Positions 1 to 55,424 of a DNA stretch of 55,424 nt are shown one piece after another (position 1 is the first letter of the stretch; every line of letters starts with the position of its first letter). The notes beneath the pieces were generated by a model. That model worked only from the letters and a program-made list of their open reading frames with translations. It was not told the origin of the DNA and made no database searches. The stretch comes from Terriglobales bacterium (GTDB lineage Bacteria > Acidobacteriota > Terriglobia > Terriglobales > Acidobacteriaceae), in assembly GCA_035624455.1 (NCBI GenBank), contig DASPRM010000081.1, forward strand, positions 1 to 55,424. Reading direction: 5' to 3'. The translations under genes and the position numbers were made by a program.

Positions 1-671
1 ATCCGCGCAACCCCGGACTCGACTGGGGAAGCTCGGATTTCGATATCCGTCACCGCTTCTCGCTGACTCCAGTCTGGGCAACGCCGTGGTACAGTAGCGG
101 CAAGGGATGGCAGCGGCAGGCGCTGGGCGGTTGGACCATCGTGCCGGTGTTCAGCGTACGCTCTGGGACGCCGTTCTCGATCTTCGACAGCACCAACTGC
201 GTGAACTGCGGCGTTCCGGGTTGGCAGCGCTACATACCTAACACTCCGATCACCGATTACCACACTGGCTCACCGGTGGCATCGGGACCGAACCAGTTCG
301 ACTTGCTGAGCTTGCCAGTAGCAAACACCGAGATCTTCGATACAAACCTGGGCTTCAACGATTTCGGTCCATTTCCTATCGACATGACGCGTAGGAATTC
401 GTTTCGCGGTCCCAGTGCCTGGAACTTTGACCTCGCGGTTACCAAGTCTTTCAAGCTGACCGAGCGGTTCGGGCTGGAATTCCGCGCCGAGGGGTATGAC
501 ATATTTAATCACCACAACTACTATGTCATCGCCTCGAACCTGGATGTTCCAAACTTCGCTAGTGGTGCACCCCTTGTCCAGGCTCAGAAGGGCGGACTCG
601 GTATCAACGCCATCGGAGGCAACCACGACGAGCGGCGCTTCGGGCAGTTCGCTCTGCGTCTGACCTTCTAA
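1..671 (+). CDS. TonB-dependent receptor, Oar-like (C-terminal part, cut by window edge)
   Basis: This is the last ~220 residues of an outer-membrane beta-barrel receptor; the reading frame is already open at base 3. The segment closely parallels the end of the complete receptor at 2324-5803. Both contain the DPRNPGLDWGSSDFDIRHR region, a PVFS-RSGTPFSI strand, a FRGP-AWNFDLA strand, the FRAEGYDIFNHHN strand and a C-terminus in GGNHDERRFGQFALRLTF. The terminal Phe is typical of barrels inserted by the BAM machinery. Such receptors import large substrates with TonB energy; the substrate is unknown. The gene is followed by a strong intrinsic terminator, so it ends its transcription unit. Together with the next receptor it forms a same-strand paralogous pair separated by the RAYT/REP region. 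Confidence 0.9.
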   Translation, partial: PRNPGLDWGSSDFDIRHRFSLTPVWATPWYSSGKGWQRQALGGWTIVPVFSVRSGTPFSIFDSTNCVNCGVPGWQRYIPNTPITDYHTGSPVASGPNQFDLLSLPVANTEIFDTNLGFNDFGPFPIDMTRRNSFRGPSAWNFDLAVTKSFKLTERFGLEFRAEGYDIFNHHNYYVIASNLDVPNFASGAPLVQAQKGGLGINAIGGNHDERRFGQFALRLTF

Positions 672-696
672 TTCTCGCAGCCTTGTGCTGCTTCGG

Positions 697-730
697 GGGG
701 ATGAGCTCAGCTCATCCCCTTTTTTTTTGT
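697..730 (+). terminator. Rho-independent terminator after the first receptor
   Basis: Nine-base stem GGGGATGAG / CTCATCCCC (697-705 with 711-719) with a five-base loop, followed at once by a run of nine T. It lies 26 bases past the stop codon. Confidence 0.9.
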
Positions 731-811
731 TGTTTTCCCTTCCCAGACCACTGCATAAATGTCCAAGAATTACTTTTGTTGGTTAGCCGCTGCGCCTGCA
801 TTACTCATGAG

Positions 812-940
812 GGGTGGAGCAGGCCTTCAGCCCTTTAGCCGTCGTTGAACATACTCTAGTGTCAGTCAAAGCACCTCAGGGGCTGAAGCCCTCATCCTTA
901 CACCTGCTTTCAATGCAGGCCTGAAGGCCTGCTCTACCCC
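812..940 (+). repeat. BIME-like palindromic repeat, left copy
   Basis: A ~129-base composite unit. It starts with GGGTGGAGCAGGCCTTCAG, passes through a variable part containing GTTGAACAT, then has the hairpin GGGGCTGAAGCCC and the conserved CTCATCCTT. It ends with the hairpin GCAGGCCTGAAGGCCTGC (915-932) and CTCTACCCC. Both hairpins share a TGAA loop. The same unit recurs in direct orientation at 1811-1938, and an inverted core copy lies at 1163-1226. These are taken as the REP elements served by the RAYT gene between them (inference from arrangement). Confidence 0.85.
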
Positions 941-985
941 GTCATGAGAGATGTGAACGGACGGGAGGTTTCAGAACTTCAGGCT

Positions 986-1115
986 GTCATCCTGGGCGAC
1001 GCGCCCGGAGTCCCCAGCAAACCGGCTTTTAGTTTGCTGAGGGTGAGCGTCGGTCTAATTCTTCCGACCTACGTCTTTCGCGGCTCGCGGGCGAGAAGTC
1101 GAAGGATCTTGCGTT
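986..1115. repeat. degenerate copy of the GTCATCCTGAG...AGTCGAAGGATCTT repeat
   Basis: The left end reads GTCATCCTGGGCGACGCG and the right end AGTCGAAGGATCTTGCG, as in the compact copies at 17130 and 31886. Here the two ends are separated by about 80 extra bases, so this is an expanded or interrupted copy. No convincing gene was seen between 672 and 1215; the stretch is made of these repeats. Confidence 0.5.
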
Positions 1116-1162
1116 TGCTCTTTTCTATCGGACGTAAAGGAGTGAGCGCTAACCGTGCGCGA

Positions 1163-1226
1163 GGGTGGAGCAGGCCTTCAGGCCTGCATCAGAAGAAGCT
1201 GTAAGGATGAGGGCTTCAGCCCCTGA
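1163..1226 (-). repeat. BIME-like repeat, inverted core copy overlapping the RAYT 3' end
   Basis: GGGTGGAGCAGGCCTTCAGG...CCTGC, a short spacer, then AAGGATGAGGGCTTCAGCCC. This is the reverse complement of the core found at 875-940 and 1876-1938. The palindrome near 1211-1222 contains the stop codon of the RAYT gene. Confidence 0.9.
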
Positions 1227-1722
1227 AGTATGAAACCTGCTCACCAGCCATTGGTCTGAGCCACTGCGGAACTGCGTCCAGAATATATTTCGGATTGGCC
1301 GAGCTATAGGGATAGTGTTGTGCGACTCCCACCAGTCTCCGCTGTACTGGGTTCTCGTGAATGTAGGTTCGGTATCTCTGAGATTCGACTGCATCTCGCA
1401 CCCGTCGATCGTGGAAGCTCGTCTGCCATTTCTCGCCTGTGAGCCCTAGCTCCTTGTTTGCGCGGAAGGAATAGCCCCCTTTGATGAACTGCATGGCGCG
1501 TTCGATAGTGACCCGGGAGCCAGGGGTGATCAGCAGGTGAAAATGGTCAGGCATTATTACAAATTCATGCAATAGGTACTTACTCTCTTCGCGATAGTGG
1601 TAGAGCACGTCAATGAGTAACAGTGCCGAGCGCTCGGACTGAAGCAGTTGCTGCTTGCAATAGGTGGATGCAGTCAGGAAGTAGGTTGACTCGCTGGTAT
1701 GACCGCGGAGGGGAATGATCAT
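1216..1722 (-). CDS. REP-associated tyrosine transposase (RAYT, Y1/HUH family)
   Basis: This 168-residue single-strand DNA transposase-like protein belongs to the Y1 (IS200/RAYT) superfamily. The diagnostic metal-binding HUH motif appears as MPDHFHLL around residue 58. The helix with the nucleophilic tyrosine is RYRTYIHENPVQRRLV around residue 118. IKGGYSFR is also typical of the family. RAYTs are domesticated, single-copy enzymes that cut and move REP palindromes and do not carry transposon ends of their own. Here the gene is bracketed by direct BIME-like copies at 812-940 and 1811-1938, with an inverted copy overlapping its 3' end, the usual RAYT arrangement. The stop codon (1216-1218) lies inside the palindrome, so the last residues Phe-Arg-Gly are repeat-encoded. 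The ATG at 1722 has no clear Shine-Dalgarno sequence. The gene is more AT-rich than its neighbours. Confidence 0.93.
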   Translation of the reverse strand: MIIPLRGHTSESTYFLTASTYCKQQLLQSERSALLLIDVLYHYREESKYLLHEFVIMPDHFHLLITPGSRVTIERAMQFIKGGYSFRANKELGLTGEKWQTSFHDRRVRDAVESQRYRTYIHENPVQRRLVGVAQHYPYSSANPKYILDAVPQWLRPMAGEQVSYFRG

Positions 1723-1810
1723 AGCACGATTCTTAGCACAATTTTGACGCTCGCGACATGAGACCCCAAATCCCTAAGCCTCCATTATTCATCAGCAGGT
1801 TCCGATTTGG

Positions 1811-1938
1811 GTGGAGCTGAGCCTCAGCCGGGCCTTCCGCCTTGTGGAACATTTTTGTGTATCAGGCAAAAGCAACTCAGGGGCTGAAGCCCTCATCCTT
1901 GTGGCTCTTCCAATGCAGGCCTGAAGGCCTGCTCCACC
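1811..1938 (+). repeat. BIME-like palindromic repeat, right copy
   Basis: A ~128-base unit in the same orientation as 812-940. It contains GGTGGAGCTGAGCCTCAGCC, GTGGAACAT, CTCAGGGGCTGAAGCCCTC with ATCCTT, then GCAGGCCTGAAGGCCTGC and CTCCACC. The core is almost identical to the left copy and the outer arm is degenerate. Confidence 0.85.
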
Positions 1939-2323
1939 AAATACAGAACATCCTGTGATGCACGTCAGTCCGCGATCACTCCGGGACTACGCGCTTTCCT
2001 CTAAGCACGAACCGCGACTATCGCGGGATTGTCACAAAATCTCCTCCATTCTTATGGATTGTTTCTCCCCTGCATCTTCCAATTTCTGAATAACTGAGCG
2101 CGGCTGGGCCGAGCATCACAGGTCAGTCGAACCTCGTCACCGTATCCTGCGCAATTGTCCCATTAACTCTTTGGTTACCAAACTGCGAATGTCAGGGATG
2201 ACCTTGTAAGCCGACGGGATCACTTCGTGAGCTTGTAATGAGATTGTCCTTCCAAGCGAAACCTTTCCTCGAGCCGCCGCTGGAGACCTCTCCAGCGCAT
2301 GACGCATATCGGAGAGTCAAGAA
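1939..2323 (+). other. leader region of the second receptor gene
   Basis: A 385-base non-coding stretch between the right BIME copy and the receptor start. The only signal I could support is the ribosome-binding sequence GGAGAG at about 2311-2316, eight bases before the ATG. No confident promoter, riboswitch or small gene was recognised. Confidence 0.4.
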
Positions 2324-5300
2324 ATGATGAAGTCAAATTCTAAGCACACCCGAAGCATGCTATTGGCTTTGCTGCTGAGCTTGGCGCTGTTTGCCCTCGA
2401 GGCAATGGCCCAGGTCGATACGGGTACGATCGCCGGCACGGTGAGCGACGCCTCTGGCGCAGTCATTCCCAATGCCACTGTAACTGCCAGAAATGTTGCT
2501 ACCAGTGCCGAGCGGACGGCGCAGACCAACACCCAGGGCGGGTACAACATCCCGGCGCTGCAGCCCGGCCAGTACGAGGTAACGGTCAAGGCGCCGAACT
2601 TCGCCCAGTACAACGCGCGCACTACGGTGACGGTGGGACAGCACGTCACCCTCGACGCCACCCTGGGTGTTTCGCATGCGGAAACTGTAGTAGAGGTGAT
2701 CGGCGAGGGCGGCACGCAGGTCAACACCCAGACCCAAGAACTGTCGCAGATCATCACGCCGCAGCAGGTGGCGCAACTGCCCAGCCTGACGCGCAATCCC
2801 TACGACTTTGTGGCTGTATCGGGCAATGTGAGCGGCGGTGACCGCACCGCTTCCGGCGGCGATCAGAACACGACTGGCCGCGGCGTCGGCTATGCCATTA
2901 ATGGTCAGCGCACTTCCGGCACCGAGATTCTGCTCGATGGCGTGGAGAACATCGATCTGTTCACCGCCACTGTCGGACAGCAGATTCCGGTTGACTCCGT
3001 GCAGGAATTCCGCGTCATCACCAGCAACTTCGATGCGCAGTATGGGCGCGCGTCGGGTGGCGTGGTTAACGTCAGCACGAAATCAGGCACCAACAACTTC
3101 CACGGGTCGGCATGGGAGTTCAACCGCCTCGCCGCCTACACGGCGAATACGTACGACAACTCGTCCAAGGACCTTCCCAAGGGCCAGTACACGCGCAACC
3201 AGTTCGGTTACGACATCGGCGGACCGATCATCAAGAACAAGCTGTTCATCTTCCAGAGCACGGAGTGGACGCGGGTGCGCAGCAACGCCAGCCTGAGCTC
3301 ATATGTCCCCACGCCGGAGTTGCTGGCGGCGCTGCCGCCTAACGTGCAGAACTTCTTTAGCACGTACGGCGCGAACACCTTCAACTTCGCCAGCACGCTC
3401 AACGCGGGACAGGTGGCGAGCGCCGTAGGCTCGACCGGCGCCTTCTCCGCGCTTCCGTCTTCCCTGCCGGCGCTGGGCCTGGTGAACTTCAGCGCACCGG
3501 CGGATGCGGGCGGCGGCGTTCCCACCAACACCTACCGCATCATTGGGCGCATCGATTTCAACCTGAGCGACAAGACTCAGATGTTCTTCCGCTACGCTCT
3601 GGAGAACATCGACAACTTCATCGGCGCGGACTTCGCCACTCCCTATCCGCAATACGACGTTGGCGACTCCTCCTACAACCAGAGCGGACTGTTCTCGATC
3701 AGTCACACGTTCAGCAACTCGTTGCTGGCAAATGTCAAGCTGAGCGCCAGCCGCGTGAACTTCGTGAACACCTACGACAAAGCGCAGCAGAATGTGCCGG
3801 AATTGCTGATCACCAGCGGGGCCAGCGTCAATGGAACGCCGGTACAGCTGCCAGGTTTGTTCGCGCAGTTCGCAGGAGCCGGCGGATTGCCCTTTGGCGG
3901 CCCGCAGAATGTTTTCCAGGTGGCGCCTACAGTCTCCTGGACCAAAGGAAGACACAACCTCATGTTTGGCGGTCTCTATGACTACCAGCAGATGAATCGT
4001 GCATTCGGAGCGTACGCCCAGGGCGTGGAGGAGCTCGGGTTGAGCAACGCGCAGGGCTTCGACAATCTGGCGCTGGGCAATCTGGCGCTGTTCCAGGCGG
4101 CGGTTTTCCCGGAAAACAAATTCCCCTGCGTGCGCGATCCCAACACCAACCAGCTGATCGCAACCCCGGATTGCACACTCACCTTGCCCACCACGTCGCC
4201 GAGTTTTTCGCGCTCCTATCGCTACAACGACTGGGCGATCTTCGCCCAGGATAGCTTCCGCATGACTCCGCGACTCACTCTCAATTACGGCCTGCGCTAC
4301 GAGCATTACGGAGTGCAGCACAACGTGGATCCCAATCTTGATTCCAACTTCTACTATGGCTCGGGCAGCGACGTATATGAGCAGGTCCGCAACGGCTCGG
4401 TGCAGACCGTGCCCAACAGTGGTGTAGGCGGATTGTGGAACCCACGCTGGGGTACGGTGGCGCCGCGCGTTGGCTTTGCCATGGACCTGTTTGGCGACGG
4501 CAAGACCAGTCTCCGTGGCGGATTCGGCATCAGCTACGAGCGTAACTTCGGCAACGTGACCTTCAACGTGATCCAGAACCCGCCGAACTACGCCAGCGTG
4601 CAACTAACGCCAGGCAACCTGGGTGCTCCCATTCCGGTGACCAATGACAACCTTGGCCCATTTGCCGGGTCCACCGGTTCGGTCCCGCTTTCTCCCTCCA
4701 GTCTGCGGCACGTGAACCAGGACATCCAGGTGGCACAGACGCAGTTCTGGAGCCTGGCCGTGGAACGGGAACTGGCGCCCCAGACCGTGTTCGCGGTGGA
4801 GTACTCCGGCGCACACGGCGTTCACTTGTACGATATCGCGGCATTCAACCAACTCTGCGGTGGGCAGGTTTATCTCGGAGACTCGTTTGCCAATGGCATC
4901 TGCACGCGTCCCAACCAGCAGTATTCGGGAATCAACACCCGTGGCAGCCTTGGTGGGTCGCGGTACAACGCTCTGAACCTGCGCTTCCAGAGCACTAACC
5001 TGCATCACACGGGGTTGAGCCTGGTGGCGAACTACACCTGGTCGCACTCGCTCGACGATCTGAGCTCAACCTTCTCAGACAGCACCGGCGGCGCATCGAA
5101 CGGTATCGGCAACCTCGGATATCTCGATCCGCGCAACCCCGGACTCGACTGGGGCAGCTCGGATTTCGACATCCGGCACCGTGTCTCGATCACGCCGATC
5201 TGGGAGACGCCGTGGTACAGGACGGGAAAGGGCTGGAAGCGCCAATTGCTGGGCGGCTACACCCTAGTGCCGGTGTTCTCGGCACGCTCGGGCACGCCGT

Positions 5301-5803
5301 TCTCCATTTATGACACCATCAACTCAATAAACGCCGGATCCGGCTTCGGCATTCCACGCTACACGCCAAACGGCGCGATCACCAGCTATTCCGTGAGTTC
5401 TTCACCCACGGCAACCGCGCCCAATCTTTTCACAGCTCTTACGCTGCCAAGTGGCGACCAGGCTCCTTTCGATCCGGTGCTGGGTGTCTCAGACTTCGGG
5501 CCGTTCCCGATCACTATGAGCCGCAGAAATGCTTTCCGCGGCCCGGGCGCATGGACGTTCGACCTTGCCGCAAGCAAGTCGTTTGCGCTCACCGAGCGCG
5601 TGAAGCTGGAGTTCCGGGCTGAGGGATTTGACATCCTCAACCACCACAACTTCTATGTCAACGCTTTGAACCTCGACGTGTTTAACTACGGCACCAACGC
5701 CATCACAGTGCCTGAACTGAAAGGCGGCCTCGGTGTAAACGCCATTGGCGGCAATCACGACGAGCGCCGCTTCGGTCAGTTCGCGCTGCGTGTGACCTTC
5801 TAG
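2324..5803 (+). CDS. TonB-dependent receptor, Oar-like, with carboxypeptidase-regulatory N-terminal domain
   Basis: A complete 1159-residue outer-membrane receptor. Residues 1-29 are a signal peptide (hydrophobic LLALLLSLALFAL, cleavage after AMA). Residues ~30-115 form a carboxypeptidase-regulatory-like beta-sandwich (GTIAGTVSDASGAVIPNATV). A plug-like domain follows (YAINGQRTSGTEILLDGVEN, then FRVITSNFDAQYGRASGG). The rest, from about residue 250, is the beta-barrel, ending in GQFALRVTF. This architecture is that of the Oar/CarboxypepD_reg receptors greatly expanded in Acidobacteriota, where they are assumed to import oligosaccharides or other large compounds; the substrate cannot be read from the sequence. 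Two consecutive ATG codons are possible starts (2324 or 2327), with GGAGAG upstream. A UUCG-loop terminator follows, so the gene is monocistronic. It is paralogous to the partial gene at 1-671. Confidence 0.93.
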   Translation: MMKSNSKHTRSMLLALLLSLALFALEAMAQVDTGTIAGTVSDASGAVIPNATVTARNVATSAERTAQTNTQGGYNIPALQPGQYEVTVKAPNFAQYNARTTVTVGQHVTLDATLGVSHAETVVEVIGEGGTQVNTQTQELSQIITPQQVAQLPSLTRNPYDFVAVSGNVSGGDRTASGGDQNTTGRGVGYAINGQRTSGTEILLDGVENIDLFTATVGQQIPVDSVQEFRVITSNFDAQYGRASGGVVNVSTKSGTNNFHGSAWEFNRLAAYTANTYDNSSKDLPKGQYTRNQFGYDIGGPIIKNKLFIFQSTEWTRVRSNASLSSYVPTPELLAALPPNVQNFFSTYGANTFNFASTLNAGQVASAVGSTGAFSALPSSLPALGLVNFSAPADAGGGVPTNTYRIIGRIDFNLSDKTQMFFRYALENIDNFIGADFATPYPQYDVGDSSYNQSGLFSISHTFSNSLLANVKLSASRVNFVNTYDKAQQNVPELLITSGASVNGTPVQLPGLFAQFAGAGGLPFGGPQNVFQVAPTVSWTKGRHNLMFGGLYDYQQMNRAFGAYAQGVEELGLSNAQGFDNLALGNLALFQAAVFPENKFPCVRDPNTNQLIATPDCTLTLPTTSPSFSRSYRYNDWAIFAQDSFRMTPRLTLNYGLRYEHYGVQHNVDPNLDSNFYYGSGSDVYEQVRNGSVQTVPNSGVGGLWNPRWGTVAPRVGFAMDLFGDGKTSLRGGFGISYERNFGNVTFNVIQNPPNYASVQLTPGNLGAPIPVTNDNLGPFAGSTGSVPLSPSSLRHVNQDIQVAQTQFWSLAVERELAPQTVFAVEYSGAHGVHLYDIAAFNQLCGGQVYLGDSFANGICTRPNQQYSGINTRGSLGGSRYNALNLRFQSTNLHHTGLSLVANYTWSHSLDDLSSTFSDSTGGASNGIGNLGYLDPRNPGLDWGSSDFDIRHRVSITPIWETPWYRTGKGWKRQLLGGYTLVPVFSARSGTPFSIYDTINSINAGSGFGIPRYTPNGAITSYSVSSSPTATAPNLFTALTLPSGDQAPFDPVLGVSDFGPFPITMSRRNAFRGPGAWTFDLAASKSFALTERVKLEFRAEGFDILNHHNFYVNALNLDVFNYGTNAITVPELKGGLGVNAIGGNHDERRFGQFALRVTF

Positions 5804-5827
5804 TTCTTGCAGCCTTGGCTGCTTTTC

Positions 5828-5857
5828 GGGGATGGCTTCGGCCATCCCCTTCTTTGT
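5828..5857 (+). terminator. Rho-independent terminator with TTCG tetraloop
   Basis: Perfect nine-base stem GGGGATGGC / GCCATCCCC (5828-5836 with 5841-5849) closed by the extra-stable TTCG tetraloop and followed by a T-rich tract. It stands 25 bases after the receptor stop codon and resembles the terminator at 697. Confidence 0.9.
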
Positions 5858-5883
5858 TTCGGCCCTGCAAAGCCCCCTCGCAC

Positions 5884-5952
5884 TGTCATCCCGACCAGGC
5901 GATTGAATCGCGTCAGCGATCCAATCGCGCTTGGAGCGACCTGCTTTTGAGT
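5884..5952. repeat. intergenic repeat family D (TGTCATnCC...AATCGCGCTTGGA)
   Basis: TGTCATCCCGACCAGGCGAT, an internal dyad around GATTGAATCG and CGATCCAATCG, then CGCTTGGAGCGACCTGCTT. A second copy is at 8446-8516. The two copies agree over nearly their whole length with scattered changes. Confidence 0.7.
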
Positions 5953-5968
5953 GGAAATAACAGAAACG

Positions 5969-6036
5969 TGGGAACGGACGTCCCCCCTTCAGGTCGAGGC
6001 CGAGCCTCGATCACTTCCCACTTCATCCGACCCTGT
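5969..6036. repeat. intergenic repeat family C (GGGAACGGACGTCC...GTCGAG)
   Basis: GTGGGAACGGACGTCCC followed by CAGGTCGAGGCCGAGCCTCG and CACTTCCCACTTCATCCGA. Related copies are at 8362-8430 and 48503-48550. Here it follows a family D copy; at 8362 the order of C and D is reversed. Confidence 0.7.
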
Positions 6037-6086
6037 TTCTGAAGCCTGCGGTTCCTGTATCATCGTCACGCAACTGGAAAACATCC

Positions 6087-6797
6087 ATGCGCGACTACAA
6101 GAGTTTCGAAAAGATATTGCTGGATTCGCTCGACCTGAAGCGGCCGCCGGTAGCGATTGCATTCCTGGAGACCCCTGCGCCGGGAGTCCAGAAGTTCGAA
6201 GGCTCCGAGCCTTCCAGTTGCAGTTACTGGCGCCTGGCGGCCGAGGGCAAGACGTTTTACACCGTGCCCTCCGATCATTACAACTGCGCCGTCGGCAGTC
6301 ACACCCACAACATCCCGCTTCCCGCGGAACGCCAACAGGAACTGTCCGACACCATCGGATTCATGACCGGGATTGGGTACATCCGGATGGAGGAAGTCGG
6401 CAAGATTCCCCAACTGAAATTCCAGCCGCGAGTAATCAACTACGCTCCCCTGGGTGACACACCAGTGGCTCCCGACGTGGTGATCTGCAGCGGCACGCCG
6501 GGCAAGCTGATGCTCGCCTACGAAGCCGCAATCCGCGCCGGCATCGCTGCTGCGACACCCACGCTCGGCCGCCCTACCTGCATGGCCATTCCCGCGGCGA
6601 TGGCCAGCGGAACCGTAGCCAGCACAGGATGTATCGGCAATCGCGTTTATACCACCCTGGCCGACGATGAACTTTATCTGGCGCTACCTGGACGCGATCT
6701 TCTTCAGTTCATCCACGCTCTCGAAGCCATTGTGGCCGCAAATGCCGAATTGCAGCAGTACCATGCCGCCCGCCGGAAAGCCCTGGCTACTGAATAA
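6087..6797 (+). CDS. DUF169 family protein
   Basis: A 236-residue, probably cytoplasmic protein of the DUF169 family (COG2043), whose biochemical role is unknown. Family hallmarks are the opening KRPPVAIAFLE, the Cys-containing SSCSYWRLA near residue 45, HYNCAVGSHTHNI near 64-76, and the Gly/Cys-rich GRPTCMAIP ... STGCIGNR in the C-terminal third. The repeated conserved cysteines suggest metal or cofactor binding, but that is inference. The ATG has only a weak upstream GGAA. The gene stands alone: repeats precede it, and the next gene, with its own ribosome-binding site, is 182 bases away. I see no signal peptide. Confidence 0.8.
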   Translation: MRDYKSFEKILLDSLDLKRPPVAIAFLETPAPGVQKFEGSEPSSCSYWRLAAEGKTFYTVPSDHYNCAVGSHTHNIPLPAERQQELSDTIGFMTGIGYIRMEEVGKIPQLKFQPRVINYAPLGDTPVAPDVVICSGTPGKLMLAYEAAIRAGIAAATPTLGRPTCMAIPAAMASGTVASTGCIGNRVYTTLADDELYLALPGRDLLQFIHALEAIVAANAELQQYHAARRKALATE

Positions 6798-6979
6798 AGC
6801 CTGGTCACAGCCATCCGCCGCTTCTGAGCCAAATCTCGTCCCCGGGGACTACTCCGCGAAAATTAGGGATGAAGCGTCTGCATTTCGGGTTACAATGCGC
6901 CCCTCCCGTTTCTCGCTTGGTGTGGTGAAGATCGCGCCACCCTTGTCTGAACGGCTGACTTCTTCCGAAGAGGCCGCAG

Positions 6980-8290
6980 ATGCTGGGACTGGAGCGCAAG
7001 TCTGCCCCGATTGCTGCCGCTCTGCTAATCGCCTTTGTAGCAGTTCCGCGCCAGTTGTCTCCTCTGTCGCAATTTGCTCTGGCCCAAGAAAAAGAGACGC
7101 GTGAGGTCGCCGCTCTTCCCCCTCCGCCTCCTGCCGAAAGCCAGTTGCTCGGTGTGACCTCCAGTAAGTTCGACGAGCTTCGATTGCAGGCGCTCTCCGG
7201 CCGTGTCGAGGCGCAGTATCTGCTGGGGCTTGCTTATGACCGCGGCCGATTGGTCGCGCGCAATCTGGCCGAGGCGGTGCGGTGGTACCGGGCCGCGGCC
7301 GAGCAGGGATTCGCGAGTGCGCAGACCGCGCTCGGATACCTCTATCACCACGGGTTAGGCGTAGAGCGCAACGATGTTGAATCGGTCCGCTGGCTGCGGC
7401 AAGCGGCAGAACGGGGCGATCCTGCCGCGCAAAACAACCTCGGCTTTATGTATGCCGAGGGTCTGGGCATTGCCCGCGACGATAACGCAGGACTCTCCTG
7501 GTACCGGGCAGCAGGGGAGCAGGGCTATGCACCCGCGCTGACGAATCTCGGCCACATGTATGAGCACGGCAACGGAGTGAGTGTCGATTACAGCGCGGCA
7601 CTTCATTGGTACCGGCTCGCCGCGGAAAAGGGAGATGCTTCCGGGCAGAACAATCTGGCCCACCTCTATTCCGAGGGACACGGCATTGCACGCGACTATG
7701 GCGAAGCCGCGCGCTGGTACCGCGCGGCGGCTGAGCAGGACCTGCCGGCGGCGCAGTTCAACCTGGCTTATCTCTACGAACTGGGAAAAGGTGTTTCAAA
7801 AGATTTTGTTCAGGCATTCACCTGGTATCAGAAGTCGGCGGAACAGGGCTTCGAGATGGCCCAGAACAATCTGGGAACCTGCTACTTCTCGGGAAAAGGC
7901 GTGGAGCGCGATGATGCGCTGGCGGCAAAGTGGTATCGCGCAGCCGCCGATCGCGGGCTCGCGGCAGGCCAGGCGAACCTTGCCTTCCTATACCTCATGG
8001 GTGCAGGAGTAACGCGCAGCGAACGAGAGGCAGAGAAATGGTTCCTGCAATCAGCCGAGCAGGGCAATGTCGCCGCGCAGGCGAACCTGGGTCAGCTCTA
8101 TCGCGCCGGCCGCGGGGTCGGCCTCGACTATGTTCAGTCCTACATGTGGTACAGCCTGGCGGCAGCCGCGGGCAATCAGGATAGCGAGCGCTCGCGCAAA
8201 GAACTACAGCAGATAATGACCCCACATCAGGTTGAGGAAGCACAGCGAAGAATCACCACCTGGCTGACCGAGCACCCGACCCGCCACTAA
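6980..8290 (+). CDS. secreted Sel1-like repeat protein
   Basis: A 436-residue protein with an N-terminal hydrophobic segment (APIAAALLIAFVAV) that reads as a signal peptide or anchor, then a proline-rich linker (ALPPPPPAE). From about residue 74 it has nine consecutive 36-residue Sel1 repeats. Each follows the pattern A-Q-x-x-L-G-x-x-Y-x-x-G-x-G-V-x-x-D, then a W-Y/F-R-x-A-A-E-Q-G block. Sel1 arrays form alpha-alpha solenoids for protein-protein contacts. In bacteria they are often periplasmic scaffolds or regulators of envelope processes. The start is supported by GAGG six bases before ATG. Binding partner unknown. Confidence 0.88.
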   Translation: MLGLERKSAPIAAALLIAFVAVPRQLSPLSQFALAQEKETREVAALPPPPPAESQLLGVTSSKFDELRLQALSGRVEAQYLLGLAYDRGRLVARNLAEAVRWYRAAAEQGFASAQTALGYLYHHGLGVERNDVESVRWLRQAAERGDPAAQNNLGFMYAEGLGIARDDNAGLSWYRAAGEQGYAPALTNLGHMYEHGNGVSVDYSAALHWYRLAAEKGDASGQNNLAHLYSEGHGIARDYGEAARWYRAAAEQDLPAAQFNLAYLYELGKGVSKDFVQAFTWYQKSAEQGFEMAQNNLGTCYFSGKGVERDDALAAKWYRAAADRGLAAGQANLAFLYLMGAGVTRSEREAEKWFLQSAEQGNVAAQANLGQLYRAGRGVGLDYVQSYMWYSLAAAAGNQDSERSRKELQQIMTPHQVEEAQRRITTWLTEHPTRH

Positions 8291-8361
8291 GCCTCTGGTC
8301 GCCTTGGGGGGCCTGCTATTTATCTGTACTTTGAAACTATGCGGCTCCCCGAACGGCAAAA

Positions 8362-8430
8362 CGCGGGAAGGGACGTCTCGTCCGTTCAGCTCGAGGCCTG
8401 GCCTCGACTCACTTCTCACTTCACCCGATC
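8362..8430. repeat. intergenic repeat family C, second copy
   Basis: GCGGGAAGGGACGTCTCG followed by CCGTTCAGCTCGAGGCC and CACTTCTCACTTCACCCGA. It matches the copy at 5969-6036 and the shorter one at 48503-48550. Confidence 0.7.
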
Positions 8431-8445
8431 ACCGATCCTGCTTCC

Positions 8446-8516
8446 TGTCATGCCAACCAAGCGATTGGATTCGCCCCAGCGATCCAATCGCGCTTGGAAG
8501 GGACCTGCTTCTTGCC
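8446..8516. repeat. intergenic repeat family D, second copy
   Basis: TGTCATGCCAACCAAGCGAT, then GCGATCCAATCGCGCTTGGA and GGGACCTGCTT, matching 5884-5952. The 8291-8783 stretch contains only these repeats and the hairpin at 8705; no gene was seen. Confidence 0.7.
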
Positions 8517-8704
8517 CTGGGAAAAACGCCCTCCCTCTGATGTGCAAAGAAATGCACTATGCCACCTCCAGGCGGTTGACCATCCTCCCACGAATTCAAT
8601 CTAAGTCTCTGACGCCTAAGCAAATAGAGCCCGCCCTTCGATCGGCAATCGCCTTGCTCCTCCTTAACAGCGCTAGCTCGAAACCCTTCTCTCTATGTGT
8701 AAGA

Positions 8705-8736
8705 AGGCGGGTCAAACCAGGCCCGCCTCTCTTTTT
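8705..8736 (+). terminator. possible intrinsic terminator upstream of the alcohol dehydrogenase
   Basis: Stem AGGCGGG / CCCGCCT (8705-8711 with 8722-8728) and a ten-base loop, followed by TCTCTTTTT. It is over 400 bases past the nearest upstream gene. It therefore either ends an unrecognised short transcript from the repeat region or acts as an attenuator 48 bases before the next start codon. Confidence 0.5.
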
Positions 8737-8783
8737 CCCCAAATGCTTGCTGCCCCCCAGGACAGCCCTCTAGACTCCGATAC

Positions 8784-9785
8784 ATGCGGGCGATGGTCCT
8801 TTCCCAGGCCGCACCGGCTGAGCAAAGTCCCCTGAAGTTGCGCGAGCTTCCCGAACCAACGCCGGGGGATGGTGAAATCCGCGTGCACGTGCACTGCTGC
8901 GGTCTGTGCCACACCGATCTTCACACCGTAGAAGGCGACCTGCCGCTGCACAAAATTCCCGTCGTTCCCGGTCATCAGATCGTCGGTTTGGTGGACGCAG
9001 TCGGCAAAGGATCACGAGCTTTCAAGGAAGGGGATCGCGCCGGGATTCCCTGGCTGAATTGGACCGATGGCGAATGCCGCTATTGCCGTGCCAGCCAGGA
9101 AAACCTTTGCGATAACGCGCGCTTCACCGGCTATGACGTCGATGGAGGCTATGCCGAAGCCACGGTCGTAAACGAAGCGTTCGCTTATCCGATCCCGCGC
9201 GCTTTTTCCGACGAAGCCGCCGCTCCGCTGCTCTGTGCGGGAATCATCGGTTATCGTTCTTATCGACTGAGCGGAGCGCGCGCTGGCGCCCGCCTGGGGC
9301 TCTATGGTTTTGGCGCGTCGGCGCACATCGTGATCCAGTTCGCGCGTCACCTGGGATGCGAGGTCTACGTATTTACGCGCGCCGCTGCACATCGCGAGCT
9401 CGCGTTGCGCCTGGGTGCAGCCTGGGTGGGTCAGGCGGAGGATCGTCCGCCCGAACTGCTGGATGCCGCCATCATCTTTGCACCAGCAGGCTCGCTGGTG
9501 CCGCTGGCGCTTGGTCATCTTCGTAAGGGAGCGACGCTGGCGCTCGCCGGGATCACCATGTCACAGATTCCCGCCCTCGACTACAGCCTGCTCTACGAGG
9601 AACGAATTGTGCGCAGCGTCGCCAACAGCATCCGCCAGGACGCGCGCCAGTTTCTGGAGCTGGCTGCCGAAGTTCCGGTTCGCAGTGAAATTCAGGTGTT
9701 TTCACTGGAGCAGGCCAATCAGGCGCTCCAGCATCTGAAGCACAGCCGCATCGAAGGCGCAGGCGTACTGCAAATTTCAGAGTAA
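8784..9785 (+). CDS. zinc-dependent alcohol dehydrogenase (MDR superfamily)
   Basis: A 333-residue medium-chain dehydrogenase/reductase that should interconvert alcohols and aldehydes with NAD(P). Catalytic zinc ligands are Cys42 in CGLCHTDLH, His64 in VVPGHQIVG and the Cys in APLLCAGIIGY. The usual Glu after the His is Gln here. The structural-zinc loop reads DGECRYCRASQENLC: three of the normal four cysteines are present (98, 101, 109) and the first is Asp95. The Rossmann motif is LGLYGFGASAH near residue 174. The overall pattern resembles the zinc-binding ADH subfamily of TIGR02822 type (from memory). Ribosome binding is weak, and a possible terminator or attenuator hairpin stands just upstream. 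Natural substrate unknown. Confidence 0.85.
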   Translation: MRAMVLSQAAPAEQSPLKLRELPEPTPGDGEIRVHVHCCGLCHTDLHTVEGDLPLHKIPVVPGHQIVGLVDAVGKGSRAFKEGDRAGIPWLNWTDGECRYCRASQENLCDNARFTGYDVDGGYAEATVVNEAFAYPIPRAFSDEAAAPLLCAGIIGYRSYRLSGARAGARLGLYGFGASAHIVIQFARHLGCEVYVFTRAAAHRELALRLGAAWVGQAEDRPPELLDAAIIFAPAGSLVPLALGHLRKGATLALAGITMSQIPALDYSLLYEERIVRSVANSIRQDARQFLELAAEVPVRSEIQVFSLEQANQALQHLKHSRIEGAGVLQISE

Positions 9786-9820
9786 TCTTGATCCCCGCGG
9801 ATCCCCACCCAGGCACGCTG

Positions 9821-10300
9821 TCAATCGTTTTTGCCCTGCAACTGCTGTGCGAGATAGGCAGCCGTGCCCATCTCCTTGATCGCGTGCAGCTGCGCCTCCA
9901 GGAAGTCCGCGTGCCGCTCTTCGTCCTGAATCATGTGTTCGAACAACATCTTGGAGCCGTCGTCTCTGGCCTCAACGCAGATCCTCACTGCTTCGTTGTA
10001 CTGTCGCACTGCGTCCTGCTCGTCTTTCAGGTTAATCTCCATCTGCTCCTGCACCTTGCTGCCGAGCTGAGGTTTCAAACCGACATCGACACTGGGAATC
10101 GCGTCGAGGAAAATGATGCGCTCGATGAGCCCTTCCGCATGCTTCATCTCCTCGATAGCGCGGGCTTCGGTGAGCTCGCCCAGCCGCCTGTAACCCCAGT
10201 TGTGGCACATCTCCGACTGCGTCATGTACTGCACGATCGCGGTCAACTCCGAGGCCAGAGCTGCGTTTAACCGCTCGATCACCTTCTGGTTGCCATGCAT
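9821..10300 (-). CDS. bfr: bacterioferritin
   Basis: A 159-residue iron-storage protein. Counting from the ATG at 10300, every key residue falls at the E. coli Bfr position: ferroxidase ligands Glu18, Glu51, His54, Glu94, Glu127, His130 and the heme ligand Met52 (EEMKHAE). It should assemble into a 24-mer with heme at the subunit interfaces, oxidise Fe(II) and store ferric mineral in the cytoplasm. The start at 10300 (MHGNQKVIERLN) is preferred over an upstream codon because GGAG lies seven bases before it and the length fits the family. The gene upstream on the same strand encodes a His-rich protein, but 127 bases separate them, so co-transcription is uncertain. Confidence 0.95.
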   Translation of the reverse strand: MHGNQKVIERLNAALASELTAIVQYMTQSEMCHNWGYRRLGELTEARAIEEMKHAEGLIERIIFLDAIPSVDVGLKPQLGSKVQEQMEINLKDEQDAVRQYNEAVRICVEARDDGSKMLFEHMIQDEERHADFLEAQLHAIKEMGTAAYLAQQLQGKND

Positions 10301-10427
10301 GGTTTGCTCCGTTCGCCCCCCATATTGCGATCTGGACAAACGGAAGTGCTGTGACGCAGGGCACAGAGGGATCCTGCCGGATGTTCGCCTTCAAGGCACA
10401 GACGCCAACGTCCCGCCGCGACAACGG

Positions 10428-10970
10428 CTAGGCGTTTACCGAGAGCCCATCTGCGCTGGAACCCGATGACCCCGGCGTCAGCAATCCGCTGCTCTGGTCA
10501 AACTGCTGAAACTCTTTTTGCAATGTGCTATACGCCGTTTGCGCAGCGGACAGGTCACCGGATTGGAGGGCCTGGCCGAGTTGATTCAGCATCTGACTTA
10601 TGCCATTGCTGTCGCCACCGCTGTGATGATGATGGTGATGACCATGCACCTGCCTGGCTTGGCTCTGAAAGTTCTGCTGGATCCCCGCGAAATCCTGCTG
10701 AGCAGCCGAAAGATTCCCTGACCGCAGATCCTGCGATAGCTGCTGGAACTCCTGTGCGATGGGATTGCTGTTCTGGGCAGAAGAAGCTGAGTTTGCCTTC
10801 GGCTGGAGCTCTTGCAGACTGGCAAAATCCGCCTGTGCCGCCGACAGATTCCCCGACTGCAGATCCTTGCCAAGCTGCTGGAACTCCTGCCGAAATTGCT
10901 GCATCCGCTTTGGCATGCTTTGAAGGCCGAAATCAAAAAGCGAGCTGCTGGAAATGCCTGACACTGACAT
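10428..10970 (-). CDS. repeat protein with natural hexahistidine segment (unknown function)
   Basis: A 180-residue hydrophilic, Gln/Ser-rich protein that I cannot assign to a named family. It contains three copies of a ~25-residue helix pair with consensus EFQQLxxDLxSGNLSAAQ followed by xDFAxLQ, at about residues 29-53, 73-97 and 129-157. Between copies two and three is HGHHHHHHSGGD, a natural hexahistidine likely to bind metal ions. No signal peptide, membrane segment or cysteine is visible. The ATG is preceded by AGGAGAGG. It lies 127 bases upstream of bfr on the same strand, which hints at a metal-related role, but this is inference. Confidence 0.75.
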   Translation of the reverse strand: MSVSGISSSSLFDFGLQSMPKRMQQFRQEFQQLGKDLQSGNLSAAQADFASLQELQPKANSASSAQNSNPIAQEFQQLSQDLRSGNLSAAQQDFAGIQQNFQSQARQVHGHHHHHHSGGDSNGISQMLNQLGQALQSGDLSAAQTAYSTLQKEFQQFDQSSGLLTPGSSGSSADGLSVNA

Positions 10971-11349
10971 GACCTCTCCTTCAAACTTTCTTCGTACTTC
11001 TTATCGGCACGGCTGAGTCGGAACTTCAGCTGCCGCTCTATCGCCGTGAATCAAGCAGGTCGGCTGCCAAACGAACTCTGGTTCGAAAAGCCAAACTCCC
11101 TCATTTTCGAAGAACTTGGCCGGTATCTCTATCCCTCGACTTACTGTGGAAGAAATAGCTGGGCAGACGATGCCGAACCGGATAGGCAAGCCTTGCCGGG
11201 TACTCACCGGCAGAAGCCCCAGCAGTGTCATGCTGAGCCCGCGTGGCGGACGAAGCATCTCTGCATTTCGCTTGCCCCAGCCGACCTGCCATCAAGCCAA
11301 AAGAGGGCTTGAGTGGGCCACCCGATCCTGCTTCTGGCTATCAGTTTCC
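10971..11349. other. intergenic stretch with one repeat, no gene recognised
   Basis: 379 bases between the hexahistidine protein and the GGDEF gene. It contains a GTCATGCTGAGCCCGCGTGG repeat at 11227-11270, matching 48406-48450. A short minus-strand frame (11001-11258) shows no recognisable domain and was not accepted. The ribosome-binding site for the gene below lies at about 10972-10980. Confidence 0.4.
11227..11270. repeat. intergenic repeat family B, GTCATGCTGAGCCC variant
   Basis: GTCATGCTGAGCCCGCGTGG, then CGAAGCATCTCTGCA. It is nearly identical to 48406-48450 and related to the GTCATCCTGAGCGAGG copies at 17130 and 31886. Confidence 0.65.
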
Positions 11350-12663
11350 CTACACCATCTGCGAACTGCCGCCGGTGGAAGCGGATTTGCGCGCCGACGC
11401 CCTGACCCCGGCCATCTCTGTGCGGTTGCGCCCAGTTTTCTTGGCTTTGTACAGGGCCTTGTCGGCCAGCCTCATCACATGTTCCAGACTCTCGCCGCTT
11501 GCATGCGGCTCGGCTGCGCCGATGCTGACGGTCACACAGACTTCTTTCGCCGTGAGACTGCTTGCGCGAGTTCCCGTGAACTGCCGGTCCTGCGCCGAGC
11601 GCTGCTTACGGTCCGGTCCTCGGACTACGAACTTGCTGTCTTCGATTCGTTTGCGAACCTCTTCCAGATGTGGATAAGCATCGCGCAGCGGAATTCCCGG
11701 AAAGAGCAGAACAAATTCCTCGCCCCCGATGCGGAACGCGCGCCCCCCACCATTTACCCCGCCCAACCTCGCCGCTACCATGCGCAGCACCTGATCGCCT
11801 GTGTCATGCCCGAATGTGTCATTGAATTTCTTGAAGTGATCCACGTCGACCATGGCAACCGAAAACTTTGCATCCAGCGAGTGCATCGCCTCATTGAGAG
11901 CGCGCCGTGCAGGCAGTCCGGTGAGTTCGTCGTGATACGCCAGGCGATAGGAGTTTTCTACCAGCGAGATCACCAGCACTAGGCCGGCGGTGATCAGGAA
12001 AGCCCGCGAGATGGGACGTGCCATGCCCAACTGCATTGCGATACCGCAGGAGGCCACGCTCCAGAAGAATCCCGCTTCGATGGTCTTGCAGCGGATAGCA
12101 AACAGGACCGCAATTGCCATCACTGCGCCTAGGAAGGCCAGCATTGCTGGCTGCGGAACTCTGCACCACGCGGTCCATGCCGCGGGGACCAGGTGAGCCT
12201 TGAACGAGGCAGCGATATCGGCCACCTCAGAACGCGAAAGCGCGGCCACGAACGCGCAACCCGCCAGCAGCGCGACAAAGCGTGGAGCAACGGCAACCAG
12301 GCTGAATCCGCTTTCCGGCCACAGCGCAAAGATCGCGAGCATCAGCGGCAACACAAACGCCACCACGGCAGCGTACGCGGGAGCGGCCGGAGGATGTGGC
12401 GCCTGGATCGCAATCGCCAGCGTGAGCAGCCCGAAAAGCGTGCGGCTGGAGTGAAAGCGCAGCGCCAGCAACACTCCCATGGCGAAGACAGCGTCAAAGT
12501 AGAACTGCAGAAAAGAATAGTTGGATGCCGGAAGGATTCCCGTGGCCAGCAGCAGGCCGGCTATCGCCAGCGAGAGCCCGCCAGGAAACGCCGCGAGATA
12601 AAGAAGCTCACGTTTCTCCGGCCAAATTCGCGCTAGCTCGCTCAAGACTCTGCCTGCCCCCAA
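11350..12663 (-). CDS. membrane-bound diguanylate cyclase (GGDEF)
   Basis: A 437-residue inner-membrane protein predicted to make cyclic di-GMP from two GTP. Residues ~20-235 contain about eight hydrophobic segments forming a membrane sensor without a recognised ligand domain. Residues ~241-410 are the GGDEF domain, with LTGLPARRA, the metal-binding Asp in VDVDHFKKFND (272-280) and the active signature RIGGEEF (GGEEF at 313-317). The product-inhibition I-site RxxD is absent: the corresponding residues 304-307 are NGGG. An unusual insertion rich in Arg/Gln (~345-365) interrupts the domain before the SIGAA motif. The C-terminus is basic and Ser-rich. No phosphodiesterase neighbour is present. 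Confidence 0.9.
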   Translation of the reverse strand: MGAGRVLSELARIWPEKRELLYLAAFPGGLSLAIAGLLLATGILPASNYSFLQFYFDAVFAMGVLLALRFHSSRTLFGLLTLAIAIQAPHPPAAPAYAAVVAFVLPLMLAIFALWPESGFSLVAVAPRFVALLAGCAFVAALSRSEVADIAASFKAHLVPAAWTAWCRVPQPAMLAFLGAVMAIAVLFAIRCKTIEAGFFWSVASCGIAMQLGMARPISRAFLITAGLVLVISLVENSYRLAYHDELTGLPARRALNEAMHSLDAKFSVAMVDVDHFKKFNDTFGHDTGDQVLRMVAARLGGVNGGGRAFRIGGEEFVLLFPGIPLRDAYPHLEEVRKRIEDSKFVVRGPDRKQRSAQDRQFTGTRASSLTAKEVCVTVSIGAAEPHASGESLEHVMRLADKALYKAKKTGRNRTEMAGVRASARKSASTGGSSQMV

Positions 12664-12762
12664 GTATTATCCCGGTCGGGCTTTGTGCGAGCCCATTACT
12701 CCTGTGATACGGGGAGGTGACGAAGGGGATAGGCCCAGCCGAGCATGCTATTGGTCCGCCGC

Positions 12763-13311
12763 TCAAGGTTTCGCCTGCCGCCGATAGTCTTCGGCCAGCA
12801 GCGCATAATTCTCCACATCGAGAAATTTTCCCCACTTCTCGACATGCTCGCGCGCGCATCCCTCATGTTGCATCCCCAACTTGTCGAGCACTCGCCGCGA
12901 AGCGTCGTTGCCGCGGAAGTGCCCGGCATAGATGCGGTGCAGCTTCAGGGTCCCGAAGCCAAATTCAAGGACCGCCCGTGCTGCCTCGGTGCAATATCCC
13001 TTTCCCCAGTACGGCACTCCGATCCAGTAGCCTAGTTCGGCATGCGAGTGTTTTGGCTGGATTTCCAGGCCGACCATGCCGATCATATCTTCGCCGCGGC
13101 AGATGGCGAATAGGATGCGCTCGCCGCGAGCCCGACCTTCCCGGCAAGCCAGCAGGAATTCACCCGCGTCAGCTTCGGTATAGGGGTGCGGGATACGAAG
13201 CGTGGTGGCGGCAACTTCGCGGGCGCCCGCCAGTTTCACCAGTGCCGGAATATCCCGGTCAGCAGGCGCGCGAAGCAGCAGGCGTGCAGTTTCCAGGACC
13301 GGCAGAGACAT
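12763..13311 (-). CDS. GNAT family N-acetyltransferase (RimJ/RimL-like)
   Basis: About 182 residues, of the acetyl-CoA-dependent GNAT fold. It starts ETARLLLRAPADRD, has the beta-4 strand GMVGLEIQ, the pyrophosphate-binding loop region YWGKGYCTEA and the C-terminal NDASRRVLDKLGMQHEG, all typical of the RimJ/RimL-type enzymes that acetylate N-terminal amines or small molecules. The ATG at 13311 (MSLPVLETARLLL) is preferred over an in-frame TTG at 13335. It starts only ~27 bases after the polyphosphate kinase stop codon on the same strand, so the two are probably co-transcribed. Substrate unknown; a role in polyphosphate metabolism is not implied by the sequence. Confidence 0.85.
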   Translation of the reverse strand: MSLPVLETARLLLRAPADRDIPALVKLAGAREVAATTLRIPHPYTEADAGEFLLACREGRARGERILFAICRGEDMIGMVGLEIQPKHSHAELGYWIGVPYWGKGYCTEAARAVLEFGFGTLKLHRIYAGHFRGNDASRRVLDKLGMQHEGCAREHVEKWGKFLDVENYALLAEDYRRQAKP

Positions 13312-13337
13312 TGTTTCCGCAGCCCTGCGCAGCAAGG

Positions 13338-15548
13338 CTATCTCCGCGCCGCCGAGGCCTGGGCGCGGCTCAGGAACAGTGCCTGGGAACTGATCTTTTC
13401 CCGTTCAAGCCCGTCTGTACTCTCTGCCGGCGTCAGACGGCGATAACTTCCATCGGGCATCATTTCCCGGGCCTTGAGATTGTCCGCCATGTAAGTTTCG
13501 ATCACTTCATCCCGTAGATAGCGCACCAGGCGGCGATCCTCTACCGGGAAAATTACCTCTACACGCCGGTTCAAATTGCGCGGCATCAGATCGGCGCTAC
13601 CCAGGTAGACTTCGTCGTCGCCCGAGTTGTGGAAGTAATAGATGCGGCTGTGCTCCAGGAAGCGGCCGACGACGCTGATCACACGAATGTTGTCGCTTAC
13701 TCCCGGCACGCCCGGCCGCAAGCAGCAGATGCCGCGTACCAGCAGGTCCACCTTCACTCCCGCCTGTGAAGCTTCGTAAAGCAGGCGGACCATCTCCGTG
13801 TCCACCAGGGCATTCATCTTCAGGCTCATGTGCCCATTGCCGTGCTGCAGATGCTGCTTGATTTCACGGCGGATCAGGTGCTCCAAACGGTCCCGCAGAT
13901 TGATCGGTGCCACCAGCAGTTTGCGGTAGTCATTCTTTGCGGAATAGCCCGTCAGATAATTGAACAGGTCGGTCGCGTCGGCGCCAATATCGTGATCCGC
14001 GGTGAACAGACCGAAGTCGGTGTACAAATGCGCCGTCACTGGGTTGTAGTTGCCGGTTCCCAGATGCACGTAGCGGCGAATGGTGTCGCCTTCTTTGCGC
14101 ACTACCAGGGCAACCTTGGAATGCACTTTCAAACCTAGCAGTCCGTAGACGACGTGCACGCCCTGACGTTCCAGCGCTCTCGCCCACTCAATATTGCTTT
14201 CCTCGTCGAACCTTGCCTTCAATTCCACCAGCGCGGCTACCTGCTTTTCGTTTTCGCTGGCTTCCAGCAAGGCTTCAACAATGGGCGAATTCCGTCCCAC
14301 GCGATAGAGCGTCATCTTGATAGCCAGCACCGAGGGATCGCGCGCCGCCTTCTGCAAAAAATCGACTACCGTCTGGAACGAATCGTAAGGATGGTACAGC
14401 AGGATATCGCGCCGGCGAATGGCGCTGAAAAGATCCTCCTCCTCGCTGGCCACATCGAGATCGAGCGAGGCTGGCACCGCCGGCAAAAATGGCGGATCCT
14501 TCAGCTCCGGCCGGTCCAGCCCGGCGATGTATTTGTAGCGGCTGAGGGAGAGCGGGCCCTTCACCCGGTACACATCTTTGCGGTCGACTTCGAGATTGTT
14601 GATGAGAATCTTCAGGATGTGCGCCGGCATTTCAGCACGCACCACTAGGCGCACCACATCACCGAAACGTCGTTGCCGGATTCCTTCTTCTGTCGTTTCC
14701 AGCAGGTCTCCAGCTTCCAGCTCCTGGATTTCAATATCGGCGTCGCGCGTCACGTGAAAAGGATGCGCTTCCACAATCTCCATGCCCGGAAACAGCAGGT
14801 TCAGGTTCGCGCTGATCAGATCTTCAAGCCAGAGGAATGACTGGTGCTTTTGGACCTTCGACCGCCTCCCATTGGGAGTTACACGATCGACCGGGACCAG
14901 TTGGGGCAACCCGTCGGGTACTTTGAGACGAGCGAAGTGCTCCTCACCCTCCTTGTCGCGAATGAGGATCGCCAGGTTCAGGCTCAAGTTCGAGATGTGG
15001 GGGAACGGCCGCCCGGGATCGAAGGCCAGCGGGGTCAATACCGGAAACACGGTCTCGGTGAAGTACCGGTCGGCGCGCGCCTTCTGCTGCGGCGTCAGCT
15101 GCTCGTACTCCATCAGGTGAATCCCTGCCCGCTCTAGGGCGGGGACCAGCTGCCGGCGAATGCACCGATGGGCGCTTCCCAGCAGCTCAAGTACCTCGGT
15201 GCGAATCGCCTCCAACTGCGCCGCCGGACTCATACCGTCCGGTCCGACTTCTGAAGCGCCACTCTCCAGTTGCCGTTTCAGCCCCGCTACCCGCACCATG
15301 AAAAACTCATCCAGGTTGGAGCCAACAATCGACAGAAACTTCACTCGCTCTAGCAGAGGATTGGATTCGTCCTGCGCTTCTTCCAGAACGCGGCGCTGAA
15401 ACGCGAGCAGGCTCAGCTCACGATTCAGATACAGGCTGCGATCGTCAAGCGAAGGGATCTCGAGTTCCGGCGCTGTCGTGATTTCTTCTTCGATTACGAT
15501 TTCCGGCTTGGGTCGGCGGTTGATGAGAGCGGTGGTCTTGGTTGCCAT
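13338..15548 (-). CDS. ppk1: polyphosphate kinase 1
   Basis: A 736-residue enzyme that reversibly transfers the ATP gamma-phosphate to polyphosphate. The four-domain PPK1 layout is visible: an N-terminal helical domain with LNRELSLLAFQRRVLEEA and FLSIVGSNLDEFFMVR (71-86), the head domain, and two C-terminal phospholipase-D-like domains. The autophosphorylated histidine is His476 in GLKVHSKVALVVR; the second catalytic histidine is His633 in FLEHSRIYYF. Other family blocks are HPYDSFQTVVDF and GTGNYNPVTAHLYTDFG. Length is normal for the family. It leads an operon with the acetyltransferase. No exopolyphosphatase gene lies nearby. Confidence 0.97.
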   Translation of the reverse strand: MATKTTALINRRPKPEIVIEEEITTAPELEIPSLDDRSLYLNRELSLLAFQRRVLEEAQDESNPLLERVKFLSIVGSNLDEFFMVRVAGLKRQLESGASEVGPDGMSPAAQLEAIRTEVLELLGSAHRCIRRQLVPALERAGIHLMEYEQLTPQQKARADRYFTETVFPVLTPLAFDPGRPFPHISNLSLNLAILIRDKEGEEHFARLKVPDGLPQLVPVDRVTPNGRRSKVQKHQSFLWLEDLISANLNLLFPGMEIVEAHPFHVTRDADIEIQELEAGDLLETTEEGIRQRRFGDVVRLVVRAEMPAHILKILINNLEVDRKDVYRVKGPLSLSRYKYIAGLDRPELKDPPFLPAVPASLDLDVASEEEDLFSAIRRRDILLYHPYDSFQTVVDFLQKAARDPSVLAIKMTLYRVGRNSPIVEALLEASENEKQVAALVELKARFDEESNIEWARALERQGVHVVYGLLGLKVHSKVALVVRKEGDTIRRYVHLGTGNYNPVTAHLYTDFGLFTADHDIGADATDLFNYLTGYSAKNDYRKLLVAPINLRDRLEHLIRREIKQHLQHGNGHMSLKMNALVDTEMVRLLYEASQAGVKVDLLVRGICCLRPGVPGVSDNIRVISVVGRFLEHSRIYYFHNSGDDEVYLGSADLMPRNLNRRVEVIFPVEDRRLVRYLRDEVIETYMADNLKAREMMPDGSYRRLTPAESTDGLEREKISSQALFLSRAQASAARR

Positions 15549-15979
15549 AAAAGAATTCGCCTTCGGTAGCCCTCGCTGACAAGACTTCCGCTAGAACATT
15601 TGCAACTTAGAGGGTGGATCTTGCGGACAATATCCAACCGCATCCATCAATCGGGGGATCCACAGGAATACTACTGGGATTTCCGCTGCTAATAGCTTAG
15701 CAAGTCCGCGGCGAGCGGGATATGAACTTTTGGGTAAATCTGGGATGGGCACTAGTGGATTTAGTGGGAAGGTTCGCTCGAATAGGCTGGGCTGCTCAAG
15801 CCTATGACCTTTCAGGACTTAGATGGTGACAGGGCCGCTCGGCAAGCGACCGCTCGCGTGGTCCGGTCGATAGTTCAAACGTCGTTGAACCTGTGCGGAA
15901 TTCATTGCAATCGTCGAACAGCATCAGCGTTCTAAGGATACGATCACGCAGCTGAGTGGTTGCTGCGAGCGGAGAATAT
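15549..15979. other. divergent intergenic region between ppk1 and a secreted-protein gene
   Basis: 431 bases holding the upstream regions of two divergent genes. I recognise no repeat family, RNA gene or confident promoter here. The only supported element is GGAG at 15971-15974, five bases before the ATG at 15980. Confidence 0.4.
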
Positions 15980-17080
15980 ATGCACCGACTGATTTCAGTG
16001 ACAGCCGCGGTTCTGGTTTCACTCACTTGCGCAATTTCACAGCAACCGCAAGACACAACGAAAGTAGTGGAGGCGCCGCAGCTTGCACTTGCCGCTCCAG
16101 AGAGCACCACGGCTTATGATCCGTTTTTTCAACAAGGGCGTGGTGTTTGGGAGAGGGACTATCTGGTCTATGTCCACCCTTATCCCGATTCCTTTGTCGA
16201 CCTGTACGACAAGGATACTTTTCGCGCATCGATCAAAATCTCAATTCCGAATGCGAGATCTGTCAGCCTGTCGGATGCAAGCGTCAGTCCTGGCGGCAAA
16301 CTGATCGTCTCCGGGTGTGCTCTGCTCGAGGATGGAGCGCGGCAGTGCTTCGTGGGCCGAGTCGATCGCGAGGGTCAGCTTGACCCCATGTTGGACACGC
16401 GAAAGTATGCGGTCACGAGGGTCAGCGCCTGTGATGATTCAACGGTGTGGGCCATGGGCTGGGTGCGAATCAACGAGCGGGAGAGCACGCGATCATATCC
16501 TGTGCTCCGGCAATATCGCTTGAGTGACGGCAAGCGGCTTACGGCCGCTTTAGACCGAGCGAGCTTTCCCAAATGGCCTGGACCGGCACTTCGCGGCCTT
16601 CATGAGCTTCCTGATCTGACCATGCAATGCCGTGGCACGACAGTGGGAATCTACGAAGGCGCGACTGACGAGTGGATCGAATACGACACGTCTCGCGGTG
16701 TTCTGAGCCGCTGGAAGCTGCCGCAGGCGACTCATCCCTGGGCTGAGTACGATGCTGATGGCCACAATCTGCCGGAAAGGCTTTTCGGGAGTTCCATCAC
16801 CGGAGTTGCGATGCTGGACTCTGGCAAGGTGTATGCGAGTTTCGTCACTCGCAATAGAGATGGCAGCGCCCAGTGGGCCTTGTACCAGCTTCGAAAAGAG
16901 GGGCACAGCGGAGAGTGGCTTCCTATAGGCGCGGCATCGAGGCGGCTTCCAAAGCCCAGCGGCTTCAAATGGTTGAACGGAACCGATGGCAGGCATCTCG
17001 TTTATTCGCGATTCGATGAGCCTGGGTGGTTCTTCTCCGCGGTGGAACCACGACCGAGCAGCGATCGTTCTGGCGAATAG
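15980..17080 (+). CDS. secreted protein of unknown function
   Basis: A 366-residue protein with a signal peptide (MHRLISVTAAVLVSLTCA, cleavage near ISQQ). The mature part has repeated short beta-strand motifs: DYLVYVHPYPDSFVDLYD, VSLSDASVSPGGKLIVSG, VWAMGWVRIN, VLRQYRLSDGKRL and HLVYSRFDEPGWFF. This suggests a beta-propeller-like fold, but I cannot name a family. The start at 15980 is chosen over an upstream in-frame codon because GGAG is five bases ahead and the signal peptide then begins properly. It is alone on its strand, between ppk1 (divergent) and nrfA (convergent). Function unknown. Confidence 0.7.
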   Translation: MHRLISVTAAVLVSLTCAISQQPQDTTKVVEAPQLALAAPESTTAYDPFFQQGRGVWERDYLVYVHPYPDSFVDLYDKDTFRASIKISIPNARSVSLSDASVSPGGKLIVSGCALLEDGARQCFVGRVDREGQLDPMLDTRKYAVTRVSACDDSTVWAMGWVRINERESTRSYPVLRQYRLSDGKRLTAALDRASFPKWPGPALRGLHELPDLTMQCRGTTVGIYEGATDEWIEYDTSRGVLSRWKLPQATHPWAEYDADGHNLPERLFGSSITGVAMLDSGKVYASFVTRNRDGSAQWALYQLRKEGHSGEWLPIGAASRRLPKPSGFKWLNGTDGRHLVYSRFDEPGWFFSAVEPRPSSDRSGE

Positions 17081-17129
17081 CTCTTGGGCTCATGCGCGTT
17101 TTGAAGCTCACCGGCAATGCACCTATCCT

Positions 17130-17192
17130 GTCATCTTGAGCGAGGACGGGGCAGATCGATCCCCGTCCGAGTCGAAAGATCTTGTGGTTAGA
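17130..17192. repeat. intergenic repeat family B (GTCATCCTGAGCGAGG...GAGTCGAAGGATCTT)
   Basis: GTCATCTTGAGCGAGGACGG, a dyad GATCGATC, then CCGTCCGAGTCGAAAGATCT and TGTGGTTAG. It is closely related to 31886-31946. It lies between the convergent ends of the secreted protein gene and nrfA. Confidence 0.75.
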
Positions 17193-17212
17193 GTTTCCGA
17201 CGAATCACCGCT

Positions 17213-18634
17213 CTATCTTTCGCCCATCCCCGTCTTCTTCACCTCCGCCTGCTTCACCGGCTTCATCTGGCGCAGCTCCAGTTGCCCCAGGCGGCAGAAA
17301 TTGATGGCGTCGGCGACAATGCGCGTGGCCTCGCCGGGCGCATGGAATCCGGTGGAATTCTCTGCCTCCACGAAATCGATATAGAACTGGGCTTTGCGCT
17401 GATAATCCTGCGCCTTCGCCAGTTCGGCATCGCTCGCTCCTTCAGCTTTGGCTGCCTTGATGTCGTGAATCAGGTCGATCAGCGAATCCATCGCTACGTT
17501 TCGAATGTTGAAGAAGCGCGTCTGGATCTCCTCCACCCGCGCCTTCAACTCCTCTTCCGGCCACTTGTGACAGGTCTGGCAGGCGCGGTTGATATTCAAC
17601 AGCGGGCTGCGCACGTTGTGGTCGCTGATCTTCAGGCCGCCTTCGCGCTTGTACGGCATGTGGCAGTCGGCGCAAGCCACGCCCGAACGCGCGTGGATGC
17701 CCTGATTCCACAGCTCAAATTCCGGATGCCGCGGTTTGATCAGCGGTGCTCCGGTTTCCGCGTGCTTCCACTCCACCACCTTGTCTTCGTCTTCGAACGC
17801 CACAATCTCTTCGACCTTCAATCCCTTGGCCCACGGGAACGTAAGCTGCTTGGTCGGCCCGCGGAAGTAATACGTCACGTGGCACTGCCCGCACACAAAT
17901 GAACGCATCTCCTGGCGGCTGGCCATCTTATTGACGTCGTAATCTGCGATCCCCTGTGACGCCTTCAGCACCTTGATGCCTTCGATAAATGCCGGGCGCG
18001 TGACTCGCAATTCCATCGTCCGCGGATCGTGGCAATCGATGCAGGCGATTGGGTGCTTCACCAGCTTGCGGGCCTCGGCATAAGTCATGTGATTGATGGC
18101 TTCGAAGCCCTTCATGGGATCGCCATTTCCCACCTGGTTGTAGGCCACCACCATGGAGGCGTGGCAGTTCAGGCAGGCTCCCGGAGGATTCGCCTTCTGA
18201 CGTTCAGTGAAGGTCTGATCCTCGAGCATGTAAGCGTGGCCGCGCTTCTCGCGATAGTCCTTGGAAAAGGAATATCCCGCCCACATTTCAATCAATCGAG
18301 GGTCAGCTTCCAGCTTGGAGCGCGCGACTACCGCCCGCGGATCCGCCTGCGTCGGCGTATGGGGGAGGGCTTCGCTGCCGCCGTAGCGGGTGCGCTGCTG
18401 ATCGACGGTGCGCTTGTAGTCGTCGTACTGCATGGGGAAGTTCTTGCCCCAGGTTTCCGGGTCGTCGACGGTGTTGTTCAACTCCACCACGCGATAGAAA
18501 GGATTCTTAGCCTCCTGCTTGCGCTCGAAGATGTTAACCAGCAGCGCGGTAACAGCCAGCGCGGCAACGGCGGCGAAGAACACAGTGGCGAAGAACAAAA
18601 TTCGGGCGCGGCCTGTCTCGCTCATCCTATTCAT
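17213..18634 (-). CDS. nrfA: cytochrome c nitrite reductase, catalytic subunit (ammonia-forming)
   Basis: A 473-residue periplasmic pentaheme enzyme reducing nitrite to ammonium with six electrons. An N-terminal hydrophobic stretch (11-34) is a signal or anchor. Five heme motifs follow: CLNCH 154, CIDCH 198, CGQCH 248, CADCH 321, CQTCH 352. The first, the catalytic heme, is CXXCH, not the classical CXXCK. Active-site residues are Arg131 (RGHAY), Tyr255 (CHVTYYF) and His303 (KPRHPEFE). Two ligands of the conserved calcium are changed: Glu to Thr254 and Gln to Arg302, while Lys300 is kept. The ATG at 18634 has GAGGA ahead and overlaps the nrfH 3' end by eight bases, so translation is probably coupled. 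A longer frame extending upstream through nrfH is not used. Confidence 0.95.
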   Translation of the reverse strand: MNRMSETGRARILFFATVFFAAVAALAVTALLVNIFERKQEAKNPFYRVVELNNTVDDPETWGKNFPMQYDDYKRTVDQQRTRYGGSEALPHTPTQADPRAVVARSKLEADPRLIEMWAGYSFSKDYREKRGHAYMLEDQTFTERQKANPPGACLNCHASMVVAYNQVGNGDPMKGFEAINHMTYAEARKLVKHPIACIDCHDPRTMELRVTRPAFIEGIKVLKASQGIADYDVNKMASRQEMRSFVCGQCHVTYYFRGPTKQLTFPWAKGLKVEEIVAFEDEDKVVEWKHAETGAPLIKPRHPEFELWNQGIHARSGVACADCHMPYKREGGLKISDHNVRSPLLNINRACQTCHKWPEEELKARVEEIQTRFFNIRNVAMDSLIDLIHDIKAAKAEGASDAELAKAQDYQRKAQFYIDFVEAENSTGFHAPGEATRIVADAINFCRLGQLELRQMKPVKQAEVKKTGMGER

Positions 18635-19127
18635 TGCTTGTTCCTCGATGTGTGGGTTGCGGCAGCGAGGCCGCTGTTTCCGTGTGTCCCACGGAAGAGT
18701 GACAGCGGGTGCACGACATGCCGGCAGCCTGCCGATGCCAGCCATCAATCGCGGTCACGATTTCCTGATGGCAGTGCCGGCAGGCGGCCTCGGTCACACG
18801 ATAATTTCTAGGCTTGATATCGATGGAATCGGGAAAGCGTCCCGAAGTAAACGCCAGGGAGTGGAAGAATCCATTGCTGGCCTTCACCGCATATTTTCCG
18901 ACCAGGTTGTGAGGCGTGTGGCAGTCATTACAAACCGCCACGGAGCGGTGGCTGCTCTTGATCCAGGCATCGTAGTACGACTGCATGACGTGGCAGTTAG
19001 CGCAGGCCCCGGGGTTGTTCGAGAGGTAGGAATATCCCTTGGCATAAACAAAGGTGTAGGCGCCAATGCCGATGGTTGTCCCCAGAAGCACTGCAATCAG
19101 CACCGCGGCTGCAAATCTTGCCCGCAT
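18627..19127 (-). CDS. nrfH: cytochrome c nitrite reductase, membrane quinol-oxidising subunit
   Basis: A 166-residue tetraheme NapC/NirT-family protein that takes electrons from menaquinol and passes them to NrfA. Residues ~5-28 form the single membrane anchor. Heme motifs are CANCH 42-46 followed by Val-Met48 (the CXXCHxM type of NrfH heme 1), CNDCH 66-70, CRHCH 116-120 and CTRCH 139-143. The ATG is preceded by GAGAGG. It is the first gene of the nrfHA operon and its stop overlaps the nrfA start. About 120 bases upstream is a TGTGA-N6-TCACG palindrome, a plausible CRP/FNR-family operator. Length and heme spacing are normal. Confidence 0.95.
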   Translation of the reverse strand: MRARFAAAVLIAVLLGTTIGIGAYTFVYAKGYSYLSNNPGACANCHVMQSYYDAWIKSSHRSVAVCNDCHTPHNLVGKYAVKASNGFFHSLAFTSGRFPDSIDIKPRNYRVTEAACRHCHQEIVTAIDGWHRQAAGMSCTRCHSSVGHTETAASLPQPTHRGTSNE

Positions 19128-19245
19128 TCCAGCCTCTCAAGAGCTAGGAAGACAGCCCCGGCTCAATCCAGAGGCGAGCGAATCCTCTTGCGATCCTGGC
19201 TATCGGTTTGAGCGAGCGATTATGGATGAGGTAACCGCCCGGCGA

Positions 19246-19261
19246 TGTGACACTGGTCACG
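19246..19261. promoter_or_regulatory. candidate CRP/FNR-family operator
   Basis: TGTGACACTGGTCACG, that is TGTGA-N6-TCACG, a palindrome differing by one base from the CRP consensus TGTGA-N6-TCACA. It lies almost midway between the divergent starts of nrfH (19127) and the DsbD-N-like gene (19373), about 115 bases from each, so it could serve either promoter. It fits CRP/FNR-type regulators in general; whether the ligand is cAMP or a redox signal cannot be read. Confidence 0.5.
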
Positions 19262-19372
19262 CCACGAATCTGCAATCCAATTACCAGAGATGTGGGAGCA
19301 ATCGCACCGCCGGTCCTCGCGCGTCGCAATTGGCAAGACTACAGCAACGAGCCTTCAGGTTAAACTAGAGAC

Positions 19373-20215
19373 ATGTGCCTCGCCTCCTTGCAAGTCCGCC
19401 TGCTCGTCCTGCTGCTGTTCGCGGCGGCATCGGCGTGGGCGAGCGACGCTCTAACCTCGCCGGTGGAATTGAACCTGGTTTCGGAAAACCAGGCTATTTC
19501 GCCTGGGCAGCCATTCTGGATCGGTCTCCACTTCGACATTGCGCGCAACTGGCACATCTATTGGATCAACGCGGGTGACTCCGGCGAGCCGCCGAAAGTC
19601 CAATGGGATCTGCCGCCCGGCTTCACCGCCGGCGAAATCCAGTGGCCCACGCCAGAGCGCTTCCAGATGGATACCATCGTGGACTACGGCTATCACGATC
19701 AGGCAGTCTTGCTGGTTCCGATCACCGCACCTCCCACGGCCAAGCCAGGAACCAGGGTCAACCTAGCCGCCAATGTCAAATGGCTGATGTGCCGCAACGT
19801 CTGCATGCCCGGCAAGGCCCGAGTCACCCTGGCCGTGCCCGTTGCCCAAACCTCTGCTCCCGATACCGCGGTAAAGGAATTCTTCGACAAGAGCCGCATG
19901 AAGCTCCCCAAGCCCCTGCCCAAGACCTGGAAAGCGTCGGTTTCATCCCGCCCGCAGGAATTCGTGCTGAACATTAAGGCTGGGAAGTCGGTTTCCGACG
20001 CGCGCTTCTTCCCTCTCGAACCTGAGCAGATCGACAACGCCGCCGAACAAAAACTCACTCCCGGCCCACGAGGATGGGAGCTGCATCTCAAGAAATCCGA
20101 TCAGCTGCTGAAATCGATCTCCAATTTGAAAGGTGTACTGGTCGTCACCGCCAACGAGGGTTACTTCATTGACGCTCCCGTCGCGGACGCCGCATCTAAG
20201 AAATCCGTACGCTAA
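19373..20215 (+). CDS. stand-alone DsbD N-terminal-domain-like periplasmic protein
   Basis: A 280-residue exported protein: signal peptide LVLLLFAAASAWA, then an immunoglobulin-like domain as in the periplasmic alpha domain of DsbD/ScsB-type thiol reductases. The motif IGLHFDIARNWHIYWINAGD and, near residue 140, VKWLMCRNVCMPG with the family Cys-x3-Cys support this. Full DsbD carries a membrane electron-conducting domain and a thioredoxin domain after this one; here the protein ends after ~150 further residues with no membrane segment, so its electron donor must be another protein. It is followed 34 bases later by a thiol-dependent redoxin, which could be its partner. It is divergent from nrfHA. 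Confidence 0.82.
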   Translation: MCLASLQVRLLVLLLFAAASAWASDALTSPVELNLVSENQAISPGQPFWIGLHFDIARNWHIYWINAGDSGEPPKVQWDLPPGFTAGEIQWPTPERFQMDTIVDYGYHDQAVLLVPITAPPTAKPGTRVNLAANVKWLMCRNVCMPGKARVTLAVPVAQTSAPDTAVKEFFDKSRMKLPKPLPKTWKASVSSRPQEFVLNIKAGKSVSDARFFPLEPEQIDNAAEQKLTPGPRGWELHLKKSDQLLKSISNLKGVLVVTANEGYFIDAPVADAASKKSVR

Positions 20216-20249
20216 ATCTTCATCCTCTGATGCTGCAGGAGGTTCCCTA

Positions 20250-20858
20250 ATGAAGCTCTCCCGTTCCTTCCTCGTTTCTCTCGCGCTTTTAACATTCTCT
20301 GCTGCGGCTTTTGCCGCCAAGGTGGGCGATCCTGCTCCCAATTTCACCGCCACCGACAGCAATGGCAAGACGGAGCAGCTTTCCGCTTACAAAGGCAAGT
20401 TTGTGGTCCTCGAATGGCACAATCAAGGATGCCCATTCACCCAAAAGCACTACACCAGTCACAACATGCAAAATCTGCAGAAGGAATGGACCGGCAAGGG
20501 CGTGGTGTGGTTTACCGTGATCTCTTCAGCTCCCGGCAAGCAGGGCTACGTCACCGCCGACGAAGAGAATGCTTACCTCAAGCAGATGGCAGCGTCTCCA
20601 ACCGCGGTCCTGCTCGACCCTAACGGTGCCGTCGGCCATCTCTACGATGCCAAAACCACGCCGCACATGTTCATCATCAATCCCGATGGGGTGCTGATCT
20701 ACAACGGCGCTATCGACGACAAAGCCTCAACCGACGCCTCCGACATCCCAACCTCGAAAAACTATGTAGAGGCGGCGTTACAAGAGGCGACCACGGGGAA
20801 GCCCGTCAGCAACCCGACCAGCCGTCCCTACGGCTGCTCGGTGAAATACGCAGAGTGA
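20250..20858 (+). CDS. exported peroxiredoxin-like thiol protein (PRX_like1 type)
   Basis: A 202-residue thioredoxin-fold protein with signal peptide (FLVSLALLTFSAAAFA). The AhpC/TSA-like core starts KVGDPAPNFTATDSNGK; the active cysteine lies in HNQGCPFTQKHY around residue 64. TTPHMFIINPDG carries the cis-Pro of thioredoxin folds. A second cysteine in the C-terminal RPYGCSVKY could resolve the disulfide. It probably reduces peroxides or protein disulfides in the periplasm (inference). The start is set at 20250 because a perfect AGGAGG (20237-20242) precedes it by seven bases; a longer frame running through the previous gene has no such support. It forms an operon with the DsbD-N-like gene. 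Confidence 0.88.
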   Translation: MKLSRSFLVSLALLTFSAAAFAAKVGDPAPNFTATDSNGKTEQLSAYKGKFVVLEWHNQGCPFTQKHYTSHNMQNLQKEWTGKGVVWFTVISSAPGKQGYVTADEENAYLKQMAASPTAVLLDPNGAVGHLYDAKTTPHMFIINPDGVLIYNGAIDDKASTDASDIPTSKNYVEAALQEATTGKPVSNPTSRPYGCSVKYAE

Positions 20859-20936
20859 TGTAGTTGATTTATTTCCGCCGAATTTCGGCGAGTTTTGCGG
20901 GTGCCCTATGTTAGGCGTCAGTTGGCTAACGTGGGA

Positions 20937-20957
20937 GGTCGAAGCGTAGCTTCGACC
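20937..20957. terminator. hairpin between convergent genes
   Basis: Perfect nine-base stem GGTCGAAGC / GCTTCGACC with a GTA loop. It stands between the redoxin stop (20858) and the kinase stop (20969), but has no T-tract on either strand. It is a possible bidirectional terminator or another repeat palindrome. Confidence 0.45.
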
Positions 20958-20968
20958 GGGTGTGGCAA

Positions 20969-23422
20969 TTATTTTCCCCGCGCCGCCAGGAACTTGCTCT
21001 CGCAATCCGTGGCTGCTGCTTTTAATGGAGGGAATTCCGGTTTCTGCCGGAAGCGATTAAACAAAGGATCCTTCTCCAGCGCTACGGACGCGCAATAATT
21101 CTGCGCTATCGCTGTCTTCAAGACGTTGGCAGCGATGCCATACTGCCCGCAGTAGGCCATCAGCGACGACTGGAAATATTTCATCTCCGGATCGCGTTCC
21201 AGCAGTAGCGACGGCTCAAGATCCTTCACCGTTTGCTCGACTTCGGAGGCGGAATGCGCCGTCAGGCAGCGCTCCAGGATGCCTCCATTCCACGGCGGCC
21301 GCATCGACATCTTGTCCACGATCTCTCGCGCTTCGCTGACCTTGCCCTGGCGCAACAGGATCGACGGCATAACATTGTTGGCATATTCCGAGCCGGCGTC
21401 CAGTTCCAGGAATTCAATCGCCCGCTGGTTCTCCCCCAGCTCAAAGAAGGTAAAAGCACAGGAACGGAATTCAAAATTCCCCGGATCGAGTCCGCCTGCT
21501 TTTTCACATTCCTGGGCCGACTCCTGCAGTTGCCCGGCATACCGCAGCACATACGCCAGTGCCAGCCTCGCCCCGGCATTGTCGGGACGGCGATTCACCA
21601 ACTCGCGCGCCTGCTTGTATGCCCCAACTATGTCGCCGCTCTCCGCCCGATCCCGCGCCAGGTGCGCGGCAGCCGAAATCAGGTTGGGATCCAACGCAAC
21701 TGCCCGCTCCAGCGCGGCAATCGATTTCTGAAATACTCCCGGCCCGCCAGTCCCGTAAGACGCGTCGTAGTAATAGCGCATCCCCAGCTCATCCCACGCC
21801 GGCGCGTACGCCGGATCCAGGCCCACCGCCTTTTCCAGCATGTTGACAGCTTCTTGGTTGGGAACAGGATCGTGCGGAACCGAGGCGCTGCGCAGGAACA
21901 GATCATATGCTTCGGGATTCTTGGGCTTGGTGGCGCTCTCCACGCCGCCAGTAGTTGCCCCGATCGCCGGCAGCAATCTTTGCCGCACCTGCGAGCTCAG
22001 CTGGGCCTGCATCCCTGTCAAATCCTGCGGAAGTCCGGTAACCGAACCCTGCCAGACCACGCGGTTTGTCTTGGTGTCCACCGCCTCCAGTCCAACGATC
22101 AGTCTTTCACCCTGCTTGACGAAATGTCCGGAAACCGTGGTGTCGACGTGTAGCTCCTTTCCTATCTTCTGCGGATCGAAGTCTCCCGTAGCATATTTGC
22201 GCGTAGCCGACGAAGGGCGAATTTCCAGCGACGGCATGTAGGTGAGCGCGGTGCCGAGTTCGTCCGCCAGCGCGAACCGCAGGTAGTCAAGCGAAGAGTC
22301 GCCGCTCGCATTCTGGAACGGCAGAACCGCCAATGACTTCCCCGAACTTGCGCGAACGCTCACTCCGCGGTGGCGCACAAACCACCCCACCGCCAGCAGC
22401 AGCAAAGCCAGCACGATTGCCCCCAATCCGATCAGCCGGTAAATACGGATCGAATCCATGCCGCTGAACGTGTTGGTTGGGCGCCGCCGCAGAACTGCAC
22501 TGACCGCGGTCTTGGTCACCGTATCCGCGTCGGTGTCGTGCTTCAGCTTCTGCAGGTCTGCCCCTAGTTCCTTGGCGCTCTGGTAGCGCTTGTCGCGGTC
22601 TTTCTCCATCGCCTTGCCGACGATGCGCTCAAACTCGAACGGCAACGACGGATTTAATCTCAGCGGCGACGTTGGCTTCTTGTGCAACACTGCATCCAGC
22701 GTCATGATGACGTTTTTCGCAGCGAACGGCTTCTGCCCCGTGGCCATCTCGTACAGCACTACGCCGAACGAAAAGATATCGGTGCGGAAATCCAGTTCCT
22801 CGCCCTTAGCCTGCTCGGGCGACATGTACACGGCGGTGCCCGGAACCACCCCAATCGCAGTCAGAGTCTCTTCGTAGTTGGTGTCAGAGACCTCATCCCC
22901 CGCGGTCGTCACCGGGCGGGGCGCCATTTTGCGTTCCTGCAGCTTGGCCAGGCCGAAATCCAGAATCTTGGCGTGACCTCGGGTGGTCAGGAAAATGTTG
23001 GCTGGCTTGATGTCGCGGTGGATGATCCCGCGCGCATGCGCCGCATCCAGCGCCTCGGAAATCTCCACCCCCACCGTCAGCACTTCTTCGAAAGGCAGCG
23101 GTTTGTTGCCCTGAAGGCGCTCTTTCAAAGTGTCGCCCTCGAGCAACTCCATCACCATGAAGGGCTGCCCGTCCTGCTCGTCAATTTCGTGGATGGTACA
23201 GATATTGGGGTGATTAATCTGCGAGGCGGAACGGGCTTCGCGTTCGAAACGCTCTACTGCTTTGCTGTCATCGGCAAGGCGGTCAGGAATGAACTTGATG
23301 GCAACCCGGCGTCCCAGCTTGACGTCCTCGGCCAGGTAAACCACTCCCATGCCGCCACCTCCCAGCTTCTCCAGGATGCGATAGTGAGAGATGGTACGGC
23401 CGATCAATGGGAAGGCCTCCAC
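20969..23422 (-). CDS. transmembrane serine/threonine protein kinase with extracytoplasmic TPR domain
   Basis: An 817-residue PknB-type kinase. Cytoplasmic kinase domain ~14-290: glycine loop LGGGGMGVVYLAE, Lys43 (VAIKF), catalytic HRDIKPAN (135-142), DFG at 155-157, activation segment ending VYMSPEQAKGEE. A single membrane helix (~330-349) follows. The outer part has a FlgO-like beta/alpha domain (~360-480, with PSSATRKYATGDFDPQKIGKEL cut in two by the fold core) and about six TPR-like repeats to the end (for example LDPAYAPAWDELGMRYYYDA). This kinase-TM-TPR layout is common in Acidobacteriota. It should phosphorylate Ser/Thr of unknown targets in response to an envelope signal. It converges with the redoxin gene. 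Confidence 0.94.
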   Translation of the reverse strand: MEAFPLIGRTISHYRILEKLGGGGMGVVYLAEDVKLGRRVAIKFIPDRLADDSKAVERFEREARSASQINHPNICTIHEIDEQDGQPFMVMELLEGDTLKERLQGNKPLPFEEVLTVGVEISEALDAAHARGIIHRDIKPANIFLTTRGHAKILDFGLAKLQERKMAPRPVTTAGDEVSDTNYEETLTAIGVVPGTAVYMSPEQAKGEELDFRTDIFSFGVVLYEMATGQKPFAAKNVIMTLDAVLHKKPTSPLRLNPSLPFEFERIVGKAMEKDRDKRYQSAKELGADLQKLKHDTDADTVTKTAVSAVLRRRPTNTFSGMDSIRIYRLIGLGAIVLALLLLAVGWFVRHRGVSVRASSGKSLAVLPFQNASGDSSLDYLRFALADELGTALTYMPSLEIRPSSATRKYATGDFDPQKIGKELHVDTTVSGHFVKQGERLIVGLEAVDTKTNRVVWQGSVTGLPQDLTGMQAQLSSQVRQRLLPAIGATTGGVESATKPKNPEAYDLFLRSASVPHDPVPNQEAVNMLEKAVGLDPAYAPAWDELGMRYYYDASYGTGGPGVFQKSIAALERAVALDPNLISAAAHLARDRAESGDIVGAYKQARELVNRRPDNAGARLALAYVLRYAGQLQESAQECEKAGGLDPGNFEFRSCAFTFFELGENQRAIEFLELDAGSEYANNVMPSILLRQGKVSEAREIVDKMSMRPPWNGGILERCLTAHSASEVEQTVKDLEPSLLLERDPEMKYFQSSLMAYCGQYGIAANVLKTAIAQNYCASVALEKDPLFNRFRQKPEFPPLKAAATDCESKFLAARGK

Positions 23423-23825
23423 CCTGTCGGGAAGGCCATGTTAGGCCGCGCCGCATATCAAGTCAATCGGCTGGGGGGGAGGTATCCTTCGGGAAAAATT
23501 CCGACCCCCCTGCCGTTGCCGGAGCGGGATCGGGGCCGGGAGCGGTTACGGAAACGTGCACGGGAGAGGGAGTGAATGTGGGCATGGAGGGGGGCGGAAT
23601 CGCGCACGATTCAAGTTTCCTTTTAGTCTGACTGGGAGGACCCTTGCGCAATATACTTAGAGGTTTCTCTACTTCTTTAGATTTGCTTCTACGGTTCTCT
23701 TCCAGGGCGCAGCGGTATCACCCGCTCTCCGCTTCCGCTCGTAGGCCAACCCTGTCCTGTTGTTGCATTCACCTCTCTCGCCGCGCAGATAGAACCCACA
23801 AAATTTGTGCCAATCCTATCCGGGA
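23423..23825. other. intergenic stretch at the edge of the AT-richer patch
   Basis: 403 bases with no accepted gene. The first part is very G-rich (GGGGGGAGG near 23474 and GGAGGGGGGCG near 23586). From about 23640 composition becomes visibly more AT-rich and stays so to about 30 kb. No terminator or promoter could be supported. Confidence 0.4.
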
Positions 23826-24320
23826 TCAGGCCGCCGGACGCGCGCGTCGATGAAATAGTCTCATCCATCGCAAAAGACTCGCATACACGGCAAAAGAAAC
23901 AGTGGAGACCACAACTGAGAAACCCCATACAATTCGAGTGTAAAAAGGATCGGGCAGTAATTGTACGTGCCCATGCCCATGCAGAAGAAAGATCAGCAAT
24001 AGAGTAACCGGACCGAGAGCAGCACCAACAAACAAAGTGAGAGGCCAAGATAAGCGTCTAATAGCAGCAGGGGGGACAAACACTGCAATAGGTACGCCGA
24101 CTAAGAGCCAACCCCAGAATGAGAAGATTCCATACAAGACAGAGTGTTCTAACGCTCCTGGCATTAGGCGGAATGTTCCCCCAGCATGTTCTACGACGAG
24201 CCTGGCACGCAGCCGGGCGGCCTCTTCCAGGAGACAAACAAGCAACACCGCATCGCCCGCCAGCAGCCCAACAAACGCTAAACTAAGCCGCTTTATGGGA
24301 TTGATTTCATCCAAAGACAC
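23826..24320 (-). CDS. predicted membrane protein, unknown function
   Basis: A 164-residue protein with four hydrophobic segments: LAFVGLLAGDAVLLVCLL, YGIFSFWGWLLVGVPIAVF, LTLFVGAALGPVTLLLIFLL and IVWGFSVVVSTVSFAVYASL. A short His-rich turn (HGHGHVQ) follows the third. The C-terminus is basic. I recognise no family. The GTG at 24320 is chosen because AAGGAG lies seven bases ahead. It is divergent from the small lipoprotein-like gene at 24383 with only 62 bases between them. The gene is more AT-rich than the flanking chromosome and may be acquired. Confidence 0.6.
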   Translation of the reverse strand: MSLDEINPIKRLSLAFVGLLAGDAVLLVCLLEEAARLRARLVVEHAGGTFRLMPGALEHSVLYGIFSFWGWLLVGVPIAVFVPPAAIRRLSWPLTLFVGAALGPVTLLLIFLLHGHGHVQLLPDPFYTRIVWGFSVVVSTVSFAVYASLLRWMRLFHRRARPAA

Positions 24321-24382
24321 ATCCTTGCTCCTTCATTTTCATAAGCGTCTACAATGAGTAGAGGTGGGTCAGGTCTCCTGAG

Positions 24383-24793
24383 ATGAATCGACAGGTCTCG
24401 ATGATCATTATCATAAGTAGCATGCTGTTCTTTGGCGTGGGTTGCAATCGTGAGATCCGGGTTCAGAAAGAGATGACATGGGAATGTGCACCCGAATACT
24501 ATATGCGAAACTACCCCCAAGCCCAGCCGGTACGACTCAGGTTCATTGAGAACCCCCACTATGAGGAGGTCATTTCTGGTCAGGGTCTATGCAACCAGCT
24601 GGAAAAATCTGGAAGGACTGTCGTGATCGTCGAGTTTGAGGCATGGGGCAATCGCTATCGTGGCCTCTATGGATACCGCGCAATTTCCGTCGACGGCCTG
24701 AAAGTCCAAGATGTTGGTGGCTGGGGATCAAGCGGTGCAAACGCTAGTGTAAAGGACGTCGGACCGCATCCGCTAAGCAGACTTTTCAAGTAG
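24383..24793 (+). CDS. putative small lipoprotein, unknown function
   Basis: 136 residues. The N-terminus MNRQVSMIIIISSMLFFGVGC is a signal peptide ending in a lipobox-like GVGC, so Cys21 may be lipidated, although the -3 residue is unusual. The mature part is mixed charged and aromatic with two further cysteines (WECAPEYY and GLCNQLE). It ends in VKDVGPHPLSRLFK. No known domain seen. It is convergent with the HEAT-like gene (17 bases between stops). The gene lies in the AT-richer patch. Confidence 0.55.
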   Translation: MNRQVSMIIIISSMLFFGVGCNREIRVQKEMTWECAPEYYMRNYPQAQPVRLRFIENPHYEEVISGQGLCNQLEKSGRTVVIVEFEAWGNRYRGLYGYRAISVDGLKVQDVGGWGSSGANASVKDVGPHPLSRLFK

Positions 24794-24809
24794 ACCGAAT
24801 GCCACTTGT

Positions 24810-25691
24810 CTATTTCTTCTCCACATCATTTGACTGCATGATCAATCCATTCCGCTTCAGAGCTTCTCGCGCAGCATTCTGAATGTCGACCAACTCCCTT
24901 GGGTTTTCTATCATTTTCTGGAGAGCGGGCTGTGCTTGTAGCACCGCCTCTTTCGGCATTCTTTGGAACGCCTGCGCAACCTGAAATCTTATTTCCTTGT
25001 CTCGATCGTTCAAGGCTGCGATAAGAATGTTTGTGAAATGGGGGTTCTCGGTACGTGTATTTGCAATGCCATTGAGGACAGCTTCTCTTACCTGAAGGCT
25101 TAACGACTGCGACAAGAATTTGTCTACCGCCGATGTGACCTCGCTATTCTCGGGCGCAATTCGCAAAAGCAGTGAGAGAGCATTGGCCTGCGCCATAGGG
25201 TTTCGATCAGTTCGCGTCAGATACTCAATTAGAGATTTCGTTGCGGATGATGGCGGGCTTGGCTTCATGAACGCAAAAATGCCAACTCCTGCCGCTTGTA
25301 ATCGTTCGTCGGGTAGATTGAGAAGTCTACCTATGCAATCCACATGGGGTGTCAATAGAGCAGCGCCGTCTGAACGTTGGGCGACAATCGTTAACATGAA
25401 GGCGCCCGCAAGTTTAATCCTGTCATCCTGGCGCAAAAGCGCTGCACAAAATGACGGAATGGCTTTGGAGACATCATCAGAACGTGTGCCCGGAATACCG
25501 TCGGCAATCCTCAGCAATTCATCGTCCTTGGGGGCCTGTGCAGAGTTGAAGCGTTCAATGAAACCTTGAAATGACTTCTGAAGAGAGACCCCTGCCTCCG
25601 TACTCGCCACTTGAGCGTGTAGTTGGCATACCGCAAGGGCCACCACAATAGCCGCTAAATAGCGGAACCCTACCTGCCGCGCAAAAAACAC
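24810..25691 (-). CDS. exported HEAT-repeat-like protein
   Basis: A 293-residue protein with signal peptide (LAAIVVALAVCQLHA) followed by a helical array. From residue ~70 repeats of ~35 residues read like HEAT units: AIPSFCAALLRQDDRIKLA, LLNLPDERLQAAGVGIF, FTNILIAALNDRDKEIRFQVAQAF and LQKMIENPRELVDIQNAAREAL. Such arrays usually mediate protein contacts. The GTG start at 25691 has AAGGAG about ten bases upstream. It begins 12 bases after the stop of the large gene 25704-27620 on the same strand, so the two form a probable two-gene operon. Partner and role unknown. Confidence 0.65.
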   Translation of the reverse strand: MFFARQVGFRYLAAIVVALAVCQLHAQVASTEAGVSLQKSFQGFIERFNSAQAPKDDELLRIADGIPGTRSDDVSKAIPSFCAALLRQDDRIKLAGAFMLTIVAQRSDGAALLTPHVDCIGRLLNLPDERLQAAGVGIFAFMKPSPPSSATKSLIEYLTRTDRNPMAQANALSLLLRIAPENSEVTSAVDKFLSQSLSLQVREAVLNGIANTRTENPHFTNILIAALNDRDKEIRFQVAQAFQRMPKEAVLQAQPALQKMIENPRELVDIQNAAREALKRNGLIMQSNDVEKK

Positions 25692-25703
25692 TCTTATTTC
25701 TCC

Positions 25704-27620
25704 TTATTGAGGTGGAACAGTGGTAGCCGTTGTTTGGCCGGTGATCTTGCCGTACTGGAAATACAAACAATAAGTTATGTACGTAAGATCGTACCGGCTC
25801 GGAGTGTAAAGATAAATCACGGCATTGTTGACCTTGATCTGATGGGATGGAAAGCAAGTGTGGTTGTAATTCGCGTATGCGGTTGGCGATTGCGGATTGG
25901 TTGTGTCGAGCACTGTACGCATGTCCCAAGTGATAGGTGCATATGTGCTCTCAAGCGGATTCTGTGCTGCCCCACTGTACTCAACCTGCCCCTGATGTGC
26001 ATAGGGAAAGCTCGTAACCAAACCCATAGAACTCGTATCAGCAAACCCTGATGCGTTCCACAGGTGACAGTCGTTCGGAATACCGTCCTCGTCCGCGGCA
26101 GACAGTGTGGACCCATTGGCGGGTGAGCCAGCACCATAGTTTCTACTTTGTCCGACCCCCTTGAAAAAACCAGAATATGTCTGGAGGTCCGGTATTATCA
26201 GAAGCGATTCCGTTGCGCGATATGTGCCGCGATAGGCATCCCCCATGTAGATTAAATCATTCGAATTTCCTTGATAGTAGCAATAACTTGGGCCGTTGAT
26301 CCAATCGACTCCAATATAGTCGCTGTACGCCACATTGAACTGTGGTGGAACATTCGTGCCGGACTGCGGAGTCTTCAGGTCTGTATGGCATGGTGTACGC
26401 AAAGAATTACGAGGAACCTGCCCTTGCGCCAACGTAGTAGTCGATCCTACGCTGATTCCGTTTGACTGGGAATACTGAGCGGTGGCAATGGAAGCATCTG
26501 CCGTCCACCACGAGTTAAAGAAACCAGTCGCATCCAAGAAATCATCCGTGCATCCGTCCATACCAGTCACCGTCACGGGTGAAAAACTTAGCCCCATCCC
26601 GACTCCGATAGGATTCTGATCGAGGTAGGCGTGAACTCCAACACCGCAGCACTGCATACAGCCGTAAGAGGCATCTCCGTAGCGCTTATCGGTAACTACC
26701 TTGCCCTCAAAAACGTTCCCCATTTTGTCGTCGAGGTCCAGGAGCGTGTAGCTGCCACTCGTAATTGAAGTGGGAAAGACATTGCCCTTCGCATCGGGGG
26801 TTTGCGAGCGAATCAACTTGCCCAGATCGATGAACAATTGCTCGTCCTGTGCCAGCTTCTGCTCGAGAACATAGTCAGCATGACCCTTAGCCGTAACATA
26901 GTGAAAGATCATTCGCGCGTGCGTGTCTTTGCGGCCGCCATTGCCGACCGTGATCAGCGTGTTATGGGCGTCGTCCACTTCCCACGCACCGCCTTCCCAG
27001 TGAGCCGACATCTGGTCTGTGAATGGAGTCTGCACGCCATAGCGGCCGGTATCATCGTATGAGGCCGCAACGGCAATCACCTCATCCGGTCCGGAATTTG
27101 TCAGCATCGATACGGTGGCCCAATTGGCTTCCTTGGGCAGGTTTTTGAACTGGGAGACAACATCCAGCTTCTGCATTTCGCCGGCTTTCAGTGTGAGCAC
27201 CTGTGGAGGTGTGGCTCCGTTAGAAGACGCCGAACGCCAATAGAGCCGCATCTGCACGTTGGTCGGCTTGGCCGACAAATTCCTCACGAACACATAGGGC
27301 TGAAGCTTCGTGCTAGCCGGAAACTGAAGCGCCGGGTCGGGCGTTTGCAGCCCCAGCATCGGCGCCCAAAGCATCCAGCCTTCTTTCCTACTCCATGCAT
27401 GCTTGCTCATGTCGGTGTTCAAGTCGCGGTCAAATATCTTCATGATCGAAGAGAATCCGTTGGTCGGGTCGTACAGGAAATGTACGGCGTCAAAAGCACC
27501 GGGATTCGAGGGTTCGATATGAATACTGCCGAAGTCAGACGTGAAGCCGGAGGGGCGGACTGCGTCGCTCTTTGCTATCGTGCTTGGAGAATGGGCTTCT
27601 GCCGAAAAAGAAGAATTCAT
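25704..27620 (-). CDS. large Cys-containing surface-type protein, N-terminus apparently lost
   Basis: A 638-residue protein with a beta-rich composition. The first third looks like a beta-sandwich (YVFVRNLSAKPTNVQMRLYW, then LTLKAGEMQKLDVVSQF). The middle has CMQCCGVGVHAYLDQNPIG, and the C-terminal part is Tyr/Asn/Gly-rich with scattered cysteines (SYCYYQGNSND). This looks like an exported protein, yet no signal peptide is present. The frame begins N-S-F-A-D before the ATG, with a stop six codons upstream and no ribosome-binding site. Its first ~25 codons overlap antisense with the Abi-like fragment. I infer that a rearrangement at about 27.55-27.62 kb removed the original 5' end. It may be a pseudogene. 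Family not recognised. Confidence 0.55.
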   Translation of the reverse strand: MNSSFSAEAHSPSTIAKSDAVRPSGFTSDFGSIHIEPSNPGAFDAVHFLYDPTNGFSSIMKIFDRDLNTDMSKHAWSRKEGWMLWAPMLGLQTPDPALQFPASTKLQPYVFVRNLSAKPTNVQMRLYWRSASSNGATPPQVLTLKAGEMQKLDVVSQFKNLPKEANWATVSMLTNSGPDEVIAVAASYDDTGRYGVQTPFTDQMSAHWEGGAWEVDDAHNTLITVGNGGRKDTHARMIFHYVTAKGHADYVLEQKLAQDEQLFIDLGKLIRSQTPDAKGNVFPTSITSGSYTLLDLDDKMGNVFEGKVVTDKRYGDASYGCMQCCGVGVHAYLDQNPIGVGMGLSFSPVTVTGMDGCTDDFLDATGFFNSWWTADASIATAQYSQSNGISVGSTTTLAQGQVPRNSLRTPCHTDLKTPQSGTNVPPQFNVAYSDYIGVDWINGPSYCYYQGNSNDLIYMGDAYRGTYRATESLLIIPDLQTYSGFFKGVGQSRNYGAGSPANGSTLSAADEDGIPNDCHLWNASGFADTSSMGLVTSFPYAHQGQVEYSGAAQNPLESTYAPITWDMRTVLDTTNPQSPTAYANYNHTCFPSHQIKVNNAVIYLYTPSRYDLTYITYCLYFQYGKITGQTTATTVPPQ

Positions 27621-28056
27621 ATCAGCGAAGGAGTTTTACACTGCGGGCCTTAGGGCTGGGTTCGACATCCCGGGTGCAGACCCTGAGCGCAGGGCTCCTA
27701 CGTTAAGAGCTATTAGTCGAGCATTCGAACAGCTTAGCCTTGAGGAACAAAACCGTTCGCTTGTTGCAATGACCCGAGACCTAGTCGAACGAGGACCTAA
27801 GCGGAAGGCAATAGTCGAGGAAGCATTCAACGGTTTGAAAATCTCGTGGGATGGCGCAAACTTCGCCCCCATTGGCGTGCTAGATGCAAGTGAATATCAA
27901 CTATTGCCAGCAAGCTCTGCGTTGGAGCTAGCGAAAGCAATCGGACGACTTTCAGCTGGCGACGAGTCAGGCGCGATAAGTTCAGCGAGTGGTGCAGTGG
28001 ACTTGGCGACTGGCGCAGTTTACGAAAAGCATGGCCTAGGCCGGGCACGTAGGTAA
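27541..28056 (+). pseudogene. broken abortive-infection-like gene (Abi C-terminal type)
   Basis: A 171-codon frame whose central and C-terminal part resembles abortive infection family proteins. AFEQLSLEEQNRSLVAMTRD is followed by a beta-strand insert (ISWDGANFAPIGVLD) and the helical block ALELAKAIGRLSAGDESGAI, then SGAVDLATGAVYEKHGLG, which recalls the Abi_C domain (pfam14355), where a longer C-terminal helix bundle should follow. Here the frame ends five codons later; a one-base shift allows only nine more codons before another stop. At the 5' end no in-frame ATG precedes residue ~80 and no ribosome-binding site is seen. Both ends therefore look lost. The family call is from motif memory and is moderate. 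Confidence 0.45.
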
Positions 28057-28656
28057 AGCACACTTGGGATAGAAAAATCAGACCGATGACGGGGAGAAGG
28101 CGCAGCAACATTCGGGTCTCCCGTGGGCCCCTCATTTTACAACCTCGAAGCCAAACCTAACATTCCAAACAAGCAATTAAAACCACTACCGGACAATGAG
28201 CGTAATGGGGATGTTACGCCAACTACGGAACTCAGAACGGGATTTGCCGACGGTTCAAGTCGGTCGCATTGGCGCGAGAAAAAGTTTGCCACACTATTGC
28301 AAGTGATTGCACAACTCGCCGAGGGGTTCCAGGACAGCTCTTTCTAAATAGCTGAAGCTTTTGATCTTGCACAAGACGCCTTGGGCGGCCCGCTTGCTCT
28401 TCCGCAGCGATAGTGCCGCAAGCTAACACCAGCTGGCAACCAGAAAGGGCCAATTCACGTGCAGCCAGAGAATATCAGCAACAAAAAGTCGCAGAAGCAG
28501 TTCCCGTACACCGGGACCCTTCATTCACTCACGGGCCCGCGCCTCGGACGCGTGGTCGCGTGGCGTACTTAAGCCCTCTGTTGGATTGAGTGGGGCAATT
28601 CCACCGCTGGACCGCGCAATCAGCCCTGGCTCCCCGTAGGCACCCACGCGGTAGCG
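28057..28656. other. 600 bases without a recognised gene
   Basis: The region between the broken Abi-like gene and the small conserved protein. Short frames on both strands show no domain, no good start and no codon bias. One dyad, ACCGGGACCC (28511) against GGGCCCG, is weak. I see no tRNA, integrase or insertion-sequence end. It looks like decayed accessory DNA. Confidence 0.35.
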
Positions 28657-28935
28657 CTAGTTCTCATTCCACACGTACAGGAAGTCGCCATCGCTGGCAG
28701 TGACCACTTTGCGCCCCAGTTTGTGGGTTGCGCGGCTCAGTGCCGAGCGAACTTTTTCCTTGCTCTCCGCCAGTTCTGCCAATGGCACTCTAAGGGCGAC
28801 GCCCTTGTCCACCTGATCGAGGTCGGAGAGGATACGGGTCACGATCTGTTTGTGCTTTCCGTTGCGACCCTGCGGGACATCCATCTGCTGCATGGTCTTG
28901 AAGTTCATCGCGACTTTGTTGCCGCGGGGTTTCAT
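28657..28935 (-). CDS. small conserved protein of unknown function
   Basis: 92 residues when started at the ATG at 28935, which has AGGAG seven bases ahead. The protein is basic at the N-terminus (MKPRGNKVAMNFKTMQQ), then has QGRNGKHKQIVTRILSDLDQ, a helix pair around VALRVPLAELAESKEKV, RSALSRATHKLGRKV and the end DGDFLYVWNEN. The pattern of a short helical core and basic tail would suit a nucleic-acid-binding or regulatory protein, but no known domain is visible. I believe similar short proteins occur in other Acidobacteriota (memory, unverified). It is divergent from the gene at 29208. Confidence 0.6.
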   Translation of the reverse strand: MKPRGNKVAMNFKTMQQMDVPQGRNGKHKQIVTRILSDLDQVDKGVALRVPLAELAESKEKVRSALSRATHKLGRKVVTASDGDFLYVWNEN

Positions 28936-29026
28936 CGCAGTTCTCCTCGCACCAACGTGCTGCATTGCTAACGTGAAGTAATCGTATCAAAAACGTAACG
29001 AGATGTAAAACAAAAATAAAGAACCG

Positions 29027-29110
29027 TATAATTATCCATCCAGCCAGAATAGCCCTTAAATGTGCAAGCAAAAGGCCCTTGAAGGGCTCAGGAATAGCCG
29101 TTAAATGCGC
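29027..29110 (+). promoter_or_regulatory. possible promoter and structured leader of the 29208 gene
   Basis: A perfect -10 hexamer TATAAT (29027-29032) lies 17 bases after a weak -35 TGTAAA. Downstream, two direct repeats GAATAGCCCTTAAATGTGC (29047-29065) and GAATAGCCGTTAAATGCGC (29092-29110) match at 17 of 19 bases. Between them AAGGGCT (29082-29088) can pair either with AGCCCTT in the first repeat or with the adjacent GGCCCTT (29074-29080), giving mutually exclusive hairpins. Confidence 0.35.
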
Positions 29111-29206
29111 CATCTGGCAGGCCAAAATACCGAGCTAGCAATTTCCAACAGATATGACCCGTATGAGAGTTGACCTGCTACTGTTTGCCTGGTGGGGGTG
29201 AAGTGT

Positions 29207-29230
29207 CATGCGACGTACCATGCGACGTAC
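29207..29230 (+). repeat. tandem 12-base duplication spanning the start codon
   Basis: CATGCGACGTAC occurs twice in direct succession (29207-29218 and 29219-29230), giving two in-frame start codons at 29208 and 29220 and the protein start MRRTMRRT. The G-rich ribosome-binding stretch (29194-29198) is correctly spaced for the first ATG only. Confidence 0.9.
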
Positions 29231-29654
29231 CAAGACTCATTTCGAGCAGATTCCGGTCGAGGTGGTTAAAAAGATTGCAGACATTCAAATTCCTCCAGAA
29301 AGGACAAAGGGAATGCAGCCAGAGACGAACCTCTCAACCGAAAGAACCATTCTCAGACAGGGTAAGCAGGCTCTTGCCTTGCAAGAAGAGAGTCACATGA
29401 TGAAACCTCCAGCGGAACCGGAGTTCATTTATCCCGAGTGGCAAAAGCCTTACTTGGCGGCACTAATCGCAGATCCAGGGGAATTGCAGGAGAGGGTTAC
29501 CGAAGCAGAGACCGCGATCTTCAATCGCCTGCAGGCCATCTCGCTGAGTCCTGATCACGAACGGGAACGGCTCGCCCTGTCCGATGCGATGCGATCGCTG
29601 CGAATCGTGAAGAAAACTAAGCTGGATTATCCCGATTGGGGAACTACCGGCTAA
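29208..29654 (+). CDS. small two-part protein of unknown function
   Basis: 148 residues, apparently two modules. Residues 1-60 contain RRTKTHFEQIPVEVVKKIAD, a short amphipathic segment. Residues 64-148 start after a Met-Met (MMKPPAEPEFIYPEW) and form a helical domain ending LRIVKKTKLDYPDW. I recall both parts as separate small proteins in other Acidobacteriota, so this may be a fusion, or the second ATG pair (29397, 29400) may be an internal start; this is unverified. It converges with the single-domain response regulator gene and their ends overlap by four bases. No membrane segment or signal peptide. Confidence 0.6.
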   Translation: MRRTMRRTKTHFEQIPVEVVKKIADIQIPPERTKGMQPETNLSTERTILRQGKQALALQEESHMMKPPAEPEFIYPEWQKPYLAALIADPGELQERVTEAETAIFNRLQAISLSPDHERERLALSDAMRSLRIVKKTKLDYPDWGTTG

Positions 29655-30028
29655 GCTGCCCCTGCCAGAAAGAGGCCGCGAGCTGTGCCCACCAGCCGCG
29701 AAATATGTTCGGATTTAGACAACACTGCCGAAACCCCGGCGGAATGTGCTTCTTGCTTCAGGAAGTCGTCGTCGTACTCGGTAAACATAATGATCCTGAC
29801 CGTAGGCATGATCTTTTTGATGGCCCGCGTTGCCTCTAGACCATTCATGATGGGCATGGAAAGGTCGATGACAATCAAATCGGGGCGTAACTCCTGAGCT
29901 TTGGCGATTGCCTCCCTACCGTTTTTTGCCTGACCACATACATCAAAGTCCTCGTCCGCGGTGAAAAGCCGGCAGATTGCCTGGCGAATCGTCGAGTTAT
30001 CATCTACTACCAGCACTGCCCTGCGCAC
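29651..30028 (-). CDS. single-domain response regulator (CheY-like receiver)
   Basis: 125 residues consisting only of a receiver domain. Acidic pocket Asp-Asp in VLVVDDNSTIRQ (9-10), phospho-acceptor Asp in LIVIDLSMPIMNG (~55), Thr in IIMFTEYDD (~83) and Lys in AVLSKSEH (~105) are all present, so it should be phosphorylated by a histidine kinase. The fold resembles the receiver of NarL/FixJ-type regulators, but there is no DNA-binding output domain. No histidine kinase gene lies in the window. The stop codon overlaps the end of the convergent gene by four bases. The DNA is typical of the chromosome, suggesting the accessory patch ends near here. Confidence 0.9.
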   Translation of the reverse strand: MRRAVLVVDDNSTIRQAICRLFTADEDFDVCGQAKNGREAIAKAQELRPDLIVIDLSMPIMNGLEATRAIKKIMPTVRIIMFTEYDDDFLKQEAHSAGVSAVLSKSEHISRLVGTARGLFLAGAA

Positions 30029-30213
30029 GCCCGCTGACCTCCAGCCGCTCTCTGTCGGACCGGTCCTGGGCTAGAGATGCGGACGGCGTGGAGGGTGTTT
30101 TCTGTAAAATTCGCGGTGTGCTCTTTTGCAGATGTTCTTGTCCCGTGCCAGATCACAGTTGAGACCGAGGAGCTGAAGTTAACTGGTATTGCGCGTCAGA
30201 GGAAGACCAGGAT

Positions 30214-30256
30214 GGGTCGCCCACCCTTTTGCCCGCATTTCGCGAAGGGTAGGACA
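30214..30256. repeat. intergenic repeat family E (GGGTGCCCCACCCT...AGGGTGGG)
   Basis: GGGTCGCCCACCCTT, loop, then AAGGGTAGG. Arms ACCCTT and AAGGGT pair. Other copies are at 32388, 33610, 40567 and 42523. It lies in the 290-base gap between the response regulator and the DUF1569 gene, where no gene was seen. Confidence 0.7.
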
Positions 30257-30318
30257 TGCAACATATCACATCCGCTGTCCGTCTCTTCGTGGCAGAATAA
30301 TACGCTGCTGCATTTCTT

Positions 30319-30777
30319 ATGAAGACTCTCAGCAACACGGGAGAAAAGGCCGAGCTCATCGCCCGGCTCGAAAAGATCGGCCCCTCGTCCGAACGCCGCT
30401 GGGGAAAAATGTCGGCTCACGAGATGATCTGCCATTTGAGCGACGGATTCCGCATGTACATGGGCGTGAAACGAGTAAGCAGCACGCCGGTTCCCTATCC
30501 AAGAGCGCTGGCGAGATGGATCGCACTCTGGGCGCCGATTCCCTGGCCTAAGGGATTCAAATCCGTTCCCGAGTTGGATCAACAGAAAGGCGGCACCCGA
30601 CCGGAAGTCTTCGCTAACGATGTAAGCGAGCTAAGGAATCTGATGGATCGCTTCACCCGACAGCCACGAGACTTCCAATTCCAGCCTCATCCGCAGCTCG
30701 GCCCCATGTCGGAGAAGGCATGGATGCGCATGGCCTACCTGCATATGGATCACCACTTGCGGCAGTTCGGAGCGTAA
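30319..30777 (+). CDS. DUF1569 / DinB-like four-helix protein
   Basis: 152 residues of the DUF1569 family in the DinB superfamily. The family metal-site histidines appear in MSAHEMICHLSDGFRMY (near residues 36-41) and in the C-terminal YLHMDHHLRQFG, which fits the usual three-His divalent metal site of the fold. These proteins are thought to be metal-dependent thiol or small-molecule enzymes, but this member is uncharacterised. No signal peptide. No strong ribosome-binding site is seen before the ATG. It converges with the cysteine dioxygenase gene, 26 bases between stops. Confidence 0.82.
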   Translation: MKTLSNTGEKAELIARLEKIGPSSERRWGKMSAHEMICHLSDGFRMYMGVKRVSSTPVPYPRALARWIALWAPIPWPKGFKSVPELDQQKGGTRPEVFANDVSELRNLMDRFTRQPRDFQFQPHPQLGPMSEKAWMRMAYLHMDHHLRQFGA

Positions 30778-30803
30778 GCGAATGCTCTTGTCGTCTGGAA
30801 GGA

Positions 30804-31403
30804 CTACACTCCGGAAGCTGCGCGTCTTTTCCCGTACTCTGTCGTGTAACTCAGCTTGATCGTGCCGCAGGTTTGCTGCTCTTCGGAGTACACATCGCAG
30901 CTATCGAAGGGATGCGAGTAGATGTGCAGACTCACCGCGCGCTCGCCAAATTCTTTGGGGTTGTAAACCTTGTGCACAGGTTCCTTGGGATTGACGGCCA
31001 CTGGGCTTGCGGCATTCATCTCCACCGCAAAAGTCCGCTCAAGCTTACATCGGCCGCCTTCCAGGTCCTGAAATAGCACGCGATAGTTCTGCACCATAAG
31101 CCGGCCGATGGGGACCGCCATCCAGCAGTTTTGCCCGCGATGGTTGTGGATCGAGCTCACCTGGCCCACCTCCCAGCAGATGGCCAGCAGTTCGTAGAGC
31201 CTCGTCTTGTCGATCAGAGTGCGGGTATAGTGCTGGCTATCCCAGCAGATGTAGGGAGTGAGCGTGTCGGGATCGACGGGGTTGTGAGCAAGGAAGGACC
31301 GCAGCTCTTCGATCTCTTGAAACGTCCTCTCGGGAAGCTGTCGCAGCTGCTTCACGAAATCCTGGATTGAACAGATCTGGTGTGCGGTTTTTGGAGTTGC
31401 CAT
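30804..31403 (-). CDS. cdo: cysteine dioxygenase type I
   Basis: A 199-residue cupin that oxidises cysteine to cysteine sulfinate with O2 and a mononuclear non-heme Fe(II). Iron ligands are His86 and His88 (SSIHNHRGQNCWM) and His160 (AVSLHIYSHPF). Cys93, two residues before Met95, and Tyr172 (DSCDVYSEEQ) match the pair that forms the Cys-Tyr crosslink in mammalian CDO; the first two His and the Cys even have the same residue numbers as in the rat enzyme. The ATG at 31403 is chosen because AAGGAG lies seven bases ahead. The upstream 34-residue extension has no support. It would feed cysteine sulfur into taurine or sulfite pathways; none of those genes are nearby. Confidence 0.92.
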   Translation of the reverse strand: MATPKTAHQICSIQDFVKQLRQLPERTFQEIEELRSFLAHNPVDPDTLTPYICWDSQHYTRTLIDKTRLYELLAICWEVGQVSSIHNHRGQNCWMAVPIGRLMVQNYRVLFQDLEGGRCKLERTFAVEMNAASPVAVNPKEPVHKVYNPKEFGERAVSLHIYSHPFDSCDVYSEEQQTCGTIKLSYTTEYGKRRAASGV

Positions 31404-31614
31404 CGATACGCTCCTTCCCAGAAGCCCAAACTCCCCAAAGTCAAAGGCCAACGACCAAAGACGAAAGACCAAAGAATAGATCAAACTGCCGCCCGATCCA
31501 AGCACTGGGACGCGCTTCCCATCTCAGGGGTTGCGTGTTGCCGCTCCCGGTAGGAAACTAGAGACCTCTCCGGCAGGACGGTTTGGCATGCGGCAAGCGA
31601 CTAGGAGTGCGGAC

Positions 31615-31866
31615 ATGACCTGGACGGAATCATTCACCTGCAATATTTGTGGCAAGCGCAAGGGCGAGGTCGATCACTGGTGGCTGGCGTGGGTGGAGCA
31701 GGTGCAACCCAGCGATCACGAGACGCTCAAACCGAAGTGGCAGTTGCTGCCCTGGTCGGAACTGATGGCCCGCTCGCTTGACGTTGCGCATCTGTGCGGC
31801 GCCGGATGTGCCCTGAAAGAAGCTGAACGCTGGATGACTTCCACCGTTATCAGTTCGAGGCGGTGA
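31615..31866 (+). CDS. small Cys-rich protein, possible zinc ribbon
   Basis: 83 residues starting MTWTESFTCNICGKRKGEVDHWW. The pairs CNIC near residue 9 and HLCGAGC near residue 63 could together bind one zinc ion, as in short zinc-ribbon proteins; the middle is Trp-rich (WWLAWVEQVQ, WQLLPWSEL). No named family recognised. The ATG at 31615 has AGGAG seven bases ahead; the longer frame beginning at 31531 lacks support. A family B repeat follows the gene. Confidence 0.6.
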   Translation: MTWTESFTCNICGKRKGEVDHWWLAWVEQVQPSDHETLKPKWQLLPWSELMARSLDVAHLCGAGCALKEAERWMTSTVISSRR

Positions 31867-31885
31867 CCTGCTGATTCTCTATAGT

Positions 31886-31946
31886 GTCATCCTGAGCGAG
31901 GACGCGGTGAAGCGATCCGCGTCCGAGTCGAAGGGCCTTGCGGTTT
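31886..31946. repeat. intergenic repeat family B (GTCATCCTGAGCGAGG)
   Basis: GTCATCCTGAGCGAGGACGC, the dyad GCGGTGAAGCGATCCGC, then GTCCGAGTCGAAGGGCCTTG and CGGTTT. Matches 17130-17192 at most positions. Confidence 0.8.
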
Positions 31947-31963
31947 ATTGGCGAAAATTCCTT

Positions 31964-32284
31964 TTACCGCAGCTTTACCGAATTGCGCCACTTGGCATGG
32001 AGCCACAACAGAGCGCCCACCCCGATGGTCTCCAGGGGTCCAGGAGTCATTATCAGCGACTCCCAGGGTTGCGGCTGCCTGAGCAACACGTACACTCCCC
32101 AGAGCGCGCCCCCGATTTGCAGTGAGTTGGCGATCCATTCCTCGGTGCCGATCAGAATGCGGTGCTGCCTTCCATGGCGCCTCACCGGACGCAGACTGAC
32201 CATGTTGGCGGAGTAGTCCACCACTTCGTGTTCCCAGAGATCGCCGGTACTGCGTACCTTCGACACCATTCCACTCTCCAACAT
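31964..32284 (-). CDS. small protein with two C-terminal hydrophobic segments, unknown function
   Basis: 106 residues. The N-terminal half is polar and basic (RSTGDLWEHEVVDYSANMVS, RPVRRHGRQHRILIG). The C-terminal half has two hydrophobic stretches, IANSLQIGGALWGVYVLL and PGPLETIGVGALLWLHA, likely membrane-associated. No family recognised. The ATG at 32284 is favoured by GGAG seven bases ahead over an upstream start at 32314. It lies downstream of the Rieske oxygenase gene on the same strand, separated by a family E repeat. Confidence 0.55.
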   Translation of the reverse strand: MLESGMVSKVRSTGDLWEHEVVDYSANMVSLRPVRRHGRQHRILIGTEEWIANSLQIGGALWGVYVLLRQPQPWESLIMTPGPLETIGVGALLWLHAKWRNSVKLR

Positions 32285-32387
32285 ACGCTTACTCCGCCCC
32301 CATCCCCAGATCACAAAGGTGGACGGCCGGAAGGACGATGCCCGCGCTATGCGATATCAGAAATTTCACTTTGTCGTCCTGGGCCTG

Positions 32388-32420
32388 TGCCCCACCCTAA
32401 GCCCAGCGAAGGGTGGGATC
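32388..32420. repeat. intergenic repeat family E
   Basis: GTGCCCCACCCTAAGCCCAG followed by CGAAGGGTGGGATCG. CCCACCCT (32391-32398) and AGGGTGGG (32410-32417) form a perfect eight-base stem. It stands just past the Rieske oxygenase stop. Confidence 0.8.
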
Positions 32421-32434
32421 GAGCATTCGCGCTC

Positions 32435-33547
32435 CTACCTCCTCCCTTCCAGCCCCATCGCTTCCGCATACAGCCGGTGGAACTGGTGCACGCCTTTCTC
32501 CTGCTTCGCGCTGTAGCGTCCGCGATCGTAGCTCTGCGACCTCAGGTTGCGCTGCACGACTTCGCAGATCTGTCCATCTTCAATCTGGATTTCGTCGCTG
32601 AAACGGAAGGTCGTCTCGGGCGTGTCGGTATTGAGCGTGGGCTCGGGGAAAAACCAGATAAAAATAGCCACCGTGCGCTCCACCCCGAGCGGCAGGACAA
32701 TATTTAACGACATATTGTCGGGATAACAGTTCAGCATCCAGTTGGGAAAAATCCAGTAGTATTCCGCGGCCAGCTCTGCTTCTGACTGGCGGTAGCGGCG
32801 CTCGCTGGTCGATTCATTCTCCGGTCCGCGAATAGGCGAATACTGCAGCAAGTGCCGCGCATATAGCGTTGTCACATATTGGCTGTAATCCAACTCGCGG
32901 TTCAGGCTGGGATGCACGCTGGGCAGGTGGTACCCCTCCAGATAATTGTCGATGTAGACTTTCCAGTTGCATTCCATGATGTAGTCGTGACGTTTGTAGA
33001 AGCGCATCTTGTCGAAGCCGAATTTGGCTGCCTGCTCGGGCAATTCGCGCAAATCGCGCAATAGCGGCTCGGCTTGCGGATCCAGGTTCACGAACACCAG
33101 CCCTCCCCATTCATCAACGGGAATCGGACGTAGTGCGAACTGGCGGGGATCGAAGTCGCAAACTCCTTCCATCTCCGGTGCATTCAGCAATTGGCCTTCG
33201 AGGTTGTAGGTCCAGCCGTGATATCCGCAGCGGAATACCTTTCGCGAACCGCAGCCCTCGGCCGGCGGGCCCGCGCGATGGCGGCACACGTTGTAAAACC
33301 CGCGCAGAGCGTTATCGGTTCCACGCGCGACCAGCAGCGGCTCTCCCAACAGATCGAACGTAAAGTAGTCGCCGGGTTTGGTTACCTGCTCGTGATATCC
33401 GATCACCTGCCAAGTTTTGAAAAACAGGCGCTGCTGTTCCAGCTCGAGCCAGGACGGCTCGATGTAGTAATTCGAGGGCAGAGTGAAACCCCGTTCCACC
33501 GCGGGATCGATAAGTGCATTGGAAATTCTGTTGACGCTCTGCGCCAT
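32435..33547 (-). CDS. Rieske-type aromatic ring/quaternary-amine oxygenase, alpha subunit
   Basis: A 370-residue oxygenase. The Rieske [2Fe-2S] cluster is ligated by Cys88-x-His90 (VCRHRAG) and Cys107-x2-His110 (FRCGYHGWTY). The mononuclear iron site has His207 and His212 in EGYHLPSVHPSLN, with Glu204 as the bridging acid and an Asp in the C-terminal QIEDGQICEVVQRNL. The end motif SQSYDRGRYSAKQEKGVHQF and the single-gene setting resemble choline monooxygenase and GbcA/CntA-type enzymes more than benzene-type dioxygenases. No beta subunit, ferredoxin or reductase gene is nearby. The ATG at 33547 (GGAGG upstream) is preferred to a TTG at 33595. Substrate not determinable; a quaternary ammonium or aromatic acid is plausible. 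Confidence 0.88.
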   Translation of the reverse strand: MAQSVNRISNALIDPAVERGFTLPSNYYIEPSWLELEQQRLFFKTWQVIGYHEQVTKPGDYFTFDLLGEPLLVARGTDNALRGFYNVCRHRAGPPAEGCGSRKVFRCGYHGWTYNLEGQLLNAPEMEGVCDFDPRQFALRPIPVDEWGGLVFVNLDPQAEPLLRDLRELPEQAAKFGFDKMRFYKRHDYIMECNWKVYIDNYLEGYHLPSVHPSLNRELDYSQYVTTLYARHLLQYSPIRGPENESTSERRYRQSEAELAAEYYWIFPNWMLNCYPDNMSLNIVLPLGVERTVAIFIWFFPEPTLNTDTPETTFRFSDEIQIEDGQICEVVQRNLRSQSYDRGRYSAKQEKGVHQFHRLYAEAMGLEGRR

Positions 33548-33609
33548 TCCCGATAGCCTCCCGACGAACTCACGAATTATAGGCAAGCGTGCCAAACCTG
33601 AGGCGTGGG

Positions 33610-33646
33610 GTGCCCCAGGTCTCGCGTTTTTCGAGACTTGGGCGAC
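33610..33646. repeat. intergenic repeat family E, diverged copy
   Basis: GGTGCCCCAGGTCTCGCG, TTTTT, then CGAGACTTGGGCGACG. CCCAGGTCTCG pairs with CGAGACTTGGG with one mismatch. It lies in the divergent gap between the oxygenase and the permease. Confidence 0.6.
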
Positions 33647-33678
33647 GATGTCTGCCTAAATTCCCCTCAATTTCGTGA

Positions 33679-35139
33679 ATGGAATCCACCCGCGCTCAGC
33701 TCGATGCGAAAGAACAGCCGGTTCCACAGCCGCGCCCCGGCCTGGTGCGGGGCATGTCGCTGCTCGACTCCGCGCTCTTGATCATTGGCGGAACCATTGG
33801 CAGCGCCATCTTCCTGACGCCCAGCGACGTCGCCACGGCCGTGCCTGCGCCGTTGCTCTACCTGGGGGTGTGGGCAGCCGGAGGTGTGGTCTCTCTGATG
33901 GCGGCATTCGCCTTCGGCGAGCTCGGGGCCATGTTTCCCGAGGCCGGTGGACAATACGTTTACCTGCGCGAGGCCTATGGCGACTTTGCTGCTTTTCTCT
34001 ATGGTTGGATGATGTTCGTTGCCGGGTCGAGCGGCGGAGTCGCCGCCATCGCAGTCGCCTTCGCCGAATACTTCGGCCGGGTGGCGACACCTCTGGCGGC
34101 AGAAAAAGTGATCATGGCGGCGCCTGGCGTCACCGTCCACGATTGGCGCCTCGCCGGCTCAGTCTGGCATCTCACGCGCGGCGATGTAGTCGCGATTGCC
34201 GCCATTCTTCTGTTGACAGCGATCAACGTCCGCGGACTTCGCCCAGCGGTCGTGCTCCAGAACGTCGCCACCTGGATCAAATACCTGGCGCTGGCGGCAT
34301 TCATCGTCTTCGGGCTGACCTTGGGCAGAGGCAGCTGGGGACACTTCAGCTCGGCGGGAATACGAGAGAGCTTCGCTCACGGCATGTATCCATTGATGAC
34401 CGCGGTCGGTGTGGCCTTCATCGCGGTCTTCTGGTGCTACGAAGGCTGGGTTTACATTGCCTGGACCGCGGGGGAAGTTCGCAATCCCGAGCGCAATATC
34501 CCTCGCTCGCTGGTTCTGGGACTGGTCGCGGTCATCGTGGTTTATCTGGCGGTGAATGCAGTCTACATGTACGCACTGCCGGTTCCGGGGATCGCCCAGC
34601 AGCCCGCAGTCGCACAGGCGGCTGCCGAGGTGCTGTTTTCGCCTGCTGTCGCCTTCTGGCTCTCGGCGCTGATCGCCATCTCCTGCTTCGGCGCAACCTC
34701 CAGCAATGTGCTGGCAGGAGCGCGTGTGAGCTACGCCATGGGACGCGACGGCCTGTTCTTTAAGCACATGGGCGATGTTCATCCTCGCTTCCGGACTCCG
34801 GCATTTGCGCTGATTGCGCAGGCGATCTGGGCATCACTCATCGCGCTCAGCGGGACCTACGAGCAGCTCTTCACTTACACCGTTTTCGCGATGATCCTGT
34901 CCTATGTGGCTTGCGTGGCGGCGCTGTTCGTATTTCGCAAGCGGCGGCCGGACCTGCCGCGCCCCTATCGCTGCTTCGGCTATCCCTGGCTGCCGATCGC
35001 GTATGAAATCCTGATCGGAGGCTGGGTGGTGAACACCATCATTCATCGCCCGCGCGAGACGCTGGCAAACCTTGGCCTGCTGGCCGTCGGCGTGCCTTTC
35101 TATCTCTATTGGCACCGCCGCACCCATGCTGCGCACTAA
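33679..35139 (+). CDS. amino acid permease (APC superfamily)
   Basis: A 486-residue inner-membrane transporter with about twelve helices. The first helix carries the substrate-backbone motif LLIIGGTIGSAIFLTPS (near 33-50) typical of APC/LAT-type carriers. Helix 2-3 has FAFGELGAMFPEAGGQYVYL, and helix 6 has GVAFIAVFWCYEGWVYIAW. The intracellular loop RNPERNIPRSLVLGL is also a family mark. It probably moves amino acids or related compounds by exchange or proton symport. Ribosome binding is weak (no SD visible before ATG). The YggS gene starts ten bases after its stop, so an operon of permease, yggS, yggU and perhaps the symporter is likely. Confidence 0.9.
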   Translation: MESTRAQLDAKEQPVPQPRPGLVRGMSLLDSALLIIGGTIGSAIFLTPSDVATAVPAPLLYLGVWAAGGVVSLMAAFAFGELGAMFPEAGGQYVYLREAYGDFAAFLYGWMMFVAGSSGGVAAIAVAFAEYFGRVATPLAAEKVIMAAPGVTVHDWRLAGSVWHLTRGDVVAIAAILLLTAINVRGLRPAVVLQNVATWIKYLALAAFIVFGLTLGRGSWGHFSSAGIRESFAHGMYPLMTAVGVAFIAVFWCYEGWVYIAWTAGEVRNPERNIPRSLVLGLVAVIVVYLAVNAVYMYALPVPGIAQQPAVAQAAAEVLFSPAVAFWLSALIAISCFGATSSNVLAGARVSYAMGRDGLFFKHMGDVHPRFRTPAFALIAQAIWASLIALSGTYEQLFTYTVFAMILSYVACVAALFVFRKRRPDLPRPYRCFGYPWLPIAYEILIGGWVVNTIIHRPRETLANLGLLAVGVPFYLYWHRRTHAAH

Positions 35140-35149
35140 ACTGTAAGGA

Positions 35150-35860
35150 ATGTCGATCGCTGACAATCTGTCCCAGGTTCGCGAGCGCATCGAGGCTGCC
35201 GCCCGCCGTGCCGCGCGCCAGCCCGACGAGATTGAGCTGATGGCCGTCTCCAAGACATTTCCGGCCGAAATTATTCGCGAGGCCTATCTGAACGGCCAGC
35301 GCTTGTTCGGCGAAAATCGCGTGCAGGAATTTGCCGCCAAAGCCGAGGCACTCCGCCAACTCGAGGGCGCGCGCTTTCACATGATCGGGCACTTGCAGTC
35401 CAACAAGGCAAAGCATGCGACCGAACTGTTCGACGCCGTCGATTCTGTCGACTCCCTCAAACTCGCGGAACGCCTGAATGAGGCAGCGGCCACTCAAGCC
35501 GCAGGAAGACGCTTGCCCGTGCTGATCGAGATCAACACCGGTGCGGAATCGGCCAAAAGCGGACTGCCGCCGGATTCGCCAGAACTGGAGACCCTGCTTG
35601 CGGCCGCGCCCCGGCTGGAGCATCTCGAGATTCGCGGCCTGATGACGATTCCGCCCTTCGGCGACGACGCCGAGAGCGCGCGTCCATTCTTCCGCCAATT
35701 ACGCGAGCTGCGCGATCGGATTGCCGCGCGTCATCTGCCGGGCGTCGCCATGGACGTTCTCTCTATGGGAATGTCGCATGATTTCGAAGTGGCCATCGAA
35801 GAGGGCTCGACCTGCGTGCGTATCGGTACCGCGATCTTTGGGGCACGGACGAAACCATGA
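35150..35860 (+). CDS. yggS: pyridoxal-phosphate homeostasis protein (YggS/PLPBP family)
   Basis: A 236-residue cytoplasmic PLP-binding TIM-barrel protein. The PLP lysine is Lys35 in LMAVSKTFPAE. Other conserved blocks are FGENRVQEFAAKAEAL, FHMIGHLQSNKAK, VLIEINTGAESAKSG, IRGLMTIPPF, LSMGMSHDFEVAIEEG and VRIGTAIFG. It is thought to hold and deliver PLP and to balance B6 vitamers and amino/keto acid pools. AAGGA stands directly before the ATG. The stop overlaps the yggU start by four bases (ATGA), a sign of coupled translation. Confidence 0.95.
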   Translation: MSIADNLSQVRERIEAAARRAARQPDEIELMAVSKTFPAEIIREAYLNGQRLFGENRVQEFAAKAEALRQLEGARFHMIGHLQSNKAKHATELFDAVDSVDSLKLAERLNEAAATQAAGRRLPVLIEINTGAESAKSGLPPDSPELETLLAAAPRLEHLEIRGLMTIPPFGDDAESARPFFRQLRELRDRIAARHLPGVAMDVLSMGMSHDFEVAIEEGSTCVRIGTAIFGARTKP

Positions 35861-36156
35861 TCCCAGTCAACGACACTGCAGCAGGCGCGACATTTTCAGT
35901 GCGCGTCCAGCCTCGCGCGAAAAAGAACGCCATCATCGGCGAACTTGGAGACTCTCTGAAGCTGGCGCTCACCGCGCCTCCCGTGAACGGCAAGGCCAAT
36001 GAGGCATGCATCGCATTCCTTGCGGAATTTTTGAATGTGCCGCGCTCGTCGGTTACCATAGCCGCCGGCGAAACCAGCCGCAACAAAGTAATTCGTGTCG
36101 CAGGCCTGACAGCGGCAGAAGCGCGGCATCGTCTGGCTGCGGGTTTAGGAATCTGA
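35857..36156 (+). CDS. yggU: YggU/DUF167 family protein
   Basis: 99 residues of the DUF167 fold. Conserved blocks are FSVRVQPRAKKNAIIGE, LALTAPPVNGKANEACIAF, VPRSSVTIAAGETSRNKV and IRVAGL. Function is unknown, though the gene commonly sits beside yggS in bacterial genomes, as here. The start codon overlaps the yggS stop in an ATGA junction. Confidence 0.93.
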   Translation: MIPVNDTAAGATFSVRVQPRAKKNAIIGELGDSLKLALTAPPVNGKANEACIAFLAEFLNVPRSSVTIAAGETSRNKVIRVAGLTAAEARHRLAAGLGI

Positions 36157-36205
36157 GAAGGAGCATTCGGGCCGAGATCAGGGCAGTTCTCGACACGACT
36201 TTTCG

Positions 36206-36238
36206 TTTGCCCGATTATCATTTGCCCGATCACCCGAT
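36206..36238 (+). promoter_or_regulatory. short direct repeats upstream of the symporter
   Basis: TTTGCCCGAT at 36206-36215 and again at 36221-36230, with a shortened CCCGAT at 36233-36238, ending seven bases before the symporter ATG. This may be an operator or a replication-slippage product. No Shine-Dalgarno sequence is visible here. Confidence 0.3.
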
Positions 36239-36244
36239 TCGTTC

Positions 36245-37717
36245 ATGCTCAACCTCTACGTCACCGTCCTGGTCCTGATCGTGCTGGTGCTGCTTACCCT
36301 CAGCATCAGCCGCATTCATACGGTTAAAACCAAGGCCGACTTTCTGGTTGCCGGCCGCAGTCTTCCGGCCTACGTGCTGGTGTTCACTCTGCTGTCCTCG
36401 TGGATTGGCGCCGGCAGCCTGTTTGCCGGGGCAGAGAACGCGTTCCGCAACGGCTTCGCTTCGCTGTGGCAGCCGGGAGGCGGCTGGGCAGGGCTGCTGA
36501 TCATCTACTTCGTCGCGCCTCGTGCCCGCCGCTTTGCGCAGTTCACCATCCCTGATCTGCTGGAGACGCGCTACAACACCGCCGCGCGAATCCTCGGCAT
36601 TATCGCCATTCTGTTCGCCTACACCGCTATCACTTCCTACCAGTTCAAAGGCGGCGGCGACATTCTGCATCTGGCTACCGGCATCGACAACACCACCGGT
36701 ATGTACATCATCGCCAGCTTCGTGATCGTGTTCACGGCCCTGGCCGGAATGTCGTCGGTCGCATACCTGGATGTGGTGATCGGCCTGCTCATCACCGTCA
36801 CCTGCTTTTTAGCAGTGCCGCTGCTGCTCGACAAAACCGGCGGCTGGTCTGGGCTGCACCAGGCGCTTCCGCCCGACCGCTTCCAGGTGCTTGGTCATCT
36901 CACGCTCACCCGCGCGCTGGAATTTTTCTTCCCGACATTTCTTCTCATGCTGGGCAACCAGAGCATGTACCAGAAATTTTTCTCCGCCAAATCGGAGAAA
37001 GACGCGCGCATCGCCGTCGTCGGGTGGATCATCGGCACGCTCATATTGGAAACCCTGATCGTCGCCATCGCTGTCTTTGGCTCAGCGCTGTTCGGAACCG
37101 ACCCTGAACTCACCGCCAAGCCGCGCGAGACCATTCCCTTCGTGGCGCGCCACGGCCTGCCGCCATGGATAGGCGCTTTGTTGATGGGCGCGGTTTTCGC
37201 CAAAGTGATTTCCACCGCGAATAATTACCTGTTCTCACCGGCGACAAATCTGGTGAATGACGTGTACACGCGCTTCATCAATCCACACGCGGAGCACAAG
37301 AAGATTCTGGTGGTCTCTCGGGTGTTGGTGGTGTTGTTGGGGCTGTTTGCGCTGATGCAGGGCGCTTACTGGACTTCGATTCTCGCCATGGCGCTCTACG
37401 CGTACACGATCTATTCGGCGGCAATCACTCCCGTCGTGATGAGCGCGTTCTTTTGGAAGCGCGCGACTGCTGCCGGCGCGATCGTCTCCATTGCGCTGGG
37501 AACCTTGGTGACGATTTTCTGGAATTACGGCGGCAAGAGCTTTCTCCCGCCCCAATGGGCGGAACGCGACGCCATCTTCCCGGCCCTGGTGGTTTCGGTG
37601 CCTGCCCTGGTAGTGGTCAGTCTGCTGACCGCGCCGCCTCCGCGCGAAAAGCTGGCTCCGCTGTTTCCCGAAGATTATCCGGAATCAGCTCCCCTTGCCG
37701 CAGAAGCGAAAAAGTGA
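36245..37717 (+). CDS. sodium:solute symporter (SSS family)
   Basis: A 490-residue inner-membrane protein with about thirteen helices. Helix 1 and the next loop carry VKTKADFLVAGRSLPAY, typical of the family. LLSSWIGAGSLFAGAENAFRNG and FTIPDLLETRYN follow, as in SSS carriers of the proline/pantothenate/nucleoside type. SVAYLDVVIG and the later VISTANNYLFSPATNLVNDVYTRF include the region where Na2-site Ser/Thr residues lie. It should take up an organic solute with sodium; the solute is unknown. Start follows the direct repeats at 36206. It lies on the same strand as yggU, 88 bases downstream. Confidence 0.9.
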   Translation: MLNLYVTVLVLIVLVLLTLSISRIHTVKTKADFLVAGRSLPAYVLVFTLLSSWIGAGSLFAGAENAFRNGFASLWQPGGGWAGLLIIYFVAPRARRFAQFTIPDLLETRYNTAARILGIIAILFAYTAITSYQFKGGGDILHLATGIDNTTGMYIIASFVIVFTALAGMSSVAYLDVVIGLLITVTCFLAVPLLLDKTGGWSGLHQALPPDRFQVLGHLTLTRALEFFFPTFLLMLGNQSMYQKFFSAKSEKDARIAVVGWIIGTLILETLIVAIAVFGSALFGTDPELTAKPRETIPFVARHGLPPWIGALLMGAVFAKVISTANNYLFSPATNLVNDVYTRFINPHAEHKKILVVSRVLVVLLGLFALMQGAYWTSILAMALYAYTIYSAAITPVVMSAFFWKRATAAGAIVSIALGTLVTIFWNYGGKSFLPPQWAERDAIFPALVVSVPALVVVSLLTAPPPREKLAPLFPEDYPESAPLAAEAKK

Positions 37718-37739
37718 CGGCGATATCTACTGAGCCCCG

Positions 37740-38501
37740 ATGAAGCCCCCTTCGCAAATTGCTGCTCACATCCGCCGCGTCTTGAAAGACGGCGGCTCAG
37801 CTCCCCACTCTGAAGAAGTCCAGTGGTTCTTCAAGGAGGAGATTGCGTCGCGCGGCTGGTACACCCAGGACCTTCGCCGAGTGGCCGCTCGCTTTCGCCG
37901 TCAGCTTATCGCGGAAGCCGGCCTCGATTACCTGGTCGCGGTGGCCGACCAGCTGTTTCAGGGAAAGATTCTCGAAGAGAAAGTTTTTGCTGTCTTCCTC
38001 CTGGAAAAATCCACCGCAAGCTTCGGCGACAAGGAATTCCGGCTCTTCGAATCCTGGCTCGGCCGCATCAGCACCTGGGCCGACCACGACGGGCTGCTGC
38101 ACTACCTGATCGGGCCTCTGATCCTCGCCGATCCTAAGCGCGCGGCCCGCGTTTTCCGCTGGGCCTGGTCTTCCAACCGCTGGCACCGCCGGGCCGCGGC
38201 TGTAGCCCTGATTCGCAGCGCTCGCGAGCGAAAGCTCTTTCCCGAAATCGTCCGCCTCTCCGACTTCTTGCTCGAGGACCAGGACGACATGGTTCAAAAA
38301 GGCCTGGGCTGGCTTCTGCGCGAGACTGCAAAAGCGGACCCGCGGCGCTCCATGCCATATCTGAAGCGCATTTGTGGTCGCGCCCCGCGCCTGGTGGTCC
38401 GTACCGCCTGCGAGACCCTGCCAAAGGCTGACCGGGATCGAATCCTAAAGCGCCCGCCAATGCGCACTTCCGGCAAGCGCCAGCCCAAAATCCCGGCGTG
38501 A
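37740..38501 (+). CDS. DNA alkylation repair enzyme (AlkD-like HEAT-repeat glycosylase)
   Basis: 253 residues, an all-helical HEAT-like protein that removes alkylated bases such as 3-methyladenine or 7-methylguanine without flipping them. The AlkD catalytic cleft residues appear as Trp113 and Asp117 (RISTWADHDGL) and Trp191 (GLGWLLRE), with nearly the spacing of Trp109, Asp113 and Trp187 in Bacillus cereus AlkD. Arg150/151 follow in SSNRWHRRAAAVAL. The C-terminal tail is basic (KRPPMRTSGKRQPK). It starts 22 bases after the symporter stop and may be co-transcribed. Confidence 0.88.
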   Translation: MKPPSQIAAHIRRVLKDGGSAPHSEEVQWFFKEEIASRGWYTQDLRRVAARFRRQLIAEAGLDYLVAVADQLFQGKILEEKVFAVFLLEKSTASFGDKEFRLFESWLGRISTWADHDGLLHYLIGPLILADPKRAARVFRWAWSSNRWHRRAAAVALIRSARERKLFPEIVRLSDFLLEDQDDMVQKGLGWLLRETAKADPRRSMPYLKRICGRAPRLVVRTACETLPKADRDRILKRPPMRTSGKRQPKIPA

Positions 38502-38607
38502 CGCACCTCGCCCCCGCGTCGGTTAACGATCACACCCTAAAGTCCGCGATATCCGGTACAATGCGCGCCGCATCCAAAACTCTAGTAGCCCATTTCTGGA
38601 GTCGCTT

Positions 38608-40464
38608 ATGAATACCTTCCCGATTCTGTTGGGCGCCCTTTGCGTTTACGCGCTGGCTTACCGCTACTACAGCGCCTTTATTGCCGCCAAAGCTCTGGCC
38701 CTCGATGATCGCCGCACCACTCCCGGTCACGTGTACGAAGACGGACACAACTACGTTCCTTCGCCGAAGTGGGTCTTGTTCGGACATCACTTTGCCGCGA
38801 TTGCCGGTGCCGGTCCGCTGGTGGGTCCGACGCTGGCGGCGCAATTCGGCTTCGCTCCCGGCTTCCTCTGGCTGCTGATCGGCGCTGTGCTGGCTGGCTG
38901 CGTGCAGGATTTCACCGTGCTGGTGGCCTCTATCCGTCACCGCGGACGTTCTCTGGCGGACGTGGCGCGCACGGAAATCAGCCCCTTTGCGGGGACGGTC
39001 GCGATGGTCGCCGTGCTCTTCATCCTGATCGTCACCCTGGCCGGCTTGGGAATTGTGGTGGTCAACGCTCTTTCCAACTCACCATGGGGCGTCTTCACCA
39101 TCGGCATGACTATTCCCATCGCCCTCATCATGGGGTTGTGGATGTTCAAGAGCCACGCGGGTGAGATCAGGGTGGTCGGCCCCAGCATCTTCGGCGTGGT
39201 GCTGTTGCTGAGCAGCGTGATCGCCGGACACTGGGTAGCACAGAGCGCAGCCGCGCACGCGCTGACCTTTTCTCCCCATCAGATTACTTTCCTGATGGCT
39301 CTGTACGGGTTCGTCGCTTCGGCCTTGCCGGTATGGCTGCTGCTCGAACCGCGCGACTATCTCTCCACCTATGTGAAGCTGGGCACGATTATCGTTCTGA
39401 TTCTGGGCGTGTTCATCGTCCATCCCAATATTCACTTCCCTGCCTTCACTCAGTTTGTGCATGGCGGCGGTCCCATCATCAAGGGAAAGCTCTTCCCCTT
39501 CTTGTTTGTGACTATCGCTTGTGGCGCGATCTCCGGTTTCCACTCTCTGGTCTCCTCGGGGACCACGCCCAAGATGATTGACAAAGAAACCGACGCCCGC
39601 TTCATCGGCTATGGCGCCATGATCTGTGAGTCGATGGTTGGCGTGCTGGCGCTGATCGCCGCCACCTCGATGCATCCTGGAGACTACTTCGCCATCAATA
39701 CCACGCCCGAAGTCTTCAGCAAGCTGGGCCTGGCCACCGTCAATCTCGATACCTTCTCCCGCGAGGTCGGCGAGAAACTGGCGGGACGCACCGGGGGCGC
39801 GGTCTCGCTGGCCGTCGGCATGGCCCAGATTTTCAAGGGTCTGCCCGGCATGGATCGGCTGATGGGTTACTGGTACCACTATGCCATCATGTTCGAGGCG
39901 CTGTTCATCCTCACCACCGTGGATACCGGCACGCGCGTTGCCCGCTACGTCCTGCAGGAAATCATGGGCAAAGCATACAAGCCCTTCGGCAACACCGCCT
40001 GGCTGCCCGGCAACCTCTTCACTTCTTTCTTTATTGTCCTAGCCTGGGGATATCTGATCTGGACCGGCACCATCTCCACCATCTGGCCCTTGTTCGGTAC
40101 GGGGAACCAGTTGCTGGCCACCATTGCCCTGGCCGTGACCACCACTTTCCTGATCAACATGGGCAAATCGAAGTATGCCTGGATTACCTTCCTGCCCATG
40201 TGTTTTGTGGGAGTGACCACGGTGAGCGCGGGAATCTTGTCCATCAAAAATATCTTCTGGCCACTGACTCACAAGACTGGCCAGCAGATGGTGACCGGAT
40301 ATTTGGACTCGATTCTAATGACCATCTTCATCGCGGGAGTCATCCTGGTGGTCATGGATGCGTCGCGGCGCTGGCTGGCCACCCTCCGGGGCGCCCCGGT
40401 TCCGGAGACTGCTTTTGGACCACCAGTCACGGCCGCCGGCGAAGTCAAAATGGGCTGCTGCTGA
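38608..40464 (+). CDS. cstA: carbon starvation protein CstA
   Basis: A 618-residue inner-membrane transporter of the CstA family, whose E. coli members take up peptides and pyruvate during carbon limitation. About 16 helices. Family blocks are TTPGHVYEDGHNYVPSPKWV near residue 35-55, HHFAAIAGAGPLVGPTLAAQ, VSSGTTPKMIDKETDA and LFGTGNQLLATIALAV. GGAG lies seven bases before the ATG. The C-terminus (GEVKMGCC) ends in two cysteines. It is separated from the AlkD gene by 106 bases that may hold its promoter. The local two-component regulator BtsSR of Enterobacteria is not present. Confidence 0.95.
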   Translation: MNTFPILLGALCVYALAYRYYSAFIAAKALALDDRRTTPGHVYEDGHNYVPSPKWVLFGHHFAAIAGAGPLVGPTLAAQFGFAPGFLWLLIGAVLAGCVQDFTVLVASIRHRGRSLADVARTEISPFAGTVAMVAVLFILIVTLAGLGIVVVNALSNSPWGVFTIGMTIPIALIMGLWMFKSHAGEIRVVGPSIFGVVLLLSSVIAGHWVAQSAAAHALTFSPHQITFLMALYGFVASALPVWLLLEPRDYLSTYVKLGTIIVLILGVFIVHPNIHFPAFTQFVHGGGPIIKGKLFPFLFVTIACGAISGFHSLVSSGTTPKMIDKETDARFIGYGAMICESMVGVLALIAATSMHPGDYFAINTTPEVFSKLGLATVNLDTFSREVGEKLAGRTGGAVSLAVGMAQIFKGLPGMDRLMGYWYHYAIMFEALFILTTVDTGTRVARYVLQEIMGKAYKPFGNTAWLPGNLFTSFFIVLAWGYLIWTGTISTIWPLFGTGNQLLATIALAVTTTFLINMGKSKYAWITFLPMCFVGVTTVSAGILSIKNIFWPLTHKTGQQMVTGYLDSILMTIFIAGVILVVMDASRRWLATLRGAPVPETAFGPPVTAAGEVKMGCC

Positions 40465-40566
40465 CGCGTTACCCTGCCGACCTTGTGGCCCAGGTTCGCG
40501 CCCTGCAGTTCGGCGCTAACCTGGGGCGGACCGGAACGAGCTCTGGGGCACCCTAACGAACCCTGA

Positions 40567-40612
40567 GGGTGCCCCGCCCTAATCGTCCTTTGTTTAGGAT
40601 GGGGTAGTTCGC
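40567..40612. repeat. intergenic repeat family E
   Basis: GGGTGCCCCGCCCTAATCG followed by TTTAGGATGGGGTAGTTC. CCCCGCCCTA and TAGGATGGGG pair with one mismatch. It stands between cstA and the M24 peptidase. Confidence 0.7.
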
Positions 40613-40657
40613 TTCATTGCTGCGGCAGCCCCTCCGATACAATACTGCTCATACGCC

Positions 40658-41824
40658 ATGAACCTTGCTGCGATCCAATCTGCTCTACGAGCGCAGAACA
40701 TCGACGCCTGGCTGTTTTACGACCATCACCATCGCGATCCCATCGCCTATCGCATTCTCGGTCTGCCCGAGACCCTCTTTGTGACCCGGCGATGGTTCTA
40801 CGTGATTCCGGCGGAGGGCGAGCCGCGAAAACTCGTGCATCGCATCGAAGCCGGCCATCTCGATACTCTCCCTGGCGGCAAGCAGGAATATTCCGGATGG
40901 CAGGAGCTGTTCGGGGCACTTAAGACAATGTTGGCGCCCTACCACAACATTGCCATGCAGTATTCGCCCAACAACCTCATCTTCTACGTTTCCCTGGTGG
41001 ACGCGGGCACTGTCGACCTCATCCGCAGCTTCGGCAACAACGTCGTCAGCTCAGGCGACCTGGTCGCAAAATTCGAAGCTACTTTGACCGAGGATCAGAT
41101 CCGCAGCCACTTCCAGGCGGGTGAGGCTATCGATCGCATCGTCGCTGCCGCCTTCCGCGAGATCGGTGACCGGGTCCGCAACGGCGGCACTAATGAATTC
41201 GAAATGCAGAAGTGGTTCCTGGAAAGCTTCGAGCGCGAGGATTTGATGACCGACGACGGCCCTATCGTCGCCGTCAATGCCAATAGCGGCAATCCGCATT
41301 ACGGTCCGAGCTCTGAGCAGAGCGCTCCCATCCGCAAAGCTGATTTCGTCCTGCTGGATGTCTGGGCAAAGAAGAAGACTCCCGGCGCCGTCTTTTACGA
41401 CATCACCTGGACCGGCTACGTCGGCTCCGCCCCGTCCGACCGCCACCGCCAGGTGTTCGACATCGTCTCCCGCGCTCGCGACGCTGGTGTTCAACGAGTG
41501 CAGACGGCCATCGCCGCTGGAGAACCCATAGCCGGTTGGCAGGTGGATGATGCCACTCGCGCGGTTATCAACGCCGCCGGATTCGGCAAGAACTTCGTGC
41601 ACCGCACCGGGCACTCCATCGCAACCGAAGTCCACGGTAACGGCGCCAACATGGATAACCTGGAAATCCACGACGAGCGCCAGATCTTGCCCAATTCCTG
41701 CTTCTCTATCGAGCCCGGCATCTACCTGCCGGAATTCGGCGTGCGCAGCGAGGTAAATGTTCTGGTGCGCGATAAATCTGCCGAGGTAACGGGTAAAATA
41801 CAAAAAGAGATCGTAACTATCTAA
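40658..41824 (+). CDS. M24 family metallopeptidase (Xaa-Pro aminopeptidase-like)
   Basis: 388 residues. The N-terminal creatinase-like domain (1-~155) is followed by a pita-bread catalytic domain. The five metal ligands are visible: Asp in FVLLDVWAKK, Asp in FYDITWTGY, His in HRTGHSIATEVHG, Glu in CFSIEPGIYLPE and Glu in VRSEVNVLV. It should cleave Xaa-Pro bonds in short peptides using two Mn/Co/Fe ions in the cytoplasm. Length is typical. Its stop codon shares one base with the ATG of the next small membrane protein gene (TAATG), so translation is probably coupled. Confidence 0.92.
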   Translation: MNLAAIQSALRAQNIDAWLFYDHHHRDPIAYRILGLPETLFVTRRWFYVIPAEGEPRKLVHRIEAGHLDTLPGGKQEYSGWQELFGALKTMLAPYHNIAMQYSPNNLIFYVSLVDAGTVDLIRSFGNNVVSSGDLVAKFEATLTEDQIRSHFQAGEAIDRIVAAAFREIGDRVRNGGTNEFEMQKWFLESFEREDLMTDDGPIVAVNANSGNPHYGPSSEQSAPIRKADFVLLDVWAKKKTPGAVFYDITWTGYVGSAPSDRHRQVFDIVSRARDAGVQRVQTAIAAGEPIAGWQVDDATRAVINAAGFGKNFVHRTGHSIATEVHGNGANMDNLEIHDERQILPNSCFSIEPGIYLPEFGVRSEVNVLVRDKSAEVTGKIQKEIVTI

Positions 41825-42279
41825 TGGCTCCTTCTGGAAAGAACCTCGGTACCACCATGGACCGGCAGAACCGCGCGGCTGCAGCCCAGCGTCCTCAGGT
41901 TACCCCTGCCAATACCACCATGGCGGTGATTGCGCCGGCCCTGGGGTGGCTGATTCCGGGCGCCGGCCATCTGGTGCAGAAGCGCTGGTGGCGCGGGCTG
42001 CTGCTCATGATCTCCATTGTCACCATGTTCGTGCTCGGTCTGCTTATGCAGGGCAAGGTGTACGGCTTTAATACTGGCGACCTGCTGGACATGCTCGGCT
42101 TCGTAGGCGATGTGGGCGCCGGCGGGCTCTACATCGTCACCCGGGCCCTGGATGGCGGACAGGGAGCTATCCATCGCGCGGTAGCTGACTATGGCACCAA
42201 ATTCATCATCGTCGCTGGTCTGCTCAATATCATCGCTGCCGTCGACGCTCACCATATCGCTCTTGGGAAGAAAGCTTGA
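41824..42279 (+). CDS. small membrane protein, DUF6677-like
   Basis: 151 residues with a polar N-terminus and three hydrophobic segments (MAVIAPALGWLIPGAGHLV, GLLLMISIVTMFVLGLLM and FIIVAGLLNIIAAVDAHHI). The LGWLIPGAGHLVQKRWWRGL block is shared with a membrane family of Acidobacteriota following peptidase genes (DUF6677, from memory). Function unknown. It overlaps the peptidase stop by one base and the next gene start by one base, giving a three-gene coupled unit. Confidence 0.72.
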   Translation: MAPSGKNLGTTMDRQNRAAAAQRPQVTPANTTMAVIAPALGWLIPGAGHLVQKRWWRGLLLMISIVTMFVLGLLMQGKVYGFNTGDLLDMLGFVGDVGAGGLYIVTRALDGGQGAIHRAVADYGTKFIIVAGLLNIIAAVDAHHIALGKKA

Positions 42280-42461
42280 TGGTCCTGGAACTCTCGCATT
42301 TCAGCGCCGCCCTCTTATTCGCGACATTCGCTTCGATCGTGTTTGGGATCACCCAGCGCGACAATGCGCGCGACATGGTGAAGTACGGACTCTATTGCTT
42401 CAGCTTGTTTGTTGGCGGAGTGATCGTCGCCGGCTGGGCCATGTGGCTGCTTCGCCGCTGA
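42279..42461 (+). CDS. small two-helix membrane protein
   Basis: 60 residues, MVLELSHFSAALLFATFASI, with two membrane segments (ALLFATFASIVFGI and LYCFSLFVGGVIVAGWAMWLL) and a basic end (LLRR). Between them is the polar TQRDNARDMVKYG. The ATG overlaps the previous stop as TGATG, so a longer TTG start three bases upstream is not needed. Unknown function, probably acting with the preceding membrane protein. Confidence 0.7.
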   Translation: MVLELSHFSAALLFATFASIVFGITQRDNARDMVKYGLYCFSLFVGGVIVAGWAMWLLRR

Positions 42462-42522
42462 CTCAAATGCAGTGGAAAATCCTGTCTTCGGCTTTTGTTG
42501 ATCCCGTCCACTACGAACTTGA

Positions 42523-42560
42523 GGGTGCCCCACTAGCCATTCTTTTGCTAGGGTGGGATA
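42523..42560. repeat. intergenic repeat family E
   Basis: GGGTGCCCCACTAGCC, ATTCTTTT, then GCTAGGGTGGG. The arms pair with a two-base bulge. It lies 20 bases before the EVE-domain gene start. Confidence 0.75.
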
Positions 42561-42579
42561 TTCAACTGATGGAAGCACG

Positions 42580-42960
42580 ATGCCCTACCTTCTGAAGACT
42601 GAGCCTTCCGAATACTCGTTCGCCGATCTGCAACGCGACAAGGAAACCACCTGGGATGGAGTCTCGAATCCAGTTGCGCTCAGAAACCTGCGCACGATGA
42701 CTCCCAATACCAAGCTCGTGATCTATCACACCGGCGACGAGCGCCGAGTCGTAGGCACAGCGTCGGTGGTTTCAGTCGATAACTCCGACGCGCGAAATCC
42801 TAAGGTGAGGATCAAGGTCGGCAAACCCGTCTCGAATTCGGTCAGCCTTAGTGAAATCAAGGCCAACAAAATTTTCTCGGACTCACCGCTGATCCGCCAG
42901 GGCCGGCTTTCGGTCGTCCCACTGACGGATGCCCAATATCGGTTCTTGACGGGAGAGTAA
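42580..42960 (+). CDS. EVE domain protein
   Basis: 126 residues making up one EVE domain, a PUA/YTH-related fold that often recognises modified bases in DNA or RNA. It starts MPYLLKTEPSEYSFADLQ and has the family block TTWDGVSNPVALRNLRTM. VIYHTGDERRVVGTASVV then forms the aromatic-cage strands, and LIRQGRLSVVPLTDAQY is the usual end. The ATG at 42580 is chosen because the protein then begins at the family N-terminus. No restriction or modification genes lie nearby. Confidence 0.9.
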   Translation: MPYLLKTEPSEYSFADLQRDKETTWDGVSNPVALRNLRTMTPNTKLVIYHTGDERRVVGTASVVSVDNSDARNPKVRIKVGKPVSNSVSLSEIKANKIFSDSPLIRQGRLSVVPLTDAQYRFLTGE

Positions 42961-43001
42961 TGAGGACAGGCAGGATTGCTTGTCCCCCACACCTAAAGCT
43001 C

Positions 43002-44273
43002 TTATCCCTTCGCTCTGAGAAAAATCACCGTGGCGTCATCCGCCGGCGGCACTCCTCCGGCAAATGTGCGAACGTCCCGTAGCAGGCTCTCCGGTGTCGC
43101 GTCCTGCTTGGCGACATGCTCAGCCAGCCGCTTCGTTCCGTAGTCCACATCCTGGCTGTTGGCAGCTTCGGTGATGCCATCGCTATAAAGTGCGACCACA
43201 GCTCCCGGCGGCAGAGTCAGGATGCGTTCAGAATACGAACTGCAACCTAACCCCAACGGCATCCCACTCTCTGTCTGCAGCAGTTGGACTCCAGAGTCGC
43301 TCACTAACAGAGGCGGGAGATGCCCCGCGTTAGCGAAGGTGAGCGTCCGCGTTGCGCCGTCTAGGACGCCATAGACCATGGTGACATAACGCCCGGAAGG
43401 AAAATCCTTCATCAGCACCTCATTCAGCTGCGCCAGCGATTCCCCCGGAGTGCACGGGCAGTTCTGCACGATCGAGCGCAGCATGGCGCGCGTGGCAGAC
43501 ATCAGCAACGCCGCCGCCGTGCCCTTGCCGGAAACGTCGGCCAGCACGAACCCCCAGCGGTCCCTGCTCAGATCGATGTAGTCGTACCAGTCGCCACCCA
43601 CCGCCCCCGCCGGCACGCTCAAGGCCTCGATGGCGAATCCCGGAATCAGCGGCGATGCCTTCGGAAACAAGGCCTGCTGAATGGCGCGAGCTTCATCGGC
43701 ATCACGGTTGAACCGTTCGGCAGCTTCCCGCTCGCGCTGGAAGCGGCGAGCATTTTCCACGGCTACAGCAATGTGCCCAGCCAGAGCCTTCAGCAGTTCC
43801 AGTTGCTCGGGGGAGAAGGCGTCCAATTCGTTGTGGGTCGCGCTGAAAACGCCGATCGCATTGCCATTGACCTTCAGCGGGATATCCACCTCAGAAAGCG
43901 TTGCATGCTCGCAGCCAATGTAATAAGGGTCTACCCGGACATCGGGGGCATACCGCATTTCACCCGTAGCGGCCACGTGTCCCACCATGCCCTCCACACC
44001 GATCTTGAGGCGCGATCCCTTCGTGTGCACAGTGCAGCCGCGAACACCTGCCAGAACCATCTCCTGAGCTTCATGATCATGCAGCCAAATCGACGCCTCG
44101 ATGCAGCCGAACGACTGCGCCACGTCGTTTACTACCTGCGTGAGAAGCAAATCCAGATCCAGCGTCGAGTTGATGGTCTGCGCTGCCTTCTGCAAGCGCA
44201 GGAGGTCCTGAACATAGCGGTAGTCGGGATGCAAGACAGGCGTGTCGACACTAGGCCGCGGATAGGTGGCCAT
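43002..44273 (-). CDS. GAF domain - SpoIIE/PP2C phosphatase (RsbU-like)
   Basis: 423 residues. A GAF sensor domain (~20-185; DLLLTQVVNDVAQSFGCIEA, VEGMVGHVAATGEM, IPLKVNGNAIGVFSATH) is joined by a coiled coil (REREAAERFNRDADEARAIQ) to a SpoIIE-type PP2C domain. That domain has AGAVGGDWYDYIDL, FVLADVSGKGTAAALLMSAT, TFANAGHLPPLLV, GAVVALYSDGITEA and ADDATVIFL, with the metal-binding Asp residues in place. It should dephosphorylate a phosphorylated anti-sigma-factor antagonist, as in partner-switching stress control. No RsbV or RsbW gene is seen in the window. The ATG at 44273 has GGGGAGGGG ahead. Probably cytoplasmic. Confidence 0.9.
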   Translation of the reverse strand: MATYPRPSVDTPVLHPDYRYVQDLLRLQKAAQTINSTLDLDLLLTQVVNDVAQSFGCIEASIWLHDHEAQEMVLAGVRGCTVHTKGSRLKIGVEGMVGHVAATGEMRYAPDVRVDPYYIGCEHATLSEVDIPLKVNGNAIGVFSATHNELDAFSPEQLELLKALAGHIAVAVENARRFQREREAAERFNRDADEARAIQQALFPKASPLIPGFAIEALSVPAGAVGGDWYDYIDLSRDRWGFVLADVSGKGTAAALLMSATRAMLRSIVQNCPCTPGESLAQLNEVLMKDFPSGRYVTMVYGVLDGATRTLTFANAGHLPPLLVSDSGVQLLQTESGMPLGLGCSSYSERILTLPPGAVVALYSDGITEAANSQDVDYGTKRLAEHVAKQDATPESLLRDVRTFAGGVPPADDATVIFLRAKG

Positions 44274-44360
44274 GGTTCCCCTCCCCATGTCCTGAGGTTG
44301 CTTTATTGATGTCTAAGGAGACGCTTTCGATTCTTAGTTTTGCCCTATTGGGGCTGGTCA

Positions 44361-44468
44361 CGGTTTCACGGAATAGCACGGATCAGAAGGAAGTCTAGAA
44401 GGAGTAATGCACAACATCTCTGGTTGGTTTTCAATCCGTGAAAACCTGTGGAATCCGTGGCTGATTCC
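44361..44468. repeat. inverted CCGTG-rich repeat between convergent/tandem genes
   Basis: Arm one, GGTTTCACGGAATAGCACGG at 44363-44382, and arm two, TCAATCCGTGAAAACCTGTG and GAATCCGTGGCTGATTC at 44431-44467, are roughly inverted copies built from CCGTG/CACGG words. It occupies the 183-base gap between the OPT transporter and phosphatase genes. Likely a dispersed intergenic element. Confidence 0.4.
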
Positions 44469-44472
44469 TGCC

Positions 44473-46530
44473 CTACATGATTGCTGTCGGCGGCGCAGGC
44501 TCATCCGGACTGCCGGCATTCGCCAGCGGCACCCGGATCATCACCAGGATAAGCACGACCAGCGCGGCAAGCGCCACCCAGATCGGGGACGCCCACTTGA
44601 ACAGCGCCACATCCTTCCCTGCACCTACCAAACCTGCGATCACCAGCCCACACAAAGCTTCACCGGCGATCAAGCCCGACGCGGTGAGGACGCCGGCATT
44701 GTCCACCCTGGCTTTTTGGGCGTCGTTGAAGTCGCGGCGGTCGCGCAGCCGATCGGTAAGCCAACGCACCACGCCACCCAGGAAAATCGCGAAGGTAGTG
44801 CCCAGCGGCAGATACATGCCGACCGCGAAGAGCATCACGCTCTTCACCTCGATCAGGATCGCGCAAAGGCCGAGCAGAATGCCCACGACCACCAGCGGCC
44901 AGGCCATGTCACCGCCGACGATGCCCTTGGCCAACATCGACATCAAGCCTGCCTGCGGCGCGGACAAGGCAGGGCTGCCAAAATGGTATGCCTTGTCGAG
45001 CACTGCCAACGGGAAGAAAAGCACCAGCGATGCAACCACCACGCCGAGCAGGTCGCCCACTTCCATTTTTGCCGGGGTGCCTCCCAGGATGTGACCGACC
45101 TTCAGATCCTGCAGCATTTCGCCGGCAACTGCTGATGAAACGCAGATGACCGCCGCCACTCCCAGAACTGCCGCCACTCCACCTGTACCCGACACTCCGA
45201 GCGCGACCATCAAGAGGGCTGCAATTACCAGGGTGCAGAGCGTGAGTCCGGAAACTGGATTGTTGGACGAACCAATCAGTCCCACAAGGTTTCCGGAAAC
45301 TGCGGCGAAGAAGAATCCCAGCACCACCATCACTGCGGCCGCGACCAGCGCTCCCACCAACACCTTCGAACTGGAAAGATTCCCGGCGCCGCTAATGAAA
45401 TAGCGGTACAGAACCAGCATCGCCACAAAAACAATCGCCACACCCACGAAGATCACCTTGGCAGGGAGATCACGCTCCGTGCGATTGGTGCTGGCGTGCG
45501 CGGCGGCGGATTTCCTTAGGTCCGAGACGGCGCGGCCCATGCCGATCGCCAGTTGCTTGCGCATCTTGAAAAGGGTGTAGCTTGCGCCCACCAGCATTCC
45601 GCCCACCGCGATCGGCCGCACGATTGAGTAATAGATGGCTTGAGCCAGCAGCGGCCATGAGATCGTCTGTCCTGCTGGCAGCGATCCCTGGATGTACGGC
45701 CCTACGGTGAACGTGAGAAGCGGAACCAGCAATCCCCAGGCGAGCACGCCGCCAGCGAAGTTCAGAGACGCCAGTCGCGGACCAATGATGTATCCAACGC
45801 CAAGATAGGCTGGACTGACGTCGGGCAAGGTGAACAGCGTGGTACCGCCAGTCACCGTGGTTGCCACGTTAGGATTGGTGCTGGTGCGTAGCAGCAATCG
45901 CTTTCCCAACGCGCTGATACCGACGGGAAACGTATTGTTAGGCTGAAAGACATTGATTGCGCCCAGCAGGTACATGAATCCGCCGAAGCCCATATTGGCG
46001 AACAGAATTTTGGCGGCCTTGGCGCCCTGCTGGCCGGCCTTGTGAATCTCAGAAGCTGCCACCGATTCCGGATAAGGAAGTTCGGGATCTTCAACCATCA
46101 CGCGGCGGAGGAGCGTCACCAGCAAAATTCCCAGTGTTCCGCCGATCACCATCAGTGCCACTGATTTCCAGTACTGGTCTCTGGTGAGTCCCGGCCACAG
46201 GCCCGCCATGACGAAGGCGGGAATCGTGAACACCGCGCCTGCTGCCACCGACTCGCCAATCGAACCGATGGTTCGCGCAATGTTTTCTTCCAGCAGCGAG
46301 CCTTTGAAAATGCGCAGCACCGACATCCCGATCACCGCCGCAGGGTACGTCGCGGCAATGGTCATTCCCGCTTTCAGGCCCAGATAGGCATTGGCTGCGC
46401 CTAGGATTCCGGTCATCAGCAAGCCCAGGATCACTGCCCGGAAGGTAAATTCCGGCATCTGCATGCTGGCCGGAACGTAAGACTGGAATTTAGGGGCGGG
46501 TTGCGGTGGCGCTGTTGTCCGAGTGCTCAT
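44473..46530 (-). CDS. OPT family oligopeptide/metal-chelate transporter
   Basis: A 685-residue inner-membrane transporter with about 16 helices. The first half has TFRAVILGLLMTGILGAANA followed by YLGLKAGMTIAATYPAAVIG, the OPT signature region. RRVMVEDPELPYPESVAASE (the family NPG/PFPE-type segment) and AYLGVGYIIGPRLAS follow, and FPLAVLDKAYHFGSPALSAP lies near the C-terminal half. Prokaryotic OPT proteins move peptides or metal-siderophore complexes with protons; no cargo can be assigned. A segment of ~20 polar residues (RKSAAAHASTNRTERDLPAK) forms a central cytoplasmic loop. The ATG has AAGGA six bases ahead. Confidence 0.9.
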   Translation of the reverse strand: MSTRTTAPPQPAPKFQSYVPASMQMPEFTFRAVILGLLMTGILGAANAYLGLKAGMTIAATYPAAVIGMSVLRIFKGSLLEENIARTIGSIGESVAAGAVFTIPAFVMAGLWPGLTRDQYWKSVALMVIGGTLGILLVTLLRRVMVEDPELPYPESVAASEIHKAGQQGAKAAKILFANMGFGGFMYLLGAINVFQPNNTFPVGISALGKRLLLRTSTNPNVATTVTGGTTLFTLPDVSPAYLGVGYIIGPRLASLNFAGGVLAWGLLVPLLTFTVGPYIQGSLPAGQTISWPLLAQAIYYSIVRPIAVGGMLVGASYTLFKMRKQLAIGMGRAVSDLRKSAAAHASTNRTERDLPAKVIFVGVAIVFVAMLVLYRYFISGAGNLSSSKVLVGALVAAAVMVVLGFFFAAVSGNLVGLIGSSNNPVSGLTLCTLVIAALLMVALGVSGTGGVAAVLGVAAVICVSSAVAGEMLQDLKVGHILGGTPAKMEVGDLLGVVVASLVLFFPLAVLDKAYHFGSPALSAPQAGLMSMLAKGIVGGDMAWPLVVVGILLGLCAILIEVKSVMLFAVGMYLPLGTTFAIFLGGVVRWLTDRLRDRRDFNDAQKARVDNAGVLTASGLIAGEALCGLVIAGLVGAGKDVALFKWASPIWVALAALVVLILVMIRVPLANAGSPDEPAPPTAIM

Positions 46531-46738
46531 CAGGAGTCCTTGTGTCCTTGATTAAGATGGTACCCTGCGAGGCCGCGCAAGTTTCGCACGCTGCGTGCTT
46601 CCGATACAAGTGTCGAGACGCCAACTCTGGTGATTTCCATTACTTCGGGACGTCATGCCGTTGTCCGGCGGTGCTCACCCTGGTGATTGCGACTGGCAAT
46701 GCCGAATTGCTTTGTAGCCCACAGGCCAGCTATACTGA

Positions 46739-47707
46739 ATGGCGCGATCGCCCGCGACCTCTGCCGCGACGATCGGGAGGAGGGTCGTCTTCAGCAGTAC
46801 CGGAGACCTAACTCGGGTTCCAGGAGCCTCTGGCTCGCCTGAGAATTCTTTGCGTTTTGGCTTCCTGCGGGCCGCCACCGAAAGCCTTTTCAGCGTCTTA
46901 TTTCCCTCCGATTGCCGCCTTTGCCAAGAACCTCTAACGCATGCCTCATGGCTCCCTGTTTGTCAGGATTGCCTGGAGTCGATTCCGCCCATTTCCGGCG
47001 TCTTATGCGCGATTTGCGGTGAGCGGTTATACACGCTGTCCCCCTCTCCGGGGACCAAGGACCAGGACCAGGTCGGCCAGCAGGTTTGTGGCGACTGCCT
47101 GATGAGCCCTCCGCCATTTGTACGCGCCACAGCCTACGGAGCCTACGAAGGCGGGTTGGGGGAGTTGATTCACTTGTTCAAATACGAACAAATGCGGCCG
47201 GCGGCTCGCGTCCTCGGGAATCTGCTCGCCGAAGCGATCGAGTGGCTGGCCCCCGAAATCGGCGAAGCCCGTCCGCTGGTGGTTCCGGTCCCATTGCACA
47301 AGACCAAGCTACGGCAACGCGGATTCAACCAGTCGGAACTCATCGCGCGTGCAGCGCTTAAGTTGAAGCCGGGGGACCTCCAACTGGAGATGCCTCCGCT
47401 GCTGCTGGTTCGCCGGCGCGCCACGGAGTCCCAGACCGGCCTCACTCGCAGCCAGCGCGGCGAGAATGTTCGCGGCGCTTTCCAGGCGCGAGAGCCTGAG
47501 CGGATTGCCGGCCGCAGCATCTTACTGGTAGACGATGTCTTTACGACCGGCACCACTATCGCGGAGTGTGCCCATGTGCTGCATCGAGCAGGCGCGGAGA
47601 GAATTTGGGTTGTTACTGTGGCTCGGGTGCTTAAGTCTGAGCCCAAACTTGAACACAAACCGGAACAGCAACGTAGACAGGTAGCAGAGGTTCGAGATTT
47701 ACTGTAA
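46739..47707 (+). CDS. comF: ComF family phosphoribosyltransferase-like protein
   Basis: Up to 322 residues. A double zinc finger with pairs CRLC/CQDC and CAIC/CGDC (residues ~58-120) precedes a type I phosphoribosyltransferase domain, with [20 protein letters not shown] and the PRPP loop [17 protein letters not shown] near the end. In naturally competent bacteria ComF helps handle single-stranded DNA in the cytoplasm; in others the role is unclear. The first ~45 residues ([13 protein letters not shown]...) look non-conserved; the true start may be further in, near the [15 protein letters not shown] block. It precedes an HNH nuclease gene by 67 bases. No other competence gene is present. Confidence 0.88.
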
Positions 47708-47774
47708 TCCCGGGCGCAAGCTTGATTCGTTTCAGGCATGTTTAAATTCCGGGGAAACTAACGGTACTGGCGGT

Positions 47775-48377
47775 ATGTCGGCACAGCTTCACAATTTCGC
47801 GCGCGGCCATCTCCCGGAAATGCCGGGTGCTGGACTTCACCACCACCACAGCAACGGGCGCGGCTTTATGAACCAGCCCGTACTGGTGCTGAACGCTTCC
47901 TACGAGCCAATCAATGTTTGCGCCGCGCGGCGCGCCATCGTCCTGGTGCTCAAGGGCGTGGCCATGACCGAGGAGGAGAACGGCGCCTTCCTGCACGCGG
48001 CCCGTCTCGCCATGCGGGTTCCGTCAGTGATCCGGCTGCTGGAGTATCGCCGTATCCCGCATCAGACCCGCGCTCTCTCCCGGAAAAACATCCTGCTGCG
48101 CGACCGTAATTCCTGCCAGTATTGCGGCGTCGTCCTGGCTTCCAGCGACCTGACTCTTGATCACGTGGTTCCACGTTCCCGCGGAGGCAATTCCACCTGG
48201 GAAAATCTGGTGGCTTGCTGCCATCCCTGCAATCGCATAAAGGGAAATCAGCTGCCCGTGGAAGCCGGCATGAAGCTCACGCGCGAGCCGCGTTCTTTCA
48301 ATCTCCATACCAGCCGCCACATCATGCGCCTGCTCGGCCACTCCGACGATAAGTGGCGGAAATATCTCTTTTACTAA
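47775..48377 (+). CDS. HNH endonuclease
   Basis: Up to 200 residues. The conserved region starts at [17 protein letters not shown], the usual N-terminus of this family. The HNH core is [20 protein letters not shown], then [20 protein letters not shown], with two CxxC pairs for structural zinc, the catalytic His in LDHV and the Asn in WENL. It ends in [12 protein letters not shown]. This family of stand-alone HNH nucleases is widespread and of unproven role. Start uncertain: either ATG 47775 (adds 31 residues with a His run, LHHHHS) or ATG 47868; neither has a clear SD. It lies directly downstream of comF. Confidence 0.87.
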
Positions 48378-48405
48378 ATTTCGTCCCGCAGGAACTCTAG
48401 ATGGG

Positions 48406-48450
48406 GTCATGCTGAGCCCGCGTGGCGCGCGAAGCCTCTCTGCAGCTTCT
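48406..48450. repeat. intergenic repeat family B, GTCATGCTGAGCCC variant
   Basis: GTCATGCTGAGCCCGCGTGG, then CGAAGCCTCTCTGCAGC, near-identical to 11227-11270. Confidence 0.65.
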
Positions 48451-48502
48451 CAGAGGAAACAGCCTTCCATTTGAGCGAAAACGCCCGGAGTGGCAAGTAC
48501 CA

Positions 48503-48550
48503 CGTGGGAACGGACGTCCCGTCCGTTCGGGTCGAGCAAGGCTCGACAGC
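48503..48550. repeat. intergenic repeat family C, third copy
   Basis: CGTGGGAACGGACGTCCCGT, then CCGTTCGGGTCGAGCAAGGC and TCGAC. GGACGTCC is a perfect palindrome. Shorter at the right end than the copies at 5969 and 8362. Confidence 0.75.
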
Positions 48551-48562
48551 TAATCCAACTCT

Positions 48563-49588
48563 TTACTTCTTGGGAGCTGGGTCCGGTGCCGGCGGCGGCC
48601 CACCCGATGTCGTAATCGGTACCTGAGATGCACTCGAGCCGGATTTCCCGGATGCAGATCCGCCGGATGTAGTTCCGGTCGACGAAGCTCCGCCGGATGC
48701 AGTTCCGCCCGACGAACCTCCGGCGGATGTTGGCCCACTGGCAGGCGTCTGGGTTTGCGCCTTCTGATCTGGAGGCTGGGCCTTCTGCCCGGGCGCGATA
48801 TCCGCGCCTTCGTAGGTGATCTTGATCTGCGAGCCGAACCGCTTGTAGTTCGTGTACTTCACGACTTCGCGGATACGCACATCCCCGTTAGAAAAGTGCA
48901 GCGTGTCGTCCACCTTGGTGAAGGTTGGGAACCAGTACTTGCCATCAATTTGTTCGCGATAGGTGGTGAACTTGGGAAACAGATTTTCCTGCCCCTTCTT
49001 GGCGCGGATGTCAGGAACATTCTTGCCGAAGGTCTTGACGATCTGAAAATCGTGATCATCCACCCAGATCCGGCCCTCGAAATATCTCCGCCCCTTGTCG
49101 ATGGTCTTGGGCGAGATATCGAACACGTAGGTATTCAGCTCGTCTTCCTTCTGCTGGCCAACGAACATGATGTTGTAGTCCGGAATTTCGTCGGAGGTGA
49201 GAACGAAGGGGAGCCGCTTTTCGATGTCGTCGAAATCTTCCCGGGTCATGCTGATTCTTTGCAGCGTTGTCTGAGGGGCAAAAACCACCTGCTCGCTCCG
49301 GCGTCCCTTGTCGTCAAACAGGATGTCGACTACCTGCCGATATTCGCCTGCATCATCGACTTCCGTGATCCGCACATCCTGACGATAGGTGTACTGCTCG
49401 CGCGCCAGCTTGAATTCCTTTTCCTTGGCGGCAAAGCGCTGGATGACTTCCTGGACAGTGATGCCCTTCGGCTCAGCCGGATTCAGTTGGCCTTCACCGC
49501 GGTCCTGCGCCCACGCGCCCATCATCGGGGAGAGCGTGAGCAGTGTTCCCAGACCGAAGACTATGTTCGCGAGATGATTTCTTTTCAT
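48563..49588 (-). CDS. secreted protein with repeat-encoded Ser/Gly/Thr tail
   Basis: 341 residues with signal peptide (LANIVFGLGTLLTLSPMMGAWA). Residues ~35-240 are a beta-rich globular domain (REQYTYRQDVRITEVDDAG, RRYFEGRIWVDDHDFQIVKT, TYREQIDGKYWFPTFTKVDD), whose layout recalls the LolA/RseB-type half-barrel fold and suggests lipid or protein handling in the periplasm (tentative). Residues ~250-341 are a low-complexity tail, partly encoded by a 30-base tandem repeat (48666-48725), ending PPPAPDPAPKK. The ATG at 49588 gives a proper signal peptide; an in-frame start at 49642 does not. Divergent from the S9 peptidase gene. Confidence 0.7.
   Translation of the reverse strand: MKRNHLANIVFGLGTLLTLSPMMGAWAQDRGEGQLNPAEPKGITVQEVIQRFAAKEKEFKLAREQYTYRQDVRITEVDDAGEYRQVVDILFDDKGRRSEQVVFAPQTTLQRISMTREDFDDIEKRLPFVLTSDEIPDYNIMFVGQQKEDELNTYVFDISPKTIDKGRRYFEGRIWVDDHDFQIVKTFGKNVPDIRAKKGQENLFPKFTTYREQIDGKYWFPTFTKVDDTLHFSNGDVRIREVVKYTNYKRFGSQIKITYEGADIAPGQKAQPPDQKAQTQTPASGPTSAGGSSGGTASGGASSTGTTSGGSASGKSGSSASQVPITTSGGPPPAPDPAPKK
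48666..48725. repeat. 30-base tandem repeat inside coding sequence
   Basis: Two direct units of 30 bases (48666-48695, 48696-48725), starting GATGTAGTTCCGG and GATGCAGTTCCGC, with half units on each side. On the minus strand they encode a ten-residue Ser/Gly/Thr unit (SGGASSTGTT type). This looks like replication slippage producing a flexible linker. Confidence 0.8.
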
Positions 49589-49912
49589 GGTGATATCAAA
49601 CCTTGGATACTTATTAACTTCGATGCAACGGCGGAAAGCCACGTTGTCGGCCGCCCGACGTTCGCGGCGTCTCCTAATATCCTACAACGATCTCTTTTTG
49701 CCTGCCGCCCCGGACGGGTCGGGCTCGACACATTCCCGCAGGTCGCGCGCAGGTTGTCATCACGAGCAGCCTTCCGGCTGCGAGGGATCTGCAGTTGGTT
49801 TTGGGAACCGATCTGGCTGAATGCTGACCGCTGAATGCTTAGTCCAAATGCTACACTCACCTGTTTTGTCCCGATCCCTACAAAGTCAGAACAGCCTGGA
49901 GACCGCAACCTC

Positions 49913-52042
49913 ATGCTTCGTAGCACCTGCGCCGTAACTTTACTTCTTACCTTCGCCCTGCTGCTTACCACCCTCGCCGCCGCTCAAGCCAAACATCCGT
50001 TCACCTTCGAGGACATGATGGCGCTGAAACGCATCGGCGATCCCATCCTTTCCCCTGATGGCCACTGGATTCTCTTTGGCGCTGCCGATGTCAACCTCGA
50101 ACCGAACACCAAGACTTCCCATCTGTGGGTGGTTCCTGCCGCGGGCGGCGAATCCCGCCAGATCACCAATGGTCCGGGCGAGGACCGTGGCCGCTGGTCG
50201 CCCGATGGCAAGGAGATCCTCTTTGTCTCCGCTCGCGATGGCGTTTCTCAAATCTGGGTGCAGGATTTCGATTCCGCAAACGGCTCCCTGACTGGTGATC
50301 TTACCAAGATCACTTCCCTTTCCACCGGCGCCGATGGTGCGCTGTGGTCCCCCGACGGTAAGACGATTCTCTTCATCTCCGAGGTCTACCCCGATTGTCC
50401 CGACGACGCCTGCAACAAATCGCGCGAAGAAGCTAAAGCAAAATCCAAGGTGAAAGCGCGCGTCTTCACTCGCCTGCTCTACCGGCACTGGAACGCTTAC
50501 TTCAGCGGCAAGCGCAGCCATCTATTCGTTGTGCCGGCAGCCGGCGGCGCAGTTCACGATATCACTCCCGGTGACCACGATGTCCCGCCGTTTTCGCTCG
50601 GCGGGCCGGACGACTATTCCTTCTCACCCGATGGACGGGAAATCGCCTACACCAGCAATCACGATCCGGTAGAAGCGATCAGCACGAATAACGACATCTT
50701 TATTGTTCCGGTCTCCGGTGGCGCGGCAAAAAAGATCAGCACCAGCCCGGGCAGCGATTCCACCCCGCTCTATTCTCCTGACGGCAAGTGGATCGCCTGG
50801 CGCATGCAAAAACGCGGCGGCTATGAGAGCGATCGCTTCCGCCTGGTCATCTACAACAGGAAGACGGGCGTGATTACCAAACTGACCGAGGGCTTCGACC
50901 GGTGGGTTGGCGCCTATGCCTGGGCTCCCGACTCGCAGAATCTCTACTTTGCGGCCGAGGATCAGGGCGAGGCCCCGATTTTTACCACCGACATCCATGG
51001 TGCTGCCGTCAAAGAGGTCGCCTCCGGCGAGTTCGATTCACTCGCAATCAGTCCTGACGGCAAGTCGCTCTATTTCGATTGCATGTCAGTGCAGCGGCCG
51101 AACGAGATTTGCAGCTTGCAACTGGCAGCACAGCCCTCCTGCGATTCCGGGCGCACAAAAGAACGTCCCGCGCCGATCACGCCGGCAGTTCCCAAATCTT
51201 GCTACTCGCCCGTGCAGGCCGTTTCTCACGTCAACGATCCCGTTCTCTCCCGCATCGCGATGTCTTCCCTGGAGCCGTTCTGGTTCACCGGAGCGGAACG
51301 GGCCAAAGTCCAAGGCTTTCTTATCAAGCCTCCCGATTTTGATTCCTCGAAGAAGTATCCTGTGAAATTCCTCATTCACGGCGGGCCGCAGGGCGCCTGG
51401 GGTGATTCCTGGTCCTACCGCTGGAACGCAGAATTATTCGCCGCCAATGGCTATGTAGTGATCATGGTGAATCCGCGCGGCTCCACAGGTTACGGCCAGC
51501 GGTTCATTGATGACATCAATGGAGACTGGGGCGGGCGCGCTTATGTTGATCTGATGACCGGTCTCGATTACGCCGAGAGGACGTATCCCTTTATCGACAA
51601 GCAGCGCGAGTGCGCTCTGGGCGCGAGCTACGGTGGCTACATGATCAACTGGATCCTGGGCCACACCAACCGCTTCCGCTGCCTCGTCTCGCACGATGGC
51701 ATGTTCAACTCCATCTCCGCGTACGGCACCACCGAAGAACTCTGGTTCAACGAATGGGAATTCAAAGGCACACCCTGGACCAATCGCCCGCTCTATGAGA
51801 AGTGGTCGCCGAACAACTTCGCGACCAAATTCAAGACGCCCACACTCGTCATTCACGGCCAACTGGACTACCGCCTGGACGCCTCTGAAGGCTTTCAGCT
51901 ATTCACCACTATGCAGCGGCTGAACGTGCCCTCGAAGATGCTCTATTTCCCCGACGAAGGACACTGGGTACTCAAACCACAGAACAGCCAGCTCTGGTAC
52001 AAGACGGTGAATGACTGGGTGGATTCGTACCTGAAGAAGTGA
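49913..52042 (+). CDS. S9 family serine peptidase (acylaminoacyl/dipeptidyl-peptidase type)
   Basis: 709 residues with signal peptide (VTLLLTFALLLTTLAAAQA). The N-terminal beta-propeller (~30-430) shows PD40/WD40-like repeats such as DPILSPDGHWILFG, RGRWSPDGKEILFV and YSPDGKWIAWRM. The C-terminal alpha/beta-hydrolase domain carries the triad Ser572 (GASYGGYM), Asp652 (GQLDYR) and His684 (DEGHW). It should remove N-terminal blocked residues or dipeptides from peptides in the periplasm. An insert with three cysteines (CDSGRTKERPAP and SCYSPVQ) separates the domains. The ATG at 49913 has GGAG upstream; an earlier in-frame start would spoil the signal peptide. Confidence 0.93.
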   Translation: MLRSTCAVTLLLTFALLLTTLAAAQAKHPFTFEDMMALKRIGDPILSPDGHWILFGAADVNLEPNTKTSHLWVVPAAGGESRQITNGPGEDRGRWSPDGKEILFVSARDGVSQIWVQDFDSANGSLTGDLTKITSLSTGADGALWSPDGKTILFISEVYPDCPDDACNKSREEAKAKSKVKARVFTRLLYRHWNAYFSGKRSHLFVVPAAGGAVHDITPGDHDVPPFSLGGPDDYSFSPDGREIAYTSNHDPVEAISTNNDIFIVPVSGGAAKKISTSPGSDSTPLYSPDGKWIAWRMQKRGGYESDRFRLVIYNRKTGVITKLTEGFDRWVGAYAWAPDSQNLYFAAEDQGEAPIFTTDIHGAAVKEVASGEFDSLAISPDGKSLYFDCMSVQRPNEICSLQLAAQPSCDSGRTKERPAPITPAVPKSCYSPVQAVSHVNDPVLSRIAMSSLEPFWFTGAERAKVQGFLIKPPDFDSSKKYPVKFLIHGGPQGAWGDSWSYRWNAELFAANGYVVIMVNPRGSTGYGQRFIDDINGDWGGRAYVDLMTGLDYAERTYPFIDKQRECALGASYGGYMINWILGHTNRFRCLVSHDGMFNSISAYGTTEELWFNEWEFKGTPWTNRPLYEKWSPNNFATKFKTPTLVIHGQLDYRLDASEGFQLFTTMQRLNVPSKMLYFPDEGHWVLKPQNSQLWYKTVNDWVDSYLKK

Positions 52043-52092
52043 GGCGATCAGCTGAGGGTGTCAGTAACTCCCGTGGACATCGGGCCGCGAGA

Positions 52093-54996
52093 CTAATCAT
52101 CATCTTCTTTGACTTTGGCCGCAGGGATTACAGCGTGCTTCGCCAGCGGCATCGGCTTCGCGCCCATGCGGTCCCGCCAGAGAATTTGATTGAGCAGGGC
52201 CGCATCCGCGCGGTCGGCGTGCGAAAAGTCCATCTTGCTGGACTCGCGGGCTCCCGGCGATCTCTCAGTATTCACTCGATAGAGAAGCCCATTGTCGCGG
52301 TTGCGATAATCGGCTCTGTAGGCCGGCTGTGTGCCCGGTCCGTGAAATAGCGGAGTCATCACCGGCGCGTGCGCGTCGTTGTTGTTCATCGGCGGCAAGC
52401 CAAGCAGCGCTTCCATGGTGTGAATCAGATTCACCGTGGTATAGAACTCGTGGTCGACAAACGGCTTGTCACTCGATCCCGGTGAGTATTTGCTGATCAC
52501 AAAGGCGATGCTGCGGTGCGCATCAACGTGGTCAGAGCCATCCTGGGCATCATCTTCCAGGACGAAGATGGCAGTGTTCTCCCAATATTGGCTGTGTGAT
52601 ACGGCATCGACCACGCGGCCAAGGGCGAGATCGTTATCTGCAACTGCTGCCGATGGTGTGGCCCTGCCTGGACGGGTTCCTGAGGTGTGGTCGTTGCCCA
52701 ATCGGAGAGTGATGAATGCCGGCATGCGATCCGGCCTAGCTGCCACGCTCTGTCCCTCTTCGTCTCTCTGCGCAGCCCAGGCGCGTTCGGAAGTCGTCAT
52801 TTTCGTCTGCAGGCTCCACTGCTTGAACTCTCGCAGAAATTCATCCGCGCGAAGCTGATCTGGATATTCCAGGCGAAAATCGGGGAACCGTGGATCGAAG
52901 TGATCGCGCAGCTCAGGTTTGGTGGGAACATTGCGCGCGATGATCGGGATCTTCCACGGCCAGGGACTCTCCCCGCCCGGCGGATCGCCGACATTCGATT
53001 GAAGATGCGCGCCTTTCGCAATGAATTGCGATTTGCACTCTAGGCCCTCCGCCTGCGGCGTGCCTTCGGCGGGTGACTGCCATCCCTGCGGCTGGTCGCA
53101 CCATTCGGTGGAGATATATTCGCCATAGTGGCGATATGTCAGGCCATGCGTTGCCAGGTTCGTCCACAGATAGCCGGTGGCAGGCTCGTTGACGTCGGGC
53201 TGGCCCTTCAGCAGCGGATATTCATCGCCGACCTCGCCTTCATAATCGTAGGTGCGCTCGGCGCTGCGATAGCCAATCTGCCAGGTTTTTTCGGTGTAGT
53301 CGCTGGTGATGGCCGCGGTTGACCATACGTGGCCGTCACCTGAGACCTCGCCGCTGTCGTAGAAATTGTCGAGCACGCCAAACTGCCGGGCCAGCTTGTG
53401 CTCGTTGGGAGTGATGTCTGCGCCATACATGGTGAGCGAAGGATCGCCGTCGCCAACACCCAGGTCTCCCAAAATCTGGTCGAAGGTGCGATTCTCCTTG
53501 ATGATGTAGATCACGTGCTTAATGGGGTTGTGGCCCGCGGGAAAAATCTCGAACGCTTGTTTTTCCGCCATCAGATTGGAGCGCAGGACCTCACCGCTCA
53601 GCGCGGCGAGATTTTGCTCTGCATCCCCGAGCTTGATGCGCGCGACCGAGCCGTGCAGCAGAGTAGCAATATAAGGACGGTAACCGCGATAGGCAAATTC
53701 TTCCGCAGACACCTGCATCGAGTTCGGCCCGGTTCCTTCGCTTTTTGCCGAGGCAACGAGCAGTTCATCGCCGCGAACGGCAACGGCGGTGGGATACCAC
53801 TCGGTGGGGATGAAGCCGAGGGGAGACCCGCTCTGAGGTCGGGCACTTGTCTCGCCCATGTGCGAAATATCGAGCACTGCCACGGCATCGAGCGATGCGT
53901 TGGCCACGAACAGGCGCTTGCTATCTGAACTCAGCGCCAATCCTTGCGGATAGGCTCCGAAAAATTCCTGGCCGGGTAGTTTGGTGGAGAGAAATGCCGC
54001 ACGGCCCGAGCTGGTGCCGACGACCGCGACTTCATCGGTATTCGACAACGCCACGAAGAGCCATTTCTCGTCCGCACCCAGCAGCATCTCGCTGGGATGC
54101 GATCCCGGCGCAGTCTCTGACTTTGGCGCTCGCAGTTCGATTCGCCGCGTGACCGCGCCTGACTCGAGATCCAATTCCGCGACCTGGGATGTGTTCCACA
54201 GGCTGCACCATGCCCGGCGGCCATCGCGGCTGGCGACCACCGTATACGGAAACTCGGCAGGTACGTCGCGATGCGTGCTGAGATCGAAGCGGTGAAGTAC
54301 CTTGCCGCTCGCGGAGTCGATGAGCAGGGCATCATCGGAGACATTGTCGGCGACCAGGATGCGGTCGGCCTCGCCACCCCCGCTGTTCACAACCGCCAAT
54401 CCTGCGGGATAAGGCACTGCAGTTCCAGCAGGAGCTTCTTTCGAGATCCGTCCTGCTTTTTTGCCAGAGGCCAGCTTCTGTGGAGCGATGGAGATAAAAC
54501 GCTCCGGGGTCACTTTGCCGCGGTCAAACGCATACACCGCGATTCCGTTTCCGATGCTGCCGGGCTTTTTGCCTTCGGGATCGGTGATCGATGCCATCGA
54601 GGCGTAGAGATGTTTGCCGTCCGTGGAGAATGCCAGTCCGAGGAAGTAGCTCTGGCGTGCGCGGCGCGGCAGGCGGTCGTCGGGAAACTCTGCGACCTGG
54701 TTGGTCTCGAGGTCGAGCACAGCAATTCCCTGATGCACATTGGATTCGAGTGTCCCGTAACCCATTTCGAGCACAACCGCGTAGCGCCCGTCGGGGCTGA
54801 CCGTCAAGCGCCCGGGAAAACTTCCGATCTTCTGATGATTGCCAGGACTGGGCGACAGGAGCAGCTTGCTGGTGGGGAGATGGATTTCTTTCTTGGCAAC
54901 CTGGTCGGCGAGGAGCGTGAGGCCGCAAGCCAATGCGAGCAGAATCGTTGTTGGGAAAACACAGCGTGAGATGGAAGATTTATGACCGGAGTTCAT
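52093..54996 (-). CDS. bifunctional YncE-like beta-propeller / alkaline-phosphatase-superfamily protein
   Basis: 967 residues with signal peptide (TTILLALACGLTLLADQVA). Residues ~45-480 form a YncE/YVTN-type propeller with recurring GNGIAVYAF, SDDALLIDSASGKVLHRF, NTSQVAELDLESGAVTRR and NTDEVAVVGTSSGR strands. Residues ~490-950 are a phosphoesterase of the acid-phosphatase/phospholipase-C-like group: IKHVIYIIKENRTFDQILG carries the catalytic Thr, and SGDGHVWSTAA, LRLGNDHTSGTRPGRATPSA and FVLEDDAQDGSDHVDAHRSI provide metal-binding Asp/His. This fusion is a known bacterial architecture. It probably hydrolyses phosphate esters in the periplasm; substrate unknown. No ribosome-binding site is obvious before the ATG. 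A BIME-like repeat separates it from the purine phosphorylase. Confidence 0.9.
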   Translation of the reverse strand: MNSGHKSSISRCVFPTTILLALACGLTLLADQVAKKEIHLPTSKLLLSPSPGNHQKIGSFPGRLTVSPDGRYAVVLEMGYGTLESNVHQGIAVLDLETNQVAEFPDDRLPRRARQSYFLGLAFSTDGKHLYASMASITDPEGKKPGSIGNGIAVYAFDRGKVTPERFISIAPQKLASGKKAGRISKEAPAGTAVPYPAGLAVVNSGGGEADRILVADNVSDDALLIDSASGKVLHRFDLSTHRDVPAEFPYTVVASRDGRRAWCSLWNTSQVAELDLESGAVTRRIELRAPKSETAPGSHPSEMLLGADEKWLFVALSNTDEVAVVGTSSGRAAFLSTKLPGQEFFGAYPQGLALSSDSKRLFVANASLDAVAVLDISHMGETSARPQSGSPLGFIPTEWYPTAVAVRGDELLVASAKSEGTGPNSMQVSAEEFAYRGYRPYIATLLHGSVARIKLGDAEQNLAALSGEVLRSNLMAEKQAFEIFPAGHNPIKHVIYIIKENRTFDQILGDLGVGDGDPSLTMYGADITPNEHKLARQFGVLDNFYDSGEVSGDGHVWSTAAITSDYTEKTWQIGYRSAERTYDYEGEVGDEYPLLKGQPDVNEPATGYLWTNLATHGLTYRHYGEYISTEWCDQPQGWQSPAEGTPQAEGLECKSQFIAKGAHLQSNVGDPPGGESPWPWKIPIIARNVPTKPELRDHFDPRFPDFRLEYPDQLRADEFLREFKQWSLQTKMTTSERAWAAQRDEEGQSVAARPDRMPAFITLRLGNDHTSGTRPGRATPSAAVADNDLALGRVVDAVSHSQYWENTAIFVLEDDAQDGSDHVDAHRSIAFVISKYSPGSSDKPFVDHEFYTTVNLIHTMEALLGLPPMNNNDAHAPVMTPLFHGPGTQPAYRADYRNRDNGLLYRVNTERSPGARESSKMDFSHADRADAALLNQILWRDRMGAKPMPLAKHAVIPAAKVKEDDD

Positions 54997-55104
54997 GAGG
55001 TTCAGTTCAACATAGAGAGTCTTTATTACAAAGCCGTGAAAGACGCGGTTCGTTGTGACTCAGGTCAGGCACCGAGCAGGCGCGCGTACACGGGCGGCGA
55101 GACT

Positions 55105-55250
55105 TTGGGTGGAGCAGGCTTCAGCCCTGCTTGTGCGATGCATGATAACCCAGGCTTCAGCCGCTGAGGGAAGCTCGCTCTGTACTGAATCAGACCCTCA
55201 GAGGCTAAAGCTATGCGCGCCTTGATGCCCGCCTAAAGGCCTGCTCCACC
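55105..55250 (+). repeat. BIME-like repeat, distant copy
   Basis: GGGTGGAGCAGGCTTCAGCCC at the left, CCAGGCTTCAGCCGCTGAGG in the middle, then CCTCAGAGGCTAAAGC and CCGCCTAAAGGCCTGCTCCA followed by CCCG at the right. It has the same ends and hairpins as the copies around the RAYT gene, about 53 kb away, but is more diverged. It shows that this REP family is dispersed in the genome. Confidence 0.8.
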
Positions 55251-55266
55251 CGTCGAAGCGCAGCAA

Positions 55267-55424
55267 TCACCTTTCAGCCGGCTCCAGCTCTTTTGCGATC
55301 TGCGGAATCACGGCCTCCAGCAAGGCAACGAATTGGCCCTTCACCCGCTCTCCAGTCTCAAGCACTTCTTTGTGATGGAGCGGCTGGTCGAGCATACCGG
55401 CCGCCATGTTGGTCACGCACGAGA
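55267..55424 (-). CDS. punA: purine nucleoside phosphorylase, C-terminal end (cut by window edge)
   Basis: The last 51 codons of a gene continuing beyond the window. The translation begins SCVTNMAAGMLDQPLHHKEV followed by LETGERVKGQFVALLEAVIP and a short tail ending in AER. This is the conserved C-terminus of the trimeric PunA/DeoD-type purine nucleoside phosphorylases, where Thr and Asn of VTNMAAG line the purine site and His of the LHHKEV helix region closes it. The enzyme splits inosine and guanosine to base and ribose-1-phosphate for purine salvage. Only the end is visible, so start and operon are unknown. Confidence 0.85.
   Translation of the reverse strand, partial: SCVTNMAAGMLDQPLHHKEVLETGERVKGQFVALLEAVIPQIAKELEPAER

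Follow-up and report, generated by a model that had tools for sequence, protein, structure and literature searches.

Described relatives of the system

Acidobacterial genes resembling those of REP-associated tyrosine transposases (RAYTs) were described in 2013 under the names TIRYT and TIRtron, together with the repeated long inverted repeats that flank them, and the repeats of Koribacter versatilis ORF1552 were reported as a dispersed family (PMC3733652). The locus analysed here lies in a window of 55,424 nucleotides (the whole stretch of DNA that was studied, from a Terriglobales bacterium) and shares with TIRtrons the RAYT-like gene, the long inverted repeats able to overlap the gene ends, and the repeated family. 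In the passages covered, the same paper deems most TIRs unrelated to GTAG REPs and mentions no tag-protein covariation, whereas in the present system the outer hairpin is a tagged REP, the tag being GTRG in the window's lineage. A second acidobacterial case, the class 3 TnpAY1 of Solibacter with about 600 dispersed structures, was reported in 2018 (PMC6006769); as far as the source was covered, that enzyme has a Y----Q motif and its repeats a CnGA foot, against Y---NP and a GTRG-type tag in the window system. An earlier note on this DNA, which took RAYT/REP systems to be known mainly from Gammaproteobacteria, thus overstated the acidobacterial novelty.

In the parts of the sources covered, the TnpAREP groups 2 and 3, or subclasses 2.2 and 2.5 (PMC6006769, PMC8266576), resemble the window system in the HUH-Y1 core, the Y---NP motif, the W94/Q95/R104 pattern and the REP-flanked gene, and some of 2.5/2.7 have, like the window protein, D and R at positions 100 and 101. 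No row of their Table 1 (PMC6006769) is an exact match to the window's motif set, DHFH / WQ / YIHENP; most tags of the clade studied here are not GT[AG]G at the foot, and each half-unit has a second, inner hairpin. REPINs, as described in the portions covered (PMC3116915, PMC6006769), likewise consist of two inverted REPs foldable as one long hairpin and occur in tens of dispersed copies; the units described here differ in the extra hairpin B of each half and in their size of about 120-155 bp. IS200/IS605 enzymes share the same fold (Z about 10-13), and their elements are described in the text covered as carrying 5' guide sequences beside the terminal hairpins (PMC8266576), but the present system falls below the cut-off of the IS200 model and combines a low gene copy number with many short units. 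REP counts obtained with RepRanger have been published in 2025 for three Acidobacteriota, for instance 5,307 in Granulicella aggregans (PMC12306157); RAYT does not occur in the main text of that paper, and its REP definition seems wider than the one used here. It has been concluded that TnpAREP groups co-evolve with their REPs, from three enzyme/REP pairs tested in vitro that differed in the importance of the tag (PMC8266576, 2021, in the sections covered). No report of acidobacterial tag-residue covariation was recognised in the open-licence literature, judged by titles and the starts of abstracts, with supplements outside this scope. What was not found in print, within that scope, is the tag variation inside one acidobacterial RAYT clade; the kind of system was already known.

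The locus in the window

The features of the locus are collected in Table 1. The earlier note had placed a RAYT gene between two composite units in direct orientation, with an inverted core at the 3' end of the gene, two TGAA-loop hairpins in each unit and a further copy at the far contig end. The reading frame is as claimed and encodes a RAYT with its own repeats (98 bits against a family cut-off of 80, and a structural match to 4er8 at Z 16.2). The units 812-940 and 1809-1938 are present, in direct orientation and 78% identical, as are the inverted core (1163-1229, 90%), the far copy (a complete unit) and the two hairpins of each window unit, GCAGGCC-TGAA-GGCCTGC and GGGC-TGAA-GCCC, of which the loop reads TTCA or TTTA on the tag-bearing strand. 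The bracketing by two composite units has to be amended: their left arms score 21.6 and 15.9 bits and are degenerate, the three half-units of the locus that are intact scoring 76-81 bits, and the intact partners between which the gene is placed, in inverted orientation, are the half-units at 1164-1229 and 1870-1938. The former overlaps the 3' end of the RAYT frame, and the TGA stop sits in the loop of its hairpin B.

Table 1. Coordinates, strands and scores of the repeat units and the RAYT gene in the window
Feature	Position	Strand	Details
Half-unit A-B, tag GGTGGAG	1164..1229	+	76.3 bits; hairpin A 1170-1187, hairpin B 1211-1222
RAYT (REP-associated tyrosine transposase)	1216..1722	-	ORF of 168 aa; H60/H62, Y120, WQTSFHDRRVR
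Half-unit A-B upstream of RAYT, inverted partner of 1164-1229	1870..1938	-	79.3 bits; segments 94% and 100% complementary
Degenerate left arm of upstream unit 1809-1938	1809..1852	+	15.9 bits
Intact right half-unit of downstream unit 811-940, tag GGTAGAG	869..938	-	80.8 bits
Degenerate left arm of unit 811-940	811..885	+	21.6 bits; inverted repeat 811-834/917-940
Further complete A-B--B'-A' unit, far contig end	55107..55251	.	Half-units 55108-55174 (+) 61.7 bits and 55191-55250 (-) 49.9 bits; folds as one dyad

Searched with up to three mismatches, the window motifs gave 5 matches where shuffled sequences averaged 0.08, and 3 where they averaged 0.04; these shuffled-sequence means and the zero matches of the reversed tag pattern led us to reject chance repeats. 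The REPs on either side of the gene also have dispersed copies elsewhere in this genome, as is characteristic of TnpAREP.

Anatomy and genomic copies of the repeat

The basic unit is a dyad, A-B--linker--B'-A', of about 120-155 bp with its tags facing outward. In the genomic copies the tag GGTGGAG and hairpin A (consensus GCAGGSC-TTYA-GSCCTGC), which has the GTRG-type tag, are followed after about 25 nt by hairpin B (SGGC-TTYA-GCCS, then CTGAGG), the linker and the reverse complement of the whole. Tags of the window's class read GTGG or GTAG, then A, then the stem, and so agree with the canonical REP, in which GT[AG]G lies at the hairpin foot or 1-2 nt from it. With this tag, its stem and its TTCA loop, hairpin A resembles gammaproteobacterial REPs such as that of Thioalkalivibrio, GTAGGTCGGCCTTCAGGCCGAC, and is not alien to them, contrary to the different REP architecture that the earlier note had seen.

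In an alignment of 18 half-units, 92.4% of the cells pair in the named structure, and both-sided changes, taken at one pair per helix, amount to 13 cells against a shuffled mean of 7.0, a value reached in none of 500 shuffles. Folded as DNA, eight full units give -25.5 to -49.4 kcal/mol as a long-range hairpin versus -16.4 to -29.1 kcal/mol with local pairs only (for one unit, -49.4 versus -28.9 kcal/mol); the gain is small in one of them, C92 (-32.2 versus -29.1 kcal/mol). Among the nine neighbouring half-unit pairs lying within 250 nt of each other in the window's genome, eight have their tags outward, and with the folding this gives the two inverted REPs, foldable as one hairpin, that define a REPIN. 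An Rfam search returned two sub-threshold matches and no more, and membership of an Rfam family was rejected.

A covariance model of the A+B half-unit, named R2, matched at least 52 half-units of the window's genome at E<=1 (150 of 1500 candidates scored) and at least 41 at E<=0.01 under stricter filters, with part of the candidates scored. The tag pattern GTRGAGCNNNNCTTYAG, hereafter the V class, occurs 16 times in this genome and its reverse not at all. Only 3 of 30 half-unit cores fall inside an ORF of at least 150 aa, whereas of 1260 points placed at random in these loci 1059 do. Of the genome-wide count, orientation and intergenic bias that the earlier note had proposed to examine, the copy number, a lower bound, is modest beside the more than 100 per genome usual for REPs according to the part of the source covered (PMC2817692).

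The RAYT protein

By family score and fold, the window ORF is a RAYT. It has the HUH residues H60/H62, the single catalytic tyrosine Y120 within Y120-I-H-E-N-P, which provides the Y---NP motif of such enzymes, and a guide-region motif, WQTSFHDRRVR, at residues 99-109. Among 92 RAYTs of the clade H60 is conserved in all, and H62 and Y120 in 91 of the 92 each. The protein matches Pfam Y1_Tnp (45.2 bits) and exceeds the cut-off of NCBIfam NF047646, REP_Tyr_transpos ('REP-associated tyrosine transposase'); membership of IS200/IS605 was rejected, the IS200 model giving 26.5 bits, below its cut-off of 55. A PDB search gave a single sequence match at E<=0.001, the E. coli RAYT-REP complex 4er8, whose title names a REP-associated tyrosine transposase bound to a REP hairpin. 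The same entry is the top structural match (rmsd 2.8, 140 residues aligned) of an AlphaFold model built from 49 aligned RAYTs, with a mean pLDDT of 91.3. Residues 13-20 and 104-108 are strands in this model and are taken as the probable beta-1 and beta-4, and alignment with 4er8 places E. coli W94/Q95/E100/H101/R104 at window W99/Q100/D105/R106/R109. The protein is probably an enzyme that cuts single-stranded DNA. A C-terminal PQGLKP motif is, judged by eye, encoded by the repeat in many relatives; it is not used as an argument here because a loose pattern finds it in only 44 of the 92 RAYTs.

Flanking repeats in relatives and proposed movement of the unit

In a set of 61 genomes, made up of the window's genome and 60 drawn relatives, none listed as of the same genus, R2 matches were found in 40 (E<=0.01) and a RAYT in 44 (E<=1e-5), the sister family f2 having R2 matches in 2 of 14 genomes. 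A search of the contigs of named genomes with the window protein gave seven relatives, four of them close, and in a larger draw a close RAYT (E<=1e-20) was present in 162 of 300 genomes of the family. In many close RAYTs, A-B immediately precedes the start codon, and B'-A' is found at the 3' end or overlaps it. By a strict rule, which asks that the hairpin upstream and the one downstream agree in 12 or more of the 15 letters of tag plus stem, 94 of 160 RAYT places taken from a longer list have matching repeats on both sides; the 66 that failed this two-sided rule were left uncounted. Dropping L102, with a hairpin read on the wrong strand, and L243, the same place as L037, left the 92 RAYTs on which the comparisons below are based. 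When R2 was run on 10 distant RAYT or Y1 loci (L002, L003, L040, L041 and L125-L130), matches of at most 18 bits appeared in L126 only. The GGGGWSAS motif, which occurs in the inverted repeats of some TIRYTs, was present in 4 of the 7 RAYT or Y1 loci away from the window that were scanned for it.

We consider it probable that an acidobacterial RAYT/REP system is present here, which moves A-B--B'-A' units and in which the residues that would contact the tag change in step with it. In the mechanism that we propose, the RAYT, as an HUH single-strand nuclease, would recognise hairpin A and the tag 5' of it, would cut at a guide-selected site, and would transfer the A-B--B'-A' unit to intergenic sites through single strands, by copying it or moving it; the unit resembles a REPIN doublet, with one more hairpin, B, on the inner side of each half. 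The RG bases at the inner end of the tag would presumably serve as guide and hairpin B may have a part of its own; the RAYT gene occupies the short-linker place between two half-units, and the residues expected to touch the outer tag, in beta-1 and near beta-4, have changed together with it. One genome, G026, bears on the movement of the gene itself. It has two RAYT copies 2.3 kb apart that share a block of 82% identity, with about 1.4 kb between the blocks; the left end of the block is TTGTATCAGGGC in both copies, and the sequence just outside is unlike, while the right end, GCCCTGATACAAAC, falls in an array of several T-class units, which makes that boundary less clear. Copying as a tag-bounded unit is favoured over simple tandem duplication because of the shared start at the tag, the unlike flanks and the 1.4 kb spacing, and in this one case the gene-bearing element appears to have been copied in that way.

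The same two copies, both beginning at the tag, could be claimed for an IS200/IS605-like transposon that moves whole, the dyads of 120-155 bp being its internally deleted, non-autonomous derivatives (MITEs). The position of the gene as a linker between half-units in many relatives would fit such an element, as would a gene of the genome G051: one of its five Y1 loci, at C70, lies between two inverted T-class tags, and this gene is IS200-like (58.3 bits with the IS200 model, cut-off 55; 20.3 with the RAYT model, cut-off 80). Against this stand the scores of the window protein, a RAYT and not an IS200 member, the few RAYTs per genome beside tens of small units in many genomes, and the 92 aligned rows, among which a single pair of more than 85% identity (L131/L131b) comes from one genome. 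A whole-moving transposon is accordingly possible but doubtful.

Tag diversity and its covariation with the enzyme

The system is of a known kind, and what distinguishes it is an unusual wealth of tags inside one clade. Near relatives carry GTRG, GTGGAAG, GTAGAAG, TGAARG, GGAAG, TAAG or TATCAG, and the 92 RAYTs divide into TGAARG (22), GTRG (16), TATCAG (16), GGAAG (11), GTGGAAG (7), TAAG (6), GTCAG (5), GTAGAAG (4) and other tags (5). Across the clade the canonical GT[AG]G at the foot is often absent: 16 of 92 are in the GTRG class, 15 with GTGG exactly at positions -12 to -9 from the loop, and in the GTGGAAG and GTAGAAG classes GTRG stands further out from the hairpin. The tag ends in AG in 63, GG in 25 and GA in 4, so that RG is kept in 88 of 92, and the outer tag bases have been replaced repeatedly within the clade. 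On a RAYT tree built without the loop and C-terminal columns, which has few columns and many open forks, tag class requires 21 changes against a shuffled mean of 61, none of 200 shuffles giving so few; on an earlier tree, of 49 rows, 13 changes were needed against 24.6. Tag class and RAYT clade therefore co-vary, which bears out the association of REP family and RAYT clade for which the earlier note had asked.

Within the protein, the covarying columns are concentrated in the known contact regions, beta-1 and the surroundings of beta-4. In the parts of the sources covered, the GTAG contacts of the E. coli enzyme are located in beta-1, around beta-4 and at the C-terminal end (PMC8266576), and W94, Q95, E100, H101 and R104 are among the residues named for this interaction (PMC6006769). 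By mutual information with eight tag bases over 146 columns, window residues 104, 106, 105 and 109 rank 3, 4, 12 and 15, and ranks 1, 2 and 5-10 are held by residues 32, 12, 11, 113, 96, 94, 14 and 151. In a second test rows were paired at matched identity outside the loop (3221 pairs, the tag differing in 2682; 87 rows, the 5 with unclassed tags being omitted), and the top seven were, in order, 105, 102, 14, 12, 104, 32 and 106, window residue 105, equivalent to E. coli 100, being first of 146; residues 157, 73 and 154 follow, and 109 drops to 21st.

The classes differ accordingly at E. coli positions 100-101-104, which read D-H-R in 21 of 22 TGAARG, 6 of 6 TAAG and 10 of 11 GGAAG enzymes. 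Position 100 is D in 16 of 16 GTRG enzymes, N in 6 of 7 with GTGGAAG, E in 15 of 16 with TATCAG (GTATCAG) and D in all four with GTGTCAG, three of which are nested among TATCAG rows; the four GTAGAAG enzymes all have K or L100 with E or M104. Of the 21 rows with A as the tag base 13 nt ahead of the loop, none has D or N at position 100; of the 71 rows with G or T there, 65 have D or N, 5 have E and 1 has H (Fisher 1e-15, ancestry ignored). The exceptions are L139, L263, L113, L289 and L123 (E100) and L271 (H100), all with G at the key tag base, and L248, which has G100 with TATCAG. On the tree L293 (GTGTCAG, D) groups with L310 (TATCAG, E) at a support of 96/79.

It could be objected that tags and loop residues are simply inherited together within each subclade, with no interaction between them. 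Clustering of the tags on the tree is indeed strong, columns away from the contact regions are also among the high-ranking ones (96, 94, 151 and 154 by mutual information; 157, 73 and 154 in the identity-matched ranking), and strictly independent phylogenetic pairs fall short of the 0.05 level: supported branches provide five independent pairs, of which 3.9 go the same way and none the opposite way (p 0.125, an underpowered comparison). Ancestry is common to all columns, yet 102, 104-106, 12 and 14 stand out at matched identity; these residues fall in the regions said, in the portion of the source covered, to contact GTAG (beta-1 and around beta-4; PMC8266576), and the association recurs in separate subclades, GTAGAAG going with K or L in 3 of 3 independent pairs. 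Shared ancestry alone is thus an unlikely explanation. For TATCAG and a small hydrophobic residue at position 101 no signal was obtained (0.6 of 2 pairs, likewise underpowered).

A causal link between tag and residues would amount to a natural recognition code, in which window residues 12, 14, 32, 102, 104-106 and 109 would set the accepted tag, residue 105 would read one tag purine (A with E, K or L; G with D or N), RG would keep its guide role, and tags and enzymes would have switched together many times. We regard this full formulation as evenly balanced between acceptance and doubt; with so small a number of strictly independent pairs (p = 0.125), the code counts as a strong lead and not as proven.

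Dispersed copies and orphan families

Exact tag patterns of three classes, V, T and F, were counted in the 61 genomes, with reversed patterns as a control, which gave no match for T and F in any genome and no more than 7 in a genome for V. Median copy numbers with and without a RAYT of the same class were 16 and 0 for V (Mann-Whitney p 1e-4; 7e-4 within the family only), 30 and 0 for T (7e-6; 1e-4) and 18 and 0 for F (8e-6; 1e-4), five genomes having the RAYT in each comparison. In these comparisons the RAYTs of G003, G009 and G032 were classed as T on inspection by eye or on a model match, and that of G013 was classed from the left tag only; G025, with a RAYT remnant between T tags, and G051 were counted as lacking a T-RAYT. 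For the three classes counted, each dispersed class is commonest where the RAYT bears that tag. In G031, for example, a close RAYT at 1.90 Mb with TIRtron-like flanking repeats accompanies 108 exact T-class copies.

There are orphan families too. Abundance of the repeat without its RAYT, which the earlier note had named as telling against its reading, was found in part: G034 and G051 hold 83 and 79 exact T-class copies and G033 holds 27 R2 matches, all with no close RAYT, and the window's own genome has 10 F-class copies with no F-RAYT found. Similarly, no matching close RAYT was found for the 13 V copies of G021 or the 71 R2 matches of G005. At E<=0.001, G033 and G034 have no Y1 gene. Twenty-four Y1 loci of G051, G021, G005, the window's genome (G000) and G031 were scanned for tags, and R2 was run on 20 of them with no match; neither the 12 loci of G021 and G005 nor the three other Y1 loci of the window's genome yielded an R2 match or a tag of class V, T or F. 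The orphans could be accounted for if their RAYT had been lost, if another Y1 enzyme mobilised them or if they had been acquired from elsewhere.

Persistence of repeats without a close RAYT would also be expected if the hairpins belonged to the host, as terminators or mRNA stabilisers served by a domesticated RAYT, and the location of 27 of 30 half-unit cores outside ORFs of 150 aa or more points the same way. Selfish elements likewise survive in intergenic places, and the class of the dispersed tags follows that of the RAYT from genome to genome in the three classes counted; we hold host ownership to be quite improbable. Mere chance linkage, in which REP-like hairpins common in Acidobacteria would happen to adjoin a RAYT gene, has nothing specific in its favour and is scarcely credible given the 94 of 160 RAYTs with matched tag and stem on both sides, the 10 distant loci without R2 matches except weak ones in one, and the matches in just 2 of 14 genomes of the sister family. 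Among the points that tell against the preferred reading, a RAYT/REP system moving its own dyads, are the orphan repeats, the modest copy number, the exceptions to the code and the IS200-like gene of G051.

Implications for RAYT specificity

Taken together, seven or more tag classes occur in a single clade; most go with a residue set of their own, and the three classes counted each go with a dispersed family of their own. The system also links the acidobacterial TIR family of 2013 to REPs proper. The clade constitutes a natural data set for how such enzymes recognise DNA, and the existence of close relatives set apart by a single tag base and a single contact residue makes RAYT-REP recognition directly testable; if the proposed correspondence is true, the specificity of a RAYT could be rewritten by few substitutions.

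Genomic context and relatives of the window RAYT

The RAYT locus of the window is flanked by two paralogous genes, at 141-671 and 2324-5803, which we take to be of the large TonB-receptor-like type; the 176-aa ORF of the former shares 64% identity with the C-terminal part of the latter. Similar segments lie in tandem at ~7297-7910, and were judged by eye to encode Sel1-like repeats.

The nearest relative found, with a RAYT of 78% identity, is L036 / L102 (JAHFUA010000041.1), from isolate nzgw69. This isolate was taken to be the compared genome G003, which holds 45 exact tags of the V class, that of the window RAYT, the highest number among the 61 genomes.

Two other RAYT-like genes in the window's genome (G000), L002 and L003, are distant, at 31-32% identity. 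A search of both loci with R2, the covariance model of the A-B half-unit, did not find the A-B repeat, and a motif scan placed one GGGGWSAS near each gene, a motif named for TIRYTs (acidobacterial RAYT-like genes with long inverted repeats) in PMC3733652. A second tag class, TTGAARGGGC, has 10 copies in G000 (e.g. C103:59127-59146), and no RAYT matching it was found in this genome.

RAYT-like and Y1 loci in the window's genome and its relatives
Locus	Position	Feature	Flanking repeats
L002	G000:C160:30521-30919	Distant RAYT-like gene	
L003	G000:C71:126-563	Distant RAYT-like gene	
L184	G031:C1:3290312-3290626	Y1 gene, putative Koribacter genome	GGGGACAG/CTGTCCCC on either side
RAYT fragment	G025:C7:26001-26256	50 residues	Two inverted TATCAGGGC tags
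L175	G051:C70:307-639	IS200-like gene, YIRNQQQHH motif	Two inverted TATCAGGGC tags

Repeat-associated genes in relatives

L184 is plausibly the TIRYT ORF2776 of PMC3733652. The RAYT fragment in G025, together with its tags, is likely a decaying element. By exact-pattern count, the G051 genome carries 79 TATCAGGGC tags; the position of L175 between two of them may reflect a chance insertion, or another Y1 enzyme that uses the same repeat.
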